From: Polyangiaceae bacterium | GTDB taxonomy: Bacteria > Myxococcota_A > Polyangia > Polyangiales > Polyangiaceae | Direction: 5' to 3' | DNA length: 64,000 nucleotides | Assembly (NCBI GenBank): GCA_025936045.1 | Contig: JAICUB010000013.1 | Coordinates: 62,001-126,000 of the forward strand | Part shown: positions 1-64,000 of the stretch, piece after piece | How the letters are laid out: each line of letters starts with the position of its first letter | Numbering within the stretch: position 1 is the stretch's first letter | Program-made: the position numbers and the translations under genes | Notes under the pieces: generated by a model | Told to the model about the DNA's origin: nothing | Databases searched by the model: none | What the model saw: the letters and a program-made list of their open reading frames with translations, nothing else

Positions 1-930
1 CGCGATATCGTACGCGGTGCCGTGGTCGACGCTGGTACGCGGCACCGAGAGTCCCATCGTGACGTTCACCGCCTCGCCGAACGCGACGAGCTTCATCGGG
101 ATGGTCGCCTGGTCGTGGTACATCGCGACCACGCCGTCGTACTTGCCCGCGTAGGCGTAGCGGTACGCCGTTTCCGCGCCGATCGGGCCCTCGATGCGCG
201 CCGACCGCTCGCGCTTCTTCGCGAGCGCGACGCCCGGCACGATGGCACGCGCCTCTTCCTTGCCGAACATCTCGTTTTCGCCGGCGTGCGGGTTGAGCGA
301 CGCCACGGCGACTCGCGGCCGCTTACGGCCGAGCGCGGCGAGCAGACGCGCGAGCCAAACGGCGCCGTCGGCGACGCCGTTCGGCGTGAGCAGGCCGGGC
401 ACCTTTGCGAGCGGGACGTGCGTCGTGACGACGCTGGTCGCGAGCTTCGGCGCGACGAAGCACATGACGCTCGTCTTCGCTCCGTCGAGGTGCTGGAGCC
501 ACTCGGTGTGTCCGGCGAACTTCGACGCGCCGCGCGCTCCCGACGACGCGATGGCCGCTTTGCTGACGGGCGCCGTGGCGAGCGCGGTGCCACGATGCTT
601 TTTGACCAGCCGAAATGCCGTCTCGACGGCGGTGAGCTGCGCGGCGCCGGCCGCGCGGTTGGGCTTACCCGGCGAGCGATCCTTCGGGGTGAGCGCGGGC
701 CCCGCCTGTACGATTCCGATGCTGCCGCGGCGCGGCGGCGTGCCGTCGAAGGGCACCAAGTGCTGCTCCCCGACATGAACCATAGCCGCCGCCTCGAGCA
801 GCGTTCCTACGTCGCCGACGAGCACGATCGGCACGTCGCGCAAGCGAGCCGCCGCCGCGACCGAAACCTCCGGGCCGATCCCCGCGGGACAGCCGGTGGA
901 CACGAAGATCATGGGAGGGCGCCGGGGCAT
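1..930 (-). CDS. pdxA: 4-hydroxythreonine-4-phosphate dehydrogenase PdxA (3' end cut by window)
   Basis: Cytosolic enzyme of the DXP-dependent pyridoxal 5'-phosphate pathway; it oxidises 4-phospho-hydroxythreonine before ring closure by PdxJ. The 310 visible codons run off the left edge, so the C-terminus is missing. Family motifs are clear: GCPAGIGPEV near the N-terminus, NPHAGE in the middle, the metal/substrate segment MYHDQ, and RTSVDHGTAYDIA at the cut end. The ATG at 930 was chosen because a -10-like TACGCT lies nine bases upstream; an in-frame ATG at 912 would begin directly at the nucleotide-binding strand and is also possible. It is divergent from the LysE-type gene at 1050. Confidence 0.93.
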   Translation of the reverse strand, partial: MPRRPPMIFVSTGCPAGIGPEVSVAAAARLRDVPIVLVGDVGTLLEAAAMVHVGEQHLVPFDGTPPRRGSIGIVQAGPALTPKDRSPGKPNRAAGAAQLTAVETAFRLVKKHRGTALATAPVSKAAIASSGARGASKFAGHTEWLQHLDGAKTSVMCFVAPKLATSVVTTHVPLAKVPGLLTPNGVADGAVWLARLLAALGRKRPRVAVASLNPHAGENEMFGKEEARAIVPGVALAKKRERSARIEGPIGAETAYRYAYAGKYDGVVAMYHDQATIPMKLVAFGEAVNVTMGLSVPRTSVDHGTAYDIA

Positions 931-939
931 CGGCGCGGG

Positions 940-945
940 AGCGTA
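940..945 (-). promoter_or_regulatory. putative -10 element of pdxA
   Basis: TACGCT on the minus strand lies nine bases before the pdxA start. No convincing -35 box is seen. It fits the short-leader pattern found at many genes in this window. Inferred from sequence only. Confidence 0.35.
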
Positions 946-1049
946 GCAGCAGGCTGCGCGCGCGTTTCGTCCAAAGTGTCACACTTTGGGCGTTGCAAGG
1001 ACCACGAGAGGCCGCGGGCGGTCCGCGGCGCTGGAACGGGCCTTGCTGT

Positions 1050-1772
1050 ATGAAGGTCGCGTTGTCCTTTTTGATCCCGGAGTTTCCGCTCGGGTTCGGA
1101 CTCGCGTTCATCGGCTCCGTGCCCATGAGCGGACCCGTGGCGGTGCTGTTCACGGATCGCCTGCTCCGCGGCGATCGCAGCACTGCGGCGCTGATCGCCC
1201 TCGGCGGCGCGCTCGTCGAGGCCGGATTCGCGCTCGGCATCGCGTTCGCGCTGCCACAGCTGTTCGGCCGCACCAAGCTGCTCGTGCTCGTCTCGCTCGC
1301 GCTCGGCGCGATCGTGATCACGACGCTCGGCTTGCTCCTGTTGCTGCGCCCGCAGCTCGCTCAGCGCTTCTCGGGGAGCGGGGAGCAGCGGGGGTTCGTC
1401 CGCGGCGCCCTGAGCACCCTGTTCAATCCGACGCTGCTCGCGACCTGGACGCTCGCGGTGAGCACGCTGTACGGAAACGGTTGGCTCTCGAGGCATTTCC
1501 TCTCGGCCCTCAGCTTCGCCGTCGGCGTGTGTCTCGGCTCGCTCGCCTGGTTCGGCATTCTCATCGGAGTGACGGCGATTCGCCGCCGCAGCGTGGCTCC
1601 GGAAATGCGCGCGAAGATCCTGCGCGCGATGGGCGGCTTCCTCGTCGTCTCGGGCGTCTTTCTGTGCGTGCGCTTCGTCGTGGAGCTCACGCACCACGGC
1701 GAACGCCGCAACGGCGGCCTCGAGCGAGCCGGCCGCCTGCTCGACGAAGTCTCGCACCGGCGCAATCGGTAG
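1050..1772 (+). CDS. LysE/RhtB-family exporter
   Basis: Predicted inner-membrane amino-acid or metabolite exporter of 240 residues, close to the usual LysE/RhtB length. The N-terminal helix carries GSVPMSGPVAVLF, the equivalent of the conserved Gly/Pro-rich LysE motif, and about six hydrophobic helices follow. The open frame extends upstream to 993, but the ATG at 1050 places the start directly before the first membrane helix and is preferred. Substrate cannot be read from the sequence. The gene is divergent from pdxA and convergent with the regulator at 1822-2610. Confidence 0.75.
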   Translation: MKVALSFLIPEFPLGFGLAFIGSVPMSGPVAVLFTDRLLRGDRSTAALIALGGALVEAGFALGIAFALPQLFGRTKLLVLVSLALGAIVITTLGLLLLLRPQLAQRFSGSGEQRGFVRGALSTLFNPTLLATWTLAVSTLYGNGWLSRHFLSALSFAVGVCLGSLAWFGILIGVTAIRRRSVAPEMRAKILRAMGGFLVVSGVFLCVRFVVELTHHGERRNGGLERAGRLLDEVSHRRNR

Positions 1773-1821
1773 CTGCGCCCCCTCGCGCGCGACACTCCTC
1801 ACACGGCGCGCGCGGCCGTGC

Positions 1822-2610
1822 TCATTCGCTCTCGTCGCCTTCTTCGTCGTCTTTGGTGCGCGGGCCCGAGTCGTCGGCATCGGGTGAGCGCAGCTTGTAG
1901 CCGGAGCCGCGCAGCGTCTCGAGCGGGAGCGCGGGGCCGAGCTTTGCGCGCAGCCGCCGGACGTGAATGTCGACCGTACGAGGGCCGCCTTCGTAGCGGT
2001 TGCCCCAGACGCGCGCGAGGAGGTGCTCGCGCGAAAGCACCTTGCCGCGGCGCTCGCAGAGGTACGCGAGGAGCGCGAACTCCTTCGCGGTGAGCTGCAC
2101 GGCGCGGCCGTCCACGTAGACCTCGTGACCGGCCTTGTCGACCACGATGCCCGCGACCTTGTGCCGCTCTTCCGTCGCGAACTCGCTGCGCCGCCATTCG
2201 AGCGCGCGGATGCGTCCGTAAAGCTCTTCCGGCACGTACGGGTGCAGCACGAAATCATCGAAGCCGCTCGACGGCTCGATGCGCGCGATCTGCCCGACCG
2301 TCACGGCGATCACCGCGCCGACGTTGTCGAAGTACGGCTCCTTGCGCACGGCGCGGAGCGCGGCGACGGCGAGATCCGGCCGATCGAGCGCCTCGAACAC
2401 GAGCGCGCGCGGTCGCACCTCGAGCTCGTCGTCGTCGTCCGCGATGAGGTTCACCGGGTCGTCCCACAGATCCAGCGTGCGCACGGTCGCGCCGAGCTGG
2501 CGCAGCGTCGTGGCCGCCCCCTCCTCACGTTCGAGCATGGGGCCGTGGCCCACCACGGCGACGAAGCTCTTCGGCCTGCTGAGGGCCCTATCGAGAGATT
2601 TCGGTGCCAC
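1822..2610 (-). CDS. OmpR-type winged-helix regulator with degenerate receiver
   Basis: Two-domain DNA-binding regulator. The C-terminal ~105 residues are a typical OmpR/PhoB winged helix, with LTAKEFALLAYL, SREHLLARVWG and RTVDIHVRRLRAKLG. The N-terminal domain keeps the receiver layout but lacks its chemistry: the acidic pair after strand 1 reads VVGHG, the phosphoacceptor position reads VFEALDRPD (Glu about residue 73), and the conserved Lys is His in DDFVLHPY (about residue 123). Phosphorylation-independent action is inferred. The GTG at 2610 overlaps the end of tldD by 23 bp; an ATG at 2697 would overlap by 110 bp, so the start is uncertain. Confidence 0.8.
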   Translation of the reverse strand: MAPKSLDRALSRPKSFVAVVGHGPMLEREEGAATTLRQLGATVRTLDLWDDPVNLIADDDDELEVRPRALVFEALDRPDLAVAALRAVRKEPYFDNVGAVIAVTVGQIARIEPSSGFDDFVLHPYVPEELYGRIRALEWRRSEFATEERHKVAGIVVDKAGHEVYVDGRAVQLTAKEFALLAYLCERRGKVLSREHLLARVWGNRYEGGPRTVDIHVRRLRAKLGPALPLETLRGSGYKLRSPDADDSGPRTKDDEEGDESE

Positions 2611-4036
2611 CAACGGTGATTCGCCCAATCTTGAGGGTTGGACAGCCGACGCCGACTGGAACGCTCTGTCCATCTTTGCCACAGGTCCAGATTCCATCGG
2701 AGAGCGCCACGTCCTTTCCGAGCATGGATACTTCTCTCAATGTTTCGGGACCGTTGCCGATAAGGTTCACGTTTTTCAGGGGTGCAGTTAGTTTCCCGTT
2801 TTCGATCAGGTAGCTCTCGGTCAGCGAGAAGACGAAGTCTCCGTTCGAGATATCGACCTGCCCGCCGCCGAAGGACCGCGCGTAGATGCCGCGCTCCACG
2901 CTGCGCACGATTTCTTCGGGATCATGCGGGCCCGCGAGCAGCACCGTGTTGGTCATGCGAGGCATCGGCGCGGCGGCGAAGCTCTCGCGCCGGCCGTTCC
3001 CCGTGGGGTTTACCTTGAAGTGCCCTGCGGACAGCCGGTCCTGCATGTAACCGGCGAGGATCCCGTTTTCGATGAGAACGCTGCGCGTGGGCTCGATGCC
3101 CTCGTCGTCCACGTTGATGGAACCGCGGCTCTGAAGCAGCGTCGGGTCGTCCACCACGGTGCAGAGCTCGCTCGCGACCACTTGCCCGACCCGCCCGGTG
3201 TAGTTGCTGGTGCCCTTGCGATTGAAGTCGGCCTCCAGGCCGTGACCCACCGCTTCATGAAGTAGAATGCCGCTGTCGCCGGGCGCGAGCACGACGGGCA
3301 TCTGCCCGGCGGGCGCCGGACGCGCGTCGAGCAGCACGATGGCTTGCCGCGCGGCCTCACGGCCGTGCCATTCGGGCGTCTTGTCGTCGAAGTAGCCGAG
3401 CGTCTTGCGCCCGCCGCCGCCGCTGCGACCGGATTCACGCCGTCCTGCGTGCTCGGCAACCGCCGAAACGCCGAAGCGCAGGAGCGGCTGCACGTCGTGC
3501 GCCATGCGTCCGTCGCTCGTCACGACCAGAATTTCGCGCACCTCCTCGGCGAACGTCACGCTCACTTTCACGATGCGCGCGTCCGCGGCGTGCGCCGCTT
3601 TGCTCGCTCGCTCGAGGAGCGAGCGCTTCTCGAGACCCGAGAGATCGATGCTCGGCGCGTCCAGGAGGTAGCGCTCGGGCAAGAGCAGCGGCTCGATGCG
3701 CACGGGCGGCGGCGTCGCACCCGAGCTCGCGATGCGCGCCGCAGTCTCGGCGGCGCGCCGCATCGATTCCCACTCCAGATCCTCGACGTGCGCGTAGCCA
3801 GTCGCGTCGCCCTGGCGCACCCGCACGCCGAGCCCGAGCGAAACGCCGCGCGACGCGCTGCGCGTGATGCCCTCCTCGAACGTGAGCCCGCCGCCCGCGC
3901 GATATTCGAAAAACAGGTCCGCGTAGTCGCCGCCGCGCGAGAGCGCAATGGCGAGCAAGCGGGTCGCGAGGTCGGCGTCGACCGGCTGCGACCCGCGTGG
4001 ACCGAACGGCGCGAAGTAGCGAGCGCTCTGCGTCAT
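2588..4036 (-). CDS. tldD: TldD family metalloprotease
   Basis: Zinc-dependent peptidase subunit of 482 residues, matching the E. coli TldD length. The HExxxH zinc motif is intact at residues 260-265 (HEAVGHGLEAD). The C-terminal barrel shows NGDFVFSLTESYLIENG and GKDGQSVPVGVG, typical of the family. In well-studied bacteria TldD pairs with TldE/PmbA, which processes or degrades small peptides with it. No tldE is present in this window. The ATG at 4036 follows a good -10 hexamer (TATTAT). The downstream regulator overlaps its 3' end and is probably co-transcribed. Confidence 0.93.
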   Translation of the reverse strand: MTQSARYFAPFGPRGSQPVDADLATRLLAIALSRGGDYADLFFEYRAGGGLTFEEGITRSASRGVSLGLGVRVRQGDATGYAHVEDLEWESMRRAAETAARIASSGATPPPVRIEPLLLPERYLLDAPSIDLSGLEKRSLLERASKAAHAADARIVKVSVTFAEEVREILVVTSDGRMAHDVQPLLRFGVSAVAEHAGRRESGRSGGGGRKTLGYFDDKTPEWHGREAARQAIVLLDARPAPAGQMPVVLAPGDSGILLHEAVGHGLEADFNRKGTSNYTGRVGQVVASELCTVVDDPTLLQSRGSINVDDEGIEPTRSVLIENGILAGYMQDRLSAGHFKVNPTGNGRRESFAAAPMPRMTNTVLLAGPHDPEEIVRSVERGIYARSFGGGQVDISNGDFVFSLTESYLIENGKLTAPLKNVNLIGNGPETLREVSMLGKDVALSDGIWTCGKDGQSVPVGVGCPTLKIGRITVGGTEISR

Positions 4037-4045
4037 GGCAAAAAG

Positions 4046-4051
4046 ATAATA
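4046..4051 (-). promoter_or_regulatory. putative -10 element of tldD
   Basis: TATTAT on the minus strand, five of six matches to TATAAT, ends nine bases before the tldD ATG. It lies in a short AT-rich patch within otherwise GC-rich DNA. No obvious -35 is seen. Confidence 0.5.
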
Positions 4052-4113
4052 CGGCCAAAAGGCGGAGCGCGTTTCACGACGTCGCGGGCGCGCCCGCTCG
4101 GAACGCAGCCCGC

Positions 4114-5835
4114 TCAGCGTTCCGCGAGCTCGGCCGTGAGCGGCGGCGGGCCCGGTATTTCGGGCGAATTCGCGACGTTCAGGCTCTGTTCGAGCCACTC
4201 GAGCCGCGGGCGCACGCGGTACCAAATGCTGCGGTCGGGCGTCCGGAACGCCTCGAACTGCCACGTCTGCAAGAGCGGGCGTCCCGGGTTGCCCGCGAGC
4301 GCGATGGGCATGCCCGTCACCGGGTCGCTCTCGTAAACGAAGAAGGAGTGGAAGTGCATGATCTTCGGCTTCCACGGCTTGTCCCAGGGCGCGTAGCCCC
4401 GGATGAGCACGACGTCGCCGGGACGGAACGTGGGCGCCGCCGCGACCAGGTAATCCGCGAGACGCTTGCCGAACTTGAACGGCACGCGCTCGTTCTCCGG
4501 CAGCGTGTACACGTCGAAGGACTCCGGGTGCCGCTCCGCGTAGTCGATGAAGCTCGTCGCGCGGCGGCGCTGTTCGTCGGGGAGCGTCGTGAAATCCAGC
4601 TTGCCGACGACGCGCCCGCGCGGTTCGCCGCGAGGCCGCCACCACGTGCCGCTCGCGCGCTCGAAGCTGTCGAAGATGAAATCGACGCACACCTCGGGCA
4701 CGAGCGGCCGGCCCGTCGCGTTGAACACGTAATACTTGTCGGTCTGAAACTCGAAGTCGTTCCGCCCGTTTTCGTAGGCGGCGAGCCACTGACCGCGGAG
4801 CCGTCCGTCTTGCTGGCCATACTCCGTGAGCGGCTCGTCGAACGGCAAGCCCTCCTGCACGCCCGCGCGAATCGCGGAGCGGAGCGGAGCGAGCGCTCGT
4901 TCCCGGCGCGCGTGCTCCGAGCGCGCCGCTCCGAGCGCCTCTTCGCTGCCTTGCGGCACCACCTCGCACACGAGGCTCAAGTGCGCGCCTTCGGACGCGA
5001 GCAGCGTCGGCACCGAAAGCGCGCCGTAGCGCAGATTCGCGACGATGCGCTCGGCGCCGAGCCGCTTCACGTCCACGGCGTCGAAGCCGAGCGCTTGCCG
5101 CAAGGCGCGGAAATCACGGTGCAGCGGGGCCGGCGGCGTCCCGGCGCCGATGCGATCGAACAAGAGCAGCTTCACGCGTTGCCCGCGCTCGGCGCCGTCG
5201 GTAAAGACGTAGCGTCCGGCTTTCGTGCGGTCGGCGTGGAGCGTGCGTTCGCCGCGCTGGATCCAGACGCTGTGGTCGCTGAAGAGCATCTGCACCGTCA
5301 CGAGGTCGACCAGCGCGAACGCGAGCTCGGGACGGTCCGCATAGAGGTAACCGTCGCGCAAGAGCACGGCGCGCCCGAGCTCGGGGTTCTGCGAGAACAC
5401 CGGCCAGAGCTTGTCGAGGATGCTCCACGGCGAGCTCGTCGTCTTGAGCATCGTGCGGTAGGTCCGCGCGGCTTCACTACCCTTTTCGTTCGCGGCAGGC
5501 TCGCGCGTGAAGAGCACCGGCTCCGACTTCGCGTAGAGCAGCACCACGTCCCGGCTCTTGTCGAGCCGTGGCGTGCCGGCCTCGGCAGGCATGCGTTCCG
5601 CTTCGTCGATGAGCTCGCTACAGCTCGCGTTCCGCGCGGGCTCGGAGCTTTGGTTGGGCGCTTCCTCCGCGCGGACGGCCACGCTCGCGGGACGAACCTC
5701 CGCCTTCGCGCTGCCTGTGCGAGCGCGTTCGGCGTGGGCTGGTCTACCGGTTTCCCAGCGCGTATCGCCGTGCGCGGGCGCAAGCGCCAGGAGCAGCACT
5801 GCACTCGATCGACTGAGAATGCGCGATATCGACAT
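4114..5835 (-). CDS. secreted protein with C-terminal NlpC/P60-like (papain-fold) domain
   Basis: Exported protein of 573 residues from the preferred ATG at 5835, which gives a clean signal peptide (MSISRILSRSS then LLLALAPAHG). An ATG eight codons earlier is possible. The middle (about 90-360) is not recognised. The C-terminal third looks like a papain-fold amidase or peptidase: Cys383 begins a helix in PEVCVDFIFDSF, PGDVVLIRG precedes a strand with MHFHSFFVYE (His494/496), and Asn516 follows in ALAGNPG. The C-H-N order and spacing suggest an NlpC/P60 or CHAP relative acting on peptidoglycan or peptide amides. This assignment is my inference; no close family was recognised. Confidence 0.6.
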   Translation of the reverse strand: MSISRILSRSSAVLLLALAPAHGDTRWETGRPAHAERARTGSAKAEVRPASVAVRAEEAPNQSSEPARNASCSELIDEAERMPAEAGTPRLDKSRDVVLLYAKSEPVLFTREPAANEKGSEAARTYRTMLKTTSSPWSILDKLWPVFSQNPELGRAVLLRDGYLYADRPELAFALVDLVTVQMLFSDHSVWIQRGERTLHADRTKAGRYVFTDGAERGQRVKLLLFDRIGAGTPPAPLHRDFRALRQALGFDAVDVKRLGAERIVANLRYGALSVPTLLASEGAHLSLVCEVVPQGSEEALGAARSEHARRERALAPLRSAIRAGVQEGLPFDEPLTEYGQQDGRLRGQWLAAYENGRNDFEFQTDKYYVFNATGRPLVPEVCVDFIFDSFERASGTWWRPRGEPRGRVVGKLDFTTLPDEQRRRATSFIDYAERHPESFDVYTLPENERVPFKFGKRLADYLVAAAPTFRPGDVVLIRGYAPWDKPWKPKIMHFHSFFVYESDPVTGMPIALAGNPGRPLLQTWQFEAFRTPDRSIWYRVRPRLEWLEQSLNVANSPEIPGPPPLTAELAER

Positions 5836-5961
5836 GCGCACGCGCCGGGCGGACGGCACCCGACGTACTCAATGTGATGCTCAATCACCGAGTCCGCTAG
5901 TCCTACATCGGCACCACCCGCGGGAGTGGACCGCGCGCGACTTTGGCGCCGTGCGTCGTCT

Positions 5962-6441
5962 TCAGAGCGTGTCGTCGCAGGCGAGTAACGCGGCGCGACG
6001 GGTGGCGCAGGCAAAGTCGCCGTCCGCGGGCGGGACGGCGCCCGCGTCGAGCCAGGTGAGCAAGGTCGTTCGCTCTTCGCAGCTGAGCGGCTCGACGGGC
6101 GGGTCGAGCGCGAGCGCGACATACGGCATTTCGCGCGATTCGACCGCGGCGCGCATGCGGTCGGCGCGGGTACGGCCGGGATCGCTCGCGGTGGGGGCGG
6201 GCTCGGTCATCGCGTCGTAGCTCTGGAGCGAAAACGGGGCGCCGTTCGCCGGCGGATCCGAGTGGCAGCGGACGCATTTGGCCGCCACGACGGCCGCCGC
6301 GTCGCAGAAGCCGACGGGGACGGCTTCGTTGCCGGACGACGACAGGCTCGGGAGAAGCTCGCCGTCCGGGCTCGCGCACGCGGCGCCGAACAGAGCCGCG
6401 AGCAGGGCGCTCCACGGCACCCGCAAGGCGCGCGACTTCAT
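5962..6441 (-). CDS. small lipoprotein with one heme-c motif
   Basis: Predicted lipoprotein of 159 residues. The signal peptide ends in the lipobox-like GAAC at about residue 20. A single CVRCH motif can bind covalent heme c, so the protein may be a monoheme cytochrome on the outside of a membrane. Additional Cys residues near the C-terminus (LSCEE, DFACAT, LLACDD) could form disulfides. It is the last gene of a five-gene operon and its ATG overlaps the stop of the preceding gene by 4 bp (ATGA). The redox partner is unknown. Confidence 0.72.
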   Translation of the reverse strand: MKSRALRVPWSALLAALFGAACASPDGELLPSLSSSGNEAVPVGFCDAAAVVAAKCVRCHSDPPANGAPFSLQSYDAMTEPAPTASDPGRTRADRMRAAVESREMPYVALALDPPVEPLSCEERTTLLTWLDAGAVPPADGDFACATRRAALLACDDTL

Positions 6442-7385
6442 TGACCCGTGGCTTCGCAGAGCGTGACGCCCATGGCGTGCTCGCAGTGCTCGTCCGCGTC
6501 GGCCATCGCGGCGGAGGCGACGTGGAAGAGCCGGCAGAGCGCGTGGTTGCCGTCCGAAACGAGCGGGTTCGTGTCCGAGTACGGAACCGTCGCTTGCGGC
6601 AGCGCGTTGCAGGTCGCAAGGCAGTCGTCGTTGCTCGCGAAGTGATACATGCCCGCCGTTTGCTGCGTGCACACCTGAGCCATCAGCGTGCAGTAGCCTT
6701 CGCACACCGTGCCGCAGCGGCCGTCGCCGCCCGGCCCCGCTTCACGGCAATAGCCCGCGGTCTCGGCGCCGTTCGTGTAGCGCGTTTTTTGCGCATATTT
6801 CAGGCGACAGGCCACGCTGTCGTCGTCGGCACCGCCGACGGTGCCTTGCGGCAAGAGATGGCAGATCGTCATGCACTGGTCGCGGTCGCGGTACTGTTCC
6901 GCGTCGCTCTTGCACGCGTCGTCGAGGATGTCGCAATACTCGTTGCAGAGGTCGACGGGCCCGCTCGCAGGTGCGCCGCCCGCGCCGGCCTCGCCGCTCG
7001 CGCCGTCATCGTGCTCGCCGTGCTCGCCGCCCGTCACGGTCGAGCCGCCCGTGGCCGACGAGCCACCCGTCCCCGGCGTGCCGTGGGTCGCGCCAGCTTC
7101 GCCGTCATCGGCGCTGGAGCCGCCGCTGTGAGCCTTTTGTCCCGAGGAGCCGCCGCTCGCCGTCTGTTGGCCGCCGCTCGTTCCGCCCGTGGAGACACCG
7201 GTGGCGTCGGTGCCACCGGCGCCGCTCGGGCTCGCGGGCGCGTGTCCCGCGCTTCCCGCGCCGGCCGCCGTCAGGCGCGGGTCCACGCTCGCCGAATCGA
7301 TGCCGAGCATTTGGTTGCAGGCCGCGAGCGCGCCGAGCGCGCCGGCGCCCGCGAGCGTCCAGGCACGAAATCGTGAGGTCGCCAT
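6438..7385 (-). CDS. lipoprotein with two six-cysteine modules on a Gly/Ser stalk
   Basis: Predicted surface lipoprotein of 315 residues. A signal peptide ends at a lipobox-like LAAC. A Gly/Ser/Thr-rich low-complexity stalk of about 110 residues follows, then two copies of a cysteine module: CNEYC-x6-C with CMTIC and CRLKY, and CEGYC-x6-C with CLATC and CRLFH. The module is C-x3-C-x6-C, then C-x3-C, then C-R. One copy recurs in the lipoprotein at 41820-42293. The fold and function are not known to me; disulfide bonding is likely if it is extracytoplasmic. The start overlaps the upstream stop by one base (TGATG), implying translational coupling. Confidence 0.72.
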   Translation of the reverse strand: MATSRFRAWTLAGAGALGALAACNQMLGIDSASVDPRLTAAGAGSAGHAPASPSGAGGTDATGVSTGGTSGGQQTASGGSSGQKAHSGGSSADDGEAGATHGTPGTGGSSATGGSTVTGGEHGEHDDGASGEAGAGGAPASGPVDLCNEYCDILDDACKSDAEQYRDRDQCMTICHLLPQGTVGGADDDSVACRLKYAQKTRYTNGAETAGYCREAGPGGDGRCGTVCEGYCTLMAQVCTQQTAGMYHFASNDDCLATCNALPQATVPYSDTNPLVSDGNHALCRLFHVASAAMADADEHCEHAMGVTLCEATGQ

Positions 7386-8392
7386 CAGAGCCTCCCCGTG
7401 AGCGCGACGAAGCCGCCGTTCGGCGCGAGCTTCGCGTCCACGCGGACGTCCGGCCCGTGCGTGCGCGGCGCCGTGAGCAAGAGCACGACACCCGTGACAG
7501 TGAGCGCGGCGCCCGCGAGCACGGCACCCGTCGCGACGTTGCCGTAGTTGATCGCTTCGCCGCGCAGCGACGCGCCCGTCGAGTCGCAGGCGTTCGGCTC
7601 GCTCACGAGGCAGTGCGCATGCGAGTCGGTGTCGAGGGAGTGCGCGCGGTAGGCGAGCAACCCGGCGCCGGCGAGCGAGACCACGCCGAGAGCGCCGACG
7701 GAGTAGCCGAGCGTACGCTGGGTGGCGCCGGGCTTCGGGCGGCTCGGAGCCGCGGAAGACCGCTCGTTCGCGGCCGGAATCGCCACGCGCGGCTCGTGCT
7801 CGAAGCGCGGCACTTCGAGCACGAAGCTGCTCGGCCCCTGCGGCACCTCGCGCTCGAGGCTGATGACGCGATAGCCCGGCGCCCGAAACACGACGTGCTC
7901 GGAGCCGGGGTCCACGGGCAGCGGCGTGCCGAGCGACGCGAGCGGAATGGCGACGCCGTTCAGCGTCACGACGACGCCCGGCGGCAACCCACCCGGCGGC
8001 GGCTTGATCGCGAGCTTCGACAAGCGGCGTTCGAGATCGATGGCGCGCTCGTTCGCCGCTCGCTCGCGGTCCGCTTGGCCGCTCTGATGCGCGAGCGCGG
8101 CCGCTTCGCTGAAGAGCCCCCAGGCGCTCGCGGTGCGTCCCACGCGATCGTAGCAGTCCGCGAGCCAGAGCTTGATGCCGAGGCCGTTCTCGATGGCGCC
8201 GCTCGCTTCGAATTTGGCGCACGCCGCCTCGAATTTCTGCTGCGCCATCAGCTGGGTGCCTGCCTCGAACAGCGCTTCGGCGGCGGCCTTCTCGCTCGCC
8301 GTGGGCGCGCCGTGCGCGGGCACGGAAACGAGCAGCTGCCCGGCCAACGCCCACGCCGCCCGGCGCGCGCCCTTGAGCAGACGCGTCGTCAC
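7385..8392 (-). CDS. TPR/PEGA-like protein with two C-terminal membrane helices
   Basis: Envelope protein of 335 residues starting at a GTG that overlaps the upstream stop by 4 bp (GTGA). It has a signal-like N-terminus, a TPR-like helical segment (AAEALFEAGTQLMAQQKF onward), and a PEGA-like beta domain (VVVTLNGVAIPL, then VVFRAPGYRVISL). Two hydrophobic helices follow, separated by a short loop with two cysteines. PEGA domains are known in cell-surface proteins; a role here is not established. A paralogue with the same architecture sits at 42293-43303, also directly upstream of a six-Cys lipoprotein gene. Confidence 0.7.
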   Translation of the reverse strand: MTTRLLKGARRAAWALAGQLLVSVPAHGAPTASEKAAAEALFEAGTQLMAQQKFEAACAKFEASGAIENGLGIKLWLADCYDRVGRTASAWGLFSEAAALAHQSGQADRERAANERAIDLERRLSKLAIKPPPGGLPPGVVVTLNGVAIPLASLGTPLPVDPGSEHVVFRAPGYRVISLEREVPQGPSSFVLEVPRFEHEPRVAIPAANERSSAAPSRPKPGATQRTLGYSVGALGVVSLAGAGLLAYRAHSLDTDSHAHCLVSEPNACDSTGASLRGEAINYGNVATGAVLAGAALTVTGVVLLLTAPRTHGPDVRVDAKLAPNGGFVALTGRL

Positions 8393-9660
8393 GGTAGCAC
8401 CAGCGCGCCGCCGAACAGCGTGAGGCCGTTGGTTTGGCCCGAGCGAAGGTCGCTCTTCGCGAGGTAGAGCGGGGCGCCTTTGTATGCGGTCTGAAGGCTG
8501 CCGTCGGCGCGGAAGAACAACGCCACGTCGTGCGGCTCGATGGTCGTCACCGGATACACGGCGCCCGGCGCGAACGGGACGAACGCCGCGAGACAGTCGC
8601 CGCTGCACGCGCTCGCGGGCTCGACGCCCGAGCCGCCGAGCGTGTCGCCCGACAGCGAATAGAGCGTGCGGCCGTGATCGTCGCTCAGGTACTTCACGCC
8701 GCCGGAATCGACCGGGCCGCGCATGATCATGAGGTTCGGCAGCTCGACCTCGGCCGCGAACCACGTCTTGCTCTTGCCCTGCCCGTTGATCGCGTTACTG
8801 GTCGTGTCGGATTTGTAGCGGTAGAGCGGCCAACCGTAATACGTCGTCTGGAAGACGCCGCCGCCGCGGTCGAGGGTACCGAACACGCCGTCGTCGAGCG
8901 ACGGGTCGAGCACGCGCTCGCCCGCGTCGAAGATCGGCCAGGATTGCGTGCAATCGGCGACGCAGTTGCTGACGGGCGGGTTGTTGCAATCGCCGGGAAA
9001 GTCCGCGCCGTAGATGTACAGAGTCAGGCCCGTCTGATCGGTGAGGTACGGGCCGACGAACGCGTTGGTCGCTACGAGCACGCCGCCGGGCGCCGGCGCT
9101 GCGCCGCCTTCGCCGCCGCCGACGATCGAGGGCGGGCTGTGGAAGACGCACAGCGATTGAGGCGTCTGGTCCGAGCCGCCGCTCGTGCCCCCTTCGCCTG
9201 GGACGTTGCCTTCGCCGCCGTCGTCTTGCGTCGCACCGGACATGCCGCCTTCGCTCGAGCTCGTACCGCCGGTGCCGCCGAGCTCCGAGCCCCCTCCGCT
9301 CCCGGGAGCGTCGCCCGCGCTGCTTCCGCCGCTCGAAGTGTGGTGCGAGCCGCCGGTGGCGTCGGTGCCACCCGTCGCCGTTTTGCCGCCGGTTCCGCTG
9401 CTCGGTCCCGAGCCGCCCTCATCGTTTCCCGAAGCGCCGGCGAGCTCGCCGCTGCCCGCAAGCGACACGTCGGTCCCGCCGCTCCCGCCGCTCCCGCCGC
9501 TCGTCGCCTTCATGCCGCCCAGAGCGCCCGTACCGCCGTGCCCGGCGTTCGGAAGCGCGAGGCCACCGTCTTCGCTCTGGCACGAAGTCATGCCGAAGAA
9601 GAGCGGACTGGCGAGGCCGAGACCGAAGACCCAAAGATTGCGTGCGTGTGCTTGCTTCAT
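8389..9660 (-). CDS. lipoprotein with COG4315-type secreted repeats
   Basis: Predicted lipoprotein of 423 residues. The signal sequence ends in the lipobox GMTSC. A long Gly/Ser/Thr stalk covers roughly residues 35-170. Two repeats of the secreted-repeat family (COG4315/Lipoprotein_15) follow: YLTDQTGLTLYIYGADFPGD with a CVADCTQSWPIF segment, and YLSDDHGRTLYSLSGDTLGG with CSGDCLAAFVPF. Each repeat contains a Cys pair. The family's function is not known. The gene is second in the kinase-led operon, 12 bp downstream of the kinase. Confidence 0.8.
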   Translation of the reverse strand: MKQAHARNLWVFGLGLASPLFFGMTSCQSEDGGLALPNAGHGGTGALGGMKATSGGSGGSGGTDVSLAGSGELAGASGNDEGGSGPSSGTGGKTATGGTDATGGSHHTSSGGSSAGDAPGSGGGSELGGTGGTSSSEGGMSGATQDDGGEGNVPGEGGTSGGSDQTPQSLCVFHSPPSIVGGGEGGAAPAPGGVLVATNAFVGPYLTDQTGLTLYIYGADFPGDCNNPPVSNCVADCTQSWPIFDAGERVLDPSLDDGVFGTLDRGGGVFQTTYYGWPLYRYKSDTTSNAINGQGKSKTWFAAEVELPNLMIMRGPVDSGGVKYLSDDHGRTLYSLSGDTLGGSGVEPASACSGDCLAAFVPFAPGAVYPVTTIEPHDVALFFRADGSLQTAYKGAPLYLAKSDLRSGQTNGLTLFGGALVLP

Positions 9661-9672
9661 GCGTGTGCTCCC

Positions 9673-11298
9673 TCAGTAGCGATTGCCGAACGTGGCTGGA
9701 TTCCAGGCGTTCGAGCTCGTGGCGGGCGCCGGCGCGGATGCCGGCGGCGCGGTGGTGGTGGTCGTCGCGACCGCTGCGCTCTTGGCCGGCTGTGGCGGCG
9801 GTGGAACGTCGGCCGAAGCAGCCAGCGGCGCGCCGCTCTTGATTCGGGCGGCGGAGAGGCGAGACGCGTGTCCGCTCCCCTTGGGCTTGCCGCGCGTGTC
9901 GTCGTAAGCGTCCGCTTCGGCGCTCGCGCTCTGCGCGGAGCTCGCGACCGCGGCGGGGGTGGCGGAGTTTATCGGGCGCGGGGCACGGGCTTCCAAAGCA
10001 GTGCTCGGCGCTGGGACAGCGAGGCCGGCGCTCGCTGAGCGCAGGGCTGCCGTGTCAGCGCCGGTCAGCCCGCGCTTCACGAAAAATCCGAGCCCGCCGG
10101 TGAACGCCACGGCGAGGGCCGCCCACACGAACTTGTCGAACCGCCGCCGCTCCGCGCGCAGTGACGGCGTCGCGGGCGCCGTGCCCGGACGGCTCAGCGG
10201 CGCGACCTGGCTCACGCCGCTACCCGCGTCGACGGCCACCGCGACGGCGCTCGTGGAGCCGCTCGTACCCGTCGTGCTCGTCATCATGCCGGCGAGAGCG
10301 CGCCGCTGGTCGAGCAGATCCCCCGCGAGGCGGATCTGCTTGCGGCGCTCGACGCCGCGCGGGCCGACGAGCGCTTTCATGAAGTCGGCGATGCGAGCTT
10401 CGGCGTTGCCCTCGAGCGAGGTCGGGACCGCGTCTTCGAGCGCGGCGAGCATCCGTTCCGCGCTGGAAAACCGCTGCTCGGGATCCTTCTGCAGCGCTTG
10501 CAGCACCACGGCTTCGAGCGCTTCCGGATAGTCGTCGCGGTAGGCCGACGGAGGTTTCGCGGGGCGGTCGGAGATGAGCCGCTCGGTGGTCGCGCCCGGG
10601 TGGTCGCCCTTCCACGGGTGCGTCCCGGTCGTGAGCGCGTAAAGGATGGTGCCGAGCGCGAACACGTCCGTGCGGCGATCGACGGCGCGCCCGCGCACTT
10701 GCTCGGGCGACATGTAGGCGAGCTTGCCCTTCACCTCGCCGGTTTCCGTGAGTCCGCTCGAGCGGTGCGTGGCCTTGGCGATGCCGAAATCGACGACCTT
10801 GGCGATGCCGCTGTAAGTGACGAGCACGTTGTGCGGCGACATGTCCCGATGCACGACGCCGAGCGGCGCGCCCGCGTCGTCCGTGAGCTCGTGGGCGGCG
10901 TGAAGCCCCTTGCACGCCTGCGCGACGATGCTCGCCGCGATGGGCAGCGGCATGCCGCCCGTCTTCGCCGACTCCTGCATGAGGAGGCTCAAGGGTTCGC
11001 CGTCGACCCACTCGAGCACCATGAAGAGCACGCCGTCCTGCTCGCCGAGCTCCAGCGTATCGACGACGTTCGGGTGATGGATGCCCGAGGCGAGCGTCGC
11101 CTCCTCGAGGAACATCTGCTCGAGCCGGTCGCCGTCCATCACGCCCGGCAAAATCGTTTTTACCGCGACTAATTTCCTGAAGCCGCGCGAGCCGTGCAGG
11201 CGCGCCGCCCACACCCGAGCCATGCCGCCTTGCGCGACCCGGAGCAGTAGCTCGTAACGCCCCAGAACCTGTCCTTCCCCGACCCCCATTTCGGTCAT
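9673..11298 (-). CDS. membrane-anchored Hanks-type Ser/Thr protein kinase
   Basis: Protein kinase of 541 residues. The kinase domain (about 12-290) has every key motif: the Gly-rich loop RVAQGGMARVWAA, the lysine in VAVKTI, catalytic loop HRDMSPHN, metal-binding DFGIAK and activation-segment SPEQ. A linker leads to one membrane helix (FVWAALAVAFTGGLGFFV, about 390-410) and a low-complexity Ala/Ser/Pro-rich outer tail without a recognisable sensor. It is the first gene of a five-gene operon whose other products are three envelope lipoproteins and a PEGA-like membrane protein. That context suggests it senses or controls that envelope assembly, which is inference. Confidence 0.93.
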   Translation of the reverse strand: MTEMGVGEGQVLGRYELLLRVAQGGMARVWAARLHGSRGFRKLVAVKTILPGVMDGDRLEQMFLEEATLASGIHHPNVVDTLELGEQDGVLFMVLEWVDGEPLSLLMQESAKTGGMPLPIAASIVAQACKGLHAAHELTDDAGAPLGVVHRDMSPHNVLVTYSGIAKVVDFGIAKATHRSSGLTETGEVKGKLAYMSPEQVRGRAVDRRTDVFALGTILYALTTGTHPWKGDHPGATTERLISDRPAKPPSAYRDDYPEALEAVVLQALQKDPEQRFSSAERMLAALEDAVPTSLEGNAEARIADFMKALVGPRGVERRKQIRLAGDLLDQRRALAGMMTSTTGTSGSTSAVAVAVDAGSGVSQVAPLSRPGTAPATPSLRAERRRFDKFVWAALAVAFTGGLGFFVKRGLTGADTAALRSASAGLAVPAPSTALEARAPRPINSATPAAVASSAQSASAEADAYDDTRGKPKGSGHASRLSAARIKSGAPLAASADVPPPPQPAKSAAVATTTTTAPPASAPAPATSSNAWNPATFGNRY

Positions 11299-11501
11299 GG
11301 CTTTCGCTGCCTCGCTCGCGTCCTTTGCCGGAGCGCGCCTGATCGGGAAAATGGGGGCAATTTCACGGTGATTCCCCTACGACTCCTCCCTTTCCGAAAT
11401 TTAGGTAGGTGGCGCGGACGTTCCCGCCCGACGTCCTTTTCGTAGGATGAATTCGCACCTGGCGGCACAGCCGCGCACCCGCGTCGCGGGCGAGCGTCCG
11501 C

Positions 11502-12722
11502 TCAGAGGTCGTCTTCTTGCAAGGTAAAGCGTCGCAGCAGCTCCGTGCGGAGCTCGGCGACGTGCTCGTGGCCGCGCGTCTCGACCACGAGCTCGACGAG
11601 CGTCTGGCCGAGCTCGACACCCGCGAACGCGCGGTCGTGCTGGATCTCGAGGATGTTGGCGCGGAGCTTCGCCACGACGGAAGCGAGCTCGGCCAGGGCG
11701 CCCGCCACGTCCGGCAATACGACGCGGAAGCGCGCCGTGCGCCCCGTTTGCACGAGGCCCCGCGCGATCACGCGCGAAATCAGGTTCACGTCGATGTTGC
11801 CCCCGCTCACGATCACGACGACGGACCCCGCGCCCGCGGGAATACGCTCGTGGACGACGGCCGCGACGCCGACGGCTCCCGCGCCTTCGGCGACGGTCTT
11901 GTCGGCTTCGAGCAAGAGCAGAATCGCTTCCGCAATTTCCTCCTCGTCGACCAAGACGACGCCGTTCGCCGTGCGCGCGACGAGGATGCGCGTGAGGGCG
12001 CCGACGCGCCGGACCGCGATGCCGTCCGCGATCGATTTGCCGCCGAGGATCGACGGCGGCGACGACTGTTCCACGGCTTGCTTCATCCCCGGGAAGGTGC
12101 GTGACTCGACGCCGTAGACCCGCACGTGCGGCGCCAGCGCCTTGAGCGCGACGCCGACACCGGCAAGGAGCCCGCCGCCGCCCGTCGGGACGACCACGGC
12201 GCCGACGTCCGGCACCTGCTCGAGGATCTCGAGCCCGATCGTGCCCTGGCCGGCGATGACACCGGGATCGTCGAAAGGATGGATCAGCGTGAGATCCTTC
12301 TCACGCCCGAGCTCGAGCGCCCTTTCGAAGGCCTCGTCGTAGCTCTGCCCGTGGAGCACTACCTCGGCGCCGAACCGCCGCGCGGCCGTCACCTTCACGA
12401 GCGGGGTCGTTTCGGGCATCACCACCGTCGCGACGACGCCGAGTGCGGCGGCATGGCGCGCGACCGCCTGGGCGTGATTTCCCGCGCTCGCCGCAATCAC
12501 CCCGCGGGCACGCTCGGCGTCCGAAAGCAGCAAAATGCGGTTGCACGCGCCGCGCTCCTTGAAGCTCCCGGTCGGCTGAAGGGACTCGAGCTTCAGGTAG
12601 ACTGGATTCCCATACCGCTCGCTGAGCCGCATGCTTTTGCGGCACGGCGTCGCCGCCACTCGGCCACTGAGCCGCGCTCGCGCAGCCTGGATTTTTTCGA
12701 GCGTGACCTCGTCGTCACTCAT
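11502..12722 (-). CDS. ilvA: threonine ammonia-lyase with C-terminal ACT domain
   Basis: PLP-dependent threonine dehydratase of 406 residues that converts threonine to 2-oxobutanoate, the first step towards isoleucine or threonine catabolism. PLP motifs are clear: PTGSFKERGA with the Schiff-base Lys, ASAGNHAQAVA, and the phosphate-binding GGGGLLAGV. A C-terminal ACT domain (about 330-400, from RFRVVLPDVAGALAELASVV) suggests allosteric control. The length matches the short single-ACT class, so ilvA versus tdcB naming is not certain. The gene is divergent from the TPR protein at 12911. The 203 bp on its 3' side, before the kinase gene, hold no gene. Confidence 0.9.
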   Translation of the reverse strand: MSDDEVTLEKIQAARARLSGRVAATPCRKSMRLSERYGNPVYLKLESLQPTGSFKERGACNRILLLSDAERARGVIAASAGNHAQAVARHAAALGVVATVVMPETTPLVKVTAARRFGAEVVLHGQSYDEAFERALELGREKDLTLIHPFDDPGVIAGQGTIGLEILEQVPDVGAVVVPTGGGGLLAGVGVALKALAPHVRVYGVESRTFPGMKQAVEQSSPPSILGGKSIADGIAVRRVGALTRILVARTANGVVLVDEEEIAEAILLLLEADKTVAEGAGAVGVAAVVHERIPAGAGSVVVIVSGGNIDVNLISRVIARGLVQTGRTARFRVVLPDVAGALAELASVVAKLRANILEIQHDRAFAGVELGQTLVELVVETRGHEHVAELRTELLRRFTLQEDDL

Positions 12723-12910
12723 CGTGCTGATGAGCAGTCTGTCACGCTCGGGAGCGCCAACGTAGTAGCCACTCGCACCCCCGGACGTTAAGAACGAGCA
12801 TCCCCCGAACTCTGGACCGACCGGGGGGCCTGTCCTATGCTTCTGTGCTTCCGGGCGACTCTCTCTGCGCGGGCACGCGCGACGCGAGTCGTGCGGATAG
12901 AAACGATCCC

Positions 12911-15463
12911 GTGTCCATCGACCGCGAGAAAGCCCTTCAGGCCGCCCAGAAGTACGTCGAGAAGAAGAAGTACGACCGGGCGATCGCCGAGTACCAGCGG
13001 GTCATTCAAGAAGACCCGAACGACGCTCGCACGCTGTTGAAGATCGGGGACCTCCAAGCGCGGCTTCAAGCGTACCCGGAAGCCATCGCGACGTACGATC
13101 GCGTCGGGCAGTACTACACGTCGCAGGGCTTCGCGCTCAAAGCCATCGCCGTCTACAAACAGATCCGCGAGCTCATCAAGAAGCACGCGCCCGCGCTCGC
13201 GGACCGCTACGGCCACATCGTGCCGAAGCTCGCGGAGATTTACACGCAGCTCGGCCTGACGAGCGACGCGCTCGCCGCCTACGACGAGGTTGCGACGCGG
13301 CTCCAGCGAGGCGGCCGTGATCGCGAGGCGATCGACGTGTTTCGCCGCATGGTGGAGCTCGATCCGTCGAACCCGCTGCCTCACCTCCGGCAGGCAGAAG
13401 CGTGCTGCCGCGTGCAGAGCCTCGACGAGGCCATCGAGCTCTTCTGGCGCGCGGGCGAGCTTTTGCTCGGGCTCGGGCGGCGCGAGGACGCGCTCAAGGT
13501 CGTGGAGCGCATCCTCCACTTCCGCGTCGAACCGCGCTTCGCACGCGTGGCCGCCGAGCTCTACCTCGAGCGCGGCTCGCGCGAAGACGGGCTGCAAGCG
13601 CTCGCAAAGCTGCAGATCTGCTTTCAAACGGATCCGCGCGATCTCGACACGCTCGGACTGCTCGCGCGCGCCTTCGGTCTCATCGGGCAGGAGAACAAGG
13701 CGCTCGAGGTTTACAAGGAAATGGCCCGGCTCGCGCGCGAGCAAGGCAAGGGCGACCTCTACAAGCAACTGCTCAAGCATTTGCGGCAAATTGCGGGCGA
13801 CGACGAGACGGTGCGCTCGCTCGACAGCGTGCGCGCACCGGCGCCGAGCTCGGCGCCGCCGGCTTCGAGCGTCCCCATCAGCGTGGCGGACTCCGCGGTC
13901 GACGTGATCGAGGAGACGACCGGGGCGGGCAAGGCCGCTTCGGACAGCTTGGCGCCCGACATCGTCGTCGTCGACGAGCCGGGGCCCGTGATCGAAGAGA
14001 TCGCGGAGCCCGCGTCGTCCTTCGACGCCCGCGCACACGCGAAGAAGGCGATCGTCGATGCGGACTCGTTCCGCCGCCTGCGTCTCTACCCGAAGGCGAT
14101 CGAGACCCTGCACATCGCGCTCGAGATCGAGCCGCGCTCGCTCGAGATCCGCGCGAAGCTGCGCGAGCTCTTGATCGAGTCGGGCGATCGCGAAGGCGCC
14201 ATCACCGAGACGGTGAATCTCGCGGCGCTCCACCTCGATCGTGGGGAACATCCGGACGCGGAATCGCTGCTGCGCGAGGTGCTCGAGGTCGAGCCGACGC
14301 ACGCCGCGGCGCTCGCCATGCTCCGGCAGGTAACGCTCGGTGCCAGCGAAAACACGAACAGCGGCCGCGGGCGCCAGGTGCTCGACACCTTCGACCCGGA
14401 CGCGCCCCTGCCCTCGTACGATCTCGAAGAGATCGGCGCCGATCAGGCGCTCCATCGCGGCACCACCAACACGACGGGCCCGAAGCTGCTCATCGTGGAC
14501 GAGCCGTTCGCGGCGGACGACGCACGCCCGCTGCCGCATTACGCGCAGCCGGCCGGGGAGCGCGAAGAGATCGTCGAAGAAATCAGCGTGATCGAAGAGG
14601 CGCCCGCGCCGTCACGCATGACGCCGGACATGGAAGCGCTCGAGGAAGCGCTCGACGAAGCCGAGTTCTTCGTCGCGCGCGGCCTGAACGAAGACGCCCG
14701 CGCGATCTTGCACGACCAGCTCGAGCGCACGCCGAACCACCCGCTCGTGCTCGAGCGGCTGCGCGAGGTGGAGGAAGCGCTCGCCGCTGCGGGGTCGAGC
14801 CAGACGATCGAGCGCAGCATGCTCGGCGCCGCGGCGAAGGCGCCCCCCGTATCCGAGCTCGACGTGGCCGCGTCGCTCGGCGCGCTCGAGCCGGCCGCCG
14901 AGAGCATGCGCTCCTCGGCCGTCACTTCGAACGCGCTCGACGTCGACGTGGACCAGGTGTTCGCGAAGTTCAAAGCCGGCGTGCGCGCGCACGTGGTCGA
15001 GGCGGACAGCGCGACGCACTACGACCTCGGCGTCGCCTACAAGGAGATGGGGCTCGTCGGCGAGGCGATCAACGAGTTCGAGCAAGCCGCGCGCGACCCG
15101 CACCGGGAGTGCATGTGTTACGCGATGATCGGCCTGATTTACCTCGAGCAGAACCAGCTCGAACGCTCCGCCGAGTCGTACATCAAGGCGCTCGGCGCGC
15201 AGTCGAAGACGGTCGAGCAGGAGATGAACCTCTACTACGACCTCGGCACCGTCTACGAAATGAAGCGGCAGAAAGCGGACGCGCTCTACTACTTCCAGAA
15301 GATCGCGCGGCGCGATCCGGGTTACCGCGACGTGGGCGAGCGCCTGAGCGCGCTCGACCCGAGCCTCGTGCAACCGAAGCCAGCTCCGAGCGCGCGCGCC
15401 GTGAACGACGACGACGACTTCGACCGCGCGTTCGACGACCTGTTCGAAGGCAAGCAGCGCTAG
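12911..15463 (+). CDS. large tetratricopeptide-repeat protein
   Basis: Protein of 850 residues built largely of TPR helices, with acidic low-complexity linkers (about 310-380 and 500-610) between three repeat blocks. The first TPR starts immediately (KALQAAQKYVEKKKYDRAIA) and the last ends near YYFQKIARRDPGYRDVGERL. There is no signal peptide or membrane helix, so it is probably a cytosolic scaffold. The GTG at 12911 has a GGATAG-like ribosome site eight bases upstream; an ATG at 12845 in the same frame would add 22 unlike residues. Partner proteins cannot be identified from sequence. Confidence 0.85.
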   Translation: MSIDREKALQAAQKYVEKKKYDRAIAEYQRVIQEDPNDARTLLKIGDLQARLQAYPEAIATYDRVGQYYTSQGFALKAIAVYKQIRELIKKHAPALADRYGHIVPKLAEIYTQLGLTSDALAAYDEVATRLQRGGRDREAIDVFRRMVELDPSNPLPHLRQAEACCRVQSLDEAIELFWRAGELLLGLGRREDALKVVERILHFRVEPRFARVAAELYLERGSREDGLQALAKLQICFQTDPRDLDTLGLLARAFGLIGQENKALEVYKEMARLAREQGKGDLYKQLLKHLRQIAGDDETVRSLDSVRAPAPSSAPPASSVPISVADSAVDVIEETTGAGKAASDSLAPDIVVVDEPGPVIEEIAEPASSFDARAHAKKAIVDADSFRRLRLYPKAIETLHIALEIEPRSLEIRAKLRELLIESGDREGAITETVNLAALHLDRGEHPDAESLLREVLEVEPTHAAALAMLRQVTLGASENTNSGRGRQVLDTFDPDAPLPSYDLEEIGADQALHRGTTNTTGPKLLIVDEPFAADDARPLPHYAQPAGEREEIVEEISVIEEAPAPSRMTPDMEALEEALDEAEFFVARGLNEDARAILHDQLERTPNHPLVLERLREVEEALAAAGSSQTIERSMLGAAAKAPPVSELDVAASLGALEPAAESMRSSAVTSNALDVDVDQVFAKFKAGVRAHVVEADSATHYDLGVAYKEMGLVGEAINEFEQAARDPHRECMCYAMIGLIYLEQNQLERSAESYIKALGAQSKTVEQEMNLYYDLGTVYEMKRQKADALYYFQKIARRDPGYRDVGERLSALDPSLVQPKPAPSARAVNDDDDFDRAFDDLFEGKQR

Positions 15464-15503
15464 CGCAAGCGGCGCCGGCACGCGGTGCTACGCTCGGACC
15501 TTC

Positions 15504-15704
15504 GTGGAAACGAGGTTCGTCGGCTTTCATCAGGACGCGGAGGGGCACTGGGTCGCGGAGCTCGCGTGCGGTCACACGCAGCACGTGCGGCATCGCCCGC
15601 CGTGGGAAGTACGCGCCTGGGTCACGACGAGCGAGGGACGCGCGAACCGACTCGGGCAAGCGATCGATTGCCCGCTCTGCGACGCTTTACTTCGTCCCGA
15701 GTAA
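15504..15704 (+). CDS. DUF3565 small protein
   Basis: Protein of 66 residues with the DUF3565 pattern: RFVGFHQDAEGHWVAELACG, then HTQHVRHRPPW, then a C-terminal CPLCD. The Cys/His arrangement (CGH, H, CPLC) could bind zinc, but its function is unknown. It starts with GTG nine bases after a TACGCT -10-like hexamer. Its last 18 bases overlap the convergent VWA lipoprotein gene. Confidence 0.82.
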   Translation: METRFVGFHQDAEGHWVAELACGHTQHVRHRPPWEVRAWVTTSEGRANRLGQAIDCPLCDALLRPE

Positions 15705-17369
15705 CTGCCGCGCCTCGCCGAAGAGCGTCACGAACTCCGACTTGTCCCCGCTCGCATTGCCCGGATCGGCCGCGATGATTGCGTCGATCTGCGGCAGCTG
15801 AGCGCGGCTCGCGAACGGGCTCTGCTTCAGGATTTCGGCGAAAGTCGCGACGGCGGCGGCCCAGCGGAAATCGGCGTCGAGGTCGTCGCGCGACGCGTTC
15901 ACCTCGCTCGCCGCGAACGCCGCGTCCACCTCGGTCGCCTCGTCCGTGTCGGCGGCGCCCGGCTGCTCGTAGCGTACCTTCACGAGCGCGAGATCGCCGG
16001 CGGCGACGTCGACTTCGCCGGTGTACGCGGCGCCGTCCGCGAGCGCCGGCGCGCCCGCCGGCGCCGGTACGACGCCGCCCGCCGGGACGATTTCGTAGAG
16101 CGCCGTCACGCGATGGCCGGCGCCCACTTCACCCGCGTCGATGCGGTCGTTCGTGAATTGATTGTCTGCGATGGCGCGATCTTCGTAACCGAGCAGGCGA
16201 TACGCGAGCACGCGCTCGGCGTTGAACTCGACCTGGATCTTCATGTCCTTCGCGATGTGGATCATCGTGGAAAGCAGCCGATCATGCGCGTATTTGACGG
16301 CCTCGTCCTGACTCGTGATGACGGAGTACATGCCGTTGCCGGCGTCGCTCACCTTCTCCATCATCGAGTCGTTCAGGTCGCCCGTGCCGAAGCCGAGCGT
16401 CGTGAGCGTGATGCCGCTCTGCCGCTCTTGCGAGACGAGGTCGACCAGCGCCTGATCGGACGAGGCCCCGACGTTGAAATCGCCGTCCGTGCACATCACG
16501 ACGTGATTGATGCCGCCGTCCACGAACGCGGACGCGGCCTGCGCGTACGCGAGCTCGATGCCGGACGCGCCCGCCGTCGAGCCGCCCGCTTGTAGACCGT
16601 CGATCACGGCTCGAATCGTCGCGCTATTTTTCACGAGCGTCGGCTCGAGCGCGACTTTCGTCGTCCCCGCGTAGGTGACGATCGAAATCACGTCGGTCGA
16701 CTGGAGGACGTCGAGCGCCTGGTCGACCACGACCTTGACGAGCGGGAGCTTGTTTTGGGCTGCCATGCTGCCCGACACGTCGACCAAGAAGACGAGGTTG
16801 GCGGGCCCGCGCTCGGCGGGCGCGGGCTTGCCCTGAATGCCGACGCGGAAGAGCAGCGAGCCCGTGTCGTAGAGGCTCGGCGCGGCCGCGAGGCTCATGG
16901 AGAAGGGCACGGGCGCGTCGACGGCGGGCGGCGGATAGTCGTAGTCGAAGTAATTGACGAAATCTTCTAGCCGCACGCTCGCCGCGTCGGGCAGCGCGCC
17001 GCCTTCGACCTGCCCGCGGAAGATGTCGTAGCTCGCCGTGTCGGTATCGGCGGCGAACGTCGAGAGCGGGTCGTGCGCTGCGAGCACGAAGGGATTGGTC
17101 GCGGGCGGCGTGGAATGCGCCGTCGTGCCGCCCGTGCCCGCGGCCGCGCTGCCCGCCGTGCCGCCGCTGCTCGTGCCGCCGCTGCCCATGTACACCGGCG
17201 TCGCAGCGCTGGTTCCACCGGAGCCGCTCCGCTCGGACGTCGAGCCGCCGCTGCTCGAGTAATACGTGTAACCGCCGCCTCCAGCCGCGTCGTCCTCGTC
17301 ACCGCCGCAACCGCCCGCACCGAGCAACGCGCACGCGCCTGCCACCACGATCGCCGTTCGTTTCAACAT
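15687..17369 (-). CDS. VWA-domain lipoprotein, YfbK type
   Basis: Predicted lipoprotein of 560 residues. The signal peptide ends with lipobox GAGGC. A Gly/Ser-rich stalk follows, then the YfbK N-terminal region (PLSTFAADTDTASYDIFRG, then RLEDFVNYFDYDYPPP). A von Willebrand A domain comes next with an intact metal-dependent adhesion site (DVSGSM and later CTDGDFN). The C-terminus (after about residue 370) matches the DUF3520 region usually paired with this domain. It probably binds a protein ligand outside the cytoplasmic membrane. A strong GGAGG ribosome site precedes the ATG. It is convergent with the DUF3565 gene and overlaps it by 18 bp. Confidence 0.9.
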   Translation of the reverse strand: MLKRTAIVVAGACALLGAGGCGGDEDDAAGGGGYTYYSSSGGSTSERSGSGGTSAATPVYMGSGGTSSGGTAGSAAAGTGGTTAHSTPPATNPFVLAAHDPLSTFAADTDTASYDIFRGQVEGGALPDAASVRLEDFVNYFDYDYPPPAVDAPVPFSMSLAAAPSLYDTGSLLFRVGIQGKPAPAERGPANLVFLVDVSGSMAAQNKLPLVKVVVDQALDVLQSTDVISIVTYAGTTKVALEPTLVKNSATIRAVIDGLQAGGSTAGASGIELAYAQAASAFVDGGINHVVMCTDGDFNVGASSDQALVDLVSQERQSGITLTTLGFGTGDLNDSMMEKVSDAGNGMYSVITSQDEAVKYAHDRLLSTMIHIAKDMKIQVEFNAERVLAYRLLGYEDRAIADNQFTNDRIDAGEVGAGHRVTALYEIVPAGGVVPAPAGAPALADGAAYTGEVDVAAGDLALVKVRYEQPGAADTDEATEVDAAFAASEVNASRDDLDADFRWAAAVATFAEILKQSPFASRAQLPQIDAIIAADPGNASGDKSEFVTLFGEARQLLGTK

Positions 17370-17375
17370 CGGCCA

Positions 17376-17380
17376 CCTCC
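17376..17380 (-). promoter_or_regulatory. ribosome binding site of the VWA lipoprotein gene
   Basis: A perfect GGAGG lies six bases before the ATG at 17369 on the minus strand. It fixes this start against longer open frames and is one of the few strong Shine-Dalgarno sites in the window. Confidence 0.7.
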
Positions 17381-17523
17381 GAAGCGGCCCACGCGGGCCG
17401 AGCGCCCCAACGACAGCAAGCGACGTGCCACGCGCACCGCCGCGCGGTTTTGTACGAACTCCCCTGATTTCACGCGTGACAGCGCAGCTGCGCGCAACGA
17501 ACTCGGCAACGTTGCGAGCCAGC

Positions 17524-17545
17524 ACCGCGACTCCAGTGTCGCGGT
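17524..17545. repeat. perfect 8-bp inverted repeat, possible operator
   Basis: Arms ACCGCGAC and GTCGCGGT flank a 6-base loop in the divergent promoter region. This could be a dimeric regulator site or a hairpin. No known operator consensus was recognised. Confidence 0.35.
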
Positions 17546-17690
17546 TCAGCGTGCCGTGATCGGCGGCGTTCGCGGATGTTGACCTGCGCCCAGACCGGGC
17601 TCGCCGTGGCGGCGCCTCACGGCGCGGCGCCGAGGTTGCGTTCAGTGGGCGAGCAAGCCGACCAAACATGCCTCGACCCGGTGCGCGAGC

Positions 17691-17696
17691 TAGACT
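17691..17696 (+). promoter_or_regulatory. putative -10 element of ygiQ
   Basis: TAGACT ends 12 bases before the ygiQ ATG, in the pattern seen at many genes here. The -35 region is weak. Confidence 0.35.
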
Positions 17697-17708
17697 CCGG
17701 CCCCCCCT

Positions 17709-19649
<1,941 letters not shown>

Positions 19650-20324
19650 CGGCTGCGGCGCGCCGCCGGTCGATTTCACGGCGGGGCCCTTGGTTTCGGC
19701 GCCGGCGTCGGCGGGACCACCCTGGTTGTACATGGTGATCACGCGATCGGTCACGTCGAGGTCGCTGCGCGAATACGGCACGGCTTGCTTGTCGACGACC
19801 ACGTCGAAGCCTTCCTGCGTCGCGAGGCGGCGGATGATGCCCATCGCCTTCTGGAAGATCGGCTGCGTCAGCTCGCCCTGCTTCTTCTGCAGCTCCTTGT
19901 TGTATTCGACGAACACCGTCTGGAGCTGAACCATCTCGCGCTGCCACTTGTCGGCTCGCTTGGCGAACGCGGTCTTGCTCAAGACCTCGCGCTGCTTGTC
20001 GAGATCGTCCTTCTCCTTCTGCAGATCCTCTTGCTTCTTGTCGAGCTCGCGCTGGCGGCTGTCGAAGAGCTTCTTCAGCGTCGCCTGCATGCGCAAGCCG
20101 TCCTCCGTCTCCATGACGGCACGCTGCGTGTCGACCACGCCGACCCGCATGCTCTGAGCGGAGGCGGGCAAAGCGACGGCCAGAAGGGCGAGGACGAGAG
20201 TGAGAACCCGGGGGAGCGCGGAAACGGACATGGCGGGGGGGCGTAGCGTTTGGCCCATGGGCCGTCAAGTGGGGACCCCACGACGGCGCGATGCGCCACG
20301 CCGAGGGCGTGCTCTCGCGCGCAT

Positions 20325-21644
20325 TTAGATAAGGACGCTGTCGTCGAGCTCCGCCGTCTCGAGGTCCGCCACGCTGCTCGTTTCTTCGTCACGGCGCGTC
20401 GCGAGCTCGTAGAGATCGACGAAGACGCCCGGGTGGGCGCGGACGGCTTCGAGGAAGCGCTCGCGCGGGAGCAGAAGCGTGACGGTGGGGTGGTTCGCGA
20501 CCACGTCGGCGTTCGCCGGCCGTCGCAGCACGAGCGCGACCTCGCCGACCACCTCGCCCGGACCGAGCCGCGCGACCACGGTCTTGTCGGTCGGCTCCTT
20601 GTAGACGACGGAGACCTCGCCCGAGGCGATGAGAAAGAGCCCGTCGGTCTGCTGGCCCTGGTTGATGAGCCGTTCACCCGGCTCGAACGTGCGAATGGCG
20701 AAGCGCTTCACGAGCGCCGAGCGCTCCGCGGGGTTCACGCTGTGCAGAATGGGGCTCGTGCGGATCAGGTTGTCGAGCATGCGCCGCCGGCAGTACACGG
20801 CGAACTCGCGGCCGAGCTCCGGATTCTTGGTCACGGCGGCGTCGAGGTCGGCCTTGCGCGCGACGAGCAGCACGACCGGCGACGCGGTGGTGACGGTGGC
20901 CGTACGCGGAGCGCGTGAAAGTAGCGCCATCTCGCCGACGAGCGCGCCGTTGCCGAGGCGCGCGAGGTGCACCGGGCCCGAGGAGCGGAGCGCGTGCCGG
21001 CTCACGTCGACCTCGCCGCGGGCGACGACGAACGCCTCGCTGCCGACGGCGCCCTCTTCGACGATCTTCAGATTCGTGCCGTAGAGCTTCGGTTGGAAGA
21101 GCTCGACGAAGGCGCGGAGCGGCGCGCGGTCGAGCGACGAGAAGAGCGGAGCGGCGGGCAGCGCTCCTTCGCCGCTCGGAAGCGTGAGCAGGTGCTCGGC
21201 GGACGCGCGGACGGCTTTGGTGGCGCGCGCGACGAGCGCCGCCTTGTCGAGCGAGCTCGCGAGCGCCTTGGCGCTCGGACCTACCGTCGGCAGCGCGGGC
21301 GGCGCCTGGCGTTTGATGCGCGCCGAGTCGCGCGCGTAGGCCGTGGCGGCCGCGTCGTAGAGCGCCGCAGCGTCGAGCCCGAGCTCGCGTGCGAAGCCGC
21401 CGATCGCGATCGCGAGCGGCAGGTTACCGAGGTCGATGGCGCGCTCCGCGGCGGCGCGCAGGCCGTCCGCGAACGCGGCCGGCTCGCCGAGCTTCGCGCC
21501 GAGATACGCGCTCAGAAAGAGCGCCAGCGGATCGGTGAGATGCGCTTCGAGCACGGCCACCGCGCCCCGAAGCCCCGCCGCATGGTCGCCCTTGGCCCAC
21601 GCCTCGAGCGCCTGGTCGAGTGTGCCCGGCTCCTTGTCGCCCAT
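20325..21644 (-). CDS. protein with two cyclic-nucleotide-binding domains
   Basis: Cytosolic protein of 439 residues. A helical N-terminal half, possibly TPR-like, is followed by two CNB folds. The first spans about 170-290 (IVEEGAVGSEAFVVARGEVDV then GALVGEMALLSRAPRTATV). The second spans about 305-415 (GERLINQGQQTDGLFLIASGEV then GEVVGEVALVLRRPANADV). The phosphate-binding cassettes keep the GE-x-ALL/AL and R-x-A pattern, so binding of cAMP, cGMP or a related ligand is plausible. There is no output enzyme or DNA-binding domain, suggesting a protein-interaction regulator. Confidence 0.82.
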   Translation of the reverse strand: MGDKEPGTLDQALEAWAKGDHAAGLRGAVAVLEAHLTDPLALFLSAYLGAKLGEPAAFADGLRAAAERAIDLGNLPLAIAIGGFARELGLDAAALYDAAATAYARDSARIKRQAPPALPTVGPSAKALASSLDKAALVARATKAVRASAEHLLTLPSGEGALPAAPLFSSLDRAPLRAFVELFQPKLYGTNLKIVEEGAVGSEAFVVARGEVDVSRHALRSSGPVHLARLGNGALVGEMALLSRAPRTATVTTASPVVLLVARKADLDAAVTKNPELGREFAVYCRRRMLDNLIRTSPILHSVNPAERSALVKRFAIRTFEPGERLINQGQQTDGLFLIASGEVSVVYKEPTDKTVVARLGPGEVVGEVALVLRRPANADVVANHPTVTLLLPRERFLEAVRAHPGVFVDLYELATRRDEETSSVADLETAELDDSVLI

Positions 21645-21747
21645 GCGCCGATTGTTACCCGCCCGAGCGGCTCGGTGAAAGCCACGCGCGGACGGCCGCG
21701 AAACTTCAGCCGTTCGGCGCCGTCCCGCGGCCCGTACGGCTCCCGCC

Positions 21748-22809
21748 TCAGCCGTTCGGCTTGTTCGGGTCGCGCGCCTCGCTTCCGCGCGCGATGGCGG
21801 CGCTCATGGCCTCGGCCGCGGCGGCCACGAGCGGCACCACGATCGGATAATCCATGCGGGTCGGACCAATCACGCCGACCGCCCCGCCCGGCTCGCCGCG
21901 CTCCTGGTAGCGAGCGGCGACCAGGCTCACCGGGAAACCGAGCCCCGACGTCTCTTCGCCCAAAAAGACCTGCACGCGATCGGACACGAGCGCGCGGTCG
22001 AGCAACCCCACCAAACGTTCGCGGTCGTCGAGCGCGCGCAAGAGCTCGCGCATTCGCTCGACGCTGCCGAACTCGGGGCGATCGAGCAAAAGCGTCTGTC
22101 CTTCGATCACGACGTCGGCGATGCGAGCGGCGCCTTCCGCGGTCGAGCGCACGAGCGAGTAGCCGAGCTCGTGGAGCGCACCGAGCTCCGCGCGGCGCGC
22201 GCTCATGCTCTCGTGGATGGCGTCACGGAGCGCGGGTAGCGTACGCCCCGGCGCGACCTCTTCGAGCATGCCGTGAAGGCGGTCGAGATCCGACTCCGCG
22301 ATCGGCGCCTCCACGCGGAGAAAGCGGTTCTCCACCGTGCCGTCGAGAAACACGGCCACGGCGAGCATCTCGCCCGGGCGCGTCGCGATGAACCTGAGCT
22401 TCAAGAGCGTGCGCGTCTCGGCGCGCGCGCGCAGGATGAGGGCGGGGGCGCCGCTCAGGTCGGCGAGCAGCTTGCCGGTCTCACGCGGGATGTCGGCGTC
22501 GGGGCGCAGATCCTCGAGCCACTCGCTGATGCGACCGGCATCGTCGGCCGGCAGCTTCTGCACCTGCATCAGCGCGTCGATGAAGAGCCTGAACGCGAGC
22601 TCCGTCGGGATGCGGCCGGCAGAGGTGTGGGGTTGCGCGAGGTAGCCTTCGTCTTCGAGATCCGCGAGGACGTTCCTGATCGTCGCGGGAGACAGCGAAA
22701 AGCCGTACTTTTTGCTGAGGAGACGACTGCCGACCGGCTCGCCGGATGCGATGAACTCCGTCACGACCGCGTACAGAACCGAGCGGGCTCGTTTTGAGAG
22801 GGGGTTCAA
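21748..22809 (-). CDS. hrcA: heat-inducible transcription repressor HrcA
   Basis: DNA-binding repressor of class I heat-shock genes, 353 residues, normal for the family. The N-terminal winged helix shows EPVGSRLLSKKYGFSLSPATIR and VLADLEDEGYLAQPHTSAGRIP, which are diagnostic. The central GAF-like region and C-terminal strand (GVIGPTRMDYPIVVPLV) are complete. The start is TTG at 22809; an overlapping ATG lies in another frame. hrcA usually precedes grpE-dnaK, but here the next gene is a cyclic-nucleotide-binding protein. No CIRCE operator is recognisable upstream. Confidence 0.94.
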   Translation of the reverse strand: MNPLSKRARSVLYAVVTEFIASGEPVGSRLLSKKYGFSLSPATIRNVLADLEDEGYLAQPHTSAGRIPTELAFRLFIDALMQVQKLPADDAGRISEWLEDLRPDADIPRETGKLLADLSGAPALILRARAETRTLLKLRFIATRPGEMLAVAVFLDGTVENRFLRVEAPIAESDLDRLHGMLEEVAPGRTLPALRDAIHESMSARRAELGALHELGYSLVRSTAEGAARIADVVIEGQTLLLDRPEFGSVERMRELLRALDDRERLVGLLDRALVSDRVQVFLGEETSGLGFPVSLVAARYQERGEPGGAVGVIGPTRMDYPIVVPLVAAAAEAMSAAIARGSEARDPNKPNG

Positions 22810-22886
22810 GTCGCTTCATTTTGGGCCGTCCTCGTGGCCGAGGTCAAACGCCACTCAAATAAGTGCGCGGTCTCAAGGCGAAATCC

Positions 22887-22915
22887 TTGACAGTATTGGG
22901 GCAGGCCGTGATGAT
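22887..22915 (+). promoter_or_regulatory. sigma70-type promoter for the response regulator
   Basis: A perfect TTGACA -35 (22887-22892), a 17-base spacer and GATGAT (22910-22915) as -10, with four of six matches, precede the TTG start at 22951. It is the best canonical promoter I found in the window. Confidence 0.55.
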
Positions 22916-22950
22916 CCCGCTGCGACCGCTAACTTCTTCTGGGAGCGCGC

Positions 22951-23808
22951 TTGACCACGACCCTGTTGGCCGTCGACGACAGCAAAACGATGCGGAAGGT
23001 GCTCGAGATCACCTTCTCGGGCGAGGAATTTCGGCTGCTGCTTTGCGGGAGCGCCGCGGAGGCCCTCGGTAAGCTGGCTGAGAAGCCGAGCGTCGCCGTG
23101 GTCGACGCCGGGCTCGAAGGCACGAGCGGCTACGAACTGTGCCGTCAGCTCAAAGCGGCGCAGCCGGGGCTCGGGGTCGTGATCCTCTCGAGCAAACAGC
23201 AGCCGTACGATCGAGCGCTCGGTGGCCAAGTCGGTGCGGACGACTTCACCGACAAGCCGTTCGACACCCAGCAGCTCATCGACAAGGTGAGCGCCCTCGC
23301 GAAGAAAGCGCCGGCCGCCGGCGCCGCCGCGCCCGCGCCCGCGCCGGCCGCCGCGGCTCCGCGTTCCACGACGCTCTCTTACGGAGCTAACCCCCTCGCG
23401 AGCGCACCCGCGGCACCCGTGCCGGCGCCGGTCGCCGCCGCACCCGCGCAGAACCCCATGCGTCAAACCGCGCCGGGTCTCGCCGCGGGCCCGGCATTCG
23501 CCTCGCGGGCGCCGACGATGCTCGGCGCAGCCGTTCCACCCGAGGTGCGCAGCGCGGCTCCCACGCCGCCGACGGCTCCGCTCGGTTCCGCGCCGTCCCG
23601 CGCGCCGGCCGCACCCGCGGTCGCCGCCGCCACCACCAACGGCGCCGACTTCGCCCAAAAGCTCGGTGGCCTCGGCTTGACCCCGCAGCAGATCGAAGGC
23701 GTTTTGAGCCTCTCGCGTGAGGTGCTCGAGCGCGTCGTGTGGGAAGTCGTTCCCACGTTGGCCGAAACGCTGATCCGCGAAGAGATCCAGCGTTTGACCA
23801 AGGAATAG
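22951..23808 (+). CDS. response regulator with receiver and conserved C-terminal helical motif
   Basis: Signalling protein of 285 residues. The receiver domain (1-125) is intact: acidic pair in LLAVDDSKTMRKV, phosphoacceptor Asp in VAVVDAGLEG, and Lys in DDFTDKPFD. An Ala/Pro-rich linker of about 100 residues leads to a short C-terminal block, LSREVLERVVWEVVPTLAET, a motif I associate with receiver proteins of delta-type bacteria, probably for protein contacts. There is no DNA-binding domain. It starts with TTG behind GGGAG and a TTGACA promoter. It is divergent from hrcA and lies 50 bp upstream of valS. Confidence 0.85.
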   Translation: MTTTLLAVDDSKTMRKVLEITFSGEEFRLLLCGSAAEALGKLAEKPSVAVVDAGLEGTSGYELCRQLKAAQPGLGVVILSSKQQPYDRALGGQVGADDFTDKPFDTQQLIDKVSALAKKAPAAGAAAPAPAPAAAAPRSTTLSYGANPLASAPAAPVPAPVAAAPAQNPMRQTAPGLAAGPAFASRAPTMLGAAVPPEVRSAAPTPPTAPLGSAPSRAPAAPAVAAATTNGADFAQKLGGLGLTPQQIEGVLSLSREVLERVVWEVVPTLAETLIREEIQRLTKE

Positions 23809-23841
23809 TCGGGCCTCGCTCCTACGGCAGGCGCGGTCGAG

Positions 23842-23847
23842 TAAACT
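23842..23847 (+). promoter_or_regulatory. putative -10 element of valS
   Basis: TAAACT ends 11 bases before the valS ATG, within the 50-bp gap after the response regulator. It suggests valS has its own short-leader promoter. Confidence 0.35.
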
Positions 23848-23858
23848 CCGCCGCCCCG

Positions 23859-26660
23859 ATGCCCGAGTCTGAACTACCGAAAGCCTACGAGCCCGCGAGC
23901 GTAGAGCCGCGCTGGTACGAGTTCTGGGAACAGCACGGCGTCTTCAACGCGTCGCTCGACCCCAAGGACACGCGGCCCGTCTACGTCATCCCCATGCCGC
24001 CCCCGAACGTGACGGGGTCGCTGCACATGGGGCACGCGCTCTACACGATCCAGGACGTCATCATCCGGCACGCGCGCATGCGCGGGCTGAACGTACTCTG
24101 GCAACCGGGCATCGACCACGCGGGCATCTCGACGCAAGTCGTCGTCGAGCGGCAGCTCAAGCGCGAGGGCAAGACGCGCCACGACCTCGGGCGCGAAGCC
24201 TTCATCGAACGCGTGTTCGCGTGGAAGGAGCAGAGCGGCGGACGCATCCTCGAGCAGATGCGCGTGCTCGGCTTCTCCGCCGATTGGCCGCGCCAAAAAT
24301 TCACGATGGATCCGGACATGTCGCGCGCCGTGCGCGAGGCGTTCGTCCGGCTCTACGAGCAAGGCCTCATCTATCGCGCGACGCGGCTCGTCAATTGGGA
24401 CGTCGAATCGCGGACCGTGCTCTCCGATCTCGAAGTGGAGACGGAAGAGAACGTCCAGGGCGAGCTCTACGAATTCGCCTACCAGGTAGCCGGCGCGGAC
24501 GCTTCGCTCGGCGCGACGGAGCTCGTCGTCGCGACCACGCGCCCCGAAACGATGCTGGGCGACACCGCGGTCGCCGTGCATCCCGACGACCCGCGCTTCA
24601 CCCACCTCCACGGGAAGAAGCTCGCCCACCCCTTCGTCGACCGCGAAATCCCCGTCATCACCGATCCGGTGCTGGTCGACATGGCGTTCGGCACCGGCGC
24701 GGTGAAGGTGACCCCCGCTCACGACTTCAACGACTTCGCCACCGGCAAGCGGCACGGCCTCGCGGAAATCGCCGTGATCGGTCCGAACGGGGCGATGAAC
24801 GAACAAGCAGGTGAATTCGCCGGGCTCGACCGCTTCGCCGCCCGCAAGGCGGTGAAGAAGCGGCTCGCCGAGCTCGGTCTCGCGCGCGGGTCGAAGCCGC
24901 ACACGATGACGCTCCCGCGCTCGCAGCGCACGAACAGCGTCGTCGAGCCGATGATCTCGACGCAATGGTTCGTGAAGATGGAGCCGCTCGCCGTGCCCGC
25001 GCTCGAAGCGGTGCGCGCCGGCAAGACACGCATCGTGCCCGAGGAATGGGTAAAGACGTGGGAGCACTGGCTCACCAACATCCAGGACTGGTGCATCTCG
25101 CGCCAGCTCTGGTGGGGCCACCAAATCCCCGCGTTCTATTGCGTGAGCTGCAGCCACGTGAACGTGACGCGCGCAGACCCGACGAAGTGCGAAAAGTGCG
25201 GCAGCGCCGAGCTCGAGCGCGATCCCGACGTGCTCGACACCTGGTTTTCGAGCGGTCTTTGGCCGTTCTCCACGCTCGGCTGGCCCGACAAAACACTCGC
25301 GCTCGAGCGCTTCTATCCCGCGAACGATCTCGAGACCGGCTACGACATCCTGTTCTTCTGGGTCGCGCGCATGCTGATGCTGGGCCTCCATTTCATGGGC
25401 GAGGTGCCGTTCAGGCGCGTGCTCCTGCACGGCATGGTCGTCGACGAAGTCGGCGACAAGATGAGCAAGGTGAAGGGCAACACGCTCGACCCGCTCGACT
25501 TGATCCAGGGCGCCGAGTTCGAAAACCTCGTCAAAAAATCGCTGCCCGACGCGCCGCTCGACGAGGCGATGGCGAAGTTCAAGAAGGCGTATCCCTCCGC
25601 CGCGCAAATGGGCAAGGGCTTCGCGGCGTACGGCACGGACGCGCTGCGCCTCACGCTCGTGAGTTACTCGCCGCAGGCCAAGCGCATCGCGCTCTCGCCC
25701 GCGCGCATCGACGGCTACCGCCGCTTCTGCAACAAGCTCTACAACGCGACCCGCTTCGCGCTCGCCTACGTCGCGGACGAAGCGCCGAGCGGCGCCGTTC
25801 CGGTCGCCACGCTGCTACAAAACCGCTGGATTTTGAGCCGGTTCGCGCGAGCGGTCGCGGCGAGCACGCTCGGCATCGAAGAGTTCCGGCTCGATGACGG
25901 CTCGGGCGCGCTTTATCACTTCGTGTGGGACGAGCTTTGCGACTGGTTCCTCGAGATGTCGAAGCCGGTCTTCGCGAACGGGACGGACGCCGAGAAGGCG
26001 GAGACGCGCGCCGTCCTCGCGCACGTGCTCGAGGGTTCGCTCCGCGCGCTCCATCCTTACGCGCCCTTCGTCACCGAAGAGCTCTGGCAGCGCCTCCCGC
26101 GTCCCGCGTCGCGCCCGGTGTCGCTCGCGCTCGCTCCCTACCCGGGCGCCGCCGACGGTCGCGCGGACGCCGCTGCCGAACGCGACATGGCGCTCCTGAT
26201 GTCGGCCGTCGGTGTCGCGCGCACGACTCGCAGCGAGAACGAGCTGCACCCTACCGCCAAGGTTCCGCTCGAACTCCGCACGGCCGACGCACACGCGCGC
26301 GCGGTGTTGAAAGCCGAAGCTCGTGCGATTGAATTTTTGGTGGGCACGGCGGGGCCCGTCGTGATCGCCGAACCGGGCGGCGCGCGACCCGCTGGCACGG
26401 TGCTCGACGTAGCCGGGGACGTCGAAGTGCTCGTGGGTCTCCGCGGCCTGGTCGACAAGGCGCGAGCCGCCGAGCGCAGCGCGCGTGCGCTCAAAGCCGT
26501 CGAGAAGGACATCGTCATCATGACGAAGCGGCTCGAGAACAAGAACTTCGTCGCGAACGCGCCGCCCGAGGTCGTGACCGAAGCGCGCGCGCAGCTCGCG
26601 CAGCTCGAGCGACAGCGCGCGCGCCTGCTCGAAGCACGGAAGCTCATCGAAGAGCTGTGA
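23859..26660 (+). CDS. valS: valyl-tRNA synthetase
   Basis: Class I aminoacyl-tRNA synthetase of 933 residues that charges tRNA-Val in the cytosol. The HIGH motif is GSLHMGHAL (about residue 57), and the KMSKS motif appears as DKMSKVKGN (about 534). The editing domain contains TTRPETMLGDTAVAVHPDD and the threonine-rich segments expected for Val/Thr discrimination. The C-terminal coiled-coil arm (LVDKARAAERSARALKAVEK onward) is complete. The ATG at 23859 begins the conserved LPKAYEPASVEPRWYEFWE segment. The next gene starts inside its stop codon. Confidence 0.97.
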   Translation: MPESELPKAYEPASVEPRWYEFWEQHGVFNASLDPKDTRPVYVIPMPPPNVTGSLHMGHALYTIQDVIIRHARMRGLNVLWQPGIDHAGISTQVVVERQLKREGKTRHDLGREAFIERVFAWKEQSGGRILEQMRVLGFSADWPRQKFTMDPDMSRAVREAFVRLYEQGLIYRATRLVNWDVESRTVLSDLEVETEENVQGELYEFAYQVAGADASLGATELVVATTRPETMLGDTAVAVHPDDPRFTHLHGKKLAHPFVDREIPVITDPVLVDMAFGTGAVKVTPAHDFNDFATGKRHGLAEIAVIGPNGAMNEQAGEFAGLDRFAARKAVKKRLAELGLARGSKPHTMTLPRSQRTNSVVEPMISTQWFVKMEPLAVPALEAVRAGKTRIVPEEWVKTWEHWLTNIQDWCISRQLWWGHQIPAFYCVSCSHVNVTRADPTKCEKCGSAELERDPDVLDTWFSSGLWPFSTLGWPDKTLALERFYPANDLETGYDILFFWVARMLMLGLHFMGEVPFRRVLLHGMVVDEVGDKMSKVKGNTLDPLDLIQGAEFENLVKKSLPDAPLDEAMAKFKKAYPSAAQMGKGFAAYGTDALRLTLVSYSPQAKRIALSPARIDGYRRFCNKLYNATRFALAYVADEAPSGAVPVATLLQNRWILSRFARAVAASTLGIEEFRLDDGSGALYHFVWDELCDWFLEMSKPVFANGTDAEKAETRAVLAHVLEGSLRALHPYAPFVTEELWQRLPRPASRPVSLALAPYPGAADGRADAAAERDMALLMSAVGVARTTRSENELHPTAKVPLELRTADAHARAVLKAEARAIEFLVGTAGPVVIAEPGGARPAGTVLDVAGDVEVLVGLRGLVDKARAAERSARALKAVEKDIVIMTKRLENKNFVANAPPEVVTEARAQLAQLERQRARLLEARKLIEEL

Positions 26661-28321
26661 GCCGCGGGGTAGCTACCCAGATGCCGACCGACAGGCGGAG
26701 TTTCGAACGCTCGAGGAACCGGTTCGTCGCGTGGGTACGCGGCAGGCGCTCGCCGGCCGTGCTCGGCGTCGCCGCCGTCTGGTTCGTTCTCACGCTCGCC
26801 GCCGTGCTCTGGTCCGAGGGCCTCGGCCCACACGTGTTCCTCTCGCCGGACGAGATGGCGAACCGACAAGCCGCGGGCATCATCAGCGCTACGGGCCGTC
26901 CGTTCCTCGAGCTGCCGTTCGCCGATCCGGAGAACCTCGCGCACCCGCGTCCCTGGATCACGCGCGGCAACGTCGCCTTGCCGATTTACCCGCCGGTGAC
27001 GCTCTACTTCTACGCGTTCCTCACCTGGCTCGGTGGCTTCGGCGAGCTCTTGCTCGTGCTCTTGCCGGCGAGCGGTGCCGCTGCGTTCGCGGCCGGCATG
27101 GCACGGCTGCTCCCGCCGGGGCGGCGCTGGCTCGCACTCTTCGCGCCCGCGCTCGGCGTGTCCTCGCTGTATTGGCTCTTCCGCCCGTGGATGAACATCT
27201 GCGCGCTGCTCACGTGCCTGTGCTGGGCGTCGAACTTCTGGAGCCTCTGGCGCGTCGAAAAGCGCGCCGGCTATCTCAGCGCGGCGCTGTTGTGCGTCGG
27301 GGCAGGTGTCGCCGCGCGGCCGGACGTCGCCGCCTACGTCCTGCTCGCGGCGCTGATTCTCGGCGTCGGTGCCGAGCCGAAAGCGTGGCGGCGCACGTTC
27401 GTCCTCGTGTGCGTGGCAGGAGCGTTCGCGGTCGTCCCCAATCTGGTCGGAAACTACCTCGTCACGGGCCAACCGTTTCGCGCCGCGTATCAGCTCGTGA
27501 TCGACGGCGAGCACCCGGGGCCGACGATGAACCCGGTCTACAAGCTGCTCGAGCTGCTCTTTTTTCCGCTGACTTTCCCGGGCTGGGCGTTCGTCGGGCA
27601 CGAGCTCGTGCGGTACTGGATCTTCTTGCAGCCGATGTGGCTCCTACTCGCCGCGCAGGTGAGTCTGGTATTCGTGCTCGCGCGCCGGCCACGGAGCGAG
27701 CGCATCGCCGCCGGGCTCGTGCTCGTGCTCGCGCTCGTGTTCATGATCTCGCGCATCGAAGCGGAGCTCTTCGGCGTGGGCCGCAAAGAACCATGGATCC
27801 ACGACAGCGTGCCGCGCTATTTCAGCCCCGTCTTCTTGCTCGCGAGCGTGTCGCCACTACTCGCGCTCGGCGAGGCGAAGAAAAGGTGGACCTTCATTTT
27901 CGGCTCGGTCGCGCTCGCCGCGCTCGCGGCCGTCAGCGTCGCGCAGGTCGTCTGGTCTTCACAGCAATCGGTGCTGCGCCATCACGAGCTTGCCGCGGCG
28001 GAGGAAGGCTGGCTCGAGAAGCTCGCGCGGCTCATCCCGCGGGACGCGATGGTGTACACGCCGACCCGGGACAAGGTGATCGGCGACCGCTACCTCGTCG
28101 GCTCGCTCCAGGAAGACGACCCGGATCTAGGGGCCGCGTCGATGCAGCGCGCCGTCGCGAGCTCCCGGCCCGTCTATTATTGGACGCACCGCGACACGCC
28201 GAAGAGCATGCGCCCCCTCGAACGCGCGCTCGGCCGGCGCAACCTGAGGCTCGTCAGAATAGACAGAGGGCTTCGCCTGTACAGGGTCGAACTGAACGCG
28301 CCAGGCGCGGAAAACCCCTGA
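26657..28321 (+). CDS. multi-pass GT-C-like membrane glycosyltransferase
   Basis: Integral inner-membrane protein of 554 residues with about ten hydrophobic helices. An acidic SPDEMAN motif in the first extracytoplasmic loop is the hallmark of GT-C enzymes using polyprenyl-phosphate sugar donors. The C-terminal ~120 residues are soluble. The GTG at 26657 overlaps the valS stop by 4 bp (GTGA); an in-frame ATG at 26681 is an alternative. The donor and acceptor are unknown. It begins the surface-glycan region that continues to 34163. Confidence 0.72.
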   Translation: MSRGVATQMPTDRRSFERSRNRFVAWVRGRRSPAVLGVAAVWFVLTLAAVLWSEGLGPHVFLSPDEMANRQAAGIISATGRPFLELPFADPENLAHPRPWITRGNVALPIYPPVTLYFYAFLTWLGGFGELLLVLLPASGAAAFAAGMARLLPPGRRWLALFAPALGVSSLYWLFRPWMNICALLTCLCWASNFWSLWRVEKRAGYLSAALLCVGAGVAARPDVAAYVLLAALILGVGAEPKAWRRTFVLVCVAGAFAVVPNLVGNYLVTGQPFRAAYQLVIDGEHPGPTMNPVYKLLELLFFPLTFPGWAFVGHELVRYWIFLQPMWLLLAAQVSLVFVLARRPRSERIAAGLVLVLALVFMISRIEAELFGVGRKEPWIHDSVPRYFSPVFLLASVSPLLALGEAKKRWTFIFGSVALAALAAVSVAQVVWSSQQSVLRHHELAAAEEGWLEKLARLIPRDAMVYTPTRDKVIGDRYLVGSLQEDDPDLGAASMQRAVASSRPVYYWTHRDTPKSMRPLERALGRRNLRLVRIDRGLRLYRVELNAPGAENP

Positions 28322-28342
28322 GCGCGGAGCGTCCGCTCCGGC

Positions 28343-29422
28343 TCAGCGCAGGGCGCGTACGCCCTCGTACACCTCACGCGTCCGCTCGGCCATGATGCGC
28401 CAAGAGAAGAGCGCCGCCCGCCGGATACCCTTCTCCGAAAGCGACGTCCGCAGCCGCTCGTCCTCGAGCACGCTCAGGAGACAGCGCGCGAGATCGGCCG
28501 CGTCGCCCGCTCGCGCCATGAGGCCCGCGTCTCCGATGAACTCGGGGGCGTCGAGCGTACCCGCCACGACGACCGGAGCGCCGCATGCCATCGCTTCCAG
28601 GCTCGTGAGTCCGAACCCGTAGCGCGAGGGGAACGTCATGACCGTCGCGCGCGCGTAGTACTCCGGGAGCTCGGCTTCCGGCACGAACCCGCGAAATTCG
28701 ACGTTCTCGAGCGCGAGCGCGCGCGCCAGGCTTTCGAGAGCGGGTCCATCCGCGTTCGGCTTGCCGCAAATCAAGAGCTTCGCGTCGGGGAACCTGCGCC
28801 CGACCTCCGCGAACGCCCGCAAGAGTACGTCCACGCCCTTCGCTCGGCTCACTTCCCCGAGGTAGAGCACCTCGCGCGCGCGACGCTCGATCGCAGGGCG
28901 TGGGAAGTACGTCGCATGGTCGAGCCCGAAATGAACGACGTGGACTTTGGAGGCTTCCGCGCCGTGCTCGGCGACGAGCTCGTCCTTCGTCACCTGAAAC
29001 GGCACGATCAAAGCGTCCGCGCGCTTGACGCTCACCGTCGTGCAGAAGCGGGCGTAGCCCATCTTCAAGCGCGAGTTGTAGCCGTGCACCTGAAACGGCA
29101 AGAGATCGTGGATCGAGACGACGAGGGGGCGTTTGAGACACGCGGCAGCGGCCGCGCCGGCCGGCGTCGAGAGCGCGTGATAAACGTCCGCTTTCATCCG
29201 CGGGAGCTCTGCGAAAACACGAGTGAGCTTGACGGCGGCGGCCACGGCGCCTTCCGACGAGCCGCCCGTGATCGCGGGGAGAGAGACGTGCGTGCCCGCG
29301 CGCTCGAGGTTCTCCGCGAGCTCGACGCTGTAGCGGTCCACGCCGCGGCCGCTCTCCCGCGTCGGAAAGAACGGGTAGCAAATCAAGCAAGCGTGGAGCG
29401 GCGAATTTTCGGCGGCGTTCAT
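28343..29422 (-). CDS. glycosyltransferase, GT-B fold (group 1/GT4-like)
   Basis: Cytosolic glycosyltransferase of 359 residues. The N-terminal domain carries the Gly-rich acceptor loop FFPTRESGRGVDRYSVELAE. The C-terminal domain has the donor-site pattern SRYGFGLTSLEAMACGAPVV, with the E-x7-E-like arrangement of nucleotide-sugar users. It is convergent with the GT-C gene. Its ATG overlaps the stop of the flippase-like gene by 4 bp, so the two are co-translated. The sugar is unknown. Confidence 0.88.
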   Translation of the reverse strand: MNAAENSPLHACLICYPFFPTRESGRGVDRYSVELAENLERAGTHVSLPAITGGSSEGAVAAAVKLTRVFAELPRMKADVYHALSTPAGAAAAACLKRPLVVSIHDLLPFQVHGYNSRLKMGYARFCTTVSVKRADALIVPFQVTKDELVAEHGAEASKVHVVHFGLDHATYFPRPAIERRAREVLYLGEVSRAKGVDVLLRAFAEVGRRFPDAKLLICGKPNADGPALESLARALALENVEFRGFVPEAELPEYYARATVMTFPSRYGFGLTSLEAMACGAPVVVAGTLDAPEFIGDAGLMARAGDAADLARCLLSVLEDERLRTSLSEKGIRRAALFSWRIMAERTREVYEGVRALR

Positions 29423-30420
29423 GGATCGGGGCGGGCTTCGAGTCGCGGTCCGTCCGCGGCGGGCGGCGGGGCGACCCCTTTGGTCAAGTTGCCGAGCAGC
29501 TTGAACGCGGTCCCTCCCAGCAACACGTCCACGAACATGTGTACCGCGCGCGCGGCGATGGGCAGCGTGATGGCGAGCGACGTGCCCTTGGCGCCGCCGA
29601 GCACGAAATACATGAGCCCCTCGCGCACGCCGAGGCCGCCGGGCGTCACGACCGCGAAGAACGCGATGGTGTCGGAGATCAGAATCGCGGCCATGAGCTT
29701 CGGCGCGGCGCTCGCGGGCACGTAGTAACCGATGCCGCGCGCCGTGAAATAGCTCGAGAGACCGAAGGCGACGACCGAGATCAGATGCACGCCGTGGAGC
29801 TTTGCGAGCAACGAGAGCGGCACGTCGACGTAACCTACGTCGCGCTTGAAGACGCGGCCATAGAGCCCGGTCGCGAAGCGCAGGAGCAGCCCGTGGAAGC
29901 CGAAACCGGCGACGTCGAGCAGGACGCCGAGCGCGAAGATGCCGAGCACCGCTTGCGCCGGGATCGGGCTGTCCGCGAAGAGCAGGCAGCCGAAACCGAC
30001 GATCAGCGACACCGCGAGCGACACGAGCAGGTTCAGCGCGTTCACGTAGACGACGAGCGACTTCGAGAACCCGCGATTGGCGAGCCAGTACACCTGCAGG
30101 GCATAGGTGAGCACCTTGCCCGGCACGTACTTCACGAGGTTGCTCGAGTTGACGGTGGCGACCGTCTGCGAAAACGTGAGCTTGTTCCCGCCGCCGAGCG
30201 AGTTGATCGTGAACTGCCAGCCGTACGTCGGTACGAGGTACGTGACGAGCATGCACAGCACCGAAATGGCGAGGAAGCTCGGCTCGAAGTCGAGGTGCTG
30301 CGCGCGGATGCTCCCCCAGTTGTCGCGGAGCGCGCGATAAAAGAAAAGGACGATGCACGCGACGATGACGGGCCCGGCGGCGTACCGGAGCCCGAGCTTG
30401 ACGACGCGCGCGCTCGACAT
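29419..30420 (-). CDS. lysylphosphatidylglycerol synthase-like/UPF0104 membrane protein
   Basis: Integral membrane protein of 333 residues with about eight helices, matching the LPG_synthase_TM/UPF0104 family. Diagnostic segments are NLVKYVPGKVLTYALQ and FFAVVTPGGLGVREGLMYF. Members next to glycosyltransferases are thought to act in lipid-linked sugar handling or flipping, but a defined role is not established. There is no aminoacyl-transferase domain, so MprF activity is unlikely. A TAGGCT -10-like hexamer lies eight bases before the ATG. Confidence 0.85.
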   Translation of the reverse strand: MSSARVVKLGLRYAAGPVIVACIVLFFYRALRDNWGSIRAQHLDFEPSFLAISVLCMLVTYLVPTYGWQFTINSLGGGNKLTFSQTVATVNSSNLVKYVPGKVLTYALQVYWLANRGFSKSLVVYVNALNLLVSLAVSLIVGFGCLLFADSPIPAQAVLGIFALGVLLDVAGFGFHGLLLRFATGLYGRVFKRDVGYVDVPLSLLAKLHGVHLISVVAFGLSSYFTARGIGYYVPASAAPKLMAAILISDTIAFFAVVTPGGLGVREGLMYFVLGGAKGTSLAITLPIAARAVHMFVDVLLGGTAFKLLGNLTKGVAPPPAADGPRLEARPDP

Positions 30421-30463
30421 GGGCGCGGAGCCTAGCAGAGCTCCCGAGAACCCCAGGGAGCGC

Positions 30464-31219
30464 TCATTCCGCGCCACCGAGAAACACGCCGGTCCACGTA
30501 TCGAGCCCGGGCGCCGCGTCCGACATGAAAGCGACGAGCTCACGCTGCGCGAGGCCCGCCGTGCTCAGAAAGTGCGCGACTTCGGGCGCGAAGAGGTAGC
30601 GCATGCTGTGCTTTTCCCGCAGCTCGGAGACTTCGCCGCTCTGCTTGTCCTTGACGAACACGTGGTAATTCACGTCGACGACGTTGTCGTTCGGGTGCAG
30701 CACGGGCTCGGCGAGGCGCGTTACGGCGGTCGCGTCGTCCTCGAGCCGCAGCACGCGCACGCTCGGGCGCAGGTTCAGCACCGCGGGGCCGTACCAGCAG
30801 TCGAACACGAAGAGCCCGCCCGGGGCGAGGTGCTCGCGCAGCGTGGTGAGTCCGGCGAGCAAGTCCGAGTTCGTCGTCTGGTAGCTCATGACGTGAAAGA
30901 GCGAGACGACGACGTCGAATTTTCGACCGAGCCGCACGCTGCGTAAATCACCTTCGACGAACTCCGTACGTCCGTTCGTCACCTTGCGCGCGCGCGCCTC
31001 GGCGAGCATCGCGGGCGAGCGGTCGACGCCCACCACGTCGTAACCGCGCTCGGCGAGCAGGCTCGCGTGGCGGCCGGTGCCGCAACCGAGGTCGAGCAGC
31101 GTGCGCGCGCCGGGACGGCGCTTGGCTATCAGCGAATGCACGTAGTCAGCCTCTGCCTCGTAGTCCTTGTCGCGATAGAGGAGATCGTAATAGCGGGAGT
31201 AGTTGCCGAAAACGGACAT
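30464..31219 (-). CDS. class I SAM-dependent methyltransferase
   Basis: Cytosolic methyltransferase of 251 residues. Motif I is LLDLGCGTGRHASLLAERG with the acidic residue of motif II in VVGVDRSPAMLA, and the post-I region has EGDLRSVRLGRKFDVVVSLF. The N-terminus (YSRYYDLLYRDKDYEAEADY) is typical of enzymes found in sugar and nucleotide-sugar clusters. It sits 43 bp upstream of the flippase-like gene and is divergent from the cupin gene. A sugar N- or O-methylation role is inferred from context. Confidence 0.87.
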   Translation of the reverse strand: MSVFGNYSRYYDLLYRDKDYEAEADYVHSLIAKRRPGARTLLDLGCGTGRHASLLAERGYDVVGVDRSPAMLAEARARKVTNGRTEFVEGDLRSVRLGRKFDVVVSLFHVMSYQTTNSDLLAGLTTLREHLAPGGLFVFDCWYGPAVLNLRPSVRVLRLEDDATAVTRLAEPVLHPNDNVVDVNYHVFVKDKQSGEVSELREKHSMRYLFAPEVAHFLSTAGLAQRELVAFMSDAAPGLDTWTGVFLGGAE

Positions 31220-31344
31220 CGCGAGTGTTTCTCGCGCGGCTAAGGCGGGCTGGCAAGATACCAGTTCGGCCCCCTGACCGGCGACGCGCGCGCGTGGCCG
31301 CCAACGGCTTGCCTGAGCGGAGGTCCAAGGGTATTTCAGGCGCG

Positions 31345-31752
31345 ATGCAAGGCGTCGAATTCTTCCGCGACGGAGACCAGCTGTTGGCGATCCTGGTGCG
31401 GGCGTCCGCCTCGAGCGACAAGAAGTACAACTTCCTCACGGACGACAGCGCGCCGTTTCAGCTCGGCATGAACTTCTACAAGGCCGGCGAGACCATCCCG
31501 GGCCATTTTCACCTGACACGCGAGATTCAGCTCAATCAGGTGCAAGAAGTCATCGTGATCGGCCACGGCAAGACCAAGATCACGTTCTACGGTCACGCGC
31601 GCCAGCAGGTCGCCGAGGCGACCCTCGCGACCGGCGACGTGATTCTGCTCGCGAGCGGCGGGCACGGCTTCGAGATCCTCGAAGACACGAAGATCGTGGA
31701 GGTCAAGCAGGGCCCCTACGACGGTAAGGTCAAAGACAAGATCGCCCTTTGA
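31345..31752 (+). CDS. small cupin-fold protein
   Basis: Cytosolic protein of 135 residues with a single beta-barrel. The first cupin motif is PGHFHLTREI and the second region is ILLASGGHGFEIL. It resembles small sugar-cluster cupins that sit beside DegT-type aminotransferases, and the aminotransferase gene follows after 16 bp. It could be an isomerase, epimerase or binding protein for a nucleotide sugar; the reaction cannot be assigned. The open frame extends upstream to 31225, but the ATG at 31345 fits the domain start. Confidence 0.75.
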   Translation: MQGVEFFRDGDQLLAILVRASASSDKKYNFLTDDSAPFQLGMNFYKAGETIPGHFHLTREIQLNQVQEVIVIGHGKTKITFYGHARQQVAEATLATGDVILLASGGHGFEILEDTKIVEVKQGPYDGKVKDKIAL

Positions 31753-31768
31753 TCGGGAATCACACGTC

Positions 31769-32893
31769 GTGAACGAACCTTTCATTCCCGTCTGCGAGCC
31801 GCTGCTCGGCGGCAACGAGCTCAAGTACGTCACCGAAGCCGTCTCGAAGGGCTGGATTTCGTCGTCCGGCGGCTTCGTGAAGGACCTTGAGCAGAAGTTC
31901 GCGGCATACCTCGGCGCGCGTCACGCCGTCACGGTGACGAACGGAACCGCCGCCCTCCACCTTGCGCTCGTCGCGGCCGGCATCGGCCAGGGCCACGAGG
32001 TGATCGTGCCGACCTTCACGATGATCGCCTCGGCGGCGGCCGTCTGTTACACCGGCGCAAAGCCGGTATTCGTGGATTGCGAGCGCGACACGTTCAACAT
32101 CGACGTGACGCGCATCGCCGAAAAAGTCACCGCTCGCACGCGCGCGATCATGCCGGTGCACATCTACGGGCTGCCCTGCGACATGACGCCGCTCCTCGCG
32201 CTCGCGAAGGAGCGGAACCTCGTCGTCGTCGAGGACGCCGCGGAAGCGATCGGTTCGCGCTACGAGGGCAAGCCGTGCGGCGCGCTCGGCGAGCTCGGCT
32301 GCTTCAGCTTCTTCGCCAACAAGGCCATCACGACGGGTGAAGGCGGCATGGTCGTCACGAGCGACGACAAGCTCGCGGACGAGCTTCGCTACTACAAAAA
32401 CTTGTGCTTCCCGCTCAAGGGTCCGCGCCGCTACGTCCACGAGCACATCGGCTTCAATTACCGCATGCCGAATACGGTCGCGGCCATCGGGCTCGCGCAG
32501 CTCGAGCGCGTCGAGGACTACGTCGCGATGCGACGCGAGAACGCGCGCCGCTACAACGAGCGGTTGCGGGGCGAACGGGGCATCAGCGTCCCGGTCGACA
32601 AGCCGTATTCCCACAACAGCTATTGGATGTATTCGATTTTGATCGAGGACGACTTCGGTCGCTCTCGTGACGAAGTCATGCAGGGGCTCGGCGAGCGCGG
32701 CATCGACACCCGCAGTTTCTTCGTCCCGATGCACCAGCAGGCGGGCCTCCGCGCTTACGGCGCCGACACCAGCGGCAGCTACCCGAACTCCGAATACGTG
32801 TCGCCGCGCGGGCTTTACCTGCCGTCGAGCTCCGGGCTGACGGCAGAGCAGATCGAGCGCGTGTGCCAGGAGCTTCTGGCGCTCCGCCGTTGA
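31769..32893 (+). CDS. DegT/DnrJ/EryC1/StrS-family sugar aminotransferase
   Basis: PLP enzyme of 374 residues that transfers an amino group to a keto sugar nucleotide, similar in pattern to perosamine synthases. The substrate segment is VTVTNGTAALHLALVAAG, the PLP-binding Asp/Glu lies in VVVEDAAEAIGS, and the Schiff-base Lys in FFANKAITTGEGG. The C-terminal YLPSSSGLT is family-typical. It starts with GTG. The neighbours (cupin, methyltransferase, glycosyltransferases) point to an N-substituted 6-deoxysugar in a surface polysaccharide, which is inference. Confidence 0.9.
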   Translation: MNEPFIPVCEPLLGGNELKYVTEAVSKGWISSSGGFVKDLEQKFAAYLGARHAVTVTNGTAALHLALVAAGIGQGHEVIVPTFTMIASAAAVCYTGAKPVFVDCERDTFNIDVTRIAEKVTARTRAIMPVHIYGLPCDMTPLLALAKERNLVVVEDAAEAIGSRYEGKPCGALGELGCFSFFANKAITTGEGGMVVTSDDKLADELRYYKNLCFPLKGPRRYVHEHIGFNYRMPNTVAAIGLAQLERVEDYVAMRRENARRYNERLRGERGISVPVDKPYSHNSYWMYSILIEDDFGRSRDEVMQGLGERGIDTRSFFVPMHQQAGLRAYGADTSGSYPNSEYVSPRGLYLPSSSGLTAEQIERVCQELLALRR

Positions 32894-32990
32894 GGGTCGG
32901 CCCGTGAGCTCGCTGCAATTTTTTTTGGTCGGAGCCGTGGTCGCCGGCGCGGGCACGGTCGCGCCCGGATTTTGCTAAAGTCGAAATCGG

Positions 32991-34163
32991 ATGGGCGGCT
33001 CACGCTTGTTGTCCCGAGTTCGCGATGCGCTCGTCCCGCGTCGCCCGGCGCCCGAGGGAAACCCGCGGGTGTTGTTCCTCACGCGCAAATACCCGCCCCG
33101 CAAGGGCGGCCTCGAGACGCACAGCTTCTTTCTGACGACCGGATATCAGGGGGACAAGACGATCGTCGCGCTCGGCAAGCTCCAGCGCCACCTGATCTGG
33201 TTCTTGCCGTACGCGAGCCTGCGGGTGCTGCTCGAGGGTCATCGTTACGATCTCGTCTGCATCAACGACCCGATGCTCGCGTTCGCCGGAATGCTCGCGA
33301 GGCGCGTATGGGATCGCAAGGTCGTCTGCTGCTTGCACGGGCTCGACCTCCTGTTCCCGAACCGCCCTTACCAGCTGTACCTCAAGCGTTTCCTCGAAGC
33401 GGACGCCTACGTCGCGAACAGCGCGGCGACGCGCCGCATCGCGCTCGCGCGCGGGCTCGAGCCGGTCGGCGTGATCACCATCGGCGTGTCGAAGGAGTTC
33501 TTCGCTCTCGAGCGCGATCACGGCGCGGACGCGGAGGTCGCGGCGGCGCGCAAGGGCCGGCTCGTGTTGCTCACCACCGGGCGCTTGATCCCGCGTAAGG
33601 GCGCGGCGTGGTTCGTCGCGAACGTGCTGCCGCGGCTCGACGTGCTCTACGTCGTGGTCGGCGGCGGGCGCGACTACGAGCGGATCAAGCAAGCGGCGGT
33701 CGACGCGGGCGTGACCGACAAGCTCTTGGTCATCTGGGAGCCGGACGACGAGCGGCTGCATCGCCTGTTCAGCGCCGCAGACGTGTTCGTGATGCCGAAC
33801 ATACCGATCCCGAACGACGTGGAAGGCTTCGGCATCGTGAGTCTCGAGGCCGCCGCGGCCGGCTTGCCCGTCGTCGCGTCGCGCCTGGAGGGTATCCCCG
33901 ACGCCGTCGCGGACGGCCAAAGCGGCATCCTGGTCGAACCCGAGAACGCCGACGCCTACGTCGCGGCGATCGAAAAGCTCAAGGCCGATCCGGCGGCGCG
34001 CATCGCCTTCGGCGAGAACGCACGACGCTACGTCCGCGCCCGCAACGATTGGCGCGAGGTGATCGCCGCATACACGCGCCTCTTTCGCGACTTGTGCGGT
34101 ACACCCGAGCCCGCGGTCGTGCGGCCGCGTCAAGAGTCCGTGCTGAGCTCGCGGCCGAACTGA
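32991..34163 (+). CDS. glycosyltransferase family 4 protein
   Basis: Cytosolic or membrane-associated GT-B enzyme of 390 residues. The acceptor loop is KYPPRKGGLETHSFFL. The donor site is NDVEGFGIVSLEAAAAGLPV, followed by EGIPDAV. The basic N-terminus may aid membrane contact. A TAAAGT -10-like hexamer lies nine bases before the ATG, so it may have its own promoter after the aminotransferase gene. It is the last gene of the glycan cluster and converges on an outer-membrane protein gene. Confidence 0.9.
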   Translation: MGGSRLLSRVRDALVPRRPAPEGNPRVLFLTRKYPPRKGGLETHSFFLTTGYQGDKTIVALGKLQRHLIWFLPYASLRVLLEGHRYDLVCINDPMLAFAGMLARRVWDRKVVCCLHGLDLLFPNRPYQLYLKRFLEADAYVANSAATRRIALARGLEPVGVITIGVSKEFFALERDHGADAEVAAARKGRLVLLTTGRLIPRKGAAWFVANVLPRLDVLYVVVGGGRDYERIKQAAVDAGVTDKLLVIWEPDDERLHRLFSAADVFVMPNIPIPNDVEGFGIVSLEAAAAGLPVVASRLEGIPDAVADGQSGILVEPENADAYVAAIEKLKADPAARIAFGENARRYVRARNDWREVIAAYTRLFRDLCGTPEPAVVRPRQESVLSSRPN

Positions 34164-34182
34164 GCGGGCGCCGAGCGCGCCG

Positions 34183-34995
34183 TCAGCGGCCGCCGAAGCG
34201 AAAGCGGCCGAGAAAGCCGATCTGGCGGCCGTCCGCGTTCCCGCCGTGACCGGCGAGGTTGTAGAACTGGAAGACGCCGCCCACGTCGACGTCCTCGTTG
34301 ACGGAGACGATGCAGCCGCCCTCGAGCGGGATTTGGAAATTGTCCGCAAAACCCTCGAGCCGCCCGCCGATGCCGGTGCCGACGAAGGGCGCGACCCTCG
34401 GCGTCACCTGGAAGTAGAACCAAGTCGGCAGCCAGAGGAAGTCCTTGTTGCCGCCGTCAACGTCGGGGCGCCCGGCCAATCCGACCTGGAGCGAGGGGTC
34501 GAACACCCACGCCACGACGTCGCTGATGTTCAGGCGACCGAGCACGCCGCCTCGCACCGACAGCCACAAGCGGTTGCTGAAATGCAGGAAGGCCGGCGCG
34601 TCCCCGTTGAAGTCGAGCTCGAAGTCCTTGTCGCGCACGAGCGAGTACAGGATGCCCATCCCGATATCGTCGTAAACGCCCCAGTAGTCCCGATGCGAGC
34701 TGCAGTTCGGACAGAAGCCGCCGAACGGAAAAAACGGCCCGATCTCGTGAATCACGCCGAGCGCGAGCTTGTCCGTCACCCCGAAGTAGACGTGCAGCGG
34801 GAAGTGGAAGGGCTCGAGGTTGCCGTTGTTCGAGACGTCCAGGCCGGCCATCATGGGCCGCGCGGGCATACCGGTAAGGTCGACCGCACCCTGAGGGGTG
34901 ACGAAGTTCCGGCGCGTGAACTCCTGCGCGCTCGCGGGAGCGCTCAGCAAGAGCGAGAGCGCCGCCGCGAGCAAGACCGTGATCGAAAACTTCAC
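34183..34995 (-). CDS. predicted outer-membrane beta-barrel protein
   Basis: Exported protein of 270 residues. The GTG at 34995 gives a clear signal peptide (LLAAALSLLLSAPASAQ). The rest is alternating beta-strand sequence with aromatic residues at strand ends, such as FHFPLHVYFGVTDKLALG and DFLWLPTWFYFQVTP, and a terminal strand ending RFRFGGR. No transporter or enzyme family was recognised. A CPNCSS segment near residue 85 is unusual for a porin-like barrel. It is probably monocistronic, 77 bp downstream of the AgmX/PglI-type gene. Confidence 0.65.
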   Translation of the reverse strand: MKFSITVLLAAALSLLLSAPASAQEFTRRNFVTPQGAVDLTGMPARPMMAGLDVSNNGNLEPFHFPLHVYFGVTDKLALGVIHEIGPFFPFGGFCPNCSSHRDYWGVYDDIGMGILYSLVRDKDFELDFNGDAPAFLHFSNRLWLSVRGGVLGRLNISDVVAWVFDPSLQVGLAGRPDVDGGNKDFLWLPTWFYFQVTPRVAPFVGTGIGGRLEGFADNFQIPLEGGCIVSVNEDVDVGGVFQFYNLAGHGGNADGRQIGFLGRFRFGGR

Positions 34996-35072
34996 GCCGC
35001 CGACTTTAGTTCTCGCCGTCGTCAGACCGCAAGCGGCGCGGCTTGGGGCCAAACGCCACGCGCGCTCGTGTC

Positions 35073-36548
35073 TCAACCCGGCGTGAACATGATCGGATAA
35101 CTCACGGTCACGATTCCGTTCTCGGGTGGTGGAAACGAAATTCCGTAGAATTGGCTCAAGACGCAGCTCACGACTTTGCTGTCGGGGAGATCGGAACCGC
35201 CGTTCGCGGCGTTCGACACGGCGCCCTCGCGATCGATGATGAAACGTGCGGTCACGCGCCCCGTGAGGTTCGGGTTCGCGCCGAGTCCGCTCTCGTAGCA
35301 ACCGCGAAACCGGCCGTAATTTTGGCGCACGATGCGCTGAATCACCTCCGGCGGCAGATGACCGCTCACGCTCGTGACACCCGCGGGCGTTAGCCGTGGC
35401 GCTTTCGGGTGGTGACCTCCGCCCGTTCGACCGATGCCGATACCGAAGTCGGCGGACCCCGCGCCGCACAGCGGATTGCAGCCGCCAATCGCGCCGATGC
35501 CGATGCCTTTGCCGAGACCGCCGCCGCCCTGCCCCGGCCCACTCAAATCGAGCCCGCCGAAGCCGCCGCTCTCGCCCGGGTCCTTGCCGAAGAGCTCGCC
35601 CCAAGCGTCGCTCGCGTCGGGGCCCGTCGCGACGTCCGCGCCCCAAAGGGCGGTCGGCAGCGCGCGACCGTTCATCGTGTTGAGCAAGCCGATCATGCCG
35701 ATCGTGCGCGCCTCGGCGAGTGCCTGCTCGCGCGACAACGTGAGCTCACCGCCGCCGGAAACCGCCGTGCGCCGCTGCACGGAAGGCCGATCGGGTCGCC
35801 CCATTTTGCCCTCGGGTCCGCGCGCCGCCTCACCGGGCGTGCCGCCGCCTTCCGGCGCGGCGCTCTTCGCGCCCTGATCGAGCTGCCGCTCGCGCTCGCG
35901 CTCGGCCTGGGCGTTCAGGTACACGCGCATCGCGTCGATGCGATCGCGGTCGAAATCCCCGTCGAGCGACGCACCGAGCGCCGGTGTGTAATACGCAATG
36001 GCGCCCAGAAATGCCGCCACCGACAGGAGCGTACCGACGAAAGCGCCGCCCACGCCGCGCGTGTCGGCGCCGAGCGCGCGCGGCACGCGTTTACCGGCCG
36101 TCACGCGCGTCACCCTGAAGGTGATCTCACCGAAGCGCACTTCGTCCCCGGCGAGCACGGCGCCCGCGGGCGCCACCGCACGCACGCCGCCGTCGAGGTC
36201 GACGATGGCCGCGCGCGCGAACGGCGCGAGCTCGCTGGGGAGCAGGTAGTCCACGCCGTCCCCGTGTCCGACGTAGAACGGTCGCGGCGGCGCGAGGTGG
36301 GCGACGTGCAGCACCGTGCTGCCCCAGAGCACCGTCACCTCGACCGCTTCGAGCAGTGGGTCCTCGCACTCGCTCGCCTCGACGGGCCCGCGGGTCTGGA
36401 GCATGACGTAGGTTGTTTCGCCGGATGGGCCGTCCTGCTCGCCCGTGAGGGCCTCCGGGATGGAGAAGGCGGGCGGCGGCTCAGGCGTCGATGGAGACGT
36501 AAGAGGATGGATGTGCGCGTTCGGCGCACCAAGCTGTGCGTTGGCCAT
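35073..36548 (-). CDS. AgmX/PglI C-terminal-domain protein
   Basis: Envelope protein of 491 residues. An N-terminal cytosolic beta domain, FHA-like in pattern (about 90-175), precedes one membrane helix (GGAFVGTLLSVAAFLGAIAYY). A Gly/Pro-rich spacer follows. The C-terminal 100 residues match the TonB-C-like AgmX/PglI domain: SGHLPPEVIQRIVRQNYGRF, then LTGRVTARFIIDREGAVSNA. AgmX/PglI proteins are known from myxobacterial gliding motility, but paralogues are numerous and a motility role is not shown here. The ATG at 36548 has GGAG nine bases upstream. Confidence 0.85.
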   Translation of the reverse strand: MANAQLGAPNAHIHPLTSPSTPEPPPAFSIPEALTGEQDGPSGETTYVMLQTRGPVEASECEDPLLEAVEVTVLWGSTVLHVAHLAPPRPFYVGHGDGVDYLLPSELAPFARAAIVDLDGGVRAVAPAGAVLAGDEVRFGEITFRVTRVTAGKRVPRALGADTRGVGGAFVGTLLSVAAFLGAIAYYTPALGASLDGDFDRDRIDAMRVYLNAQAERERERQLDQGAKSAAPEGGGTPGEAARGPEGKMGRPDRPSVQRRTAVSGGGELTLSREQALAEARTIGMIGLLNTMNGRALPTALWGADVATGPDASDAWGELFGKDPGESGGFGGLDLSGPGQGGGGLGKGIGIGAIGGCNPLCGAGSADFGIGIGRTGGGHHPKAPRLTPAGVTSVSGHLPPEVIQRIVRQNYGRFRGCYESGLGANPNLTGRVTARFIIDREGAVSNAANGGSDLPDSKVVSCVLSQFYGISFPPPENGIVTVSYPIMFTPG

Positions 36549-36882
36549 GAGAGACACTCCTTGGGCGTGGTGCGACGTGCGGGATGGGAACCGCCATGAC
36601 CGTGCAGGAGCACGCTCGCGGCGCCCGCCGAAAAAGAGCGCGTCGCTTGCACCAACAACGACAGCGAGGGACAAGGGAAGGTTCCCTGCACCTCTGGCTG
36701 CGCTTCAACGCCGTGAGGTTAGGACCGCGTAGGCCGACGTAGCCGTTTGTGGTGGGCGGGGGCGCGCCCTAAGGCCCAAGGGGGGATCGTGAGGAGCGAA
36801 AGGTGGGACGGCAAAAGCCAAAAAATAGCGCCCCACGGGCGGCGACCGGTGGTGTAGGTTCTAAGACGAGGTCTTCTCGGGC
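36549..36882. other. divergent intergenic region (334 bp)
   Basis: Lies between the AgmX/PglI-type gene and the FHA-GGDEF gene. No coding frame looks real and no RNA family could be assigned. It contains a perfect 10-bp GC palindrome (36760-36769) and a potential stem at 36803-36837 (GTGGG with CCCAC) enclosing a GGC-AAAA-GCC mini-hairpin. A regulatory role is possible but unproven. Confidence 0.5.
36760..36769. repeat. perfect 10-bp palindrome GGGCGCGCCC
   Basis: Palindrome 113 bases upstream of the FHA-GGDEF start in a divergent promoter region. It could be an operator, but GC-rich palindromes arise easily in such DNA. Confidence 0.25.
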
Positions 36883-37842
36883 GTGGCTGACGAGGAAGTG
36901 AAGGAGGAAACCAGGACGGGTTTCGTGCTGAGCGAGGATGACCCGCTCGAGCGCACCGCGGTCGTCAACCTCAACGACCTCAAGAAGGACCTGGGCAGCA
37001 AACGCCAGGTCAAGGACCGGTACCTCTTGATCCGGGCACGCGGCGCCCAGCTCGGCCAGGTGCTCAAGCTCGGCCAGCAGCCGCACCGCGTCGGCCGCGC
37101 CAACGACTGTGAAATCTGGCTGAGCGACGACGGCGTGAGCCGCCGCCACGCCACGATTCACTTCGAGAACGGCGTTTACACGATCGAGGATACCGGGTCC
37201 GCCAACGGAACCTTCGTCGGCGGGCAGAAGATCGAGCGCGCCGTGCTGCGCGACGGCGACCTCATCCAGTTCGGGCCCCAGGCCGTCTTTCGGTACTCGG
37301 TGGCGGATGAGGGCCAAGAGCAGCTCCTGCGTCAGCTCTACGAAGCGAGCGTCACGGATGCGCTCACGGGCGCCAACAACCGTGAGCACTTCGACAGCCA
37401 GCTCCGTATGGAGCTCTCGTTCGCGCGCCGGCACGGCACCGATCTTTCGCTCGTCATCTTCGACGTCGATCATTTCAAGCGCGTGAACGACACGCACGGC
37501 CACCCCGTCGGGGACGAAGTGCTGGTCGAAATCTCGAAGGCGACGCGGCGGCTCGTGCGCAACGAGGACGTGTTCGCCCGCTACGGCGGTGAGGAATTCG
37601 CGTTGATCCTGCGCGGCATCGCGCTCGACGGCGCGCGCGTCGTGGGCGAGCGGCTGCGCGAGCGCATCGCGGAGCTCGTCGTCACGACCGACAAGGGGCC
37701 GCTCAAAGTGACGGTCAGCGTCGGCTGCGCGTCCTTCGCGAGCACGCAGGATGCGACCGCCGAGACGCTGGTGCAGCTCGCCGACAAGCGTCTCTACGTC
37801 GCGAAGCGCGGCGGCCGCAACCGCGTCATCGCGGACGGCTGA
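36883..37842 (+). CDS. FHA-GGDEF diguanylate cyclase
   Basis: Cytosolic signalling enzyme of 319 residues expected to make cyclic di-GMP. The FHA domain (about 45-140) has the phosphothreonine-binding pattern HRVGRANDCEIWL, GVSRRHATI and GSANGTFVG. The GGDEF domain (about 155-315) has active-site YGGEEFAL and metal residues in VIFDVDHFKRVND. An RNED sequence five residues before GGEEF is a canonical RxxD inhibitory site, so product feedback is expected. The FHA domain suggests control by a Ser/Thr kinase. It starts with GTG. Confidence 0.94.
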   Translation: MADEEVKEETRTGFVLSEDDPLERTAVVNLNDLKKDLGSKRQVKDRYLLIRARGAQLGQVLKLGQQPHRVGRANDCEIWLSDDGVSRRHATIHFENGVYTIEDTGSANGTFVGGQKIERAVLRDGDLIQFGPQAVFRYSVADEGQEQLLRQLYEASVTDALTGANNREHFDSQLRMELSFARRHGTDLSLVIFDVDHFKRVNDTHGHPVGDEVLVEISKATRRLVRNEDVFARYGGEEFALILRGIALDGARVVGERLRERIAELVVTTDKGPLKVTVSVGCASFASTQDATAETLVQLADKRLYVAKRGGRNRVIADG

Positions 37843-37860
37843 CGCGCGGCGCGCGGAAGC

Positions 37861-38931
37861 TCAGGCGAGCTTCCGAAACGTAAACCAGCGCATTTCCACC
37901 GGCGCGCGGCTCATCGGCACGTCGAACGTGTCGACGCCGCGAGTCCACTGCTCGAACCAGCTCGTGGGCGGCCAGGCGCTCGGGGGCAGCCGCGCCTTTT
38001 CGTAGTCGAACACCGACTCCTCGGTGAGCAGGGCGAACCCGTGCGCTCCGGCGGCGGATTTGAGCTCGTCGCGCAGGAAAATGGTCGACCAGAGCACGTA
38101 CGAAAACTGGCGCGCCACGAGGTCCGGTTGGTACCCGCCGACGGGGACGAACGCGTTCAGCACGAAGACGCCCTTCGAGGCGAGGAGCGCGGCCGCCCGC
38201 TCGAACAGGCGCGTGAGCGCCGGCACGTCGCGAAAATCCGAGACGAGCTCGGACGCGACCAGCAACCGATAGTGCGACGGCGGTAGCTCGAGCGACGAGC
38301 TCGTGAAGTCGCCCTCGAACAGCCGCAGCGTGAGCCGCGCGCGGGCGGCCGCCTCACGCAGGATCGTCGCGAGCGCGGGGCTTTGCTCGACGGCATCCGT
38401 CGGAAAGCCGGCGCGGGCGAGCGCGAGCGCATTCCGCCCAGCACCCGCGCCGATGTCGAGCACCGGCACGTCCGCGGGCGCGCCGAGTGAGCGCGCAAGA
38501 TCCATCACCTTGCAGTCCGGGTCGTTGCCGAAATACGGCGGGGGACGCGTGTGCACCCAGTCCGCGTACTCGGCCTCGAGGCTCGCGGCCTCGAGCGTCA
38601 GCGTGTACGAGAGGGTCTGCTTCGGCGCCGGGTCCGTCTCGTAGTGGACGACGACGACCGAATTTCGCGCCGCCGAGAAACCCTGCTCGAGCTTCTCGGC
38701 GAGCAGACCGCGCAGGTGCTCGAGCTCGGCCGCCGTGAACGCGCGCCCCTGGAGCGCGAAGAGCTTCCCGAGCGTCTCCACGTAGTGGTCGAGCAGCGCC
38801 GGGACGGAGGGCAAGCGCAGCTGGCCGGCGCCGAAAATCCGCTTCGGGACGCGCCGCAGCATGCCTTGGCGCAGCACCTCACCGTCGAGCTCGTAGTCGC
38901 CCGCCACGCGTTCGGTCCGCTTGCTGGTCAC
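37861..38931 (-). CDS. SAM-dependent methyltransferase with N-terminal extension
   Basis: Cytosolic protein of 356 residues. A helical N-terminal region of about 140 residues precedes a class I methyltransferase core: VPVLDIGAGAGRNALALARAG as motif I and DAVEQSP as motif II, with EGDFTSSSLELPPSHYRLLV later. The core resembles TehB-like enzymes. The substrate is unknown. The GTG start at 38931 lies back-to-back with the GT39-like gene, and their -10 hexamers overlap on opposite strands. Confidence 0.8.
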   Translation of the reverse strand: MTSKRTERVAGDYELDGEVLRQGMLRRVPKRIFGAGQLRLPSVPALLDHYVETLGKLFALQGRAFTAAELEHLRGLLAEKLEQGFSAARNSVVVVHYETDPAPKQTLSYTLTLEAASLEAEYADWVHTRPPPYFGNDPDCKVMDLARSLGAPADVPVLDIGAGAGRNALALARAGFPTDAVEQSPALATILREAAARARLTLRLFEGDFTSSSLELPPSHYRLLVASELVSDFRDVPALTRLFERAAALLASKGVFVLNAFVPVGGYQPDLVARQFSYVLWSTIFLRDELKSAAGAHGFALLTEESVFDYEKARLPPSAWPPTSWFEQWTRGVDTFDVPMSRAPVEMRWFTFRKLA

Positions 38932-38942
38932 GCCGCGGCCAC

Positions 38943-38949
38943 GATACTA
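38943..38949. promoter_or_regulatory. overlapping divergent -10-like hexamers
   Basis: The 30-bp gap between two divergent starts contains GATACT on the plus strand (38943-38948) and TAGTAT on the minus strand (38944-38949). Both lie 12-13 bases from their genes, so the two promoters may compete. Confidence 0.35.
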
Positions 38950-38961
38950 CTTCCCGCGGTC

Positions 38962-41733
38962 ATGCCCGAGCCCGAGCCGAACGCCCCGGACACCCGCGTG
39001 CCGGAGCCGCCGCTCGTCCCGCCAGGTCACCCGCTGCGCCCGCGCGCCCTCGTGCTCGCGCTGCTGCCGAGCGCGGCGGTGTTCCTGCTCATGTGCACCG
39101 ATCGCCATTTTTCGTTTTCGGTGCCGCTCGGGGGGGCGCTCTGCCTGCTCGCCGTCGCGGGCGCGCTCGACTTTTTGGGGACGTTCGACGACGCGCCCGC
39201 TCCCGACGCGCACGCTGCGAGCGACCGAACGATCTCCCCGCGACTCTTCGGCCCGCGTGCGGTGGAGCTGCTCGGCAGCGCGCTGTTCAGCATCGCGGTG
39301 GTCAGGCTCGTCGTCGCCGGACGCTGGCCGCTCGGTAAGGCGGGGGCGGCGGTCGGCGTCACGGGCGCGCTGCTCTGGCTCGGCGTCGCAGGCTTCCGCC
39401 TGCTCGCGAGCCTCGGCGTCGTCGACGCGACGAAGCCGCTCCTGAAGCGCTGGGGCTTCTGGCTCTTCGTCCTCAACGTGCTGCTCTACGTGCCGCTGCT
39501 CGGCGCGTACTCGCTGAGCGATCCGTGGGAGACGCACTACGGCGAGGTGGCGCGCGAAATGCTCGCGCGCGACGACTGGATCTCGACGTGGTGGGCGCAG
39601 GAAAACTGGTTCTGGTCGAAGCCCGTTCTGGATTTTTGGCTGCAGGCGCTGTCGTTCTCGACCTTCGGCGTGCGCTTCATGCCGGACGAGATGATCGCGA
39701 GCGTGGCGGCGGGGCTCGCGCCGCGCCCCGAGTGGGCCGCGCGCCTGCCGGTGTTCGCGTTGATGCTGCCCGCCGTGTACCTCGCGTACCGCGCCGTCGC
39801 TCGGCGCTTCGGCGCGCGCGCCGGCTTTTTGGGGGCGCTCGTGCTCTCGACGGCGCCGCACTGGTACGTGATCGGCCGGCAGAGCATGACGGACATGCCG
39901 TACGTCGCGCCACTCACGGCCGCGCTCGCGTGCGTGCTGCTCGGCCTCGGCGCCGATCCGGCAGCCGTTGCGCCGGCATTTTCGGTCCGCGTCGGCAAGC
40001 GCACGCTGCGCGTCTCCGGGTTCCACCTCGTCGCGGGCCTGGTCGCGCTGACGGTGCTGCCCCAGGTGCTCTATCTCTTCTCACGTCACCTCACGATCCA
40101 CGCGCTGCCGCCCAAGCACTGGTATCGCTTCCACCTCGACGAAATCCTGTTCGGTTCGCCGGGCAATTGCGGCTTACCCGGCAACGACCCTTGCCGCACC
40201 GTTGCGCCCGAGGATCCGGCGCTGCAGCCCGGGCTGCTCGGCGCCGTGTGGCTCGCGCTGCTCGCGCTGTTTCTCTGGGTGAATCGCGGCGAACGCCGGA
40301 CGGCGCGGCTCTACTTCCTGGCGGCTTGGTACTTCACGGCGCTCGCGACGCTCGCCAAGGGGGCGCCGGGCCTGGTGCTGCCGCTCGCCGTCAGCGCCGC
40401 GGCCATCGGTGCCGCGCGACGCTGGAAAGACTTCGCCCGTCTCGAGCTCGTCGGCATGACGCTCATCGTCGCGTGCGTCTGCTTGCCCTGGTACGTGCAG
40501 ATGTACGTGCGCCACGGCGCTCCCTTCACCAATCGGTTGCTGGGCCACGACATGTTCGACCGCGCGTTCGTCCACGTCCATGACACGAACACCGGCGACG
40601 ACGTGAGCTTCCGTTACTACGTCTGGCAGCTCGGCTACGGCCTGTTTCCGTGGACGGGTCTCGCCGTCGCCGGCCTGCTCTCGTCGCAGCGCGAGGGCGA
40701 CGAAGCGAAGAGCCCCCGCGCCGAAGCGCTCGGCTTCTTGCTGCTCTGGTTCGTGGTCGCGTTTTCGCTCTTCACGATCTCGCTCACGAAGTTCCATCAC
40801 TACATTCTTCCGGCGGTCCCGCCGCTCGCGCTCCTCACGGGCCTCGCGCTCGATCGCGCTCTGCCCGCCCTCACGCCGCGCGGCCCCGGGCTCTTCGCGT
40901 ATCTCGGCTTGATGGCGGGGGCGGCGCTGCTCTTCGTGGGCGGCGTGCTCGAGCTCGACGCGGCATCGTTGGTCGGGCGGGTGCCGGCGCCGGCCGCTTC
41001 ACCGCTCGCGGCGGGCGTGTGCGCCGCCTGCGCCGTCTGCCTCTTTACGCTCGCCGTCCGGCGCTGGCCCGCGGAGCCGGTCGCCGGCTCCGGCTACGAG
41101 CGCGCCATGCTCGCTCTTTTCGGTCTCGCGGCGGCCGCCGTGATCGTGCTCGTCGGTCGCGACCTCGCGTCCGTCGAGGATCCGGAGGGGCCGGCGCGTC
41201 TCACGTACCTCGCGAGTTACAATTACGCGCGCCCGTGGCCGCTCACGCTCGACTTTCACGGCGTGCTCGGCGCCGTGACCGCAGTGACGGCGCTCGCGAC
41301 CGCGCTCTTCGCGACCCCGCGGCTCCGGCAGCACGCGGCGGTGCTCGTCACGTGCGTGGGCGTTTGGGCCGCGGCCTGGACGCTCGACGTTTACCTCGTG
41401 CGTGCGGCGCCGCACTGGGGCCAGCGCGAGACGATCAGCGAATACTATCGCCGCCGCCGCGGCCCCGAGGAGCCGCTCGCGGCTTACCAGATGAACTGGA
41501 AGGGCGAAAACTTCTACACGGGCAACCACCTGCCCGCGTTCATTTCGACGGGTTCCAAATTCAAGGCGTGGATCGGTGAAGAGCGCGATGCGGGCACGCG
41601 CGTCGTCTTCTTCGTCACGGAGCACTCGCGCGAATCCACCTTGAAGAGCGAGCTCGGCAAGGTGACGAAGTACGAAAAGCTCACGACCAAGGACGACAAC
41701 AACAAGTTCTTCCTCGCGCGCGTCGAGCTCTGA
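38962..41733 (+). CDS. GT39/ArnT-like membrane glycosyltransferase
   Basis: Integral membrane protein of 923 residues with a dozen or more helices. The first large extracytoplasmic loop has YSLSDPWETHYGEVAREML, the acidic GT-C signature of protein O-mannosyl or ArnT-type enzymes, followed by WFWSKPVLDFWLQAL. A central KFHHYILPAVPPLALL helix is also typical. The C-terminal ~110 residues form a soluble domain. It likely transfers a sugar from a polyprenyl-phosphate donor to a lipid or protein outside the inner membrane; the acceptor is unknown. The length is above average for ArnT. Confidence 0.85.
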   Translation: MPEPEPNAPDTRVPEPPLVPPGHPLRPRALVLALLPSAAVFLLMCTDRHFSFSVPLGGALCLLAVAGALDFLGTFDDAPAPDAHAASDRTISPRLFGPRAVELLGSALFSIAVVRLVVAGRWPLGKAGAAVGVTGALLWLGVAGFRLLASLGVVDATKPLLKRWGFWLFVLNVLLYVPLLGAYSLSDPWETHYGEVAREMLARDDWISTWWAQENWFWSKPVLDFWLQALSFSTFGVRFMPDEMIASVAAGLAPRPEWAARLPVFALMLPAVYLAYRAVARRFGARAGFLGALVLSTAPHWYVIGRQSMTDMPYVAPLTAALACVLLGLGADPAAVAPAFSVRVGKRTLRVSGFHLVAGLVALTVLPQVLYLFSRHLTIHALPPKHWYRFHLDEILFGSPGNCGLPGNDPCRTVAPEDPALQPGLLGAVWLALLALFLWVNRGERRTARLYFLAAWYFTALATLAKGAPGLVLPLAVSAAAIGAARRWKDFARLELVGMTLIVACVCLPWYVQMYVRHGAPFTNRLLGHDMFDRAFVHVHDTNTGDDVSFRYYVWQLGYGLFPWTGLAVAGLLSSQREGDEAKSPRAEALGFLLLWFVVAFSLFTISLTKFHHYILPAVPPLALLTGLALDRALPALTPRGPGLFAYLGLMAGAALLFVGGVLELDAASLVGRVPAPAASPLAAGVCAACAVCLFTLAVRRWPAEPVAGSGYERAMLALFGLAAAAVIVLVGRDLASVEDPEGPARLTYLASYNYARPWPLTLDFHGVLGAVTAVTALATALFATPRLRQHAAVLVTCVGVWAAAWTLDVYLVRAAPHWGQRETISEYYRRRRGPEEPLAAYQMNWKGENFYTGNHLPAFISTGSKFKAWIGEERDAGTRVVFFVTEHSRESTLKSELGKVTKYEKLTTKDDNNKFFLARVEL

Positions 41734-41819
41734 GCTCCCACAGCCGGAGTGCGAGAGCACCGCCCTCCGTCGCTCCACGCGCGCCCCAAACTCCCGAACG
41801 AGCGAGCCCCACGTGCACG

Positions 41820-42293
41820 TCACTGCGGCGGCGTGCAAGACGCGCCGGACGGCACCTTAGCGGAGTGAAAACAGTGCGGATCGGGCAGATCCTTCGCGAG
41901 GTGCGCGTGAACGATGCGACACTGCAAGCTGTTCGGCTCCGCCGGGTCGCTGCCGAGCGGCCAGCCCGCGGTGAAACAGGTGTCGAGGCAGTCCGCGAGG
42001 CCGCTGTACATGTTCGCGGGCGAGTCCTTGCAGTTCTGTAGATACGTCGGGCAATAGTCGCCGCACGCGACCTCGAGCGGACTGTCCCCGGAATCCGCCC
42101 CGGCCAGGTTGTTGCCCGTGCCGCCCTGAGCCGAGCTCGAGCCGCCCGTGCCGCTCGAAGCACCCGCTGCAGGCCCGCCCTGAAAGCTCTTCCCAGCGCT
42201 CGACGAACCGAGCGAAGGATCGACGTCGATGCTGGGGAGCACGCACGACGCGACCAAGAGCGAAGCGAACGACCACGCGAGAGCGCCGCGCAT
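41820..42293 (-). CDS. lipoprotein with one six-cysteine module
   Basis: Predicted lipoprotein of 157 residues. The lipobox-like LVASC ends the signal peptide. A Gly/Ser-rich stalk of about 45 residues leads to one cysteine module: CGDYC-x6-C, CLDTC, then CRIVH. Spacing C-x3-C-x6-C and C-x3-C matches both modules of the protein at 6438-7385. A short Cys-containing tail (PHCFH, GASCTPPQ) follows. Its ATG overlaps the upstream stop by one base (TGATG), exactly as in the other copy. No known function. Confidence 0.7.
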   Translation of the reverse strand: MRGALAWSFASLLVASCVLPSIDVDPSLGSSSAGKSFQGGPAAGASSGTGGSSSAQGGTGNNLAGADSGDSPLEVACGDYCPTYLQNCKDSPANMYSGLADCLDTCFTAGWPLGSDPAEPNSLQCRIVHAHLAKDLPDPHCFHSAKVPSGASCTPPQ

Positions 42294-43303
42294 CAGAACG
42301 TCCCCCGGACGCCGGCCGTACCGGGCCCGACGTACGCCTGTGCCGAGGCCTGACTCGGAGCCGTGACGAGCAGGACCACGCCGAGCGCCGCGAGCGCGCC
42401 ACCCGCGTAAAAGCCGACGGTCGAGAGGGTCCGGCAGGTGTTGTACGTGTCGACCGTGCTCTGCTCGTTCGGAGCACAGTGATTGCCTCGGCAGTTCGGG
42501 TTGCCGTCGAGGTCGCTCTTTTTACCGACGGCGATGAGCCCCGTCACGCCGCCGACCAAGAGCCCGACACCGCCGGCACCGATCGTGATCCAACCCCAGG
42601 TGCGCTGCGCGGACGAGGCTCGACCCACGTCCGCGTTCGCAGTCAGGGGGGCCGGCACGGAAAGCGGCGGCGAGGGCGGAGCCTGATTCGCCGCGGGCGG
42701 CGCCGCGGGAGCGGGCGCTGGTGCACCGAACGCGAGCGCCACGGTCTTGCGCTCTCCTTCCGCCAGCGTGACCTCCGCGTGCGCGCGGTCGTCGCCGTGT
42801 CGACCGTCGAGCTCGTGCGTCCCCGGATTGACGAGCCTGCCCGCGCCGAGAAGGGACGCAGCGACCGGCACGCCGTCGACGCTGATCGAGCAATCGGCGA
42901 GCTCCGCGCCCTCGACCGCGACGACGAGGGACGGGATCCTCGGCTTCAACCCGGCGAGCTCGGCGGCGGCGTCGGCTTGGGCGCGCTTCTGTACCGCGTA
43001 GTCACCCGCGGGCACCTGCAAGCTCGTGGTCTCGAGAAAGCGATCGGCCGCCTCGACCCACTTTCCGAGCTTGACGAGCGCGCGGCCCGACCAGAGCCCG
43101 AGGGACGGCGCATGCAAGAGGGCGTACGCCTTCTCGAGCTTGTCGGTCGCCGTCGCGAAATCGCTCGCTTGGTACGCTTCGACACCCGCCGTGCCGAGCG
43201 CACGCGCGGCCGTGCGGGTCGCCTCGTCCGGTGCCTGCGCCGCGGCCGGAACGGCAAGCGCGACCGCAAAGGAGAGCAGCGCGGCGCCGAGCGAGGCTTT
43301 CAT
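42293..43303 (-). CDS. TPR/PEGA-like protein with two membrane helices (paralogue of 7385-8392)
   Basis: Envelope protein of 336 residues with a signal peptide (LLSFAVALAVPAAAQA), a TPR-like segment (VEAYQASDFATATDKLEKAY) and a PEGA-like strand region (CSISVDGVPVAASLLG, then PGTHELDGRHG). A Pro/Ala linker leads to two hydrophobic helices separated by a loop with several cysteines. The order of parts and the downstream six-Cys lipoprotein reproduce the pair at 6438-8392. No kinase gene is adjacent in this copy. Confidence 0.7.
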   Translation of the reverse strand: MKASLGAALLSFAVALAVPAAAQAPDEATRTAARALGTAGVEAYQASDFATATDKLEKAYALLHAPSLGLWSGRALVKLGKWVEAADRFLETTSLQVPAGDYAVQKRAQADAAAELAGLKPRIPSLVVAVEGAELADCSISVDGVPVAASLLGAGRLVNPGTHELDGRHGDDRAHAEVTLAEGERKTVALAFGAPAPAPAAPPAANQAPPSPPLSVPAPLTANADVGRASSAQRTWGWITIGAGGVGLLVGGVTGLIAVGKKSDLDGNPNCRGNHCAPNEQSTVDTYNTCRTLSTVGFYAGGALAALGVVLLVTAPSQASAQAYVGPGTAGVRGTF

Positions 43304-43399
43304 GGCCGCGATTGTGCGCGAGCGCCTCCGCTCGTGACAAGACGCTTTCTCGTCGTCGGGGAGGTTCAGCCGCGTCACGCCCTTCGGGTCGATGCGCGT

Positions 43400-44917
43400 T
43401 CATGGGCGATACCTCCGCTCGAGCGCGTCGAGCAGACCGTCCACGGTGTAAGTGCTTGCGGCGACATCCACGCGAATCCCGAGGCCCTCTGCGGTTTTCG
43501 TCGTCACGGGCCCGATGCTGGCGACGGTCACGCCGGCCAAAAGCTCCGCGGCTTCTTGCCCGAGCCGCTCGACGACCGCTTCGATCGTCGAGCTCGACGT
43601 GAGCAGGATCGCGTCGATGCTCTTCGACGTGACGAGCCCGCGAAGCTCGTCGCCCGCGTCGAGCACCGGCTTGGTTTCGTAAGCCGCAACGACGTCGACG
43701 GCCGCGCCCGCAGCGCGGAGCGCGTTCGGTAACGCGTCACGGGCTACGAGCGCCCGTGCGAGCAGCACACGGCGCGGCACGCCTTGTTTCAAGACGTCGC
43801 GCGCGAGCCCTTCACCGACATGCTCGTCCGCGATCACGTCCGGTTCGAGGCCGAACCGGCGCAGCGCGTCCGCCGTGCGCGGCCCGATGACGCCGAGGCG
43901 GCTCTGCCCGAACGCGCGGGCGTCGCGCCCGAGCCGCCGCACGACCGCGCAGAAGCGCTCGACGCCGTTCTCGCTCGTGAAGAGCACCCAGTCGTAGTCG
44001 CGAACGTTCGCCGCCGCGCGCTCGAGCGGCGCTATGTCGGGCGGCGGCCCGAGCGCGATGAGCGGGAGCACGATGGGCTCACCGCCGCGCGCGCGGATCG
44101 CCCGTGCGCTGCGTTCGGCCTGGCCGCTCGGGCGCGGCACGAGCAGGCGCTTCGCGAAAAGCGGCTTCTTTTCGTACCAAGAGAGCTCTTGTCTCAGCGC
44201 GACCACTTCGCCGATCACGATCACGGCGGGGTTCGTGAGCCCCTCGGCGCGCGAGCGTTCGGCGATGCTCGCGAGCGTGCCGGTGACGACGCGCTGCTCG
44301 GGCCGCGCGCCCCATTGGATCACCGCCGCCGGCGTCGTCCGCGCCCGCCCGCCCTCGATGATGGCGGCCGTGATCGCATCGATGCGGCGCATGCCCATGA
44401 GCACGCAAATCGTGTCCGTCGCCGTCGCGAGCTTCTTCCACGAATCGGGCGACCAAGGCACGCCGGCGCGGTCGCTACCGGTGATGAACGTCACGCTCGA
44501 AGAGAGCTCGCGATGGGTGAGCGGAATGCCTGCGTACGTCGCCGCGCCGACGGGCGACGACACGGCCGGCACGATCTCGAACTCGATCCCCGCCTCGACC
44601 AGCGCGAGCGCCTCCTCCGCTCCGCGCGCGAAGAGCAGCGGATCGCCGCCCTTGAGCCGCACGACGCATTTGCCGGCCCGTGCGAGCGTGACGAGCTCCT
44701 CGTTGATGGCGAGCTGAACGCTGCTCGGTTGCCCGAAGCGCTTGCCCACGTCGCGGAGCTCGGCGCCTTCCCTGCACGCGCCGCGAAGCGCCGGATGCGC
44801 GAGGGCGTCGTAGAGCACCACGTCCGCCGCGCGCAGCGCCGCGAGCCCTCGCACGGTGATGAGCTCCGGATCGCCGGGGCCCGCGCCGACCAACCAAACC
44901 TTGCCCGCGGCGACCAC
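43400..44917 (-). CDS. cobA-hemD: uroporphyrinogen-III C-methyltransferase/synthase fusion
   Basis: Bifunctional tetrapyrrole enzyme of 505 residues. The N-terminal part (1-255) is a CobA/SUMT methyltransferase with VGAGPGDPELITVRG, RLKGGDPLLFARGAEE and the SAM-site segment THRELSSSVTFITG; it makes precorrin-2 towards siroheme or cobalamin. The C-terminal part (about 265-505) is a HemD uroporphyrinogen-III synthase with YDWVLFTSENGVERF and LLTSSSTIEAVVERL. Such fusions are known in several bacteria. The GTG start lies six bases after a TAGCTA hexamer. Confidence 0.94.
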   Translation of the reverse strand: MVAAGKVWLVGAGPGDPELITVRGLAALRAADVVLYDALAHPALRGACREGAELRDVGKRFGQPSSVQLAINEELVTLARAGKCVVRLKGGDPLLFARGAEEALALVEAGIEFEIVPAVSSPVGAATYAGIPLTHRELSSSVTFITGSDRAGVPWSPDSWKKLATATDTICVLMGMRRIDAITAAIIEGGRARTTPAAVIQWGARPEQRVVTGTLASIAERSRAEGLTNPAVIVIGEVVALRQELSWYEKKPLFAKRLLVPRPSGQAERSARAIRARGGEPIVLPLIALGPPPDIAPLERAAANVRDYDWVLFTSENGVERFCAVVRRLGRDARAFGQSRLGVIGPRTADALRRFGLEPDVIADEHVGEGLARDVLKQGVPRRVLLARALVARDALPNALRAAGAAVDVVAAYETKPVLDAGDELRGLVTSKSIDAILLTSSSTIEAVVERLGQEAAELLAGVTVASIGPVTTKTAEGLGIRVDVAASTYTVDGLLDALERRYRP

Positions 44918-45009
44918 GCGCCATAGCTACCAAATTCGGGGCCGGGCCCCGCTCGAGACACGCGGATTCGTGCAAGCCCGCGCTGCGGCTTGTCGGCATT
45001 TGTAGGCGA

Positions 45010-45906
45010 GTGTATGCCTTGTCCCACAAGGTACGCTTGCCGCTCCCGACTCTCGTCTCCGAGCTCTTGCCGCGCGACAGCGTGCCGCCGAGCGCGCCGC
45101 GCGGCGATCGCTGGTTCGTCACGAACGGCGTGGTCGCGGTGGGCCCGATCTCGTTCGAGCTCCTGATGCGCGGCGCCGCGCACGATCGCATTCCGCGCGG
45201 CTCGTTCGTGCGGCACGAGTCATGGCAAGTCTGGCGAAGGCTCGATGAAATCGGCTCGCTGACGGCCGACGGTCGCGAGCGGACGGTCGAGGATCTCGCA
45301 GCCAAGAGCGCGGAGCTCGAATCGCGCGCCAGCAGTCCGCTCGAAAGCGCACCGCCGCCGCCGCCGGACGATCTCGCGCTGACGCTGCGCCCGAGCGCGC
45401 CACCACCGTCACGCTCGACGTTTCGTGCGACGACGGTGGACCCGGTCGGCGTCCTTTCGCACGCCTACGACCTGCCCGAGGCGCTGCTGCTCGCAATCTC
45501 GACTGCGGTCTCGGCGTCGGCGGCCGAAGTCGGGCTCGTCCATCGCGTGCGGCAGGACTTGCGGTCCGTCGTCACGGTCGGCGGCCACGGCCCGCGCACC
45601 GAGCGCTTGCTCGGCGAACGCATCACCGAAGACGACCCCACGCTCGCCGCGGCGCGCAACGCTTTCACGATCATCAGCGAGCCCGGCCTCGGACACGAGA
45701 GCCGCCACGTCGCGGGCCGCATCGTTCGTTGTCTTCCCGACGTCGTCGGCGTCGCCATGGTCCCGCTCTGCATCTACGGCGAGCTCGTCGCCATCTTCGA
45801 AGTCGGCCGCGGCGGCCATCCGTTCCGCGCCCGCGAAATCGCTCGCGTCGAAGACGTAGTCGAGGTCATGGCCGAGCGCGCCGTGTTGATGGGCTGGCTC
45901 GAGTAG
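45010..45906 (+). CDS. GYF-like plus GAF-like domain protein
   Basis: Cytosolic protein of 298 residues starting with GTG. The N-terminal region (about 34-82) resembles GYF_2: RWFVTNGVVAVGPISFELLM with the hallmark GP, then a Trp in WQVWRRLDEI. A Pro-rich linker follows. The C-terminal ~150 residues look GAF-like (SAAEVGLVHRV, then VAMVPLCIYGELVAIFEVGR). GYF_2 domains are thought to bind peptides and GAF domains small ligands, so a sensor/adaptor role is plausible but unproven. It is convergent with the ABC exporter operon. Confidence 0.62.
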   Translation: MYALSHKVRLPLPTLVSELLPRDSVPPSAPRGDRWFVTNGVVAVGPISFELLMRGAAHDRIPRGSFVRHESWQVWRRLDEIGSLTADGRERTVEDLAAKSAELESRASSPLESAPPPPPDDLALTLRPSAPPPSRSTFRATTVDPVGVLSHAYDLPEALLLAISTAVSASAAEVGLVHRVRQDLRSVVTVGGHGPRTERLLGERITEDDPTLAAARNAFTIISEPGLGHESRHVAGRIVRCLPDVVGVAMVPLCIYGELVAIFEVGRGGHPFRAREIARVEDVVEVMAERAVLMGWLE

Positions 45907-45918
45907 CGCCGCTGCTTG

Positions 45919-47820
45919 CTACGCACGCGTCGTGAGCGTCGCCGGAGTCTCCGAAGTTTTGGCGGGCGGCGCGGCGGCGTGTTCGCGCGAAAACTGGAGC
46001 TCGTGGAGCTTCGCGTACAGACCGCTTTGCCGGATGAGCTCTTCGTGGGTGCCGCTCTCGACGAGCTTGCCTTGACGGAGGACGAGGATGCGATCGGCTT
46101 CGCGGATGGTGCTGAGCCGGTGCGCGATGACGAGAGCCGTGCGGCCGCGCAGGAGCTCTTCGAGCGCGCGCTGGAGGCGTGCTTCGGTGTCGCTGTCGAT
46201 GCTCGCGGTCGCTTCGTCGAGGATGAGGATGGGGGCGTCGCGGTAGAGGGCGCGCGCGAAGGCGATGAGCTGGCGTTCGCCCGCGGAAAATTTCGAGCCC
46301 TGCTCGCCGACGTCCGCGTCGAGGCCGCCCTCACGCGCAAGGAAGAGATCGAGCGCACCGATGCGCTCGAGCACGTGGCGCACGCGCTCGCGATCGGGCA
46401 TTTCGCCGGCGGCGACGTTTTCGGCCACCGTGCCGGGGAACAACACGACGTCCTGCGGCACGACGGCGAAGCGGCGCCGGAGCTCGTGGCGATTGAGGCC
46501 GACGACGTCGTCGCCGAAGATGCGCACGGTGCCGCTTTCGATGTCGTAAAGGCGGAGGAGCAGCGCGGTGATCGTGGTTTTGCCGGACCCCGTGGGGCCG
46601 ACCAGCGCCACTTTTTCCCCGCGCTTGATGGCGAGGCTCAAATCGTCGAGGACGGGGACGCCCGGCTTGTAGGCGAAGTTCACGTGCTCGAGGGCGACCG
46701 CGAGGCTCGCGTCACCGGGCGGAGTCGCCGGCTTCGGCTCCGCGTCGACTTCACCGATCTCGAGCAGGCTGAAGACGCGCTCCGCGCCCGTCATCGCGCC
46801 TTGCACGAGCGTGTAACGCTGCGCAAGCTGGCTGATGGGCTCGAAGAACTGCGAGAGGTACGCGCTGAACGCGACCACGGTGCCGAAGCTCACGGGCCGA
46901 TAGCCGAGCGCGACGATGATGGACGCGAGGCAGACCGAGCCGACCATGTCGATCGACGCGTCCTGAATCGCTTCCCACTTGATGCTCGTCACGTTCGCGT
47001 CGCGGTAGGCGACGTTCGTCTCGTCGAAGTCGCGGCCCGCCGCCGCTTGCCGGCCGTAGGCCTGGATCAGGCTCATGCCGGAGACTTGCTCGTTCGTGAT
47101 CGCGTTCATGCGCGAGGTGCGCGCGCGAATTTCACGCAGCGCCTCGCGCATCGGACGGCGGATCAGGCGCACGAACAACGCAACCGGGGGCACGGCGATG
47201 AAGGCGATGAGCGAGAGCCGCCAGTCGAGCGCGATCATGAGCGCGACGATGCCGGCGAGCCGCACGACGTCGCCGATGCCGTTCACGGCGCCGGAAGCGA
47301 ACGCCTCCAAAATGGCGTCGACGTCGTTCGTGACGCGCGAGACGAGGCGGCCCACGAGCTGGCGGTCGAAGTATGAAAGCCGCCGCCCGTGCAAGAAGCG
47401 GAACACCTCGGTACGGAGCGTCGCCATCGCGCGCGCGCCGACGATCTGCATCGCGTACATGTGCACGAAGCCGAGCACCTGCTCCGCGAGCAAGACGCCC
47501 GCGAACAGGAAGCCGATGCGCATGAGCTCGTGCTTGTCCCCGGTGAGGACGGCCTTGTCGATGCCCTCGCGCATGATGAGCGGGCGGATCAACGAGAGCC
47601 CCGAGGTGACGAGCAAGACGCACACCGAGATGCCGATGAGCACGCGGTGCGGCGCGAGGAAGCTCCAGATCTGCCGCGCCAGGCGCGCGTCGTAGCTCTT
47701 CGTGAAGCGCTCCTCGTCGTGGAAAGCGGCGAGGATCTTCTCGGTGCGGCGCTGGGCCTCGCTCTTCGGGGCCTCGCTCTTCGGGCCCTCGCTCTTCGGG
47801 GCGGAGTCGGGCTGGCTCAT
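45919..47820 (-). CDS. ABC exporter half-transporter, catalytically canonical subunit
   Basis: Membrane-ATPase fusion of 633 residues: six helices (about 50-340) then a nucleotide-binding domain. Walker A is GPTGSGKTT, Walker B plus the catalytic Glu is ILILDEATASID, and the H-loop is VIAHR. The signature is FSAGERQ rather than LSGGQ. The start overlaps the stop of the other half-transporter by 4 bp. With its partner it fits the heterodimeric TM287/288 or BmrCD pattern, in which this subunit supplies the non-canonical signature. The substrate is unknown. The N-terminus has a repeated SE(G/A)PKSE stretch. Confidence 0.92.
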   Translation of the reverse strand: MSQPDSAPKSEGPKSEAPKSEAQRRTEKILAAFHDEERFTKSYDARLARQIWSFLAPHRVLIGISVCVLLVTSGLSLIRPLIMREGIDKAVLTGDKHELMRIGFLFAGVLLAEQVLGFVHMYAMQIVGARAMATLRTEVFRFLHGRRLSYFDRQLVGRLVSRVTNDVDAILEAFASGAVNGIGDVVRLAGIVALMIALDWRLSLIAFIAVPPVALFVRLIRRPMREALREIRARTSRMNAITNEQVSGMSLIQAYGRQAAAGRDFDETNVAYRDANVTSIKWEAIQDASIDMVGSVCLASIIVALGYRPVSFGTVVAFSAYLSQFFEPISQLAQRYTLVQGAMTGAERVFSLLEIGEVDAEPKPATPPGDASLAVALEHVNFAYKPGVPVLDDLSLAIKRGEKVALVGPTGSGKTTITALLLRLYDIESGTVRIFGDDVVGLNRHELRRRFAVVPQDVVLFPGTVAENVAAGEMPDRERVRHVLERIGALDLFLAREGGLDADVGEQGSKFSAGERQLIAFARALYRDAPILILDEATASIDSDTEARLQRALEELLRGRTALVIAHRLSTIREADRILVLRQGKLVESGTHEELIRQSGLYAKLHELQFSREHAAAPPAKTSETPATLTTRA

Positions 47821-49604
47821 GCGACGGCCGCCTCCGCGCCGTTGTGTCCGAGCCGTTCGAGCTCGCTTTCGATGCGCTGCTCTTCGGCGAAGCTCGCGTA
47901 GAGCCCGCCGCGCGCGACGAGCTCGGCGTGCGTGCCCTGATCGATGATGCGTCCGCCGTCGAGCACGACGATGTGATCGCAGCGCGCGGCCGCCGCGACC
48001 CGGTGCGTGATGAGCAAGACCGAACGCTGCGCGCGCTGGCGATCGATGGCCTCGAGGATGCCGCGCTCGGTGCGAGCGTCGACGGCGCTCAGCGGATCGT
48101 CGAGGATCAGGATGTGGGGGTCGGAGACGAAGGCCATCGCGAGCGCGACGCGCTGCTTTTGTCCGCCCGAGAGCTGCACGCCGCGCTCGCCCACGACCGT
48201 GTCGTAGCCGTCGGGCAGCGCGGTGAGCTCGTCGTGCACGCGCGCCTCCGCGGCCGCTTGCCGGATGCGCTCGTGACTCTCCGGCGAATCCGGATCGTCG
48301 AGCGGGAAGCCGATGTTGCGCGCGGCCGTGGTCGAGAACAAAAACGCGTTCTGCTGCGCGTAACCGATGGCGCCGCGCACGACGGACAGCGGAAGATCGC
48401 AGACGTCCTTGCCGTCGAGGAAGACGGCCCCCCGCGGCGTGGGTTGCAGGCGCGCGAGCAGCACGGCCAGGGTGCTCTTGCCGCTGCCCGTGCGCCCGAC
48501 GATGGCGAGCGAGCGGCCCGGTTCGAGCGTGAGGTTGACGCCGCGGAGCACGTGATTGGAGCCGTACGCGAAGGAAAGGTGACGCACCTCGAGCCGGCCG
48601 GAGATGGCGGAGGGAGCCGGCAAAGGGCCGTCCACGATGTCGGGCTCGGCGACGTAAACGTCGCGGAGGCGGTCGTAGGCGGCACGGCCGCGCTGCACGA
48701 GCCCGAGCACGAAGCCGAGCGAGAGCAAGGGCCAGGTGAGGCGGCTGAGCGCGCGGTTGAAGGTGAGGAAGCCGCCCGCGTCGAGCTCGTGCCGGAGCAC
48801 GAGTAGGCCGCCGTACCAGAACACCACGAGGATGCCGATGGCGATGGTGATCTGCATGATGGGGCCGAGCGAGCCGCGCAGGCGCGCGAGCGCTAGGCTG
48901 CGATCGAGGTAGCCCTGGTTCGTGCGCTCGAACGTGGCGAGCTCGGCATCCTCCAGCGAGAACGAGCGAATCACGCGCACGCCGGCGATGCTCGTCTGCA
49001 CGCGCGCGCTCATCTTCCCGAGCGCGGCCTGATTGTCACGCGTGCGCGTGTAAAATTCGTGCGACAGGCGGCGCGAGACGAGCAGGAGCAGCGGTAACGG
49101 CGCGAGCGCCGCCAGCGTCAGCTTGCCGGAAATCGGGATGGTGACGGCGAGCGCGCTCACGAGCGCGAAGACGGTGTTGATGACGTTGAGGACGCCGAAG
49201 CCGAGCAGGAGCCGCACCTGCGCGAGGTCATTCGTGACGCGGCTCATGATTTCCCCGGTGCTCATGCGCCGGTAGAACGAGGGACCGAGCGCGAGGAGCT
49301 TCTCCTCGAACGCGGCGCGGAGCTCGTACTCGGCGTCGCGGCCGGCGTTGAAGACGATGACGCGCGAGAGCACGCGCACCACCGCGGCACAGAGCATGAC
49401 CCCGATGAGGACGAGACCGAGCATGACGGCGCGAGCGTGCTGCGGACCGAGCGCGTCGTTGATGGCGGACCGGAGCCGCGTGTCGAAAAAGTATTGGGAA
49501 GCTTGGTACGCTCCCAGCAGAATGACGCCGAGCGCGTAGCGCGGGCCGTGGCGCAGGAACTGGGCGCCAAGGCCGGTAGGAAAACGCCTGGGCATCTCGG
49601 ACAT
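47817..49604 (-). CDS. ABC exporter half-transporter, degenerate-site subunit
   Basis: Membrane-ATPase fusion of 595 residues from the ATG at 49604. Walker A is GRTGSGKST and the signature is canonical LSGGQKQR, but Walker B reads ILILDDPLSAVD, with Asp in place of the catalytic Glu. This is typical of the degenerate half of heterodimeric exporters. First gene of a two-gene operon with 45919-47820. A TAAGTC hexamer lies ten bases before the start. A longer frame to 49787 lacks support. Confidence 0.92.
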   Translation of the reverse strand: MSEMPRRFPTGLGAQFLRHGPRYALGVILLGAYQASQYFFDTRLRSAINDALGPQHARAVMLGLVLIGVMLCAAVVRVLSRVIVFNAGRDAEYELRAAFEEKLLALGPSFYRRMSTGEIMSRVTNDLAQVRLLLGFGVLNVINTVFALVSALAVTIPISGKLTLAALAPLPLLLLVSRRLSHEFYTRTRDNQAALGKMSARVQTSIAGVRVIRSFSLEDAELATFERTNQGYLDRSLALARLRGSLGPIMQITIAIGILVVFWYGGLLVLRHELDAGGFLTFNRALSRLTWPLLSLGFVLGLVQRGRAAYDRLRDVYVAEPDIVDGPLPAPSAISGRLEVRHLSFAYGSNHVLRGVNLTLEPGRSLAIVGRTGSGKSTLAVLLARLQPTPRGAVFLDGKDVCDLPLSVVRGAIGYAQQNAFLFSTTAARNIGFPLDDPDSPESHERIRQAAAEARVHDELTALPDGYDTVVGERGVQLSGGQKQRVALAMAFVSDPHILILDDPLSAVDARTERGILEAIDRQRAQRSVLLITHRVAAAARCDHIVVLDGGRIIDQGTHAELVARGGLYASFAEEQRIESELERLGHNGAEAAVA

Positions 49605-49614
49605 GCGGCCGGGT

Positions 49615-49620
49615 GACTTA
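49615..49620 (-). promoter_or_regulatory. putative -10 element of the ABC exporter operon
   Basis: TAAGTC on the minus strand ends ten bases before the first ABC gene. No clear -35. Confidence 0.3.
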
Positions 49621-49790
49621 GAGCCCGAACGCCCCGATCGCAACCGCATCGAGCGACCTCTCGCGAAAATCGGCCCGAGTTCCGTGTCCGTACGAACAGA
49701 GAACCCGGCGGACAGCGTGACGAGGGCGAGCCTCCGGCGGGTCGGCAAGCGGCCCGAAGGCCCGGCGACCTGAAGTGGCTTGACCACTGA

Positions 49791-50204
49791 CGCGTCCTAC
49801 CCAAGCGTCGTCGGGGTCGAAAACGCGCAAAGTGCCCGGCGAGCACGGAGGGACTCGACGGCGTGGCGGGGAACCTGAATACGACGGATTGTCCAGGCTC
49901 GTCTCCGTGGCCCGGCTCGACCTGGCAGCTCACACCGAACCCAGGTGCGAACGCCTTCACGGGCGCTCATCTTTGGGTGTCCACATCGAATGGAGACGTG
50001 ACGCCGAGCAGCGCACCCTACGCAGCTAATATTCTCAACGCGCCCGTGGATATTACCGAGGGCGATAGTGGCGGTCCCTTGTATTCGGACGACGGCAACT
50101 ACTACGTGGTGGGTGTGTGTTCAAACGAAGACAGCGACATGAACTACTTCAACCGGTTTACACCGGAAGTATGGGCATTCATTTCGGCCCATGCGCCGTT
50201 CTAA
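49791..50204 (+). pseudogene. trypsin-like serine protease remnant (C-terminal part)
   Basis: Open frame without a domain start; a GTG at 49863 is the only plausible initiation codon. It encodes the last part of a trypsin-fold protease: DITEGDSGGPLYSDDGNYYV with the catalytic Ser, then a C-terminal helix (RFTPEVWAFISAHAPF). The catalytic His and Asp regions are absent, and a stop lies immediately upstream in frame. Base composition is clearly more AT-rich than its neighbours. It looks like a decayed or truncated acquired gene. The 186 bp before it hold only the ABC operon promoter region. Confidence 0.7.
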
Positions 50205-50220
50205 CCCGAGCGCGCATCCG

Positions 50221-50967
50221 ATGAACTCGGCGCGGTCGCGTGGGCTCGGTGCGCTCGGAGCATTGCTCCTCACGGCAACGCTCGGTACCGAGGCCTGTGC
50301 TGGCAAGTCTTCGAGCAGTCAGACAGCGCATGACGGAGGAGGTACTCCGGGTGCCTCGGGCTCTGGTTCGGGCGGCGGCAGCGCCGCCGCGGCTGGGGCA
50401 AATGCGACGCCGTCACCGTCGCCGTGCAGCGGCGCTTGTCCGGACACTGCCGAGCGCCCGTCATCGCTTCCACCGCCCAAATGCCCGCAGGTGGAGCCCA
50501 TGCCTACCGGTAGTTGCAACGAAGTTGACCTCGAATGCAGCTACGGTGACTCGCCGACACCTGCGTGCCGACGCCTCTACCGATGTCAGTCGGAAGCTTG
50601 GACGCTGGTATCCGACCCGACGCACCCTTGCGAGACGGCGGTGGATTGCCCGGCAGCGCCAGTGCCCGGCATGGATTGCATTGTCAGTACGCCCAAGACC
50701 CCGTGCGACTATGGAGATCAGCTCTGCTACTGCACGCGGGCTCCAGACGATCTCTCTGTCGGCGTCCCAGGAACTTGGGCGTGTTTCGGTGCACCGATGA
50801 ATCCGGCATGCCCGGAGCGTCTGCCCAACATAGGCGAGGGGTGCGCACCCCAGGCGCTCGCATGCGACTATGCGGTCAACGGCTGCATCGCCGCGCCCGA
50901 TAGCACGGTGTTCTGTCGGGACGGCGCGTGGGAGCAGGGGGAGACGTTACCTTGCGCCTCGAAGTAA
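50221..50967 (+). CDS. Cys-rich lipoprotein
   Basis: Predicted lipoprotein of 248 residues. From the ATG at 50221 the signal sequence (GALGALLLTATLG) ends in lipobox-like TEAC. A Gly/Ser/Ala stalk of about 45 residues follows, then a domain with about 18 cysteines, including ECSYGDSPTPACRR, CDYGDQLCYC and CDYAVNGC. The repeated C-x-YG/CDY pattern suggests a disulfide-rich extracellular domain. No family was recognised. An in-frame ATG at 50191 would overlap the protease remnant. The next lipoprotein gene overlaps its stop by one base. Confidence 0.7.
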   Translation: MNSARSRGLGALGALLLTATLGTEACAGKSSSSQTAHDGGGTPGASGSGSGGGSAAAAGANATPSPSPCSGACPDTAERPSSLPPPKCPQVEPMPTGSCNEVDLECSYGDSPTPACRRLYRCQSEAWTLVSDPTHPCETAVDCPAAPVPGMDCIVSTPKTPCDYGDQLCYCTRAPDDLSVGVPGTWACFGAPMNPACPERLPNIGEGCAPQALACDYAVNGCIAAPDSTVFCRDGAWEQGETLPCASK

Positions 50968-51578
50968 TGCGCAGCCTGCGCGCGGCTCTGCTCCTCGCGC
51001 TCTTCGCGAGCGCTTGCGGTGGCAAGACGCGAAGCAGGGACATCGACGCGGGGACGGGTGACGACCATGAGTACAGCGGCGGCGCCGGGGGCACGTCGGG
51101 CGGGACAGGCGACGGAAGCGGAGCAGTGACGAACAATAGCGGGGGTACCACGAGTATGAATACGGATGGTGGAGCCCCGAACCAGAACACAGACGGTGGG
51201 GCCACGAACGCGGGCAGTGGCGGGACGAGCGCGGGGGGATACTCCTCCTCGACGCCAGGTGAAGACGAGTCGGCAGCCTACGATGCCTTCCTGGCGCAAT
51301 GGGAAAGGGCCGCGCCCGATCGGGGCAACGACATGCCGGGGCCCTGCTTGCAGTGTATCGACTCCTACGGCTTCAGCACCTGCATGTACCCGCGCGGAGC
51401 CGAATGCGGCCCGTCCACCGCCTGCATCGAACGCCATTGCCTTTACGTCGACGTCTACCCGACGAGCCTCGCGGGCTGCGTGGAGAGTTGTATGCCCACC
51501 GACGATTCGAACTGCCACGATCAATGGCTCGCTTACGTGACCTGCAGCACCGCTGCCTGCGCTACCTCGTGCGATTGA
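50967..51578 (+). CDS. Cys-rich lipoprotein
   Basis: Predicted lipoprotein of 203 residues. The signal sequence (LRAALLLALFAS) ends in lipobox ASAC. A Gly/Ser/Asn/Thr-rich stalk (about 30-105) precedes a compact domain with roughly ten cysteines, ending CATSCD. Pattern elements are CLQCID, CIERHC and CVESC. These spacings differ from the C-x3-C-x6-C module elsewhere in the window, although CVESC is a C-x3-C pair. The ATG overlaps the previous stop (TAATG). Function unknown. Confidence 0.68.
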   Translation: MRSLRAALLLALFASACGGKTRSRDIDAGTGDDHEYSGGAGGTSGGTGDGSGAVTNNSGGTTSMNTDGGAPNQNTDGGATNAGSGGTSAGGYSSSTPGEDESAAYDAFLAQWERAAPDRGNDMPGPCLQCIDSYGFSTCMYPRGAECGPSTACIERHCLYVDVYPTSLAGCVESCMPTDDSNCHDQWLAYVTCSTAACATSCD

Positions 51579-52197
51579 GAGATGCGCGGAGTGCGCGGCT
51601 GTTACGCACGCTCGCCTATTGCCTGGGCTTGTCGCTCATCGCGTGTGGCCCGCGGCGCGAAGAATCCGTAGCCCGACAAAGCGAGTCGATCAGCGGAGGC
51701 GCGGCCGTCTTGCCGGGGGCGTGGCCTGCGGTGGCGTGGCTCGACAACGGCTGCACCGGCGTCCTAGTCGCGCCGGACCTGCTTGTCTTCGCAGCCCATT
51801 GCGGGGAAGGCCGGGAACGAAGCGCACGCTCGAGGCCTCGATCGACGAGGTCGGAGTCGAGCTCCAGATCGGGAATGCCGACGCCGGTACCTGCGCCGGC
51901 GACTCCGGGAGTCCAGCGTTCGTGGCGCTCGGCTCAAGCGCCGCTCCGGAGTGGCGCGTGGCAGGGATCCTTTCCTCAGGCGTCGTCGGGCAGGCTTGCG
52001 GTGTCGGCTTTTATGCGAACGCGGCGACCATCGTGCCTTGGCTCGAAGACTCGAGCGGGCGCGATCGCCAGCCTCCTCTTGGCCTGGGCGTGGCGTCGAT
52101 TCCGCCAGGGTTCTATGCGACGGCATTCGCGCGCACACCGGCTGCGCCTTGCGAGCGGGCGGGCACGGGGCTAACTTCTCAGCCGGTAGCACAAGCC
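51575..52197 (+). pseudogene. trypsin-like serine protease pseudogene (deleted and frameshifted)
   Basis: Begins at a TTG overlapping the upstream stop (TTGA) and encodes a lipoprotein-like leader (LGLSLIAC) and the trypsin N-terminus ISGGAAVLPGAWPAVAW, reaching the catalytic His in FAAHC. Around 51810 the homology jumps to another frame, and after only about 25 residues the catalytic Ser block GDSGSPAFVAL appears. The roughly 100 residues normally between His and Ser, including the catalytic Asp, are missing. The second frame has no stop before the next gene's ATG. It cannot encode an active protease. Confidence 0.75.
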
Positions 52198-52545
52198 ATG
52201 ACTCGCCTCCTCGCGTTAGTCTTGCCGCCGCTAGCGCTGCTGGCATGCAGCAAAGCGCCCGCAAGCCTGGGCGGGGACGGCCACCCGCAAATCGCCATCA
52301 ACGTCGACGCGGTCGGCTACCACCCCGCGGAGTCCCACGCGAAGGGCGGCGAGCAGGTGCACCTGGTCTTCACGCGCACGAGCGAGGACGGCTGCGGGAC
52401 GGAAGTCGTGATTCCGAGCGCCAACGTGAAGCGCGAGCTCCCGCTGAACAAACCGGTGAGCATCGACGTCACCATGCCGAAGACGGGCAAGCTCGCGTTC
52501 GCGTGCGGTATGGACATGATGCACGGCACCGTCACCGCGGATTGA
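52198..52545 (+). CDS. cupredoxin-like lipoprotein
   Basis: Exported protein of 115 residues with a lipobox-type signal (LVLPPLALLACSK). The rest fits the cupredoxin_1 pattern: a strand with KGGEQVHLVFTRT, then TEVVIPSANVKRELPLNKP, and a C-terminal GKLAFACGMDMMHGTV. Cys, His and Met residues there are candidate copper ligands. Similar domains occur in copper-handling proteins, and metal binding is inferred. The protease pseudogene frame runs into this gene without a stop. A 9-bp stem hairpin follows the stop codon. Confidence 0.75.
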   Translation: MTRLLALVLPPLALLACSKAPASLGGDGHPQIAINVDAVGYHPAESHAKGGEQVHLVFTRTSEDGCGTEVVIPSANVKRELPLNKPVSIDVTMPKTGKLAFACGMDMMHGTVTAD

Positions 52546-52563
52546 GATTGAGGGTGTTCCCCG

Positions 52564-52585
52564 CCGGTGAGCGGACGCTCGCCGG
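52564..52585 (+). terminator. terminator-like hairpin after the cupredoxin gene
   Basis: A 9-bp stem (CCGGTGAGC with GCTCGCCGG, one T-G wobble) and a GGAC loop lie 19 bases after the cupredoxin stop, in a convergent gap. There is no T-run, so it may pause or protect rather than terminate alone. Confidence 0.4.
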
Positions 52586-52702
52586 GCGTCACTCCCGCGG
52601 GTCAGTCGCGCTCGTTTGCATCGAGCAGCGCGCCCCCGCGCCGTGCCCACCCCCAAATTACTCCCCTTCCTCCCCTTGCGCCTCGTATCGATCCCGCGGG
52701 CG

Positions 52703-55700
52703 TCACAAGACCCCGATGCTGAAATGGAACGCACCGAGCGATTCCCAGGTGCGCTGGTTTTTGCGCTCGGGAAACAGCGCGTCGAGGACGCGCGTCACGT
52801 TGAAGCCGTAGTCGAAGGCGAGCGGGCCGATCGGCGTCCCGATGCGAAGACCGGTGCCGACGGTGTAACGGAGTTTGAAGGGATCGAACTGTTTGGGATC
52901 GGTCCAGAGGTTGCCGGTGTCGAGGAAAAGCGCCGTCTGCACGCTGTTCGTGAGCGGGACGCGGAGCTCCGCGCGCGGGTTGATGAACACGTCGCCGCCG
53001 CGGATCACGATGTCGTCGATGGTGAGCGGGTTCGACAGAGTCGTGTTCGGGGTGAGCAGCTGCTTGGCGATGTCTTCCGGCACGAGCGAGTCCTGAGCGA
53101 AGCCGCGCAGGCTGTCGATGCCGCCGAGGAAGAACAAGCGATCGGGATAGGTGCGCGAGCCTGCGATGAGCTGCTGGATGACGCCGCCGCGGAAGCTCAG
53201 CGCGAGCGCGAGTCCGCGCTGGCTCAGCCGGAAATAGCCGGCGACGCGCCCGTCGTAGCGCATGAAGTCGCTCGTGGTCGCCGTAAAGACGCTGGTCGCG
53301 CTGCCCGCGTCCGTCGGCGTATCGCCGATGGGCTTGGCGTGCACGTGCTCGGCCGCGAGCGAGATGAACGTGCCGGTGGTGGCGTCGAGCGGGCGATCGC
53401 GGCGGTCCCACGAGCCGCGCAGCTGTTCGGATACGGCGAACGTCGTGCCCTCCGGCACGCGGAAGATGTTGCGCGTCGCGGGGTTGTCCTTCACGTACTG
53501 ATCGAGTGCGCCCTTCAGGTCGTTGCCGAAGATGTTGGCGACGTTGCGCTCGAGCGAGCCGGTCGCCTGCAGCGAGATGCGGCGCGAAGGGTGGAAGATG
53601 AGGCTCAGAATCGTGGCGTCGCGCGTGAGGCCGTAGTCGCGCGCGTTGTCGCGGACATCGACGCCCGAGACTTCGAGCCGAAAGAGGGGGCCGAGGCCAA
53701 TCTCCGGGAACGAGACGGAGATGCGGTTACGGCGCTCGAGGCGGTCGGCGACGACGAGCTGGTCGTATTTGCGGCGCACGTCGGCGTCGATGATGAACGC
53801 GGTCGGCAAGTAGCCGAGCTGGCTCGCGAACGTGAGCTGAATCGCTTCGCCCGCGACGTTGAGATAGCCGTACTCGATGAAGCCGGTGACGCCGTCACCG
53901 CTCGTGACGCCGCCGCCGAACGAAACGTATTGCGGCTTTTTCTCCTCGACGCGCACGACCACGACTTTTTCGCGCGCCGGCACGTACGGATCTTCGAAGG
54001 CGACGCTGACGGTCGAAAACACGCCGAGCTGGCTCAGGAGCTCCTCGCTCCGCCGCACGAGGCTCCGCCGGTAGAGGTCGCCGGGCTTGAGCGCGAGGCG
54101 GCTCCGGATGAGCCCTTCGTGCGTGCGTTCGGCGCCGCGCACGTCGATGCGCGACACGCGCACCGGTTGCCGCTCGCTGATGACGAAACGCGCGCTACCG
54201 TGCCGGTGATCCGACGAGAGCTCGAGGCTCGCCTCCACCTCCGCGAACGCGAAGCCCTGCTCCGCGTAGGCGTCGACCAAGCGCCGTCGCGCGTTCTCGA
54301 GCTCGAGCTGGGAAATCGGCGCGCCCACGACGAGCCCCGCCGCCTGGGCGAGCTCGCTCTCGACGAGCAGCCGGTTGCCCTCGAACGCGATGTCGTAGAG
54401 CTCCGTCTGCGGGCCGAGCTTGATCGGCAAGTAGAGGACGGCCTCGGGCTCGCAAGTCACGCCCTTGCGGGGGTCCGGGTGACAGGTGAGCGCGGGATCG
54501 GGCGCATTTTCTTCGAGCGGCAAGCCGATGGCGTCATAGCGGCACTCGGTGGCGGGGCGCCTGCGCACGCCGATCGGGATGCAGGCGCCGGGCTGCGAGT
54601 GCGGATCGCAGGCGCGCCGGAGCAGCGTCGCCGGTCCGACGGACGCGGAAAGGTAGCCCCGCGAGCGAAAGAGATCGCGCAAGTGGTCGATGGCTTTGTC
54701 GTAGACGCCCGTGACGTAATAACCCCAAGGGTTTTGGGTGAGCGGCGCCTTGAGCTTGCCCCGTCCCGCCGTCGGTCCGATGACGGCGTCGACGGCGTTG
54801 TCGTCGACCGGACCCACGAGCTCGCTGCCGGGCAGCTCCGAGAGGAAGCTGTCGATTTCACTGCCGACCTCGCTCGGCAACGCCCCCGTGAGGCACGGAT
54901 ACTCGCGGCCGATCACGCGGAGCGGCCGCGTCTCGCGGATCATGAACGCGAGCTGGTGCACCGGCGCCGCCGCGCCGCCGCGCTCCTCGAACCGGATATC
55001 GGCGTCGAAAAAACCGCGATTTTCGTAAAAATCGTGGAGCCGATCGGCCAGGACCTGCGGCTCGCGTTCGTCGTTGTCTTCGAGCGCGAGCGCCCCGCGC
55101 AGCTCATCGGCGTCGAAGTGGCGATTGCCCTCGAACACGAGCTCGACGAGCGGCCCGGCCCGCACCTCGACGCGCAAGAACGCGCCGCGCGCGCGCGCCT
55201 CGAGCCGGTGCGTCACGACGGCGCGGTGCCAGCCGTGCGCCCTGAGCGACGATTCGAGGTTCTTGTCGGCCGTCGCGAGCGCCTCCGCGTCGGCACGGTC
55301 GCCCACGGCCACGTCGTACGTCCCGAGCACGGCGCGCAGACCGGGGGCGTTCGGATCCGGCCACACGCCGAACCAGCGATCGACGACGGGCGCGGGCGCG
55401 CCGCTCTGCACGTCGAGCTGCACGACGACGTCGAACGGGTCGTCCGTGTCGAGCGCGCGGGCGCTCACGATCGCGTTCGGAAAGCCGCGCCTGGCGAGCT
55501 CGGCCCGCACGCGCGCCGCGATACGCGGGAGATCGGGCGCCGTGAGGTCGTCGCCCACGTGCAGGAGGTCGCCACGAAGGAGCTCGTCGCTCGCAATCGG
55601 CGACCCGGAGAGCTCGATCCGCGCCACGACGCGGCGCGGCAGCACACGCAGCCTGAGTACGACGCCCGTCGCGACCGGCTCGGCCTCGACCCGCGCCTCC

Positions 55701-55972
55701 GCGAAGCGGCCGGTGTCGACCAGCTCCTGCATGGCCCGGCGCGCGACCTCGGTCGAAAACGCCTGACCGACGCGGGCCTGCGTCACCTCGGCGGGTTGCC
55801 CGAAGCGTCCGCCTTCGACCACGACCTCGACGCGCACGATGGGGCGTCCGTCGAGCTCCTGACCGAGCGCGGGCGGAAGCACCGGGGCGCGTGCCTGCGG
55901 CGCCTCTGCGAACGCCGGCAGCGCGAACCCGACGACGAGCGCCGCGAGTCGCCAGATCCGGGCCGTGCGCAT
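52703..55972 (-). CDS. Omp85-family (BamA/TamA-like) outer-membrane protein
   Basis: Outer-membrane assembly or translocation protein of 1089 residues, larger than a typical BamA (about 800). A signal peptide (ALVVGFALPAFA) leads into several POTRA-like repeats (about 45-680), seen as VELVFEGNRHFDADELRGAL, IAFEGNRLLVESELAQAAG and RIDVRGAERTHEGLIRSRL. The beta-barrel (about 682-1089) includes the conserved YPDRLFFLGGIDSLRGF segment and a C-terminal strand ending FHFSIGVL. An unusual five-Cys insert lies at 455-507 within the POTRA region. It may be a BamA/TamA paralogue, not necessarily the essential BamA. Confidence 0.9.
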   Translation of the reverse strand: MRTARIWRLAALVVGFALPAFAEAPQARAPVLPPALGQELDGRPIVRVEVVVEGGRFGQPAEVTQARVGQAFSTEVARRAMQELVDTGRFAEARVEAEPVATGVVLRLRVLPRRVVARIELSGSPIASDELLRGDLLHVGDDLTAPDLPRIAARVRAELARRGFPNAIVSARALDTDDPFDVVVQLDVQSGAPAPVVDRWFGVWPDPNAPGLRAVLGTYDVAVGDRADAEALATADKNLESSLRAHGWHRAVVTHRLEARARGAFLRVEVRAGPLVELVFEGNRHFDADELRGALALEDNDEREPQVLADRLHDFYENRGFFDADIRFEERGGAAAPVHQLAFMIRETRPLRVIGREYPCLTGALPSEVGSEIDSFLSELPGSELVGPVDDNAVDAVIGPTAGRGKLKAPLTQNPWGYYVTGVYDKAIDHLRDLFRSRGYLSASVGPATLLRRACDPHSQPGACIPIGVRRRPATECRYDAIGLPLEENAPDPALTCHPDPRKGVTCEPEAVLYLPIKLGPQTELYDIAFEGNRLLVESELAQAAGLVVGAPISQLELENARRRLVDAYAEQGFAFAEVEASLELSSDHRHGSARFVISERQPVRVSRIDVRGAERTHEGLIRSRLALKPGDLYRRSLVRRSEELLSQLGVFSTVSVAFEDPYVPAREKVVVVRVEEKKPQYVSFGGGVTSGDGVTGFIEYGYLNVAGEAIQLTFASQLGYLPTAFIIDADVRRKYDQLVVADRLERRNRISVSFPEIGLGPLFRLEVSGVDVRDNARDYGLTRDATILSLIFHPSRRISLQATGSLERNVANIFGNDLKGALDQYVKDNPATRNIFRVPEGTTFAVSEQLRGSWDRRDRPLDATTGTFISLAAEHVHAKPIGDTPTDAGSATSVFTATTSDFMRYDGRVAGYFRLSQRGLALALSFRGGVIQQLIAGSRTYPDRLFFLGGIDSLRGFAQDSLVPEDIAKQLLTPNTTLSNPLTIDDIVIRGGDVFINPRAELRVPLTNSVQTALFLDTGNLWTDPKQFDPFKLRYTVGTGLRIGTPIGPLAFDYGFNVTRVLDALFPERKNQRTWESLGAFHFSIGVL

Positions 55973-55980
55973 GCGTCTTT

Positions 55981-55986
55981 CTAATA
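55981..55986 (-). promoter_or_regulatory. putative -10 element of the Omp85 gene
   Basis: TATTAG on the minus strand ends eight bases before the ATG, in a local AT-rich patch. No clear -35. Confidence 0.4.
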
Positions 55987-56101
55987 CATTGACCCCACGC
56001 GCCGCGGGCAGATGTTGCGAGGGCTCCGTCGTCCGGCGAGGTCGCGTCCCCTGGAGCGCATTACATTCGCCGGATCGGGGGGATTGGGCTATCAGAGCGG
56101 G

Positions 56102-57373
56102 ATGTCTCAGGCGGCCGTTCGTGGCGAGCGCCGAGCTCGCCGCACGAGCCGAGCTCGGCGAGGCACGGCCGCCGGCGGTTTCTGGGCGCGCTGGCTGCCG
56201 CGCATCTCGGCAGGGCTCGGCGTGGCGTTCGGCCTGTCGTGGTGGGCCGTTCACCGCTACGACTGGGTGGGACCGCTCGTTGCAAATGGCTTGCGCTCCG
56301 TCGTCGGGGTGAGCGCCGTCGCGCATCTCGAGGACTTCGTTTACTCGGTGGAGGATCATTACAACCGCTTGGCGCGCGGCAGTGAGGCGCCAAAGTCGTA
56401 TTGGGCGGTGCCTGCGGCGCCCACGGCGGCTGCAGTCGCGGTGGCCGTCCCCGTCCCGTCGGCGAGCACGGGAGCGCCCGCCGAGCCGATTTTTCGACCG
56501 GCCGATCCCGGTCCCGCGCTCAAGTCGTGGTCCGCGCCGGGGGACGGCGTGTGGGTACCGATCGTCGACCCGCGGCGGCCGAGCGAGCGGCCCTACATGT
56601 ACAAGACGCTGCTCCACCCCGATAAAGAGCGCGGCTGGGCGGAGGTGTTCGTCGTCGCGGTCGATCTGAAGCACGTGACGCTCCACGTCGTGCCGGGTAC
56701 GCAGGAACCGAAAGCCGACAACCCGGCGGGCGACAAACTCGAGCGCCCCGCGGTGATTCCGCAAAGCGAGGACGAAGAGCTCCTCGCGGCGTTCAACGGC
56801 GGTTTCATGACCGAGCACGGGGGCTACGGCATGAAGCTCGACGGCGTAACGATCGTGTCGCCGAAGCCGAAAGCGTGCACCGTCGCCGTTTACCCGGATG
56901 AGAGCGTGCGCATCGCCCCCTGGACGGAGCTCGCACCCGACGAGCCGAGCATGCTCTGGTTCCGGCAGGCGCCCGAGTGCATGGTGCACGGCAACAAGCT
57001 GCACCCGGGCATTCTGTGGTCGTCGGGCAATCGTAAGTGGGGCGCGACGCTCGACGGCGAGACCGTGATCCGCCGCTCCGGCATCGGCCTGAACGCCCCG
57101 CGCGACGTGCTGTACGTGGCGATCACGAACCACACGAACGCGCGCGTGCTCGCGGAGGGCATGCGTCACGCCGGCGCCGTCGACGTGGCCCAGCTCGACG
57201 TGAACTGGTCCTACCCGAAATTCGTGCTGTTCGAGCCGAAGGAGGCCGGCGGCCCGCGCAAAGCCGTCGCGCTCGCGAGCGGCTTCGAATTCTCCGAAGA
57301 CGAGTACATCCGCAAGCGCTCGCGGCGGGACTTCTTCTACCTCGTGCGGAAACCTGCGGCTGCGGCACACTGA
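56102..57373 (+). CDS. NAGPA-like phosphodiester glycosidase family protein
   Basis: Membrane-anchored protein of 423 residues. A very basic N-terminus and one hydrophobic helix (ISAGLGVAFGLSWWAVH, about 38-54) precede a spacer and the phosphodiester-glycosidase (NAGPA, PF09992-type) domain. Family marks are LLAAFNGGFMTEHGGYGMK, then DVLYVAITNHTNARVLAEGM and VAQLDVNWSYPKFVLF. Family members cleave sugar-phosphodiester bonds in envelope or polysaccharide contexts; the substrate here is unknown. The ATG at 56102 is preferred over 56012. mutM follows after four bases. Confidence 0.82.
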   Translation: MSQAAVRGERRARRTSRARRGTAAGGFWARWLPRISAGLGVAFGLSWWAVHRYDWVGPLVANGLRSVVGVSAVAHLEDFVYSVEDHYNRLARGSEAPKSYWAVPAAPTAAAVAVAVPVPSASTGAPAEPIFRPADPGPALKSWSAPGDGVWVPIVDPRRPSERPYMYKTLLHPDKERGWAEVFVVAVDLKHVTLHVVPGTQEPKADNPAGDKLERPAVIPQSEDEELLAAFNGGFMTEHGGYGMKLDGVTIVSPKPKACTVAVYPDESVRIAPWTELAPDEPSMLWFRQAPECMVHGNKLHPGILWSSGNRKWGATLDGETVIRRSGIGLNAPRDVLYVAITNHTNARVLAEGMRHAGAVDVAQLDVNWSYPKFVLFEPKEAGGPRKAVALASGFEFSEDEYIRKRSRRDFFYLVRKPAAAAH

Positions 57374-57377
57374 GCGC

Positions 57378-58253
57378 ATGCCCGAGCTCCCCGAGGTCGA
57401 GGTCACGCGCCGCGCCGTCGCACCGAGACTCGTCGGCCGGCGCATCGCGCACGTACGCACGACCGCACCGAGCTACTTCTTCCTGACGCCGCCCGCGCGG
57501 CTCAAAAAGGCGCTCACGGGGCGCTCCGTCGTGCGCCTCGATCGGCACGGCAAGTACCTGGTCGCGCTGCTCGACGACGACACGCGCCTGCTCCTCCACC
57601 TCGGCATGACCGGCCAGCTCTTCGCGGCGGGCGCGCGCAGCGTGCGGCTCTTGTCCGCCGAGCGCCGCAGCACGCTCGGCCCCGACGCGCAGCCGGCATT
57701 TCGACCGGACGCGCACACCCACCTGACGCTCGAGTTCGCGGACGGTCCCCCGGCGCTTTATTTCCGGGACATCCGCAAGTTCGGAAAATGCGCGTGGCTG
57801 CGCCGCGGCGAGACCGACGCGCGGCTCGACAAGCTCGGCGTCGATGCGCTCGTCGCGACGGGCGCCGAGCTTCACGCCGCGGCGTTGCGCCGGAGCACGC
57901 CGATCAAGTCGCTCTTGCTCGAGCAGAGCGTCATCGCCGGCATCGGCAACATCTACGCGGACGAAGCGCTCTTCTTCGCGAAAATTCGGCCGACTCGCGT
58001 GGCGCGTCGCGTGACGCGCGTCGAGTGTGCTGCGATCGTGCGCGCCGCGCGCCGCGTGCTGGAGCGCGCGATCGTGCGCGGCGGCTCGTCGATCGACGAT
58101 TTCGTGAGACCCGACGGGTCGGACGGCCAATACCAAACCGAGCGCAAGGTGTACGCGCGCGAAGGCGAGCCGTGCTCGCGCTGTAAGACACCCATCGAGC
58201 GAGTCGTCATCGGCCAGCGCTCCGCGCATTATTGTCCGAGCTGCCAGCGCTGA
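57378..58253 (+). CDS. mutM: formamidopyrimidine-DNA glycosylase
   Basis: Base-excision repair enzyme of 291 residues that removes 8-oxoguanine and nicks abasic sites. The N-terminal proline nucleophile and Glu are in MPELPEVEV, the catalytic Lys in RHGKYLVAL, and the helix-two-turn-helix in GIGNIYADEALF. The C-terminal zinc finger is complete (CSRC, 16 residues, CPSC). It begins four bases after the phosphodiester-glycosidase stop, so the two are probably co-transcribed. Confidence 0.97.
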   Translation: MPELPEVEVTRRAVAPRLVGRRIAHVRTTAPSYFFLTPPARLKKALTGRSVVRLDRHGKYLVALLDDDTRLLLHLGMTGQLFAAGARSVRLLSAERRSTLGPDAQPAFRPDAHTHLTLEFADGPPALYFRDIRKFGKCAWLRRGETDARLDKLGVDALVATGAELHAAALRRSTPIKSLLLEQSVIAGIGNIYADEALFFAKIRPTRVARRVTRVECAAIVRAARRVLERAIVRGGSSIDDFVRPDGSDGQYQTERKVYAREGEPCSRCKTPIERVVIGQRSAHYCPSCQR

Positions 58254-58281
58254 TTTTGGTCGGGGCCTCGCGGCCTTGCGC

Positions 58282-58287
58282 TAGTCT
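58282..58287 (+). promoter_or_regulatory. putative -10 element of rpiA
   Basis: TAGTCT ends six bases before the rpiA ATG. If used, transcription would start at or next to the A of ATG, giving a leaderless mRNA. Confidence 0.35.
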
Positions 58288-58293
58288 TCGCGC

Positions 58294-58998
58294 ATGGACG
58301 CCGACGTAGCCAAGCGCCTGGCGGCACAAGCCGCCGCCGATCTCGTGCCGGACGCGGGCGTGGTCGGGTTGGGCACCGGGTCGACGACGCGTTACTTCAT
58401 CAATGAAGTCGGGCGGCTCGTGAGCGAGGGGCGCAAGCTTTCGGCGGTCCCGACGAGTCGACGGAGCCGCGAGCTCGCGACCGAGCTCCGCATTCCTCTG
58501 CTCGACGACATGGGCCCGTGGGACATCGACCTCTGCGTGGACGGCGCTGACGAGGTGAGCGCCGAGCTCGACCTGATCAAGGGCGGCGGCGGCGCGCACA
58601 CGCGTGAAAAAATCGTAAACCGTCACTCGCGCCAGAACGTGATCATCGTGGACGAGTCGAAGATCAGCCGGCGGCTCGGGGAGAAGCGCACAGTCCCGCT
58701 CGAGGTCGTCGTCTTCGGCCACCGCGCGACGGGCGCCGCGCTTCGCGGCTTCGGTGAGCCCGCCTTGCGCTTTGCCGGCGACGACCCCTTCCTCACCGAT
58801 TCCGGCAATTACATCTACGATCTCGAGACGGGCCCGATCGAGGACCCCGTGGAGCTCGAGGAGGAGCTCCGGCACCTGCCCGGCGTGATCGAGACGGGGC
58901 TCTTCTGCGGCCGGGCCGACATCGTGATCGTCGCCGGATCGAGCAGCGTCGAACTTTGGCACCGCGACGGCCGGCGCTACCCTGCAAAGAAAACGTAG
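58294..58998 (+). CDS. rpiA: ribose-5-phosphate isomerase A
   Basis: Pentose-phosphate enzyme of 234 residues interconverting ribose 5-phosphate and ribulose 5-phosphate. Motifs are complete: GLGTGSTTRYFINEVG (phosphate binding), LCVDGADEVSAELDLIKGGG (catalytic Asp and Glu region), and a GGGGAHTREKIV segment with the catalytic Glu and Lys. The start codon lies six bases after a -10-like hexamer, with no Shine-Dalgarno sequence. Confidence 0.96.
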   Translation: MDADVAKRLAAQAAADLVPDAGVVGLGTGSTTRYFINEVGRLVSEGRKLSAVPTSRRSRELATELRIPLLDDMGPWDIDLCVDGADEVSAELDLIKGGGGAHTREKIVNRHSRQNVIIVDESKISRRLGEKRTVPLEVVVFGHRATGAALRGFGEPALRFAGDDPFLTDSGNYIYDLETGPIEDPVELEEELRHLPGVIETGLFCGRADIVIVAGSSSVELWHRDGRRYPAKKT

Positions 58999-59024
58999 GC
59001 GCGCGACGCGCCCGCTTTTTTGGC

Positions 59025-59030
59025 TACACT
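59025..59030 (+). promoter_or_regulatory. putative -10 element of the HtrA-like gene
   Basis: TACACT ends six bases before the GTG start at 59037, predicting a leaderless transcript if real. Confidence 0.35.
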
Positions 59031-59036
59031 CCGGGC

Positions 59037-60134
59037 GTGGCTCTCTCGCGTCGCGTAACGAGTTTCGTGGGATCGGGAGCACTGTTAGTCGCCGCGAGCG
59101 CCGTCGCGGCACCGACCGGGACGCCGAGCGCTTCGGCGGCGCCAGCGCCGAGCGCGGCCGCTCCGCGCGCACCGGCTGCTCCACACGCACCGGGGGTCGC
59201 GTCGGCGCGGCCCGCCGCGGCGGCACCGAGCGCGCCGACAAGCGGCACGGCCGCGGAGGATCGAGCCGCGCTCGCGGGCCGCGTCGTCGTGCTCGAGCGC
59301 GCCGGCAAAGCGCTCGAGCTCGGCGTGGTGTTGAACGGCGACGGGCGTATCGCCACCGCGCTCTCGGCGTTGGGCGACGGGCGCCATCTCGACGCGCACT
59401 ACTCGGACAACAAGGTCGTCCCCGTCCGCGTGGGGCACGCGGACAAGGCCCGCGATCTGGCGCTGCTCGTGCCGGCGAACGCCGAACACAAGCTCGGCCT
59501 CAAGGCAGCGCGTGAGAGTGCGCCCGCCATGCACGCGCCGCTCGGGAGCTTCGTGAGCGCGGGGGGCAAAGCCGCCCCCGGTCCGACCGTCACCCCGACG
59601 GGACCGAGCGCTTTCAACGGCAACGACGGCAAGCCGTACCACGAGGCGATCGCGTTCACGGCGCCGCTCGCTCCGGCGAGCAGCGGGAGCCCGCTCGTGG
59701 ACGCAAACGGCGAAGTCGTCGCCATCGTCACGCGCGCTTGCCAAAAGACGCCGGGCGGCGCGTGCGCGCCGGCGCTCGTGGGCACCCCGGTCGGCGTCGT
59801 GCGCGACTTTCTGCGGTCCGCGCCGAAGACCGCCGCGCTTCCGACGCCGTCGCTCGGCTTCCAGGTGACCCCCGAGGACACCGGGACGGCGCGGGGGCTG
59901 CGCGTGACGCTGGTGGGCCGTCCTGCGGCGGTGCTCGGCCTGCGGGCTGGCAATGACGCGCGCACCGCCGACGTCATCGTCGCGCTGGACGGCGTACCCG
60001 TGACTACATTGGAGTCTTACGAGCATGCGCTCGAGGATCATGCGGTCGGGGACGTGGTCGACCTCTTGGTGCTCGGGTCCGGCCGCTATCGCCATGTGAC
60101 CGCGGTCGTGTCGGCCGCGTCGCACGCTAATTGA
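59037..60134 (+). CDS. HtrA-like exported protein with PDZ domain, apparently lacking the catalytic His
   Basis: Exported protein of 365 residues. The signal peptide (GALLVAASAVAA) is followed by an Ala/Pro stretch to residue 70. A trypsin-like HtrA fold spans about 75-260: the Asp region is ARDLALLVPA (Asp140) and the Ser block is SSGSPLVDANGEVVAIV (Ser216). The segment where HtrA enzymes read TNNHVV is ATALSALGDG, without His. A PDZ-like domain follows at 270-355 (GLRAGNDARTADVIVALDGV). It is therefore probably a non-proteolytic relative. GTG start. Confidence 0.75.
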   Translation: MALSRRVTSFVGSGALLVAASAVAAPTGTPSASAAPAPSAAAPRAPAAPHAPGVASARPAAAAPSAPTSGTAAEDRAALAGRVVVLERAGKALELGVVLNGDGRIATALSALGDGRHLDAHYSDNKVVPVRVGHADKARDLALLVPANAEHKLGLKAARESAPAMHAPLGSFVSAGGKAAPGPTVTPTGPSAFNGNDGKPYHEAIAFTAPLAPASSGSPLVDANGEVVAIVTRACQKTPGGACAPALVGTPVGVVRDFLRSAPKTAALPTPSLGFQVTPEDTGTARGLRVTLVGRPAAVLGLRAGNDARTADVIVALDGVPVTTLESYEHALEDHAVGDVVDLLVLGSGRYRHVTAVVSAASHAN

Positions 60135-60192
60135 CAGAGTAATCCGGGGAGGCGACTATCCCGCGACCTGCCCGAAAGAGGCAGCACTTGCC

Positions 60193-60966
60193 GTGTCGAG
60201 CCCCCTGCGTATCGAAGTAGCCGGCCAAACCGACGTGGGCCGCAAGCGTGCCCACAATGAGGACAATTTCGCCATCATGGCGGAATACGGCCTTTACGTG
60301 GTCGCCGATGGAATGGGCGGTCACGCGTCCGGCGAGATCGCTTCGAAGATGGCGGTCGACACGCTGCACGAGTTTTTTACGGCGACCGCCGACGACCCCG
60401 AACGCACGTGGCCATACAAGATGGACCGTTCGAAGGGCTACGAGGAGAACCGGCTCGTCACCGGTATCAAGCTCTGTAACTTGCGCATCTACGAGCAGGC
60501 GCAGCGGAACGCGAAGCAACGCGGCATGGGCACGACGCTCGTCGCGCTCTTCGCGGTCGAAGACGGCATCTACGTCGCGCACGTCGGCGACAGCCGCGTT
60601 TACCGGATTCGGGATCGCAACATCGAGCAGCTGACCGAGGACCACTCGCTGCTCAACGATTACAAGAAGATGAAGCACCTCACGCCGGAGGAACTCGCGA
60701 ATTTCCCCCATAAGAACGTGATCGTGCGCGCGCTCGGCATGAAGGACACCGTCAAGGTGGATACGCGCTTCGAGGCCCCCCGCGCCGGAGACGCGATGGT
60801 GCTCTGTAGCGACGGCCTCTGCGGCCCCGTGAGCGACGAACGCGTCCTCGAGGTCGTGACCAGCGCCCCGAACCTGCCGACCGCCACCCAGCGCCTGATC
60901 GACGCCGCCAACGAAAACGGCGGCCCCGACAACGTCACCTGCGTGATTGCTCGCTGGATCGAGTAG
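60193..60966 (+). CDS. PP2C-family Ser/Thr protein phosphatase
   Basis: Cytosolic metal-dependent phosphatase of 257 residues, the Stp/PrpC type that reverses Hanks-type kinases. All metal and catalytic motifs are present: DVGRKRAHNEDNF, VADGMGGHASGEIAS, GMGTTLVAL, HVGDSRVYRI, CSDGLCGPVSD and GGPDNVTCVIAR. It starts with GTG. The partner-switching-like operon begins 70 bp downstream, but a separate start there makes co-regulation uncertain. Its cognate kinase is unknown; one Ser/Thr kinase lies at 9673-11298. Confidence 0.95.
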   Translation: MSSPLRIEVAGQTDVGRKRAHNEDNFAIMAEYGLYVVADGMGGHASGEIASKMAVDTLHEFFTATADDPERTWPYKMDRSKGYEENRLVTGIKLCNLRIYEQAQRNAKQRGMGTTLVALFAVEDGIYVAHVGDSRVYRIRDRNIEQLTEDHSLLNDYKKMKHLTPEELANFPHKNVIVRALGMKDTVKVDTRFEAPRAGDAMVLCSDGLCGPVSDERVLEVVTSAPNLPTATQRLIDAANENGGPDNVTCVIARWIE

Positions 60967-61036
60967 CCGCGCAACACCCCATGCGCATCCGCTGTGGGTT
61001 TGACGACCCTCGGAGTGGAGTGCATTCTGACCGCTG

Positions 61037-61435
61037 ATGGGCATGAAGCTCGGAGAGAAAGTCGCGGTCGAGTCGCTCGAGGTGGAGCTCAAAGCGCCGA
61101 CCGAGCTCAAACTCGCGGGCACGCTGAGCACGCCCACCGCCCAAGCCGAGTTCCGCCGCCTGCTCCAGGACCTGCACACCGACATCGTCTCGGCGAAGAC
61201 GACGGCTTTCGCCGTGGACGTGCAGGCGCTGAGCTTCGTCAACTCCTCGGCCATTCGCGCCTTCGTCGATTGGATCTCGCGCGCGGCCCACGCTGGCTAC
61301 ACGCTGGCGTTCAAAACGAGCGCGAGCGTGACGTGGCACCGCCTGAGTTTCTCGGTACTGAAGTCGCTCGCGCCCGCCACGGTCGAGATCATCGAGTCGC
61401 GACCCGCCGTCGCAGGCGGAGGGCACCCTTCGTGA
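61037..61435 (+). CDS. STAS-like protein, slr1659-type regulator
   Basis: Small cytosolic protein of 132 residues. The central pattern FAVDVQALSFVNSSAIRAFV resembles the phosphorylatable loop of anti-sigma-antagonist (STAS) proteins, with Ser residues at the expected place. The arrangement fits what has been called the slr1659 superfamily, usually next to an slr1658-type ATPase-like gene and a SpoIIE-type phosphatase, both present here. It begins a four-gene overlapping operon. The ATG at 61037 or 61043 could be used. Confidence 0.72.
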   Translation: MGMKLGEKVAVESLEVELKAPTELKLAGTLSTPTAQAEFRRLLQDLHTDIVSAKTTAFAVDVQALSFVNSSAIRAFVDWISRAAHAGYTLAFKTSASVTWHRLSFSVLKSLAPATVEIIESRPAVAGGGHPS

Positions 61436-61923
61436 AGAAGGGGCACGAGGCCGAGCGTACCCTCACGCTCGAGCGTCGTGACGCCGCGCTCGAAGACGCG
61501 CAGCGCTTCGCCGCGCTCGCCGTGACGACGTGCACGCCCGAGTGTCGCGAAGCGGTGACGCTCGCCGTGTGCGAGCTCGGCGAGAACCTGATCAAATACA
61601 GCGGCAACAGCGACCAGACTCACGCGGGCACCATCGGCGTTTCGTGCGACGGCGACAAAGTCCGCGTGCGAGCGGTGAACCAGGTGACCTCACTCGAAGA
61701 CGCGAAGCGCGTGAGCGACCTCGTGGCCCAGATTTCGGGCTCCGGCATCGACGTGCGTGACCTGTATCGCGCACGTTTGCAGCAGCTTTTCGAGCATCCG
61801 GAGCTGCCTCGCACTCAGCTCGGGCTCTTGCGGATGGCATTCGAAGGGGGCTTTCGCTTGTCGTGCAGCTTCGCGCACTCGGAGCTCTCGATCGTCGCCG
61901 AGCGGGCCTGCGCCGCTCCATGA
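61432..61923 (+). CDS. HATPase-like protein, slr1658-type regulator
   Basis: Cytosolic protein of 163 residues starting at a GTG that overlaps the previous stop (GTGA). The N-box helix reads VTLAVCELGENLIKYSG, as in GHKL ATPases of the RsbW/anti-sigma type, where Glu and Asn bind the ATP-metal complex. The usual G1 box is not obvious, since GSGIDVRDLYRA takes its place. Such proteins may phosphorylate or bind the STAS partner. With the upstream STAS gene and downstream SpoIIE gene it suggests partner switching. Confidence 0.7.
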   Translation: MKKGHEAERTLTLERRDAALEDAQRFAALAVTTCTPECREAVTLAVCELGENLIKYSGNSDQTHAGTIGVSCDGDKVRVRAVNQVTSLEDAKRVSDLVAQISGSGIDVRDLYRARLQQLFEHPELPRTQLGLLRMAFEGGFRLSCSFAHSELSIVAERACAAP

Positions 61924-62975
61924 AGCGCGCACTCCGCTTCGCCGGCGCGCTCACGGCGCTCGCGGTCGTGTGCGCCACGGCGAGCTGCAGCGAGAACCGA
62001 ACGACCGCGCCGCGAGCCGAGCGTGAAGCGATGGCGGCAAAGGCGCTCCCGTCGAGCGCCGCGCCCGCGGCGACGACCTCGCGCGAGCCGCTCGGGGCTT
62101 TGCCGGAGCCGGCGAAAATAGACCCCGCCGTCCTGGCGCTCGGACGGCGCTTGTTCCACGAACCGCGCCTCTCGGGCGACGCCAAGGTGGCGTGCGCGAG
62201 CTGCCACGATCTAGCAAAAGGCGGCGTGGACGGGCGGAAGCTCTCGACCGGAGTCGACGGGCGGCTCGGGCTCGTGAACGCGCCGACCGTCTACAACGCA
62301 GCGCTCAACTTCGTGCAATTCTGGGACGGCCGCGCGGCGACGCTCGAGGAGCAAATCGGGTTTCCGATCACGAACCCCGTCGAAATGGGCTCGAGCTGGG
62401 ACAAGGTGCTGGCATTTCTCGCGGGCGAGCCGAGCTACTCGGCCGCGTTCAAGGCGAGCTTTCCGGACGGCGTGACGGAAGCGAACACGCGCCGGGCAAT
62501 CGCGGATTTCGAGCGCACGCTGCTCACCAGGAATTCGCCGTTCGATCGCTACCTCGGCGGTGACGAGCACGCGCTCGACCCCGAGGCACGCACGGGCTAC
62601 GAGACGTTCAAATCCGTCGGCTGCATTGCCTGCCACCAGGGCCGAAACGTCGGGGGCAACATGTTCCAGAAGTTCGGAGTGCTCGGCGACTACTTCAAGG
62701 ATCGCGGGCACGTCACCGACGCGGACTACGGCCGGTTCAACGTGACGCACCTCGAAAGCGACCGCTTCGTGTTCCGCGTGCCCTCGCTCAGGAACGTCGA
62801 GCGCACCGCGCCTTACTTCCACGACGGCTCGGCGGCGACGCTGAACCAGGCCGTGCAAGTGATGGCGCGCTATCAGCTCGGCCGAAAGCTCGGGGACGAT
62901 CAGGTCTCGGCTCTGATCGCGTTCTTGAAGTCGCTCTCGGGCGACCTCGCGCCCGCGGGCGAAAAGCCAGAATGA
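61920..62975 (+). CDS. di-heme cytochrome c peroxidase/MauG-family lipoprotein
   Basis: Exported protein of 351 residues; the signal sequence ends in lipobox-like TASC (Cys23). Two covalent heme-c motifs are present, CASCH at 92-96 and CIACH at 235-239. Other family marks are NAPTVYNAALNFVQFWDGRA, FPITNPVEMG and AQVMARYQLG-like C-terminal sequence (VQVMARYQLG). It should reduce peroxide or oxidise a partner outside the inner membrane. It overlaps both neighbours by 4 bp (ATGA), placing a redox enzyme inside a signalling operon. Confidence 0.92.
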   Translation: MKRALRFAGALTALAVVCATASCSENRTTAPRAEREAMAAKALPSSAAPAATTSREPLGALPEPAKIDPAVLALGRRLFHEPRLSGDAKVACASCHDLAKGGVDGRKLSTGVDGRLGLVNAPTVYNAALNFVQFWDGRAATLEEQIGFPITNPVEMGSSWDKVLAFLAGEPSYSAAFKASFPDGVTEANTRRAIADFERTLLTRNSPFDRYLGGDEHALDPEARTGYETFKSVGCIACHQGRNVGGNMFQKFGVLGDYFKDRGHVTDADYGRFNVTHLESDRFVFRVPSLRNVERTAPYFHDGSAATLNQAVQVMARYQLGRKLGDDQVSALIAFLKSLSGDLAPAGEKPE

Positions 62976-64000
62976 GCAGCGCGCGCTGGTTCACCCTCAT
63001 CGGCGGCCTCTTCGCGCTCGCGTTCGGGGTGTCCGCGCTGCTCTATCTGCGCTCGCGGTCGGCGGATTTCGACTCGCACACGCGCGCCGTGGCGGCGATC
63101 GGCAACGTGCGCCACCTCGACCGCCTGCTCTCCGAGCAGGTGCTCGCTGCGCGCTTCGGCCTGTTGAACCAGTACGACCCGCTGACGGCGACCGAGCAAG
63201 AGCTCGCGGAAGCCGAGCGCGCCGTGCACGCCCGTGTCGGCGCCGTCGGCACCACGCCGGAAATCGAGACCGCGCTCGCCGAGCTCGACCACGCGCTCGC
63301 GGAGCGGCGGAGCGCGCTCGAGCACTTCAAGGCCGAAAACTCGGTGCTCAAGAACTCGCTGCGCTACTTGCCCACGGCCGGCGAGGAGCTCACGAACGAG
63401 CTCGGTCCGAACGCGAACGGCCCCCTCGGCCGCGACGTGAACGCGCTCGTCCGCGCGGCGCTCGTCTATAATCTGATCGGCGATCAGAGCACGCGCGCGG
63501 CGCACCTCGCGGCCGTGACGCGCGTAGCGGCCGAGCGCTCCGCGCTGCCGAAGGACGTGGGCGCGGACCTCGAGCTCCTACTCGCGCACGCTCGGGTGAT
63601 CGGTGAGCGCCAGCCCTCCGTCGACGGCTGGCTCCGGCGCGCCGCAAACGAGGAGGTGAGCGATCGCCTGGGCGTGCTCGAGCGCCTGTACCAAGGGCGT
63701 TTCAGCGAGAGCGCGACCACGGCGAACGAGTACCGCAAGGTGCTTTACGCTTGGTCGCTGTTTCTGGTGCTGGCGGTCGCGCTCGCGGGAATTCAGCTCC
63801 GGAAGCTCTACGCCGGCTTGGAGCAACGCGTCGCCGAGCGCACCGCGGAGCTCGGCCGCGCGCTCGACGCGCTGTGGGGCGAGATGAAGCTCGCGCGCCG
63901 CATCCAGGAAGCGCTCGTGCCGAACGAGCCGGTGCTCGCGGGCTGCGACGTTGCCGCGAGCATGAAGCCCGCGGAGCAGGTGGGCGGCGACTACTACGAC
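62972..64000 (+). CDS. membrane sensor with DAHL-like domain and SpoIIE phosphatase (3' end cut by window)
   Basis: The first 343 residues of a signal-transducing phosphatase. A membrane helix (about 6-26) is followed by an extracytoplasmic helical region (about 32-245) with LLSEQVLAARFGLLNQYDPL, which resembles DAHL ligand-binding domains. A second helix (SLFLVLAVALAGIQL, about 257-271) and a short coiled coil follow. The SpoIIE/RsbU-type PP2C domain begins at ARRIQEALVPNEP and reaches EQVGGDYYD at the window edge, the first metal-binding motif. It would dephosphorylate the STAS partner in response to an outside signal. It overlaps the peroxidase gene by 4 bp. Confidence 0.85.
   Translation, partial: MSSARWFTLIGGLFALAFGVSALLYLRSRSADFDSHTRAVAAIGNVRHLDRLLSEQVLAARFGLLNQYDPLTATEQELAEAERAVHARVGAVGTTPEIETALAELDHALAERRSALEHFKAENSVLKNSLRYLPTAGEELTNELGPNANGPLGRDVNALVRAALVYNLIGDQSTRAAHLAAVTRVAAERSALPKDVGADLELLLAHARVIGERQPSVDGWLRRAANEEVSDRLGVLERLYQGRFSESATTANEYRKVLYAWSLFLVLAVALAGIQLRKLYAGLEQRVAERTAELGRALDALWGEMKLARRIQEALVPNEPVLAGCDVAASMKPAEQVGGDYYD

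Follow-up and report, generated by a model that had tools for sequence, protein, structure and literature searches.

The di-haem bacterial cytochrome c peroxidase (CCP) encoded in a four-gene operon of an uncultured myxobacterial genome goes with the DAHL domain of the membrane sensor encoded immediately downstream of it, rather than with the partner-switching genes of the same operon. The CCP-DAHL pair is seen in four phyla (Myxococcota, Pseudomonadota, Cyanobacteriota and Poribacteria), and the output domain behind DAHL varies while the pair persists. We consider it likely that this CCP is a dedicated periplasmic partner, co-translated with the DAHL sensor, and that the sensor responds to its state, the CCP thus acting as a haem co-receptor.

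Organization and conservation of the operon

The operon spans positions 61037–64669, numbered from the start of the 64,000-nucleotide stretch of DNA analysed here (the window), with the last gene ending 669 bases past the window end. The initial annotation described four linked genes each overlapping by 4 bp, and the exact coordinates bear this out: three 4-bp overlaps join the STAS, HATPase, CCP and DAHL-SpoIIE genes in that order. The HATPase gene has a GTG start and overlaps the STAS gene via GTGA, and the overlaps of the CCP gene with the HATPase gene and of the sensor gene with the CCP gene are both ATGA. The features are as follows.

61037..61435, + strand: STAS-like protein, slr1659 superfamily (NCBIfam NF047705 E 9.1e-10; Pfam STAS E 0.001; both below cut-off)
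61432..61923, + strand: HATPase-like kinase, slr1658/SiaB type (DUF6272 30.5 bits, cut-off 26.6; NF047703 E 3.1e-9; SiaB family E 1.8e-5)
61920..62975, + strand: di-haem bacterial CCP of the DAHL-paired clade (PF03150 E 4.8e-57; tree; residues)
62193..62207, + strand: CCP haem motif 1, CASCH (CxxCH, residue 92; sequence)
62622..62636, + strand: CCP haem motif 2, CIACH (CxxCH, residue 235; sequence)
62972..64000 in the window, gene to 64669, + strand: DAHL-SpoIIE membrane sensor, 565 aa (PF19443 E 5.6e-46; PF07228 E 7.4e-35)
63065..63736, + strand: DAHL domain, sensor residues 32–255, all-helical model (PF19443; AlphaFold2 mean pLDDT 89.7)
63173..63178, + strand: Tyr68-Asp69 of the sensor, belonging to the CCP-linked DAHL signature (sequence comparison)
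63326..63373, + strand: FKxxNxxLKNSLxYLP, sensor residues 119–134, including Asn128-Ser129 (sequence comparison)

These family matches and the two located haem motifs agree with the earlier assignment of a CCP/MauG-family protein and of a sensor with a DAHL outer part and a SpoIIE inner part. The stop codon of the sensor gene is reached in the contig continuation beyond the window, and SpoIIE residues 352–537 lie wholly past the window end. The annotation had suggested reading beyond 64000 for an output gene; none was seen there, the next gene encoding a GH2 glycosidase.

The four-gene set, including the peroxidase gene, is kept in a genome of the same genus (G004; 71–87% identity per protein or domain) and in one of another genus of the same family (G128; CCP 61%, sensor 43%, HATPase 36%), where the HATPase and STAS genes are swapped in order relative to the window. 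Flanking genes are likewise conserved between G000 and G004, as would fit genes that are neighbours through inheritance alone with no functional tie; this explanation is highly improbable, since four phyla share the pair, with its genes overlapping and its outputs varying, and G128 keeps the set despite its two swapped genes. The source genome (6.4 Mb, 86.6% complete) has three CCP_MauG matches, of which the operon CCP is the sole one over the cut-off, and it adjoins the single DAHL match of the genome. Chance adjacency is rejected in view of the recurrence of the pair together with this sole over-cut-off gene.

Recurrence of the CCP-DAHL pair

A CCP gene lies directly upstream of the DAHL gene in 20/22 cases in the Myxococcota, in 12/15 plasmid records (Alphaproteobacteria, Betaproteobacteria and Cyanobacteriota), and in eight of nine named contigs, four of which are repeats and one a Poribacteria MAG. 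The genes overlap by 4 bp at stop and start in 17 of the 21 Myxococcota pairs, taking the nearest start. DAHL matches under the family cut-off were excluded (3/16 genomes, 8/19 and 6/70), L067 being one of these. Within the order to which the Gallionella genome G489 belongs (Burkholderiales in GTDB), the CCP is directly upstream in 19/66 DAHL genes and no CCP is adjacent in the other 47, so DAHL as such has no CCP requirement, and the proposal that DAHL always needs a CCP is rejected.

The N-terminal part of the window sensor also matches the VirA-like kinases (NF010411 / PRK13837), with an E of 7.2e-26 to NF010411. Plasmid kinases named VirA-like carry an upstream CCP, with one exception, and have a histidine kinase output, unlike the SpoIIE output in the window. 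VirA proper goes with ChvE. Several alphaproteobacterial pairs adjoin hydrolase, oxidoreductase or transporter genes.

The partner-switching genes

A PP2C/SpoIIE phosphatase, a HATPase kinase and a STAS protein are co-encoded in one operon in three genomes, in keeping with the earlier view of them as partner-switching parts. Matches to the NCBIfam slr1659 and slr1658 superfamilies score 38.8 and 36.5 bits, below the curated cut-offs of 100, and the slr1658/slr1659 cyanobacterial regulators place the same two superfamilies side by side. The SpoIIE part of the sensor matches SiaA (E 5.5e-14, 51.6 bits against a cut-off of 700), and DUF6272 on the HATPase is above its cut-off (E 3.2e-7). The STAS protein reads NSS at what is, by analogy, presumably its phosphorylation site. 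The window HATPase has TQLGLL at the position of GSGLGL in G128, which leaves its kinase activity unsure. At locus L041 SpoIIE and STAS are fused, so the output parts are tied together.

In SiaABC of Pseudomonas aeruginosa, a PP2C phosphatase, the SiaB kinase and SiaC form a partner switch, and the accessible part of the SiaABC(D) description includes neither DAHL nor CCP (PMC7647112). The window shares with SiaABC(D) the PP2C phosphatase and a SiaB-family kinase, with matches under the NCBIfam cut-off, but its operon has no diguanylate cyclase gene, and its STAS protein is of the slr1659 type with Ser-Ser, in contrast to Thr68 of SiaC.

A search at E 0.05 of 15 sister SpoIIE loci that lack DAHL gave no adjacent CCP, the one exception being a 25% CCP hit about 4.5 kb away in L050. 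We therefore reject the possibility that the CCP belongs with the SpoIIE, STAS and HATPase genes. The same loci disfavour one of two proposals in the initial annotation, which made the peroxidase itself the output under control. A detoxifying enzyme sharing the operon as such an output would fit the overlapping genes and the intact catalytic residues of the window CCP, but is quite improbable, as CCP genes also precede DAHL genes whose outputs are unrelated. Moreover, a partner switch acts in the cytoplasm through protein binding, whereas the CCP is expected in the periplasm. The other proposal, that the sensor reads its signal via the peroxidase, is favoured because the CCP follows DAHL whatever the output domain.

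Trees and signature residues

In a quick tree, 52 paired CCPs fall on one side of a branch and 19 unpaired CCPs on the other (SH-aLRT 99). These controls were chosen among the better-scoring unpaired CCPs, and the genomes of 11/19 contain a paired CCP as well; L160 was left out of them since it and L098 are one and the same contig. Distances among the CCPs correlate with those among the DAHL domains (Mantel r 0.48, with none of 2000 permutations as high), and the nearest neighbour is identical in both for 33/52. The YD+NS signature is present in 48/54 CCP-linked DAHLs and in none of 21 CCP-less relatives; common ancestry inflates both the Mantel correlation and this signature contrast. The 21 relatives, compared from among the 47 CCP-less DAHLs of the G489 order, form one branch of the DAHL tree and all lack the signature. 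This branch, of 22 rows (SH-aLRT 97, with its inner order unresolved), also includes the CCP-linked L079 of Vitreoscilla. The near-copies L090 and L091 were left out of the tree and signature sets, L066 out of the trees, L133 (a duplicate of L097) out of the signature and CCP sets, and L125 (a CCP fragment) out of the CCP trees and most residue counts.

The peroxidase

The window CCP scores 193.2 bits against the CCP_MauG cut-off of 25.6, and has both CxxCH motifs as well as the active-site Trp, Gln and Glu. In the accessible text on the N. gonorrhoeae enzyme these residues are Trp98, Gln108 and Glu118, and the glutamate is required for O-O cleavage in the peroxidases studied (PMC10094543). 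With all three residues present, ordinary turnover is possible for the window protein, a point against the co-receptor reading. Among the paired CCPs, Trp is found in 52/52, Gln in 47/52 and Glu in 32/52, and the first CxxCH is kept in 52/52 and the second, with the Met ligand, in 53/53. The catalytic Glu is thus missing in 20/52, a pattern that the tree explains with roughly two losses instead of 20. This loss favours the reading in which the sensor responds via the CCP and disfavours the CCP as output.

The window CCP has Val in place of the distal His that ligates the peroxidatic haem (His71 in P. aeruginosa numbering), and this His is present in none of the 52 paired CCPs versus 6/19 unpaired controls. 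The window CCP therefore lacks the distal His that marks classical bacterial CCPs with reductive activation. The bacterial CCPs 9qdt, 3o5c, 1iqc and 1eb7 share with it two c-haem motifs and the aligned Trp, Gln, Glu and Met ligand, whereas the paired CCPs differ in lacking the distal His (52/52) and Glu (20/52) and in forming a separate sensor-paired group.

The alignment column that we took to hold the ligand of the six-coordinate haem has Met in all 53 paired CCPs, at the position aligned with the MauG Tyr ligand. In MauG, Tyr is a ligand of the six-coordinate haem, according to the available part of the source (PMC6405878). A PDB search with the window CCP returned CCP chains at E 8.6e-87 to 1.1e-60 and MauG chains at about 1e-25. 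MauG-like cofactor chemistry is not favoured, given the Met ligand and this ranking, despite the top NCBIfam models being MbnH (E 2.4e-50) and MauG (E 3.8e-45), both under cut-off. The lipoprotein label given earlier is not confirmed, as the strict lipobox pattern is absent from the window protein, although it is present in 7/21 CCP rows, including that of G004.

The DAHL domain

The sensor region matches DAHL (PF19443) at 157.5 bits against a cut-off of 38, over model positions 2–221 of 221, consistent with the fold proposed for it in the initial annotation. The AlphaFold2 model of the domain is predicted to be all-helical, and its structure search weakly matches TorS 3i9y (E 2.8e-3, TM 0.42/0.52) and the TorS-TorT complexes 3o1h, 3o1i and 3o1j. 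No fold match reached E 0.001 or better, TM values being about 0.3–0.5; helical bundles match readily in fold searches. A PDB sequence search with the whole sensor returned PP2C/SpoIIE chains only, and no study of the DAHL domain was found in the literature searched.

In the TorS/TorT/TorC system of TMAO sensing in E. coli, a periplasmic partner protein controls a periplasmic sensor part that is all-helical, the arrangement proposed here for the window. TorC is a c-type cytochrome, and neither TorT nor TorC is known to be a di-haem peroxidase. TorS is a hybrid kinase, unlike the window SpoIIE sensor, and its sensor type consists of two stacked four-helix bundles, to which the DAHL model matches weakly. 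TorS is read through TorT, and apo-TorC bound to the periplasmic part of TorS inhibits it, according to the portion of the source available (PMC8534201).

A proposed haem co-receptor

The co-receptor reading draws on gene linkage, domain identity, partner-tree agreement, signature residues and output-domain interchange, from which we infer export of the CCP and its contact with the sensor, the direction of signalling, the signal and the target. The window CCP, having no gating distal His, would react with peroxide or shift its redox or ligand state, and the altered CCP would act on the all-helical DAHL part of the sensor, possibly close to the YD/FK..NS residues. Transmembrane signalling would then reach the SpoIIE (PP2C) phosphatase; opposed by the slr1658/SiaB-type kinase, this enzyme would set the phosphorylation of the STAS protein, and the latter may bind a target as in SiaABC.

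Alternatively, DAHL alone could bind a small molecule, either peroxide or an oxidised product, that the CCP makes or removes, with no protein contact needed. The intact active site of the window CCP, the binding of small ligands by McpS and similar structural neighbours of the DAHL model (as far as the accessible sources go), and the enzyme and transporter genes beside several alphaproteobacterial pairs all fit this alternative. It is nonetheless rather unlikely, as 20/52 paired CCPs lack the O-O cleavage Glu and are still paired with signature-bearing DAHLs.

No description of the CCP-DAHL pair or of the four-gene set was found in the literature searched. The annotation had regarded this particular combination of four genes as the new element; the broader pattern is the pair found across four phyla. 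CCP-DAHL may well constitute a so far undescribed class of receptor, made of two proteins and spread across phyla, in which dedicated CCPs, catalytically crippled in one branch, serve as haem co-receptor for histidine kinase, CheA-like, hybrid and PP2C partner-switching outputs. On balance, the window appears to hold the partner-switching version of this class. If DAHL commonly partners with a haem peroxidase, direct tests of what the CCP-paired DAHL family senses become possible, signalling can be added to the roles of one peroxidase lineage, and a SiaABC-like partner switch gains a defined haem input. That the pair recurs while its inner signalling parts are exchanged suggests a means of sensing the surroundings that has so far gone undescribed.

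Exceptions to the pairing

Loci L056, L082, L087/L091 and L100 have all or most of the signature, yet no adjacent CCP, which weighs against the co-receptor reading. No CCP end is present in the 262 bases upstream of the L056 DAHL gene, and its genome (G042) holds a paired-type CCP on a different contig. No paired-type CCP was found on the plasmid of L087 (a near-copy of L091), and the L100 genome has an unpaired-type CCP only. On the L082 plasmid, a paired-type CCP spread over two frames lies some 4 kb from the DAHL gene. In L066 (G150) the DAHL frame is broken and a short CCP piece is found upstream; this locus is a miss in the 20/22 count but is counted as CCP-linked among the 54 of the signature set.

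An operon with a di-haem peroxidase and a DAHL-SpoIIE sensor

The window (bases 62001-126000 of contig 85 in a 6.4-Mb draft genome) was proposed in the initial annotation to carry four overlapping genes encoding a STAS protein, a HATPase, a di-haem cytochrome c peroxidase (CCP) and a DAHL-SpoIIE sensor. This is correct, and the coordinates and the three 4-bp overlaps that join the genes were read as follows:

61037-61435, + strand, STAS gene (operon gene 1)
61432-61923, + strand, HATPase gene (operon gene 2)
61920-62975, + strand, CCP gene (operon gene 3)
62972-64669, + strand, sensor gene (operon gene 4; end read in the contig continuation, L009)

The SpoIIE domain lies past base 64000, outside the window. 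The CCP had also been labelled a lipoprotein, but the strict lipobox pattern has no match in it. The sensor matches DAHL (E 5.6e-46) and SpoIIE (E 7.4e-35), and below the cut-off the phosphatase half also matches SiaA (E 5.5e-14) and the N-terminal half the VirA-like model NF010411 (E 7.2e-26). The HATPase matches DUF6272 (over the cut-off), slr1658 and the SiaB family, and the STAS protein matches slr1659. Solved bacterial CCPs match the CCP at 8.6e-87 to 1.1e-60, compared with about 1e-25 for MauG chains; the top NCBIfam models are MbnH and MauG, both under the cut-off.

Among 59 genomes (the source genome counted) the whole sensor recurs at high identity (76%) only in G004, a Polyangiaceae MAG of the same genus (JAICTZ010000042.1). 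All four genes are present there, but because the flanking genes are also shared this conservation alone is weak evidence. In G128, from another genus, the order is HATPase-STAS-CCP-sensor, with the first two genes (slr1658 and slr1659 matches) swapped. None of 15 sister SpoIIE loci without DAHL (L041-L055) has an adjacent CCP; 8/15 have a STAS or HATPase match somewhere in the stretch, and L050 has a 25% CCP match ~4.5 kb off. A single protein at L041:824-3025 combines a SiaA-like PP2C domain (residues 345-584) with an slr1659-type STAS domain (631-721).

Upstream of the STAS gene, at a distance of 70 bp, lies an Stp1/IreP-type PP2C phosphatase gene (60193-60966) with 96% identity between the window and G004; none is present on the G128 contig, which is short. 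The ORF after the sensor (L009:6560-9136, or 64560-67136 in window numbering, past the window end) encodes a GH2 family glycosidase with no signal peptide evident on inspection by eye, and is also kept downstream of the operon in G004.

Pairing of CCP and DAHL genes

Within the order, 13 of 183 genomes have DAHL over the cut-off, as do 11 of 377 in a phylum sample; with two common to both samples, this gives 22 Myxococcota DAHL genes. For 20 of the 22, the gene immediately upstream, on the same strand, encodes a CCP; of the two misses, L056 has a paired-type CCP on a different contig, and L066 has a broken frame and a short CCP remnant. The CCP stop and the nearest DAHL start share a 4-bp overlap in 17/21 rows, a count somewhat inflated by taking the nearest start. 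The outputs of 21 of these sensors are HisKA kinases (9), kinases without a HisKA match (2), GAF-HisKA kinases (2), Hpt-HATPases that we read as CheA-like (3), hybrid kinase-receivers (2) and SpoIIE (3). The SpoIIE-type sensors (window, G004 and G128) cluster in the DAHL tree (support 98), and thus a change to SpoIIE output may have occurred just once. That the CCP is itself the regulated output of the system seems improbable.

Twelve of 15 plasmid records (10 from Rhizobium, the others from Indioceanicola, Skermanella, Sinorhizobium, Vitreoscilla and the cyanobacterium Gloeocapsa) also have a CCP directly upstream of DAHL. A single genome-contig scan gave nine DAHL loci, four of which repeat earlier ones; the CCP is present at eight of the nine, including one from a Poribacteria MAG. 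Genes annotated as alpha/beta hydrolase, GMC oxidoreductase, cytochrome P450 or MFS adjoin some alphaproteobacterial pairs (L077, L080, L084, L085, L089), a hint of catabolic regulons. No description of the CCP-DAHL pair was found in the literature searched, which took in few subscription papers and no preprints, and the terms 'histidine kinase' and 'sensor' are absent from a CCP_MauG network paper (PMC6405878). The pairing appears to be new, with parts and logic of already known kinds.

A quick, midpoint-rooted CCP tree places 52 paired rows on one side of a branch and 19 unpaired CCPs on the other (SH-aLRT 99); 11 of the 19 come from genomes that also carry a paired CCP. Distances in the CCP and DAHL trees are correlated (Mantel r 0.48; 0/2000 permutations as high), to which shared host history contributes, and 33 of the 52 have the same nearest neighbour in both. 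It is highly improbable that CCP and sensor have no functional tie.

CCP active site and proposed mechanism

Active-site residues were assigned to alignment columns and to P. aeruginosa numbering as we take them to correspond. PMC10094543 describes the roles of Trp, Gln and Glu in bacterial CCPs. His is absent from the distal-ligand column in all 52 paired CCPs but present in 6/19 controls, and the peroxidatic haem of the paired proteins is therefore probably always open. Gln is present in 47/52, Trp and the first CxxCH in 52/52, and the second CxxCH and the Met ligand in 53/53. The catalytic Glu is kept in 32/52 paired and 18/19 unpaired CCPs (its column is uncertain in L124); of the 20 lacking it, 19 make up a single branch (support 89) and the other is L078, suggesting about two losses. 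That a branch without the peroxide cleavage residue is still tied to the sensor gene argues for a receptor role. The window CCP retains Glu, Gln and Trp, and the loss elsewhere does not show that it is no longer an enzyme. We consider the CCP to be probably a co-receptor of the DAHL sensor, and rather unlikely to be an enzyme making its ligand.

In the most likely chain, the state of the CCP would act on DAHL and DAHL on the SpoIIE phosphatase, which would set STAS phosphorylation against the SiaB-like kinase, with STAS acting on a downstream target. The cytoplasmic logic is that of SiaABC, as given in PMC7647112. The signal may be peroxide, the redox state of the periplasm or some other ligand of the haem.

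The DAHL part is predicted to be all-helical (mean pLDDT 89.7, 10-row alignment). The first Foldseek matches in the PDB are the PilJ, McpS and TorS sensor domains (E 1.4e-3 to 4.8e-3, TM 0.3-0.5), with none at E 0.001 or better. TorC is a c-type cytochrome, and TorS/TorC is a precedent for a cytochrome acting on a helical periplasmic sensor. As described in PMC8534201, TorS has two stacked four-helix bundles, TorT is listed as its ligand, and apo-TorC inhibits TorS by binding its periplasmic region. In the DAHL model YD (Tyr68-Asp69) follows the first periplasmic helix and the FK..NS stretch (NS, Asn128-Ser129) lies midway along helix 96-149, and so, judging from the helix limits, the two may meet close to where two bundles join.

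DAHL genes without an adjacent CCP

A scan of 349 genomes from the order that includes Gallionella genome G489 gives 66 DAHL genes over the cut-off, spread over 64 genomes; 19 of the genes have an adjacent CCP (15/17 scoring at least 100 bits; 18/39 at least 70). The 21 CCP-less genes fetched form one tree branch, shared with the CCP-bearing Vitreoscilla L079. CCP-linked DAHLs have YD and NS in 48/54 and NS in 52/54, whereas the CCP-less genes have NS in 0/21 and the full signature in 0/21, a contrast in which phylogeny and function are confounded. These genes (L101-L120 and L140) represent a second DAHL group, without an adjacent CCP or the NS signature. Upstream of the 20 inspected are LivF/LivG-like ABC genes (8) or an MFS-type transporter (5), and an ORF of 629-653 aa follows 15, the translations being judged by eye with no profile scan.

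Four other DAHLs without an adjacent CCP (L056, L082, L087, L100) keep the full signature in 3/4. L082, a Rhizobium VirA-like DAHL kinase, has a paired-type CCP ~4 kb away in two frames (NZ_CP104990.1:223065-223918), possibly a decaying pair. Neither L087 nor L091, DAHL kinases on two near-identical Rhizobium plasmid stretches, has an adjacent CCP, and the L087 plasmid has none anywhere. An OmpR-type response regulator gene lies upstream of both, and in L087 the signature is partly lost, NS having become TS.
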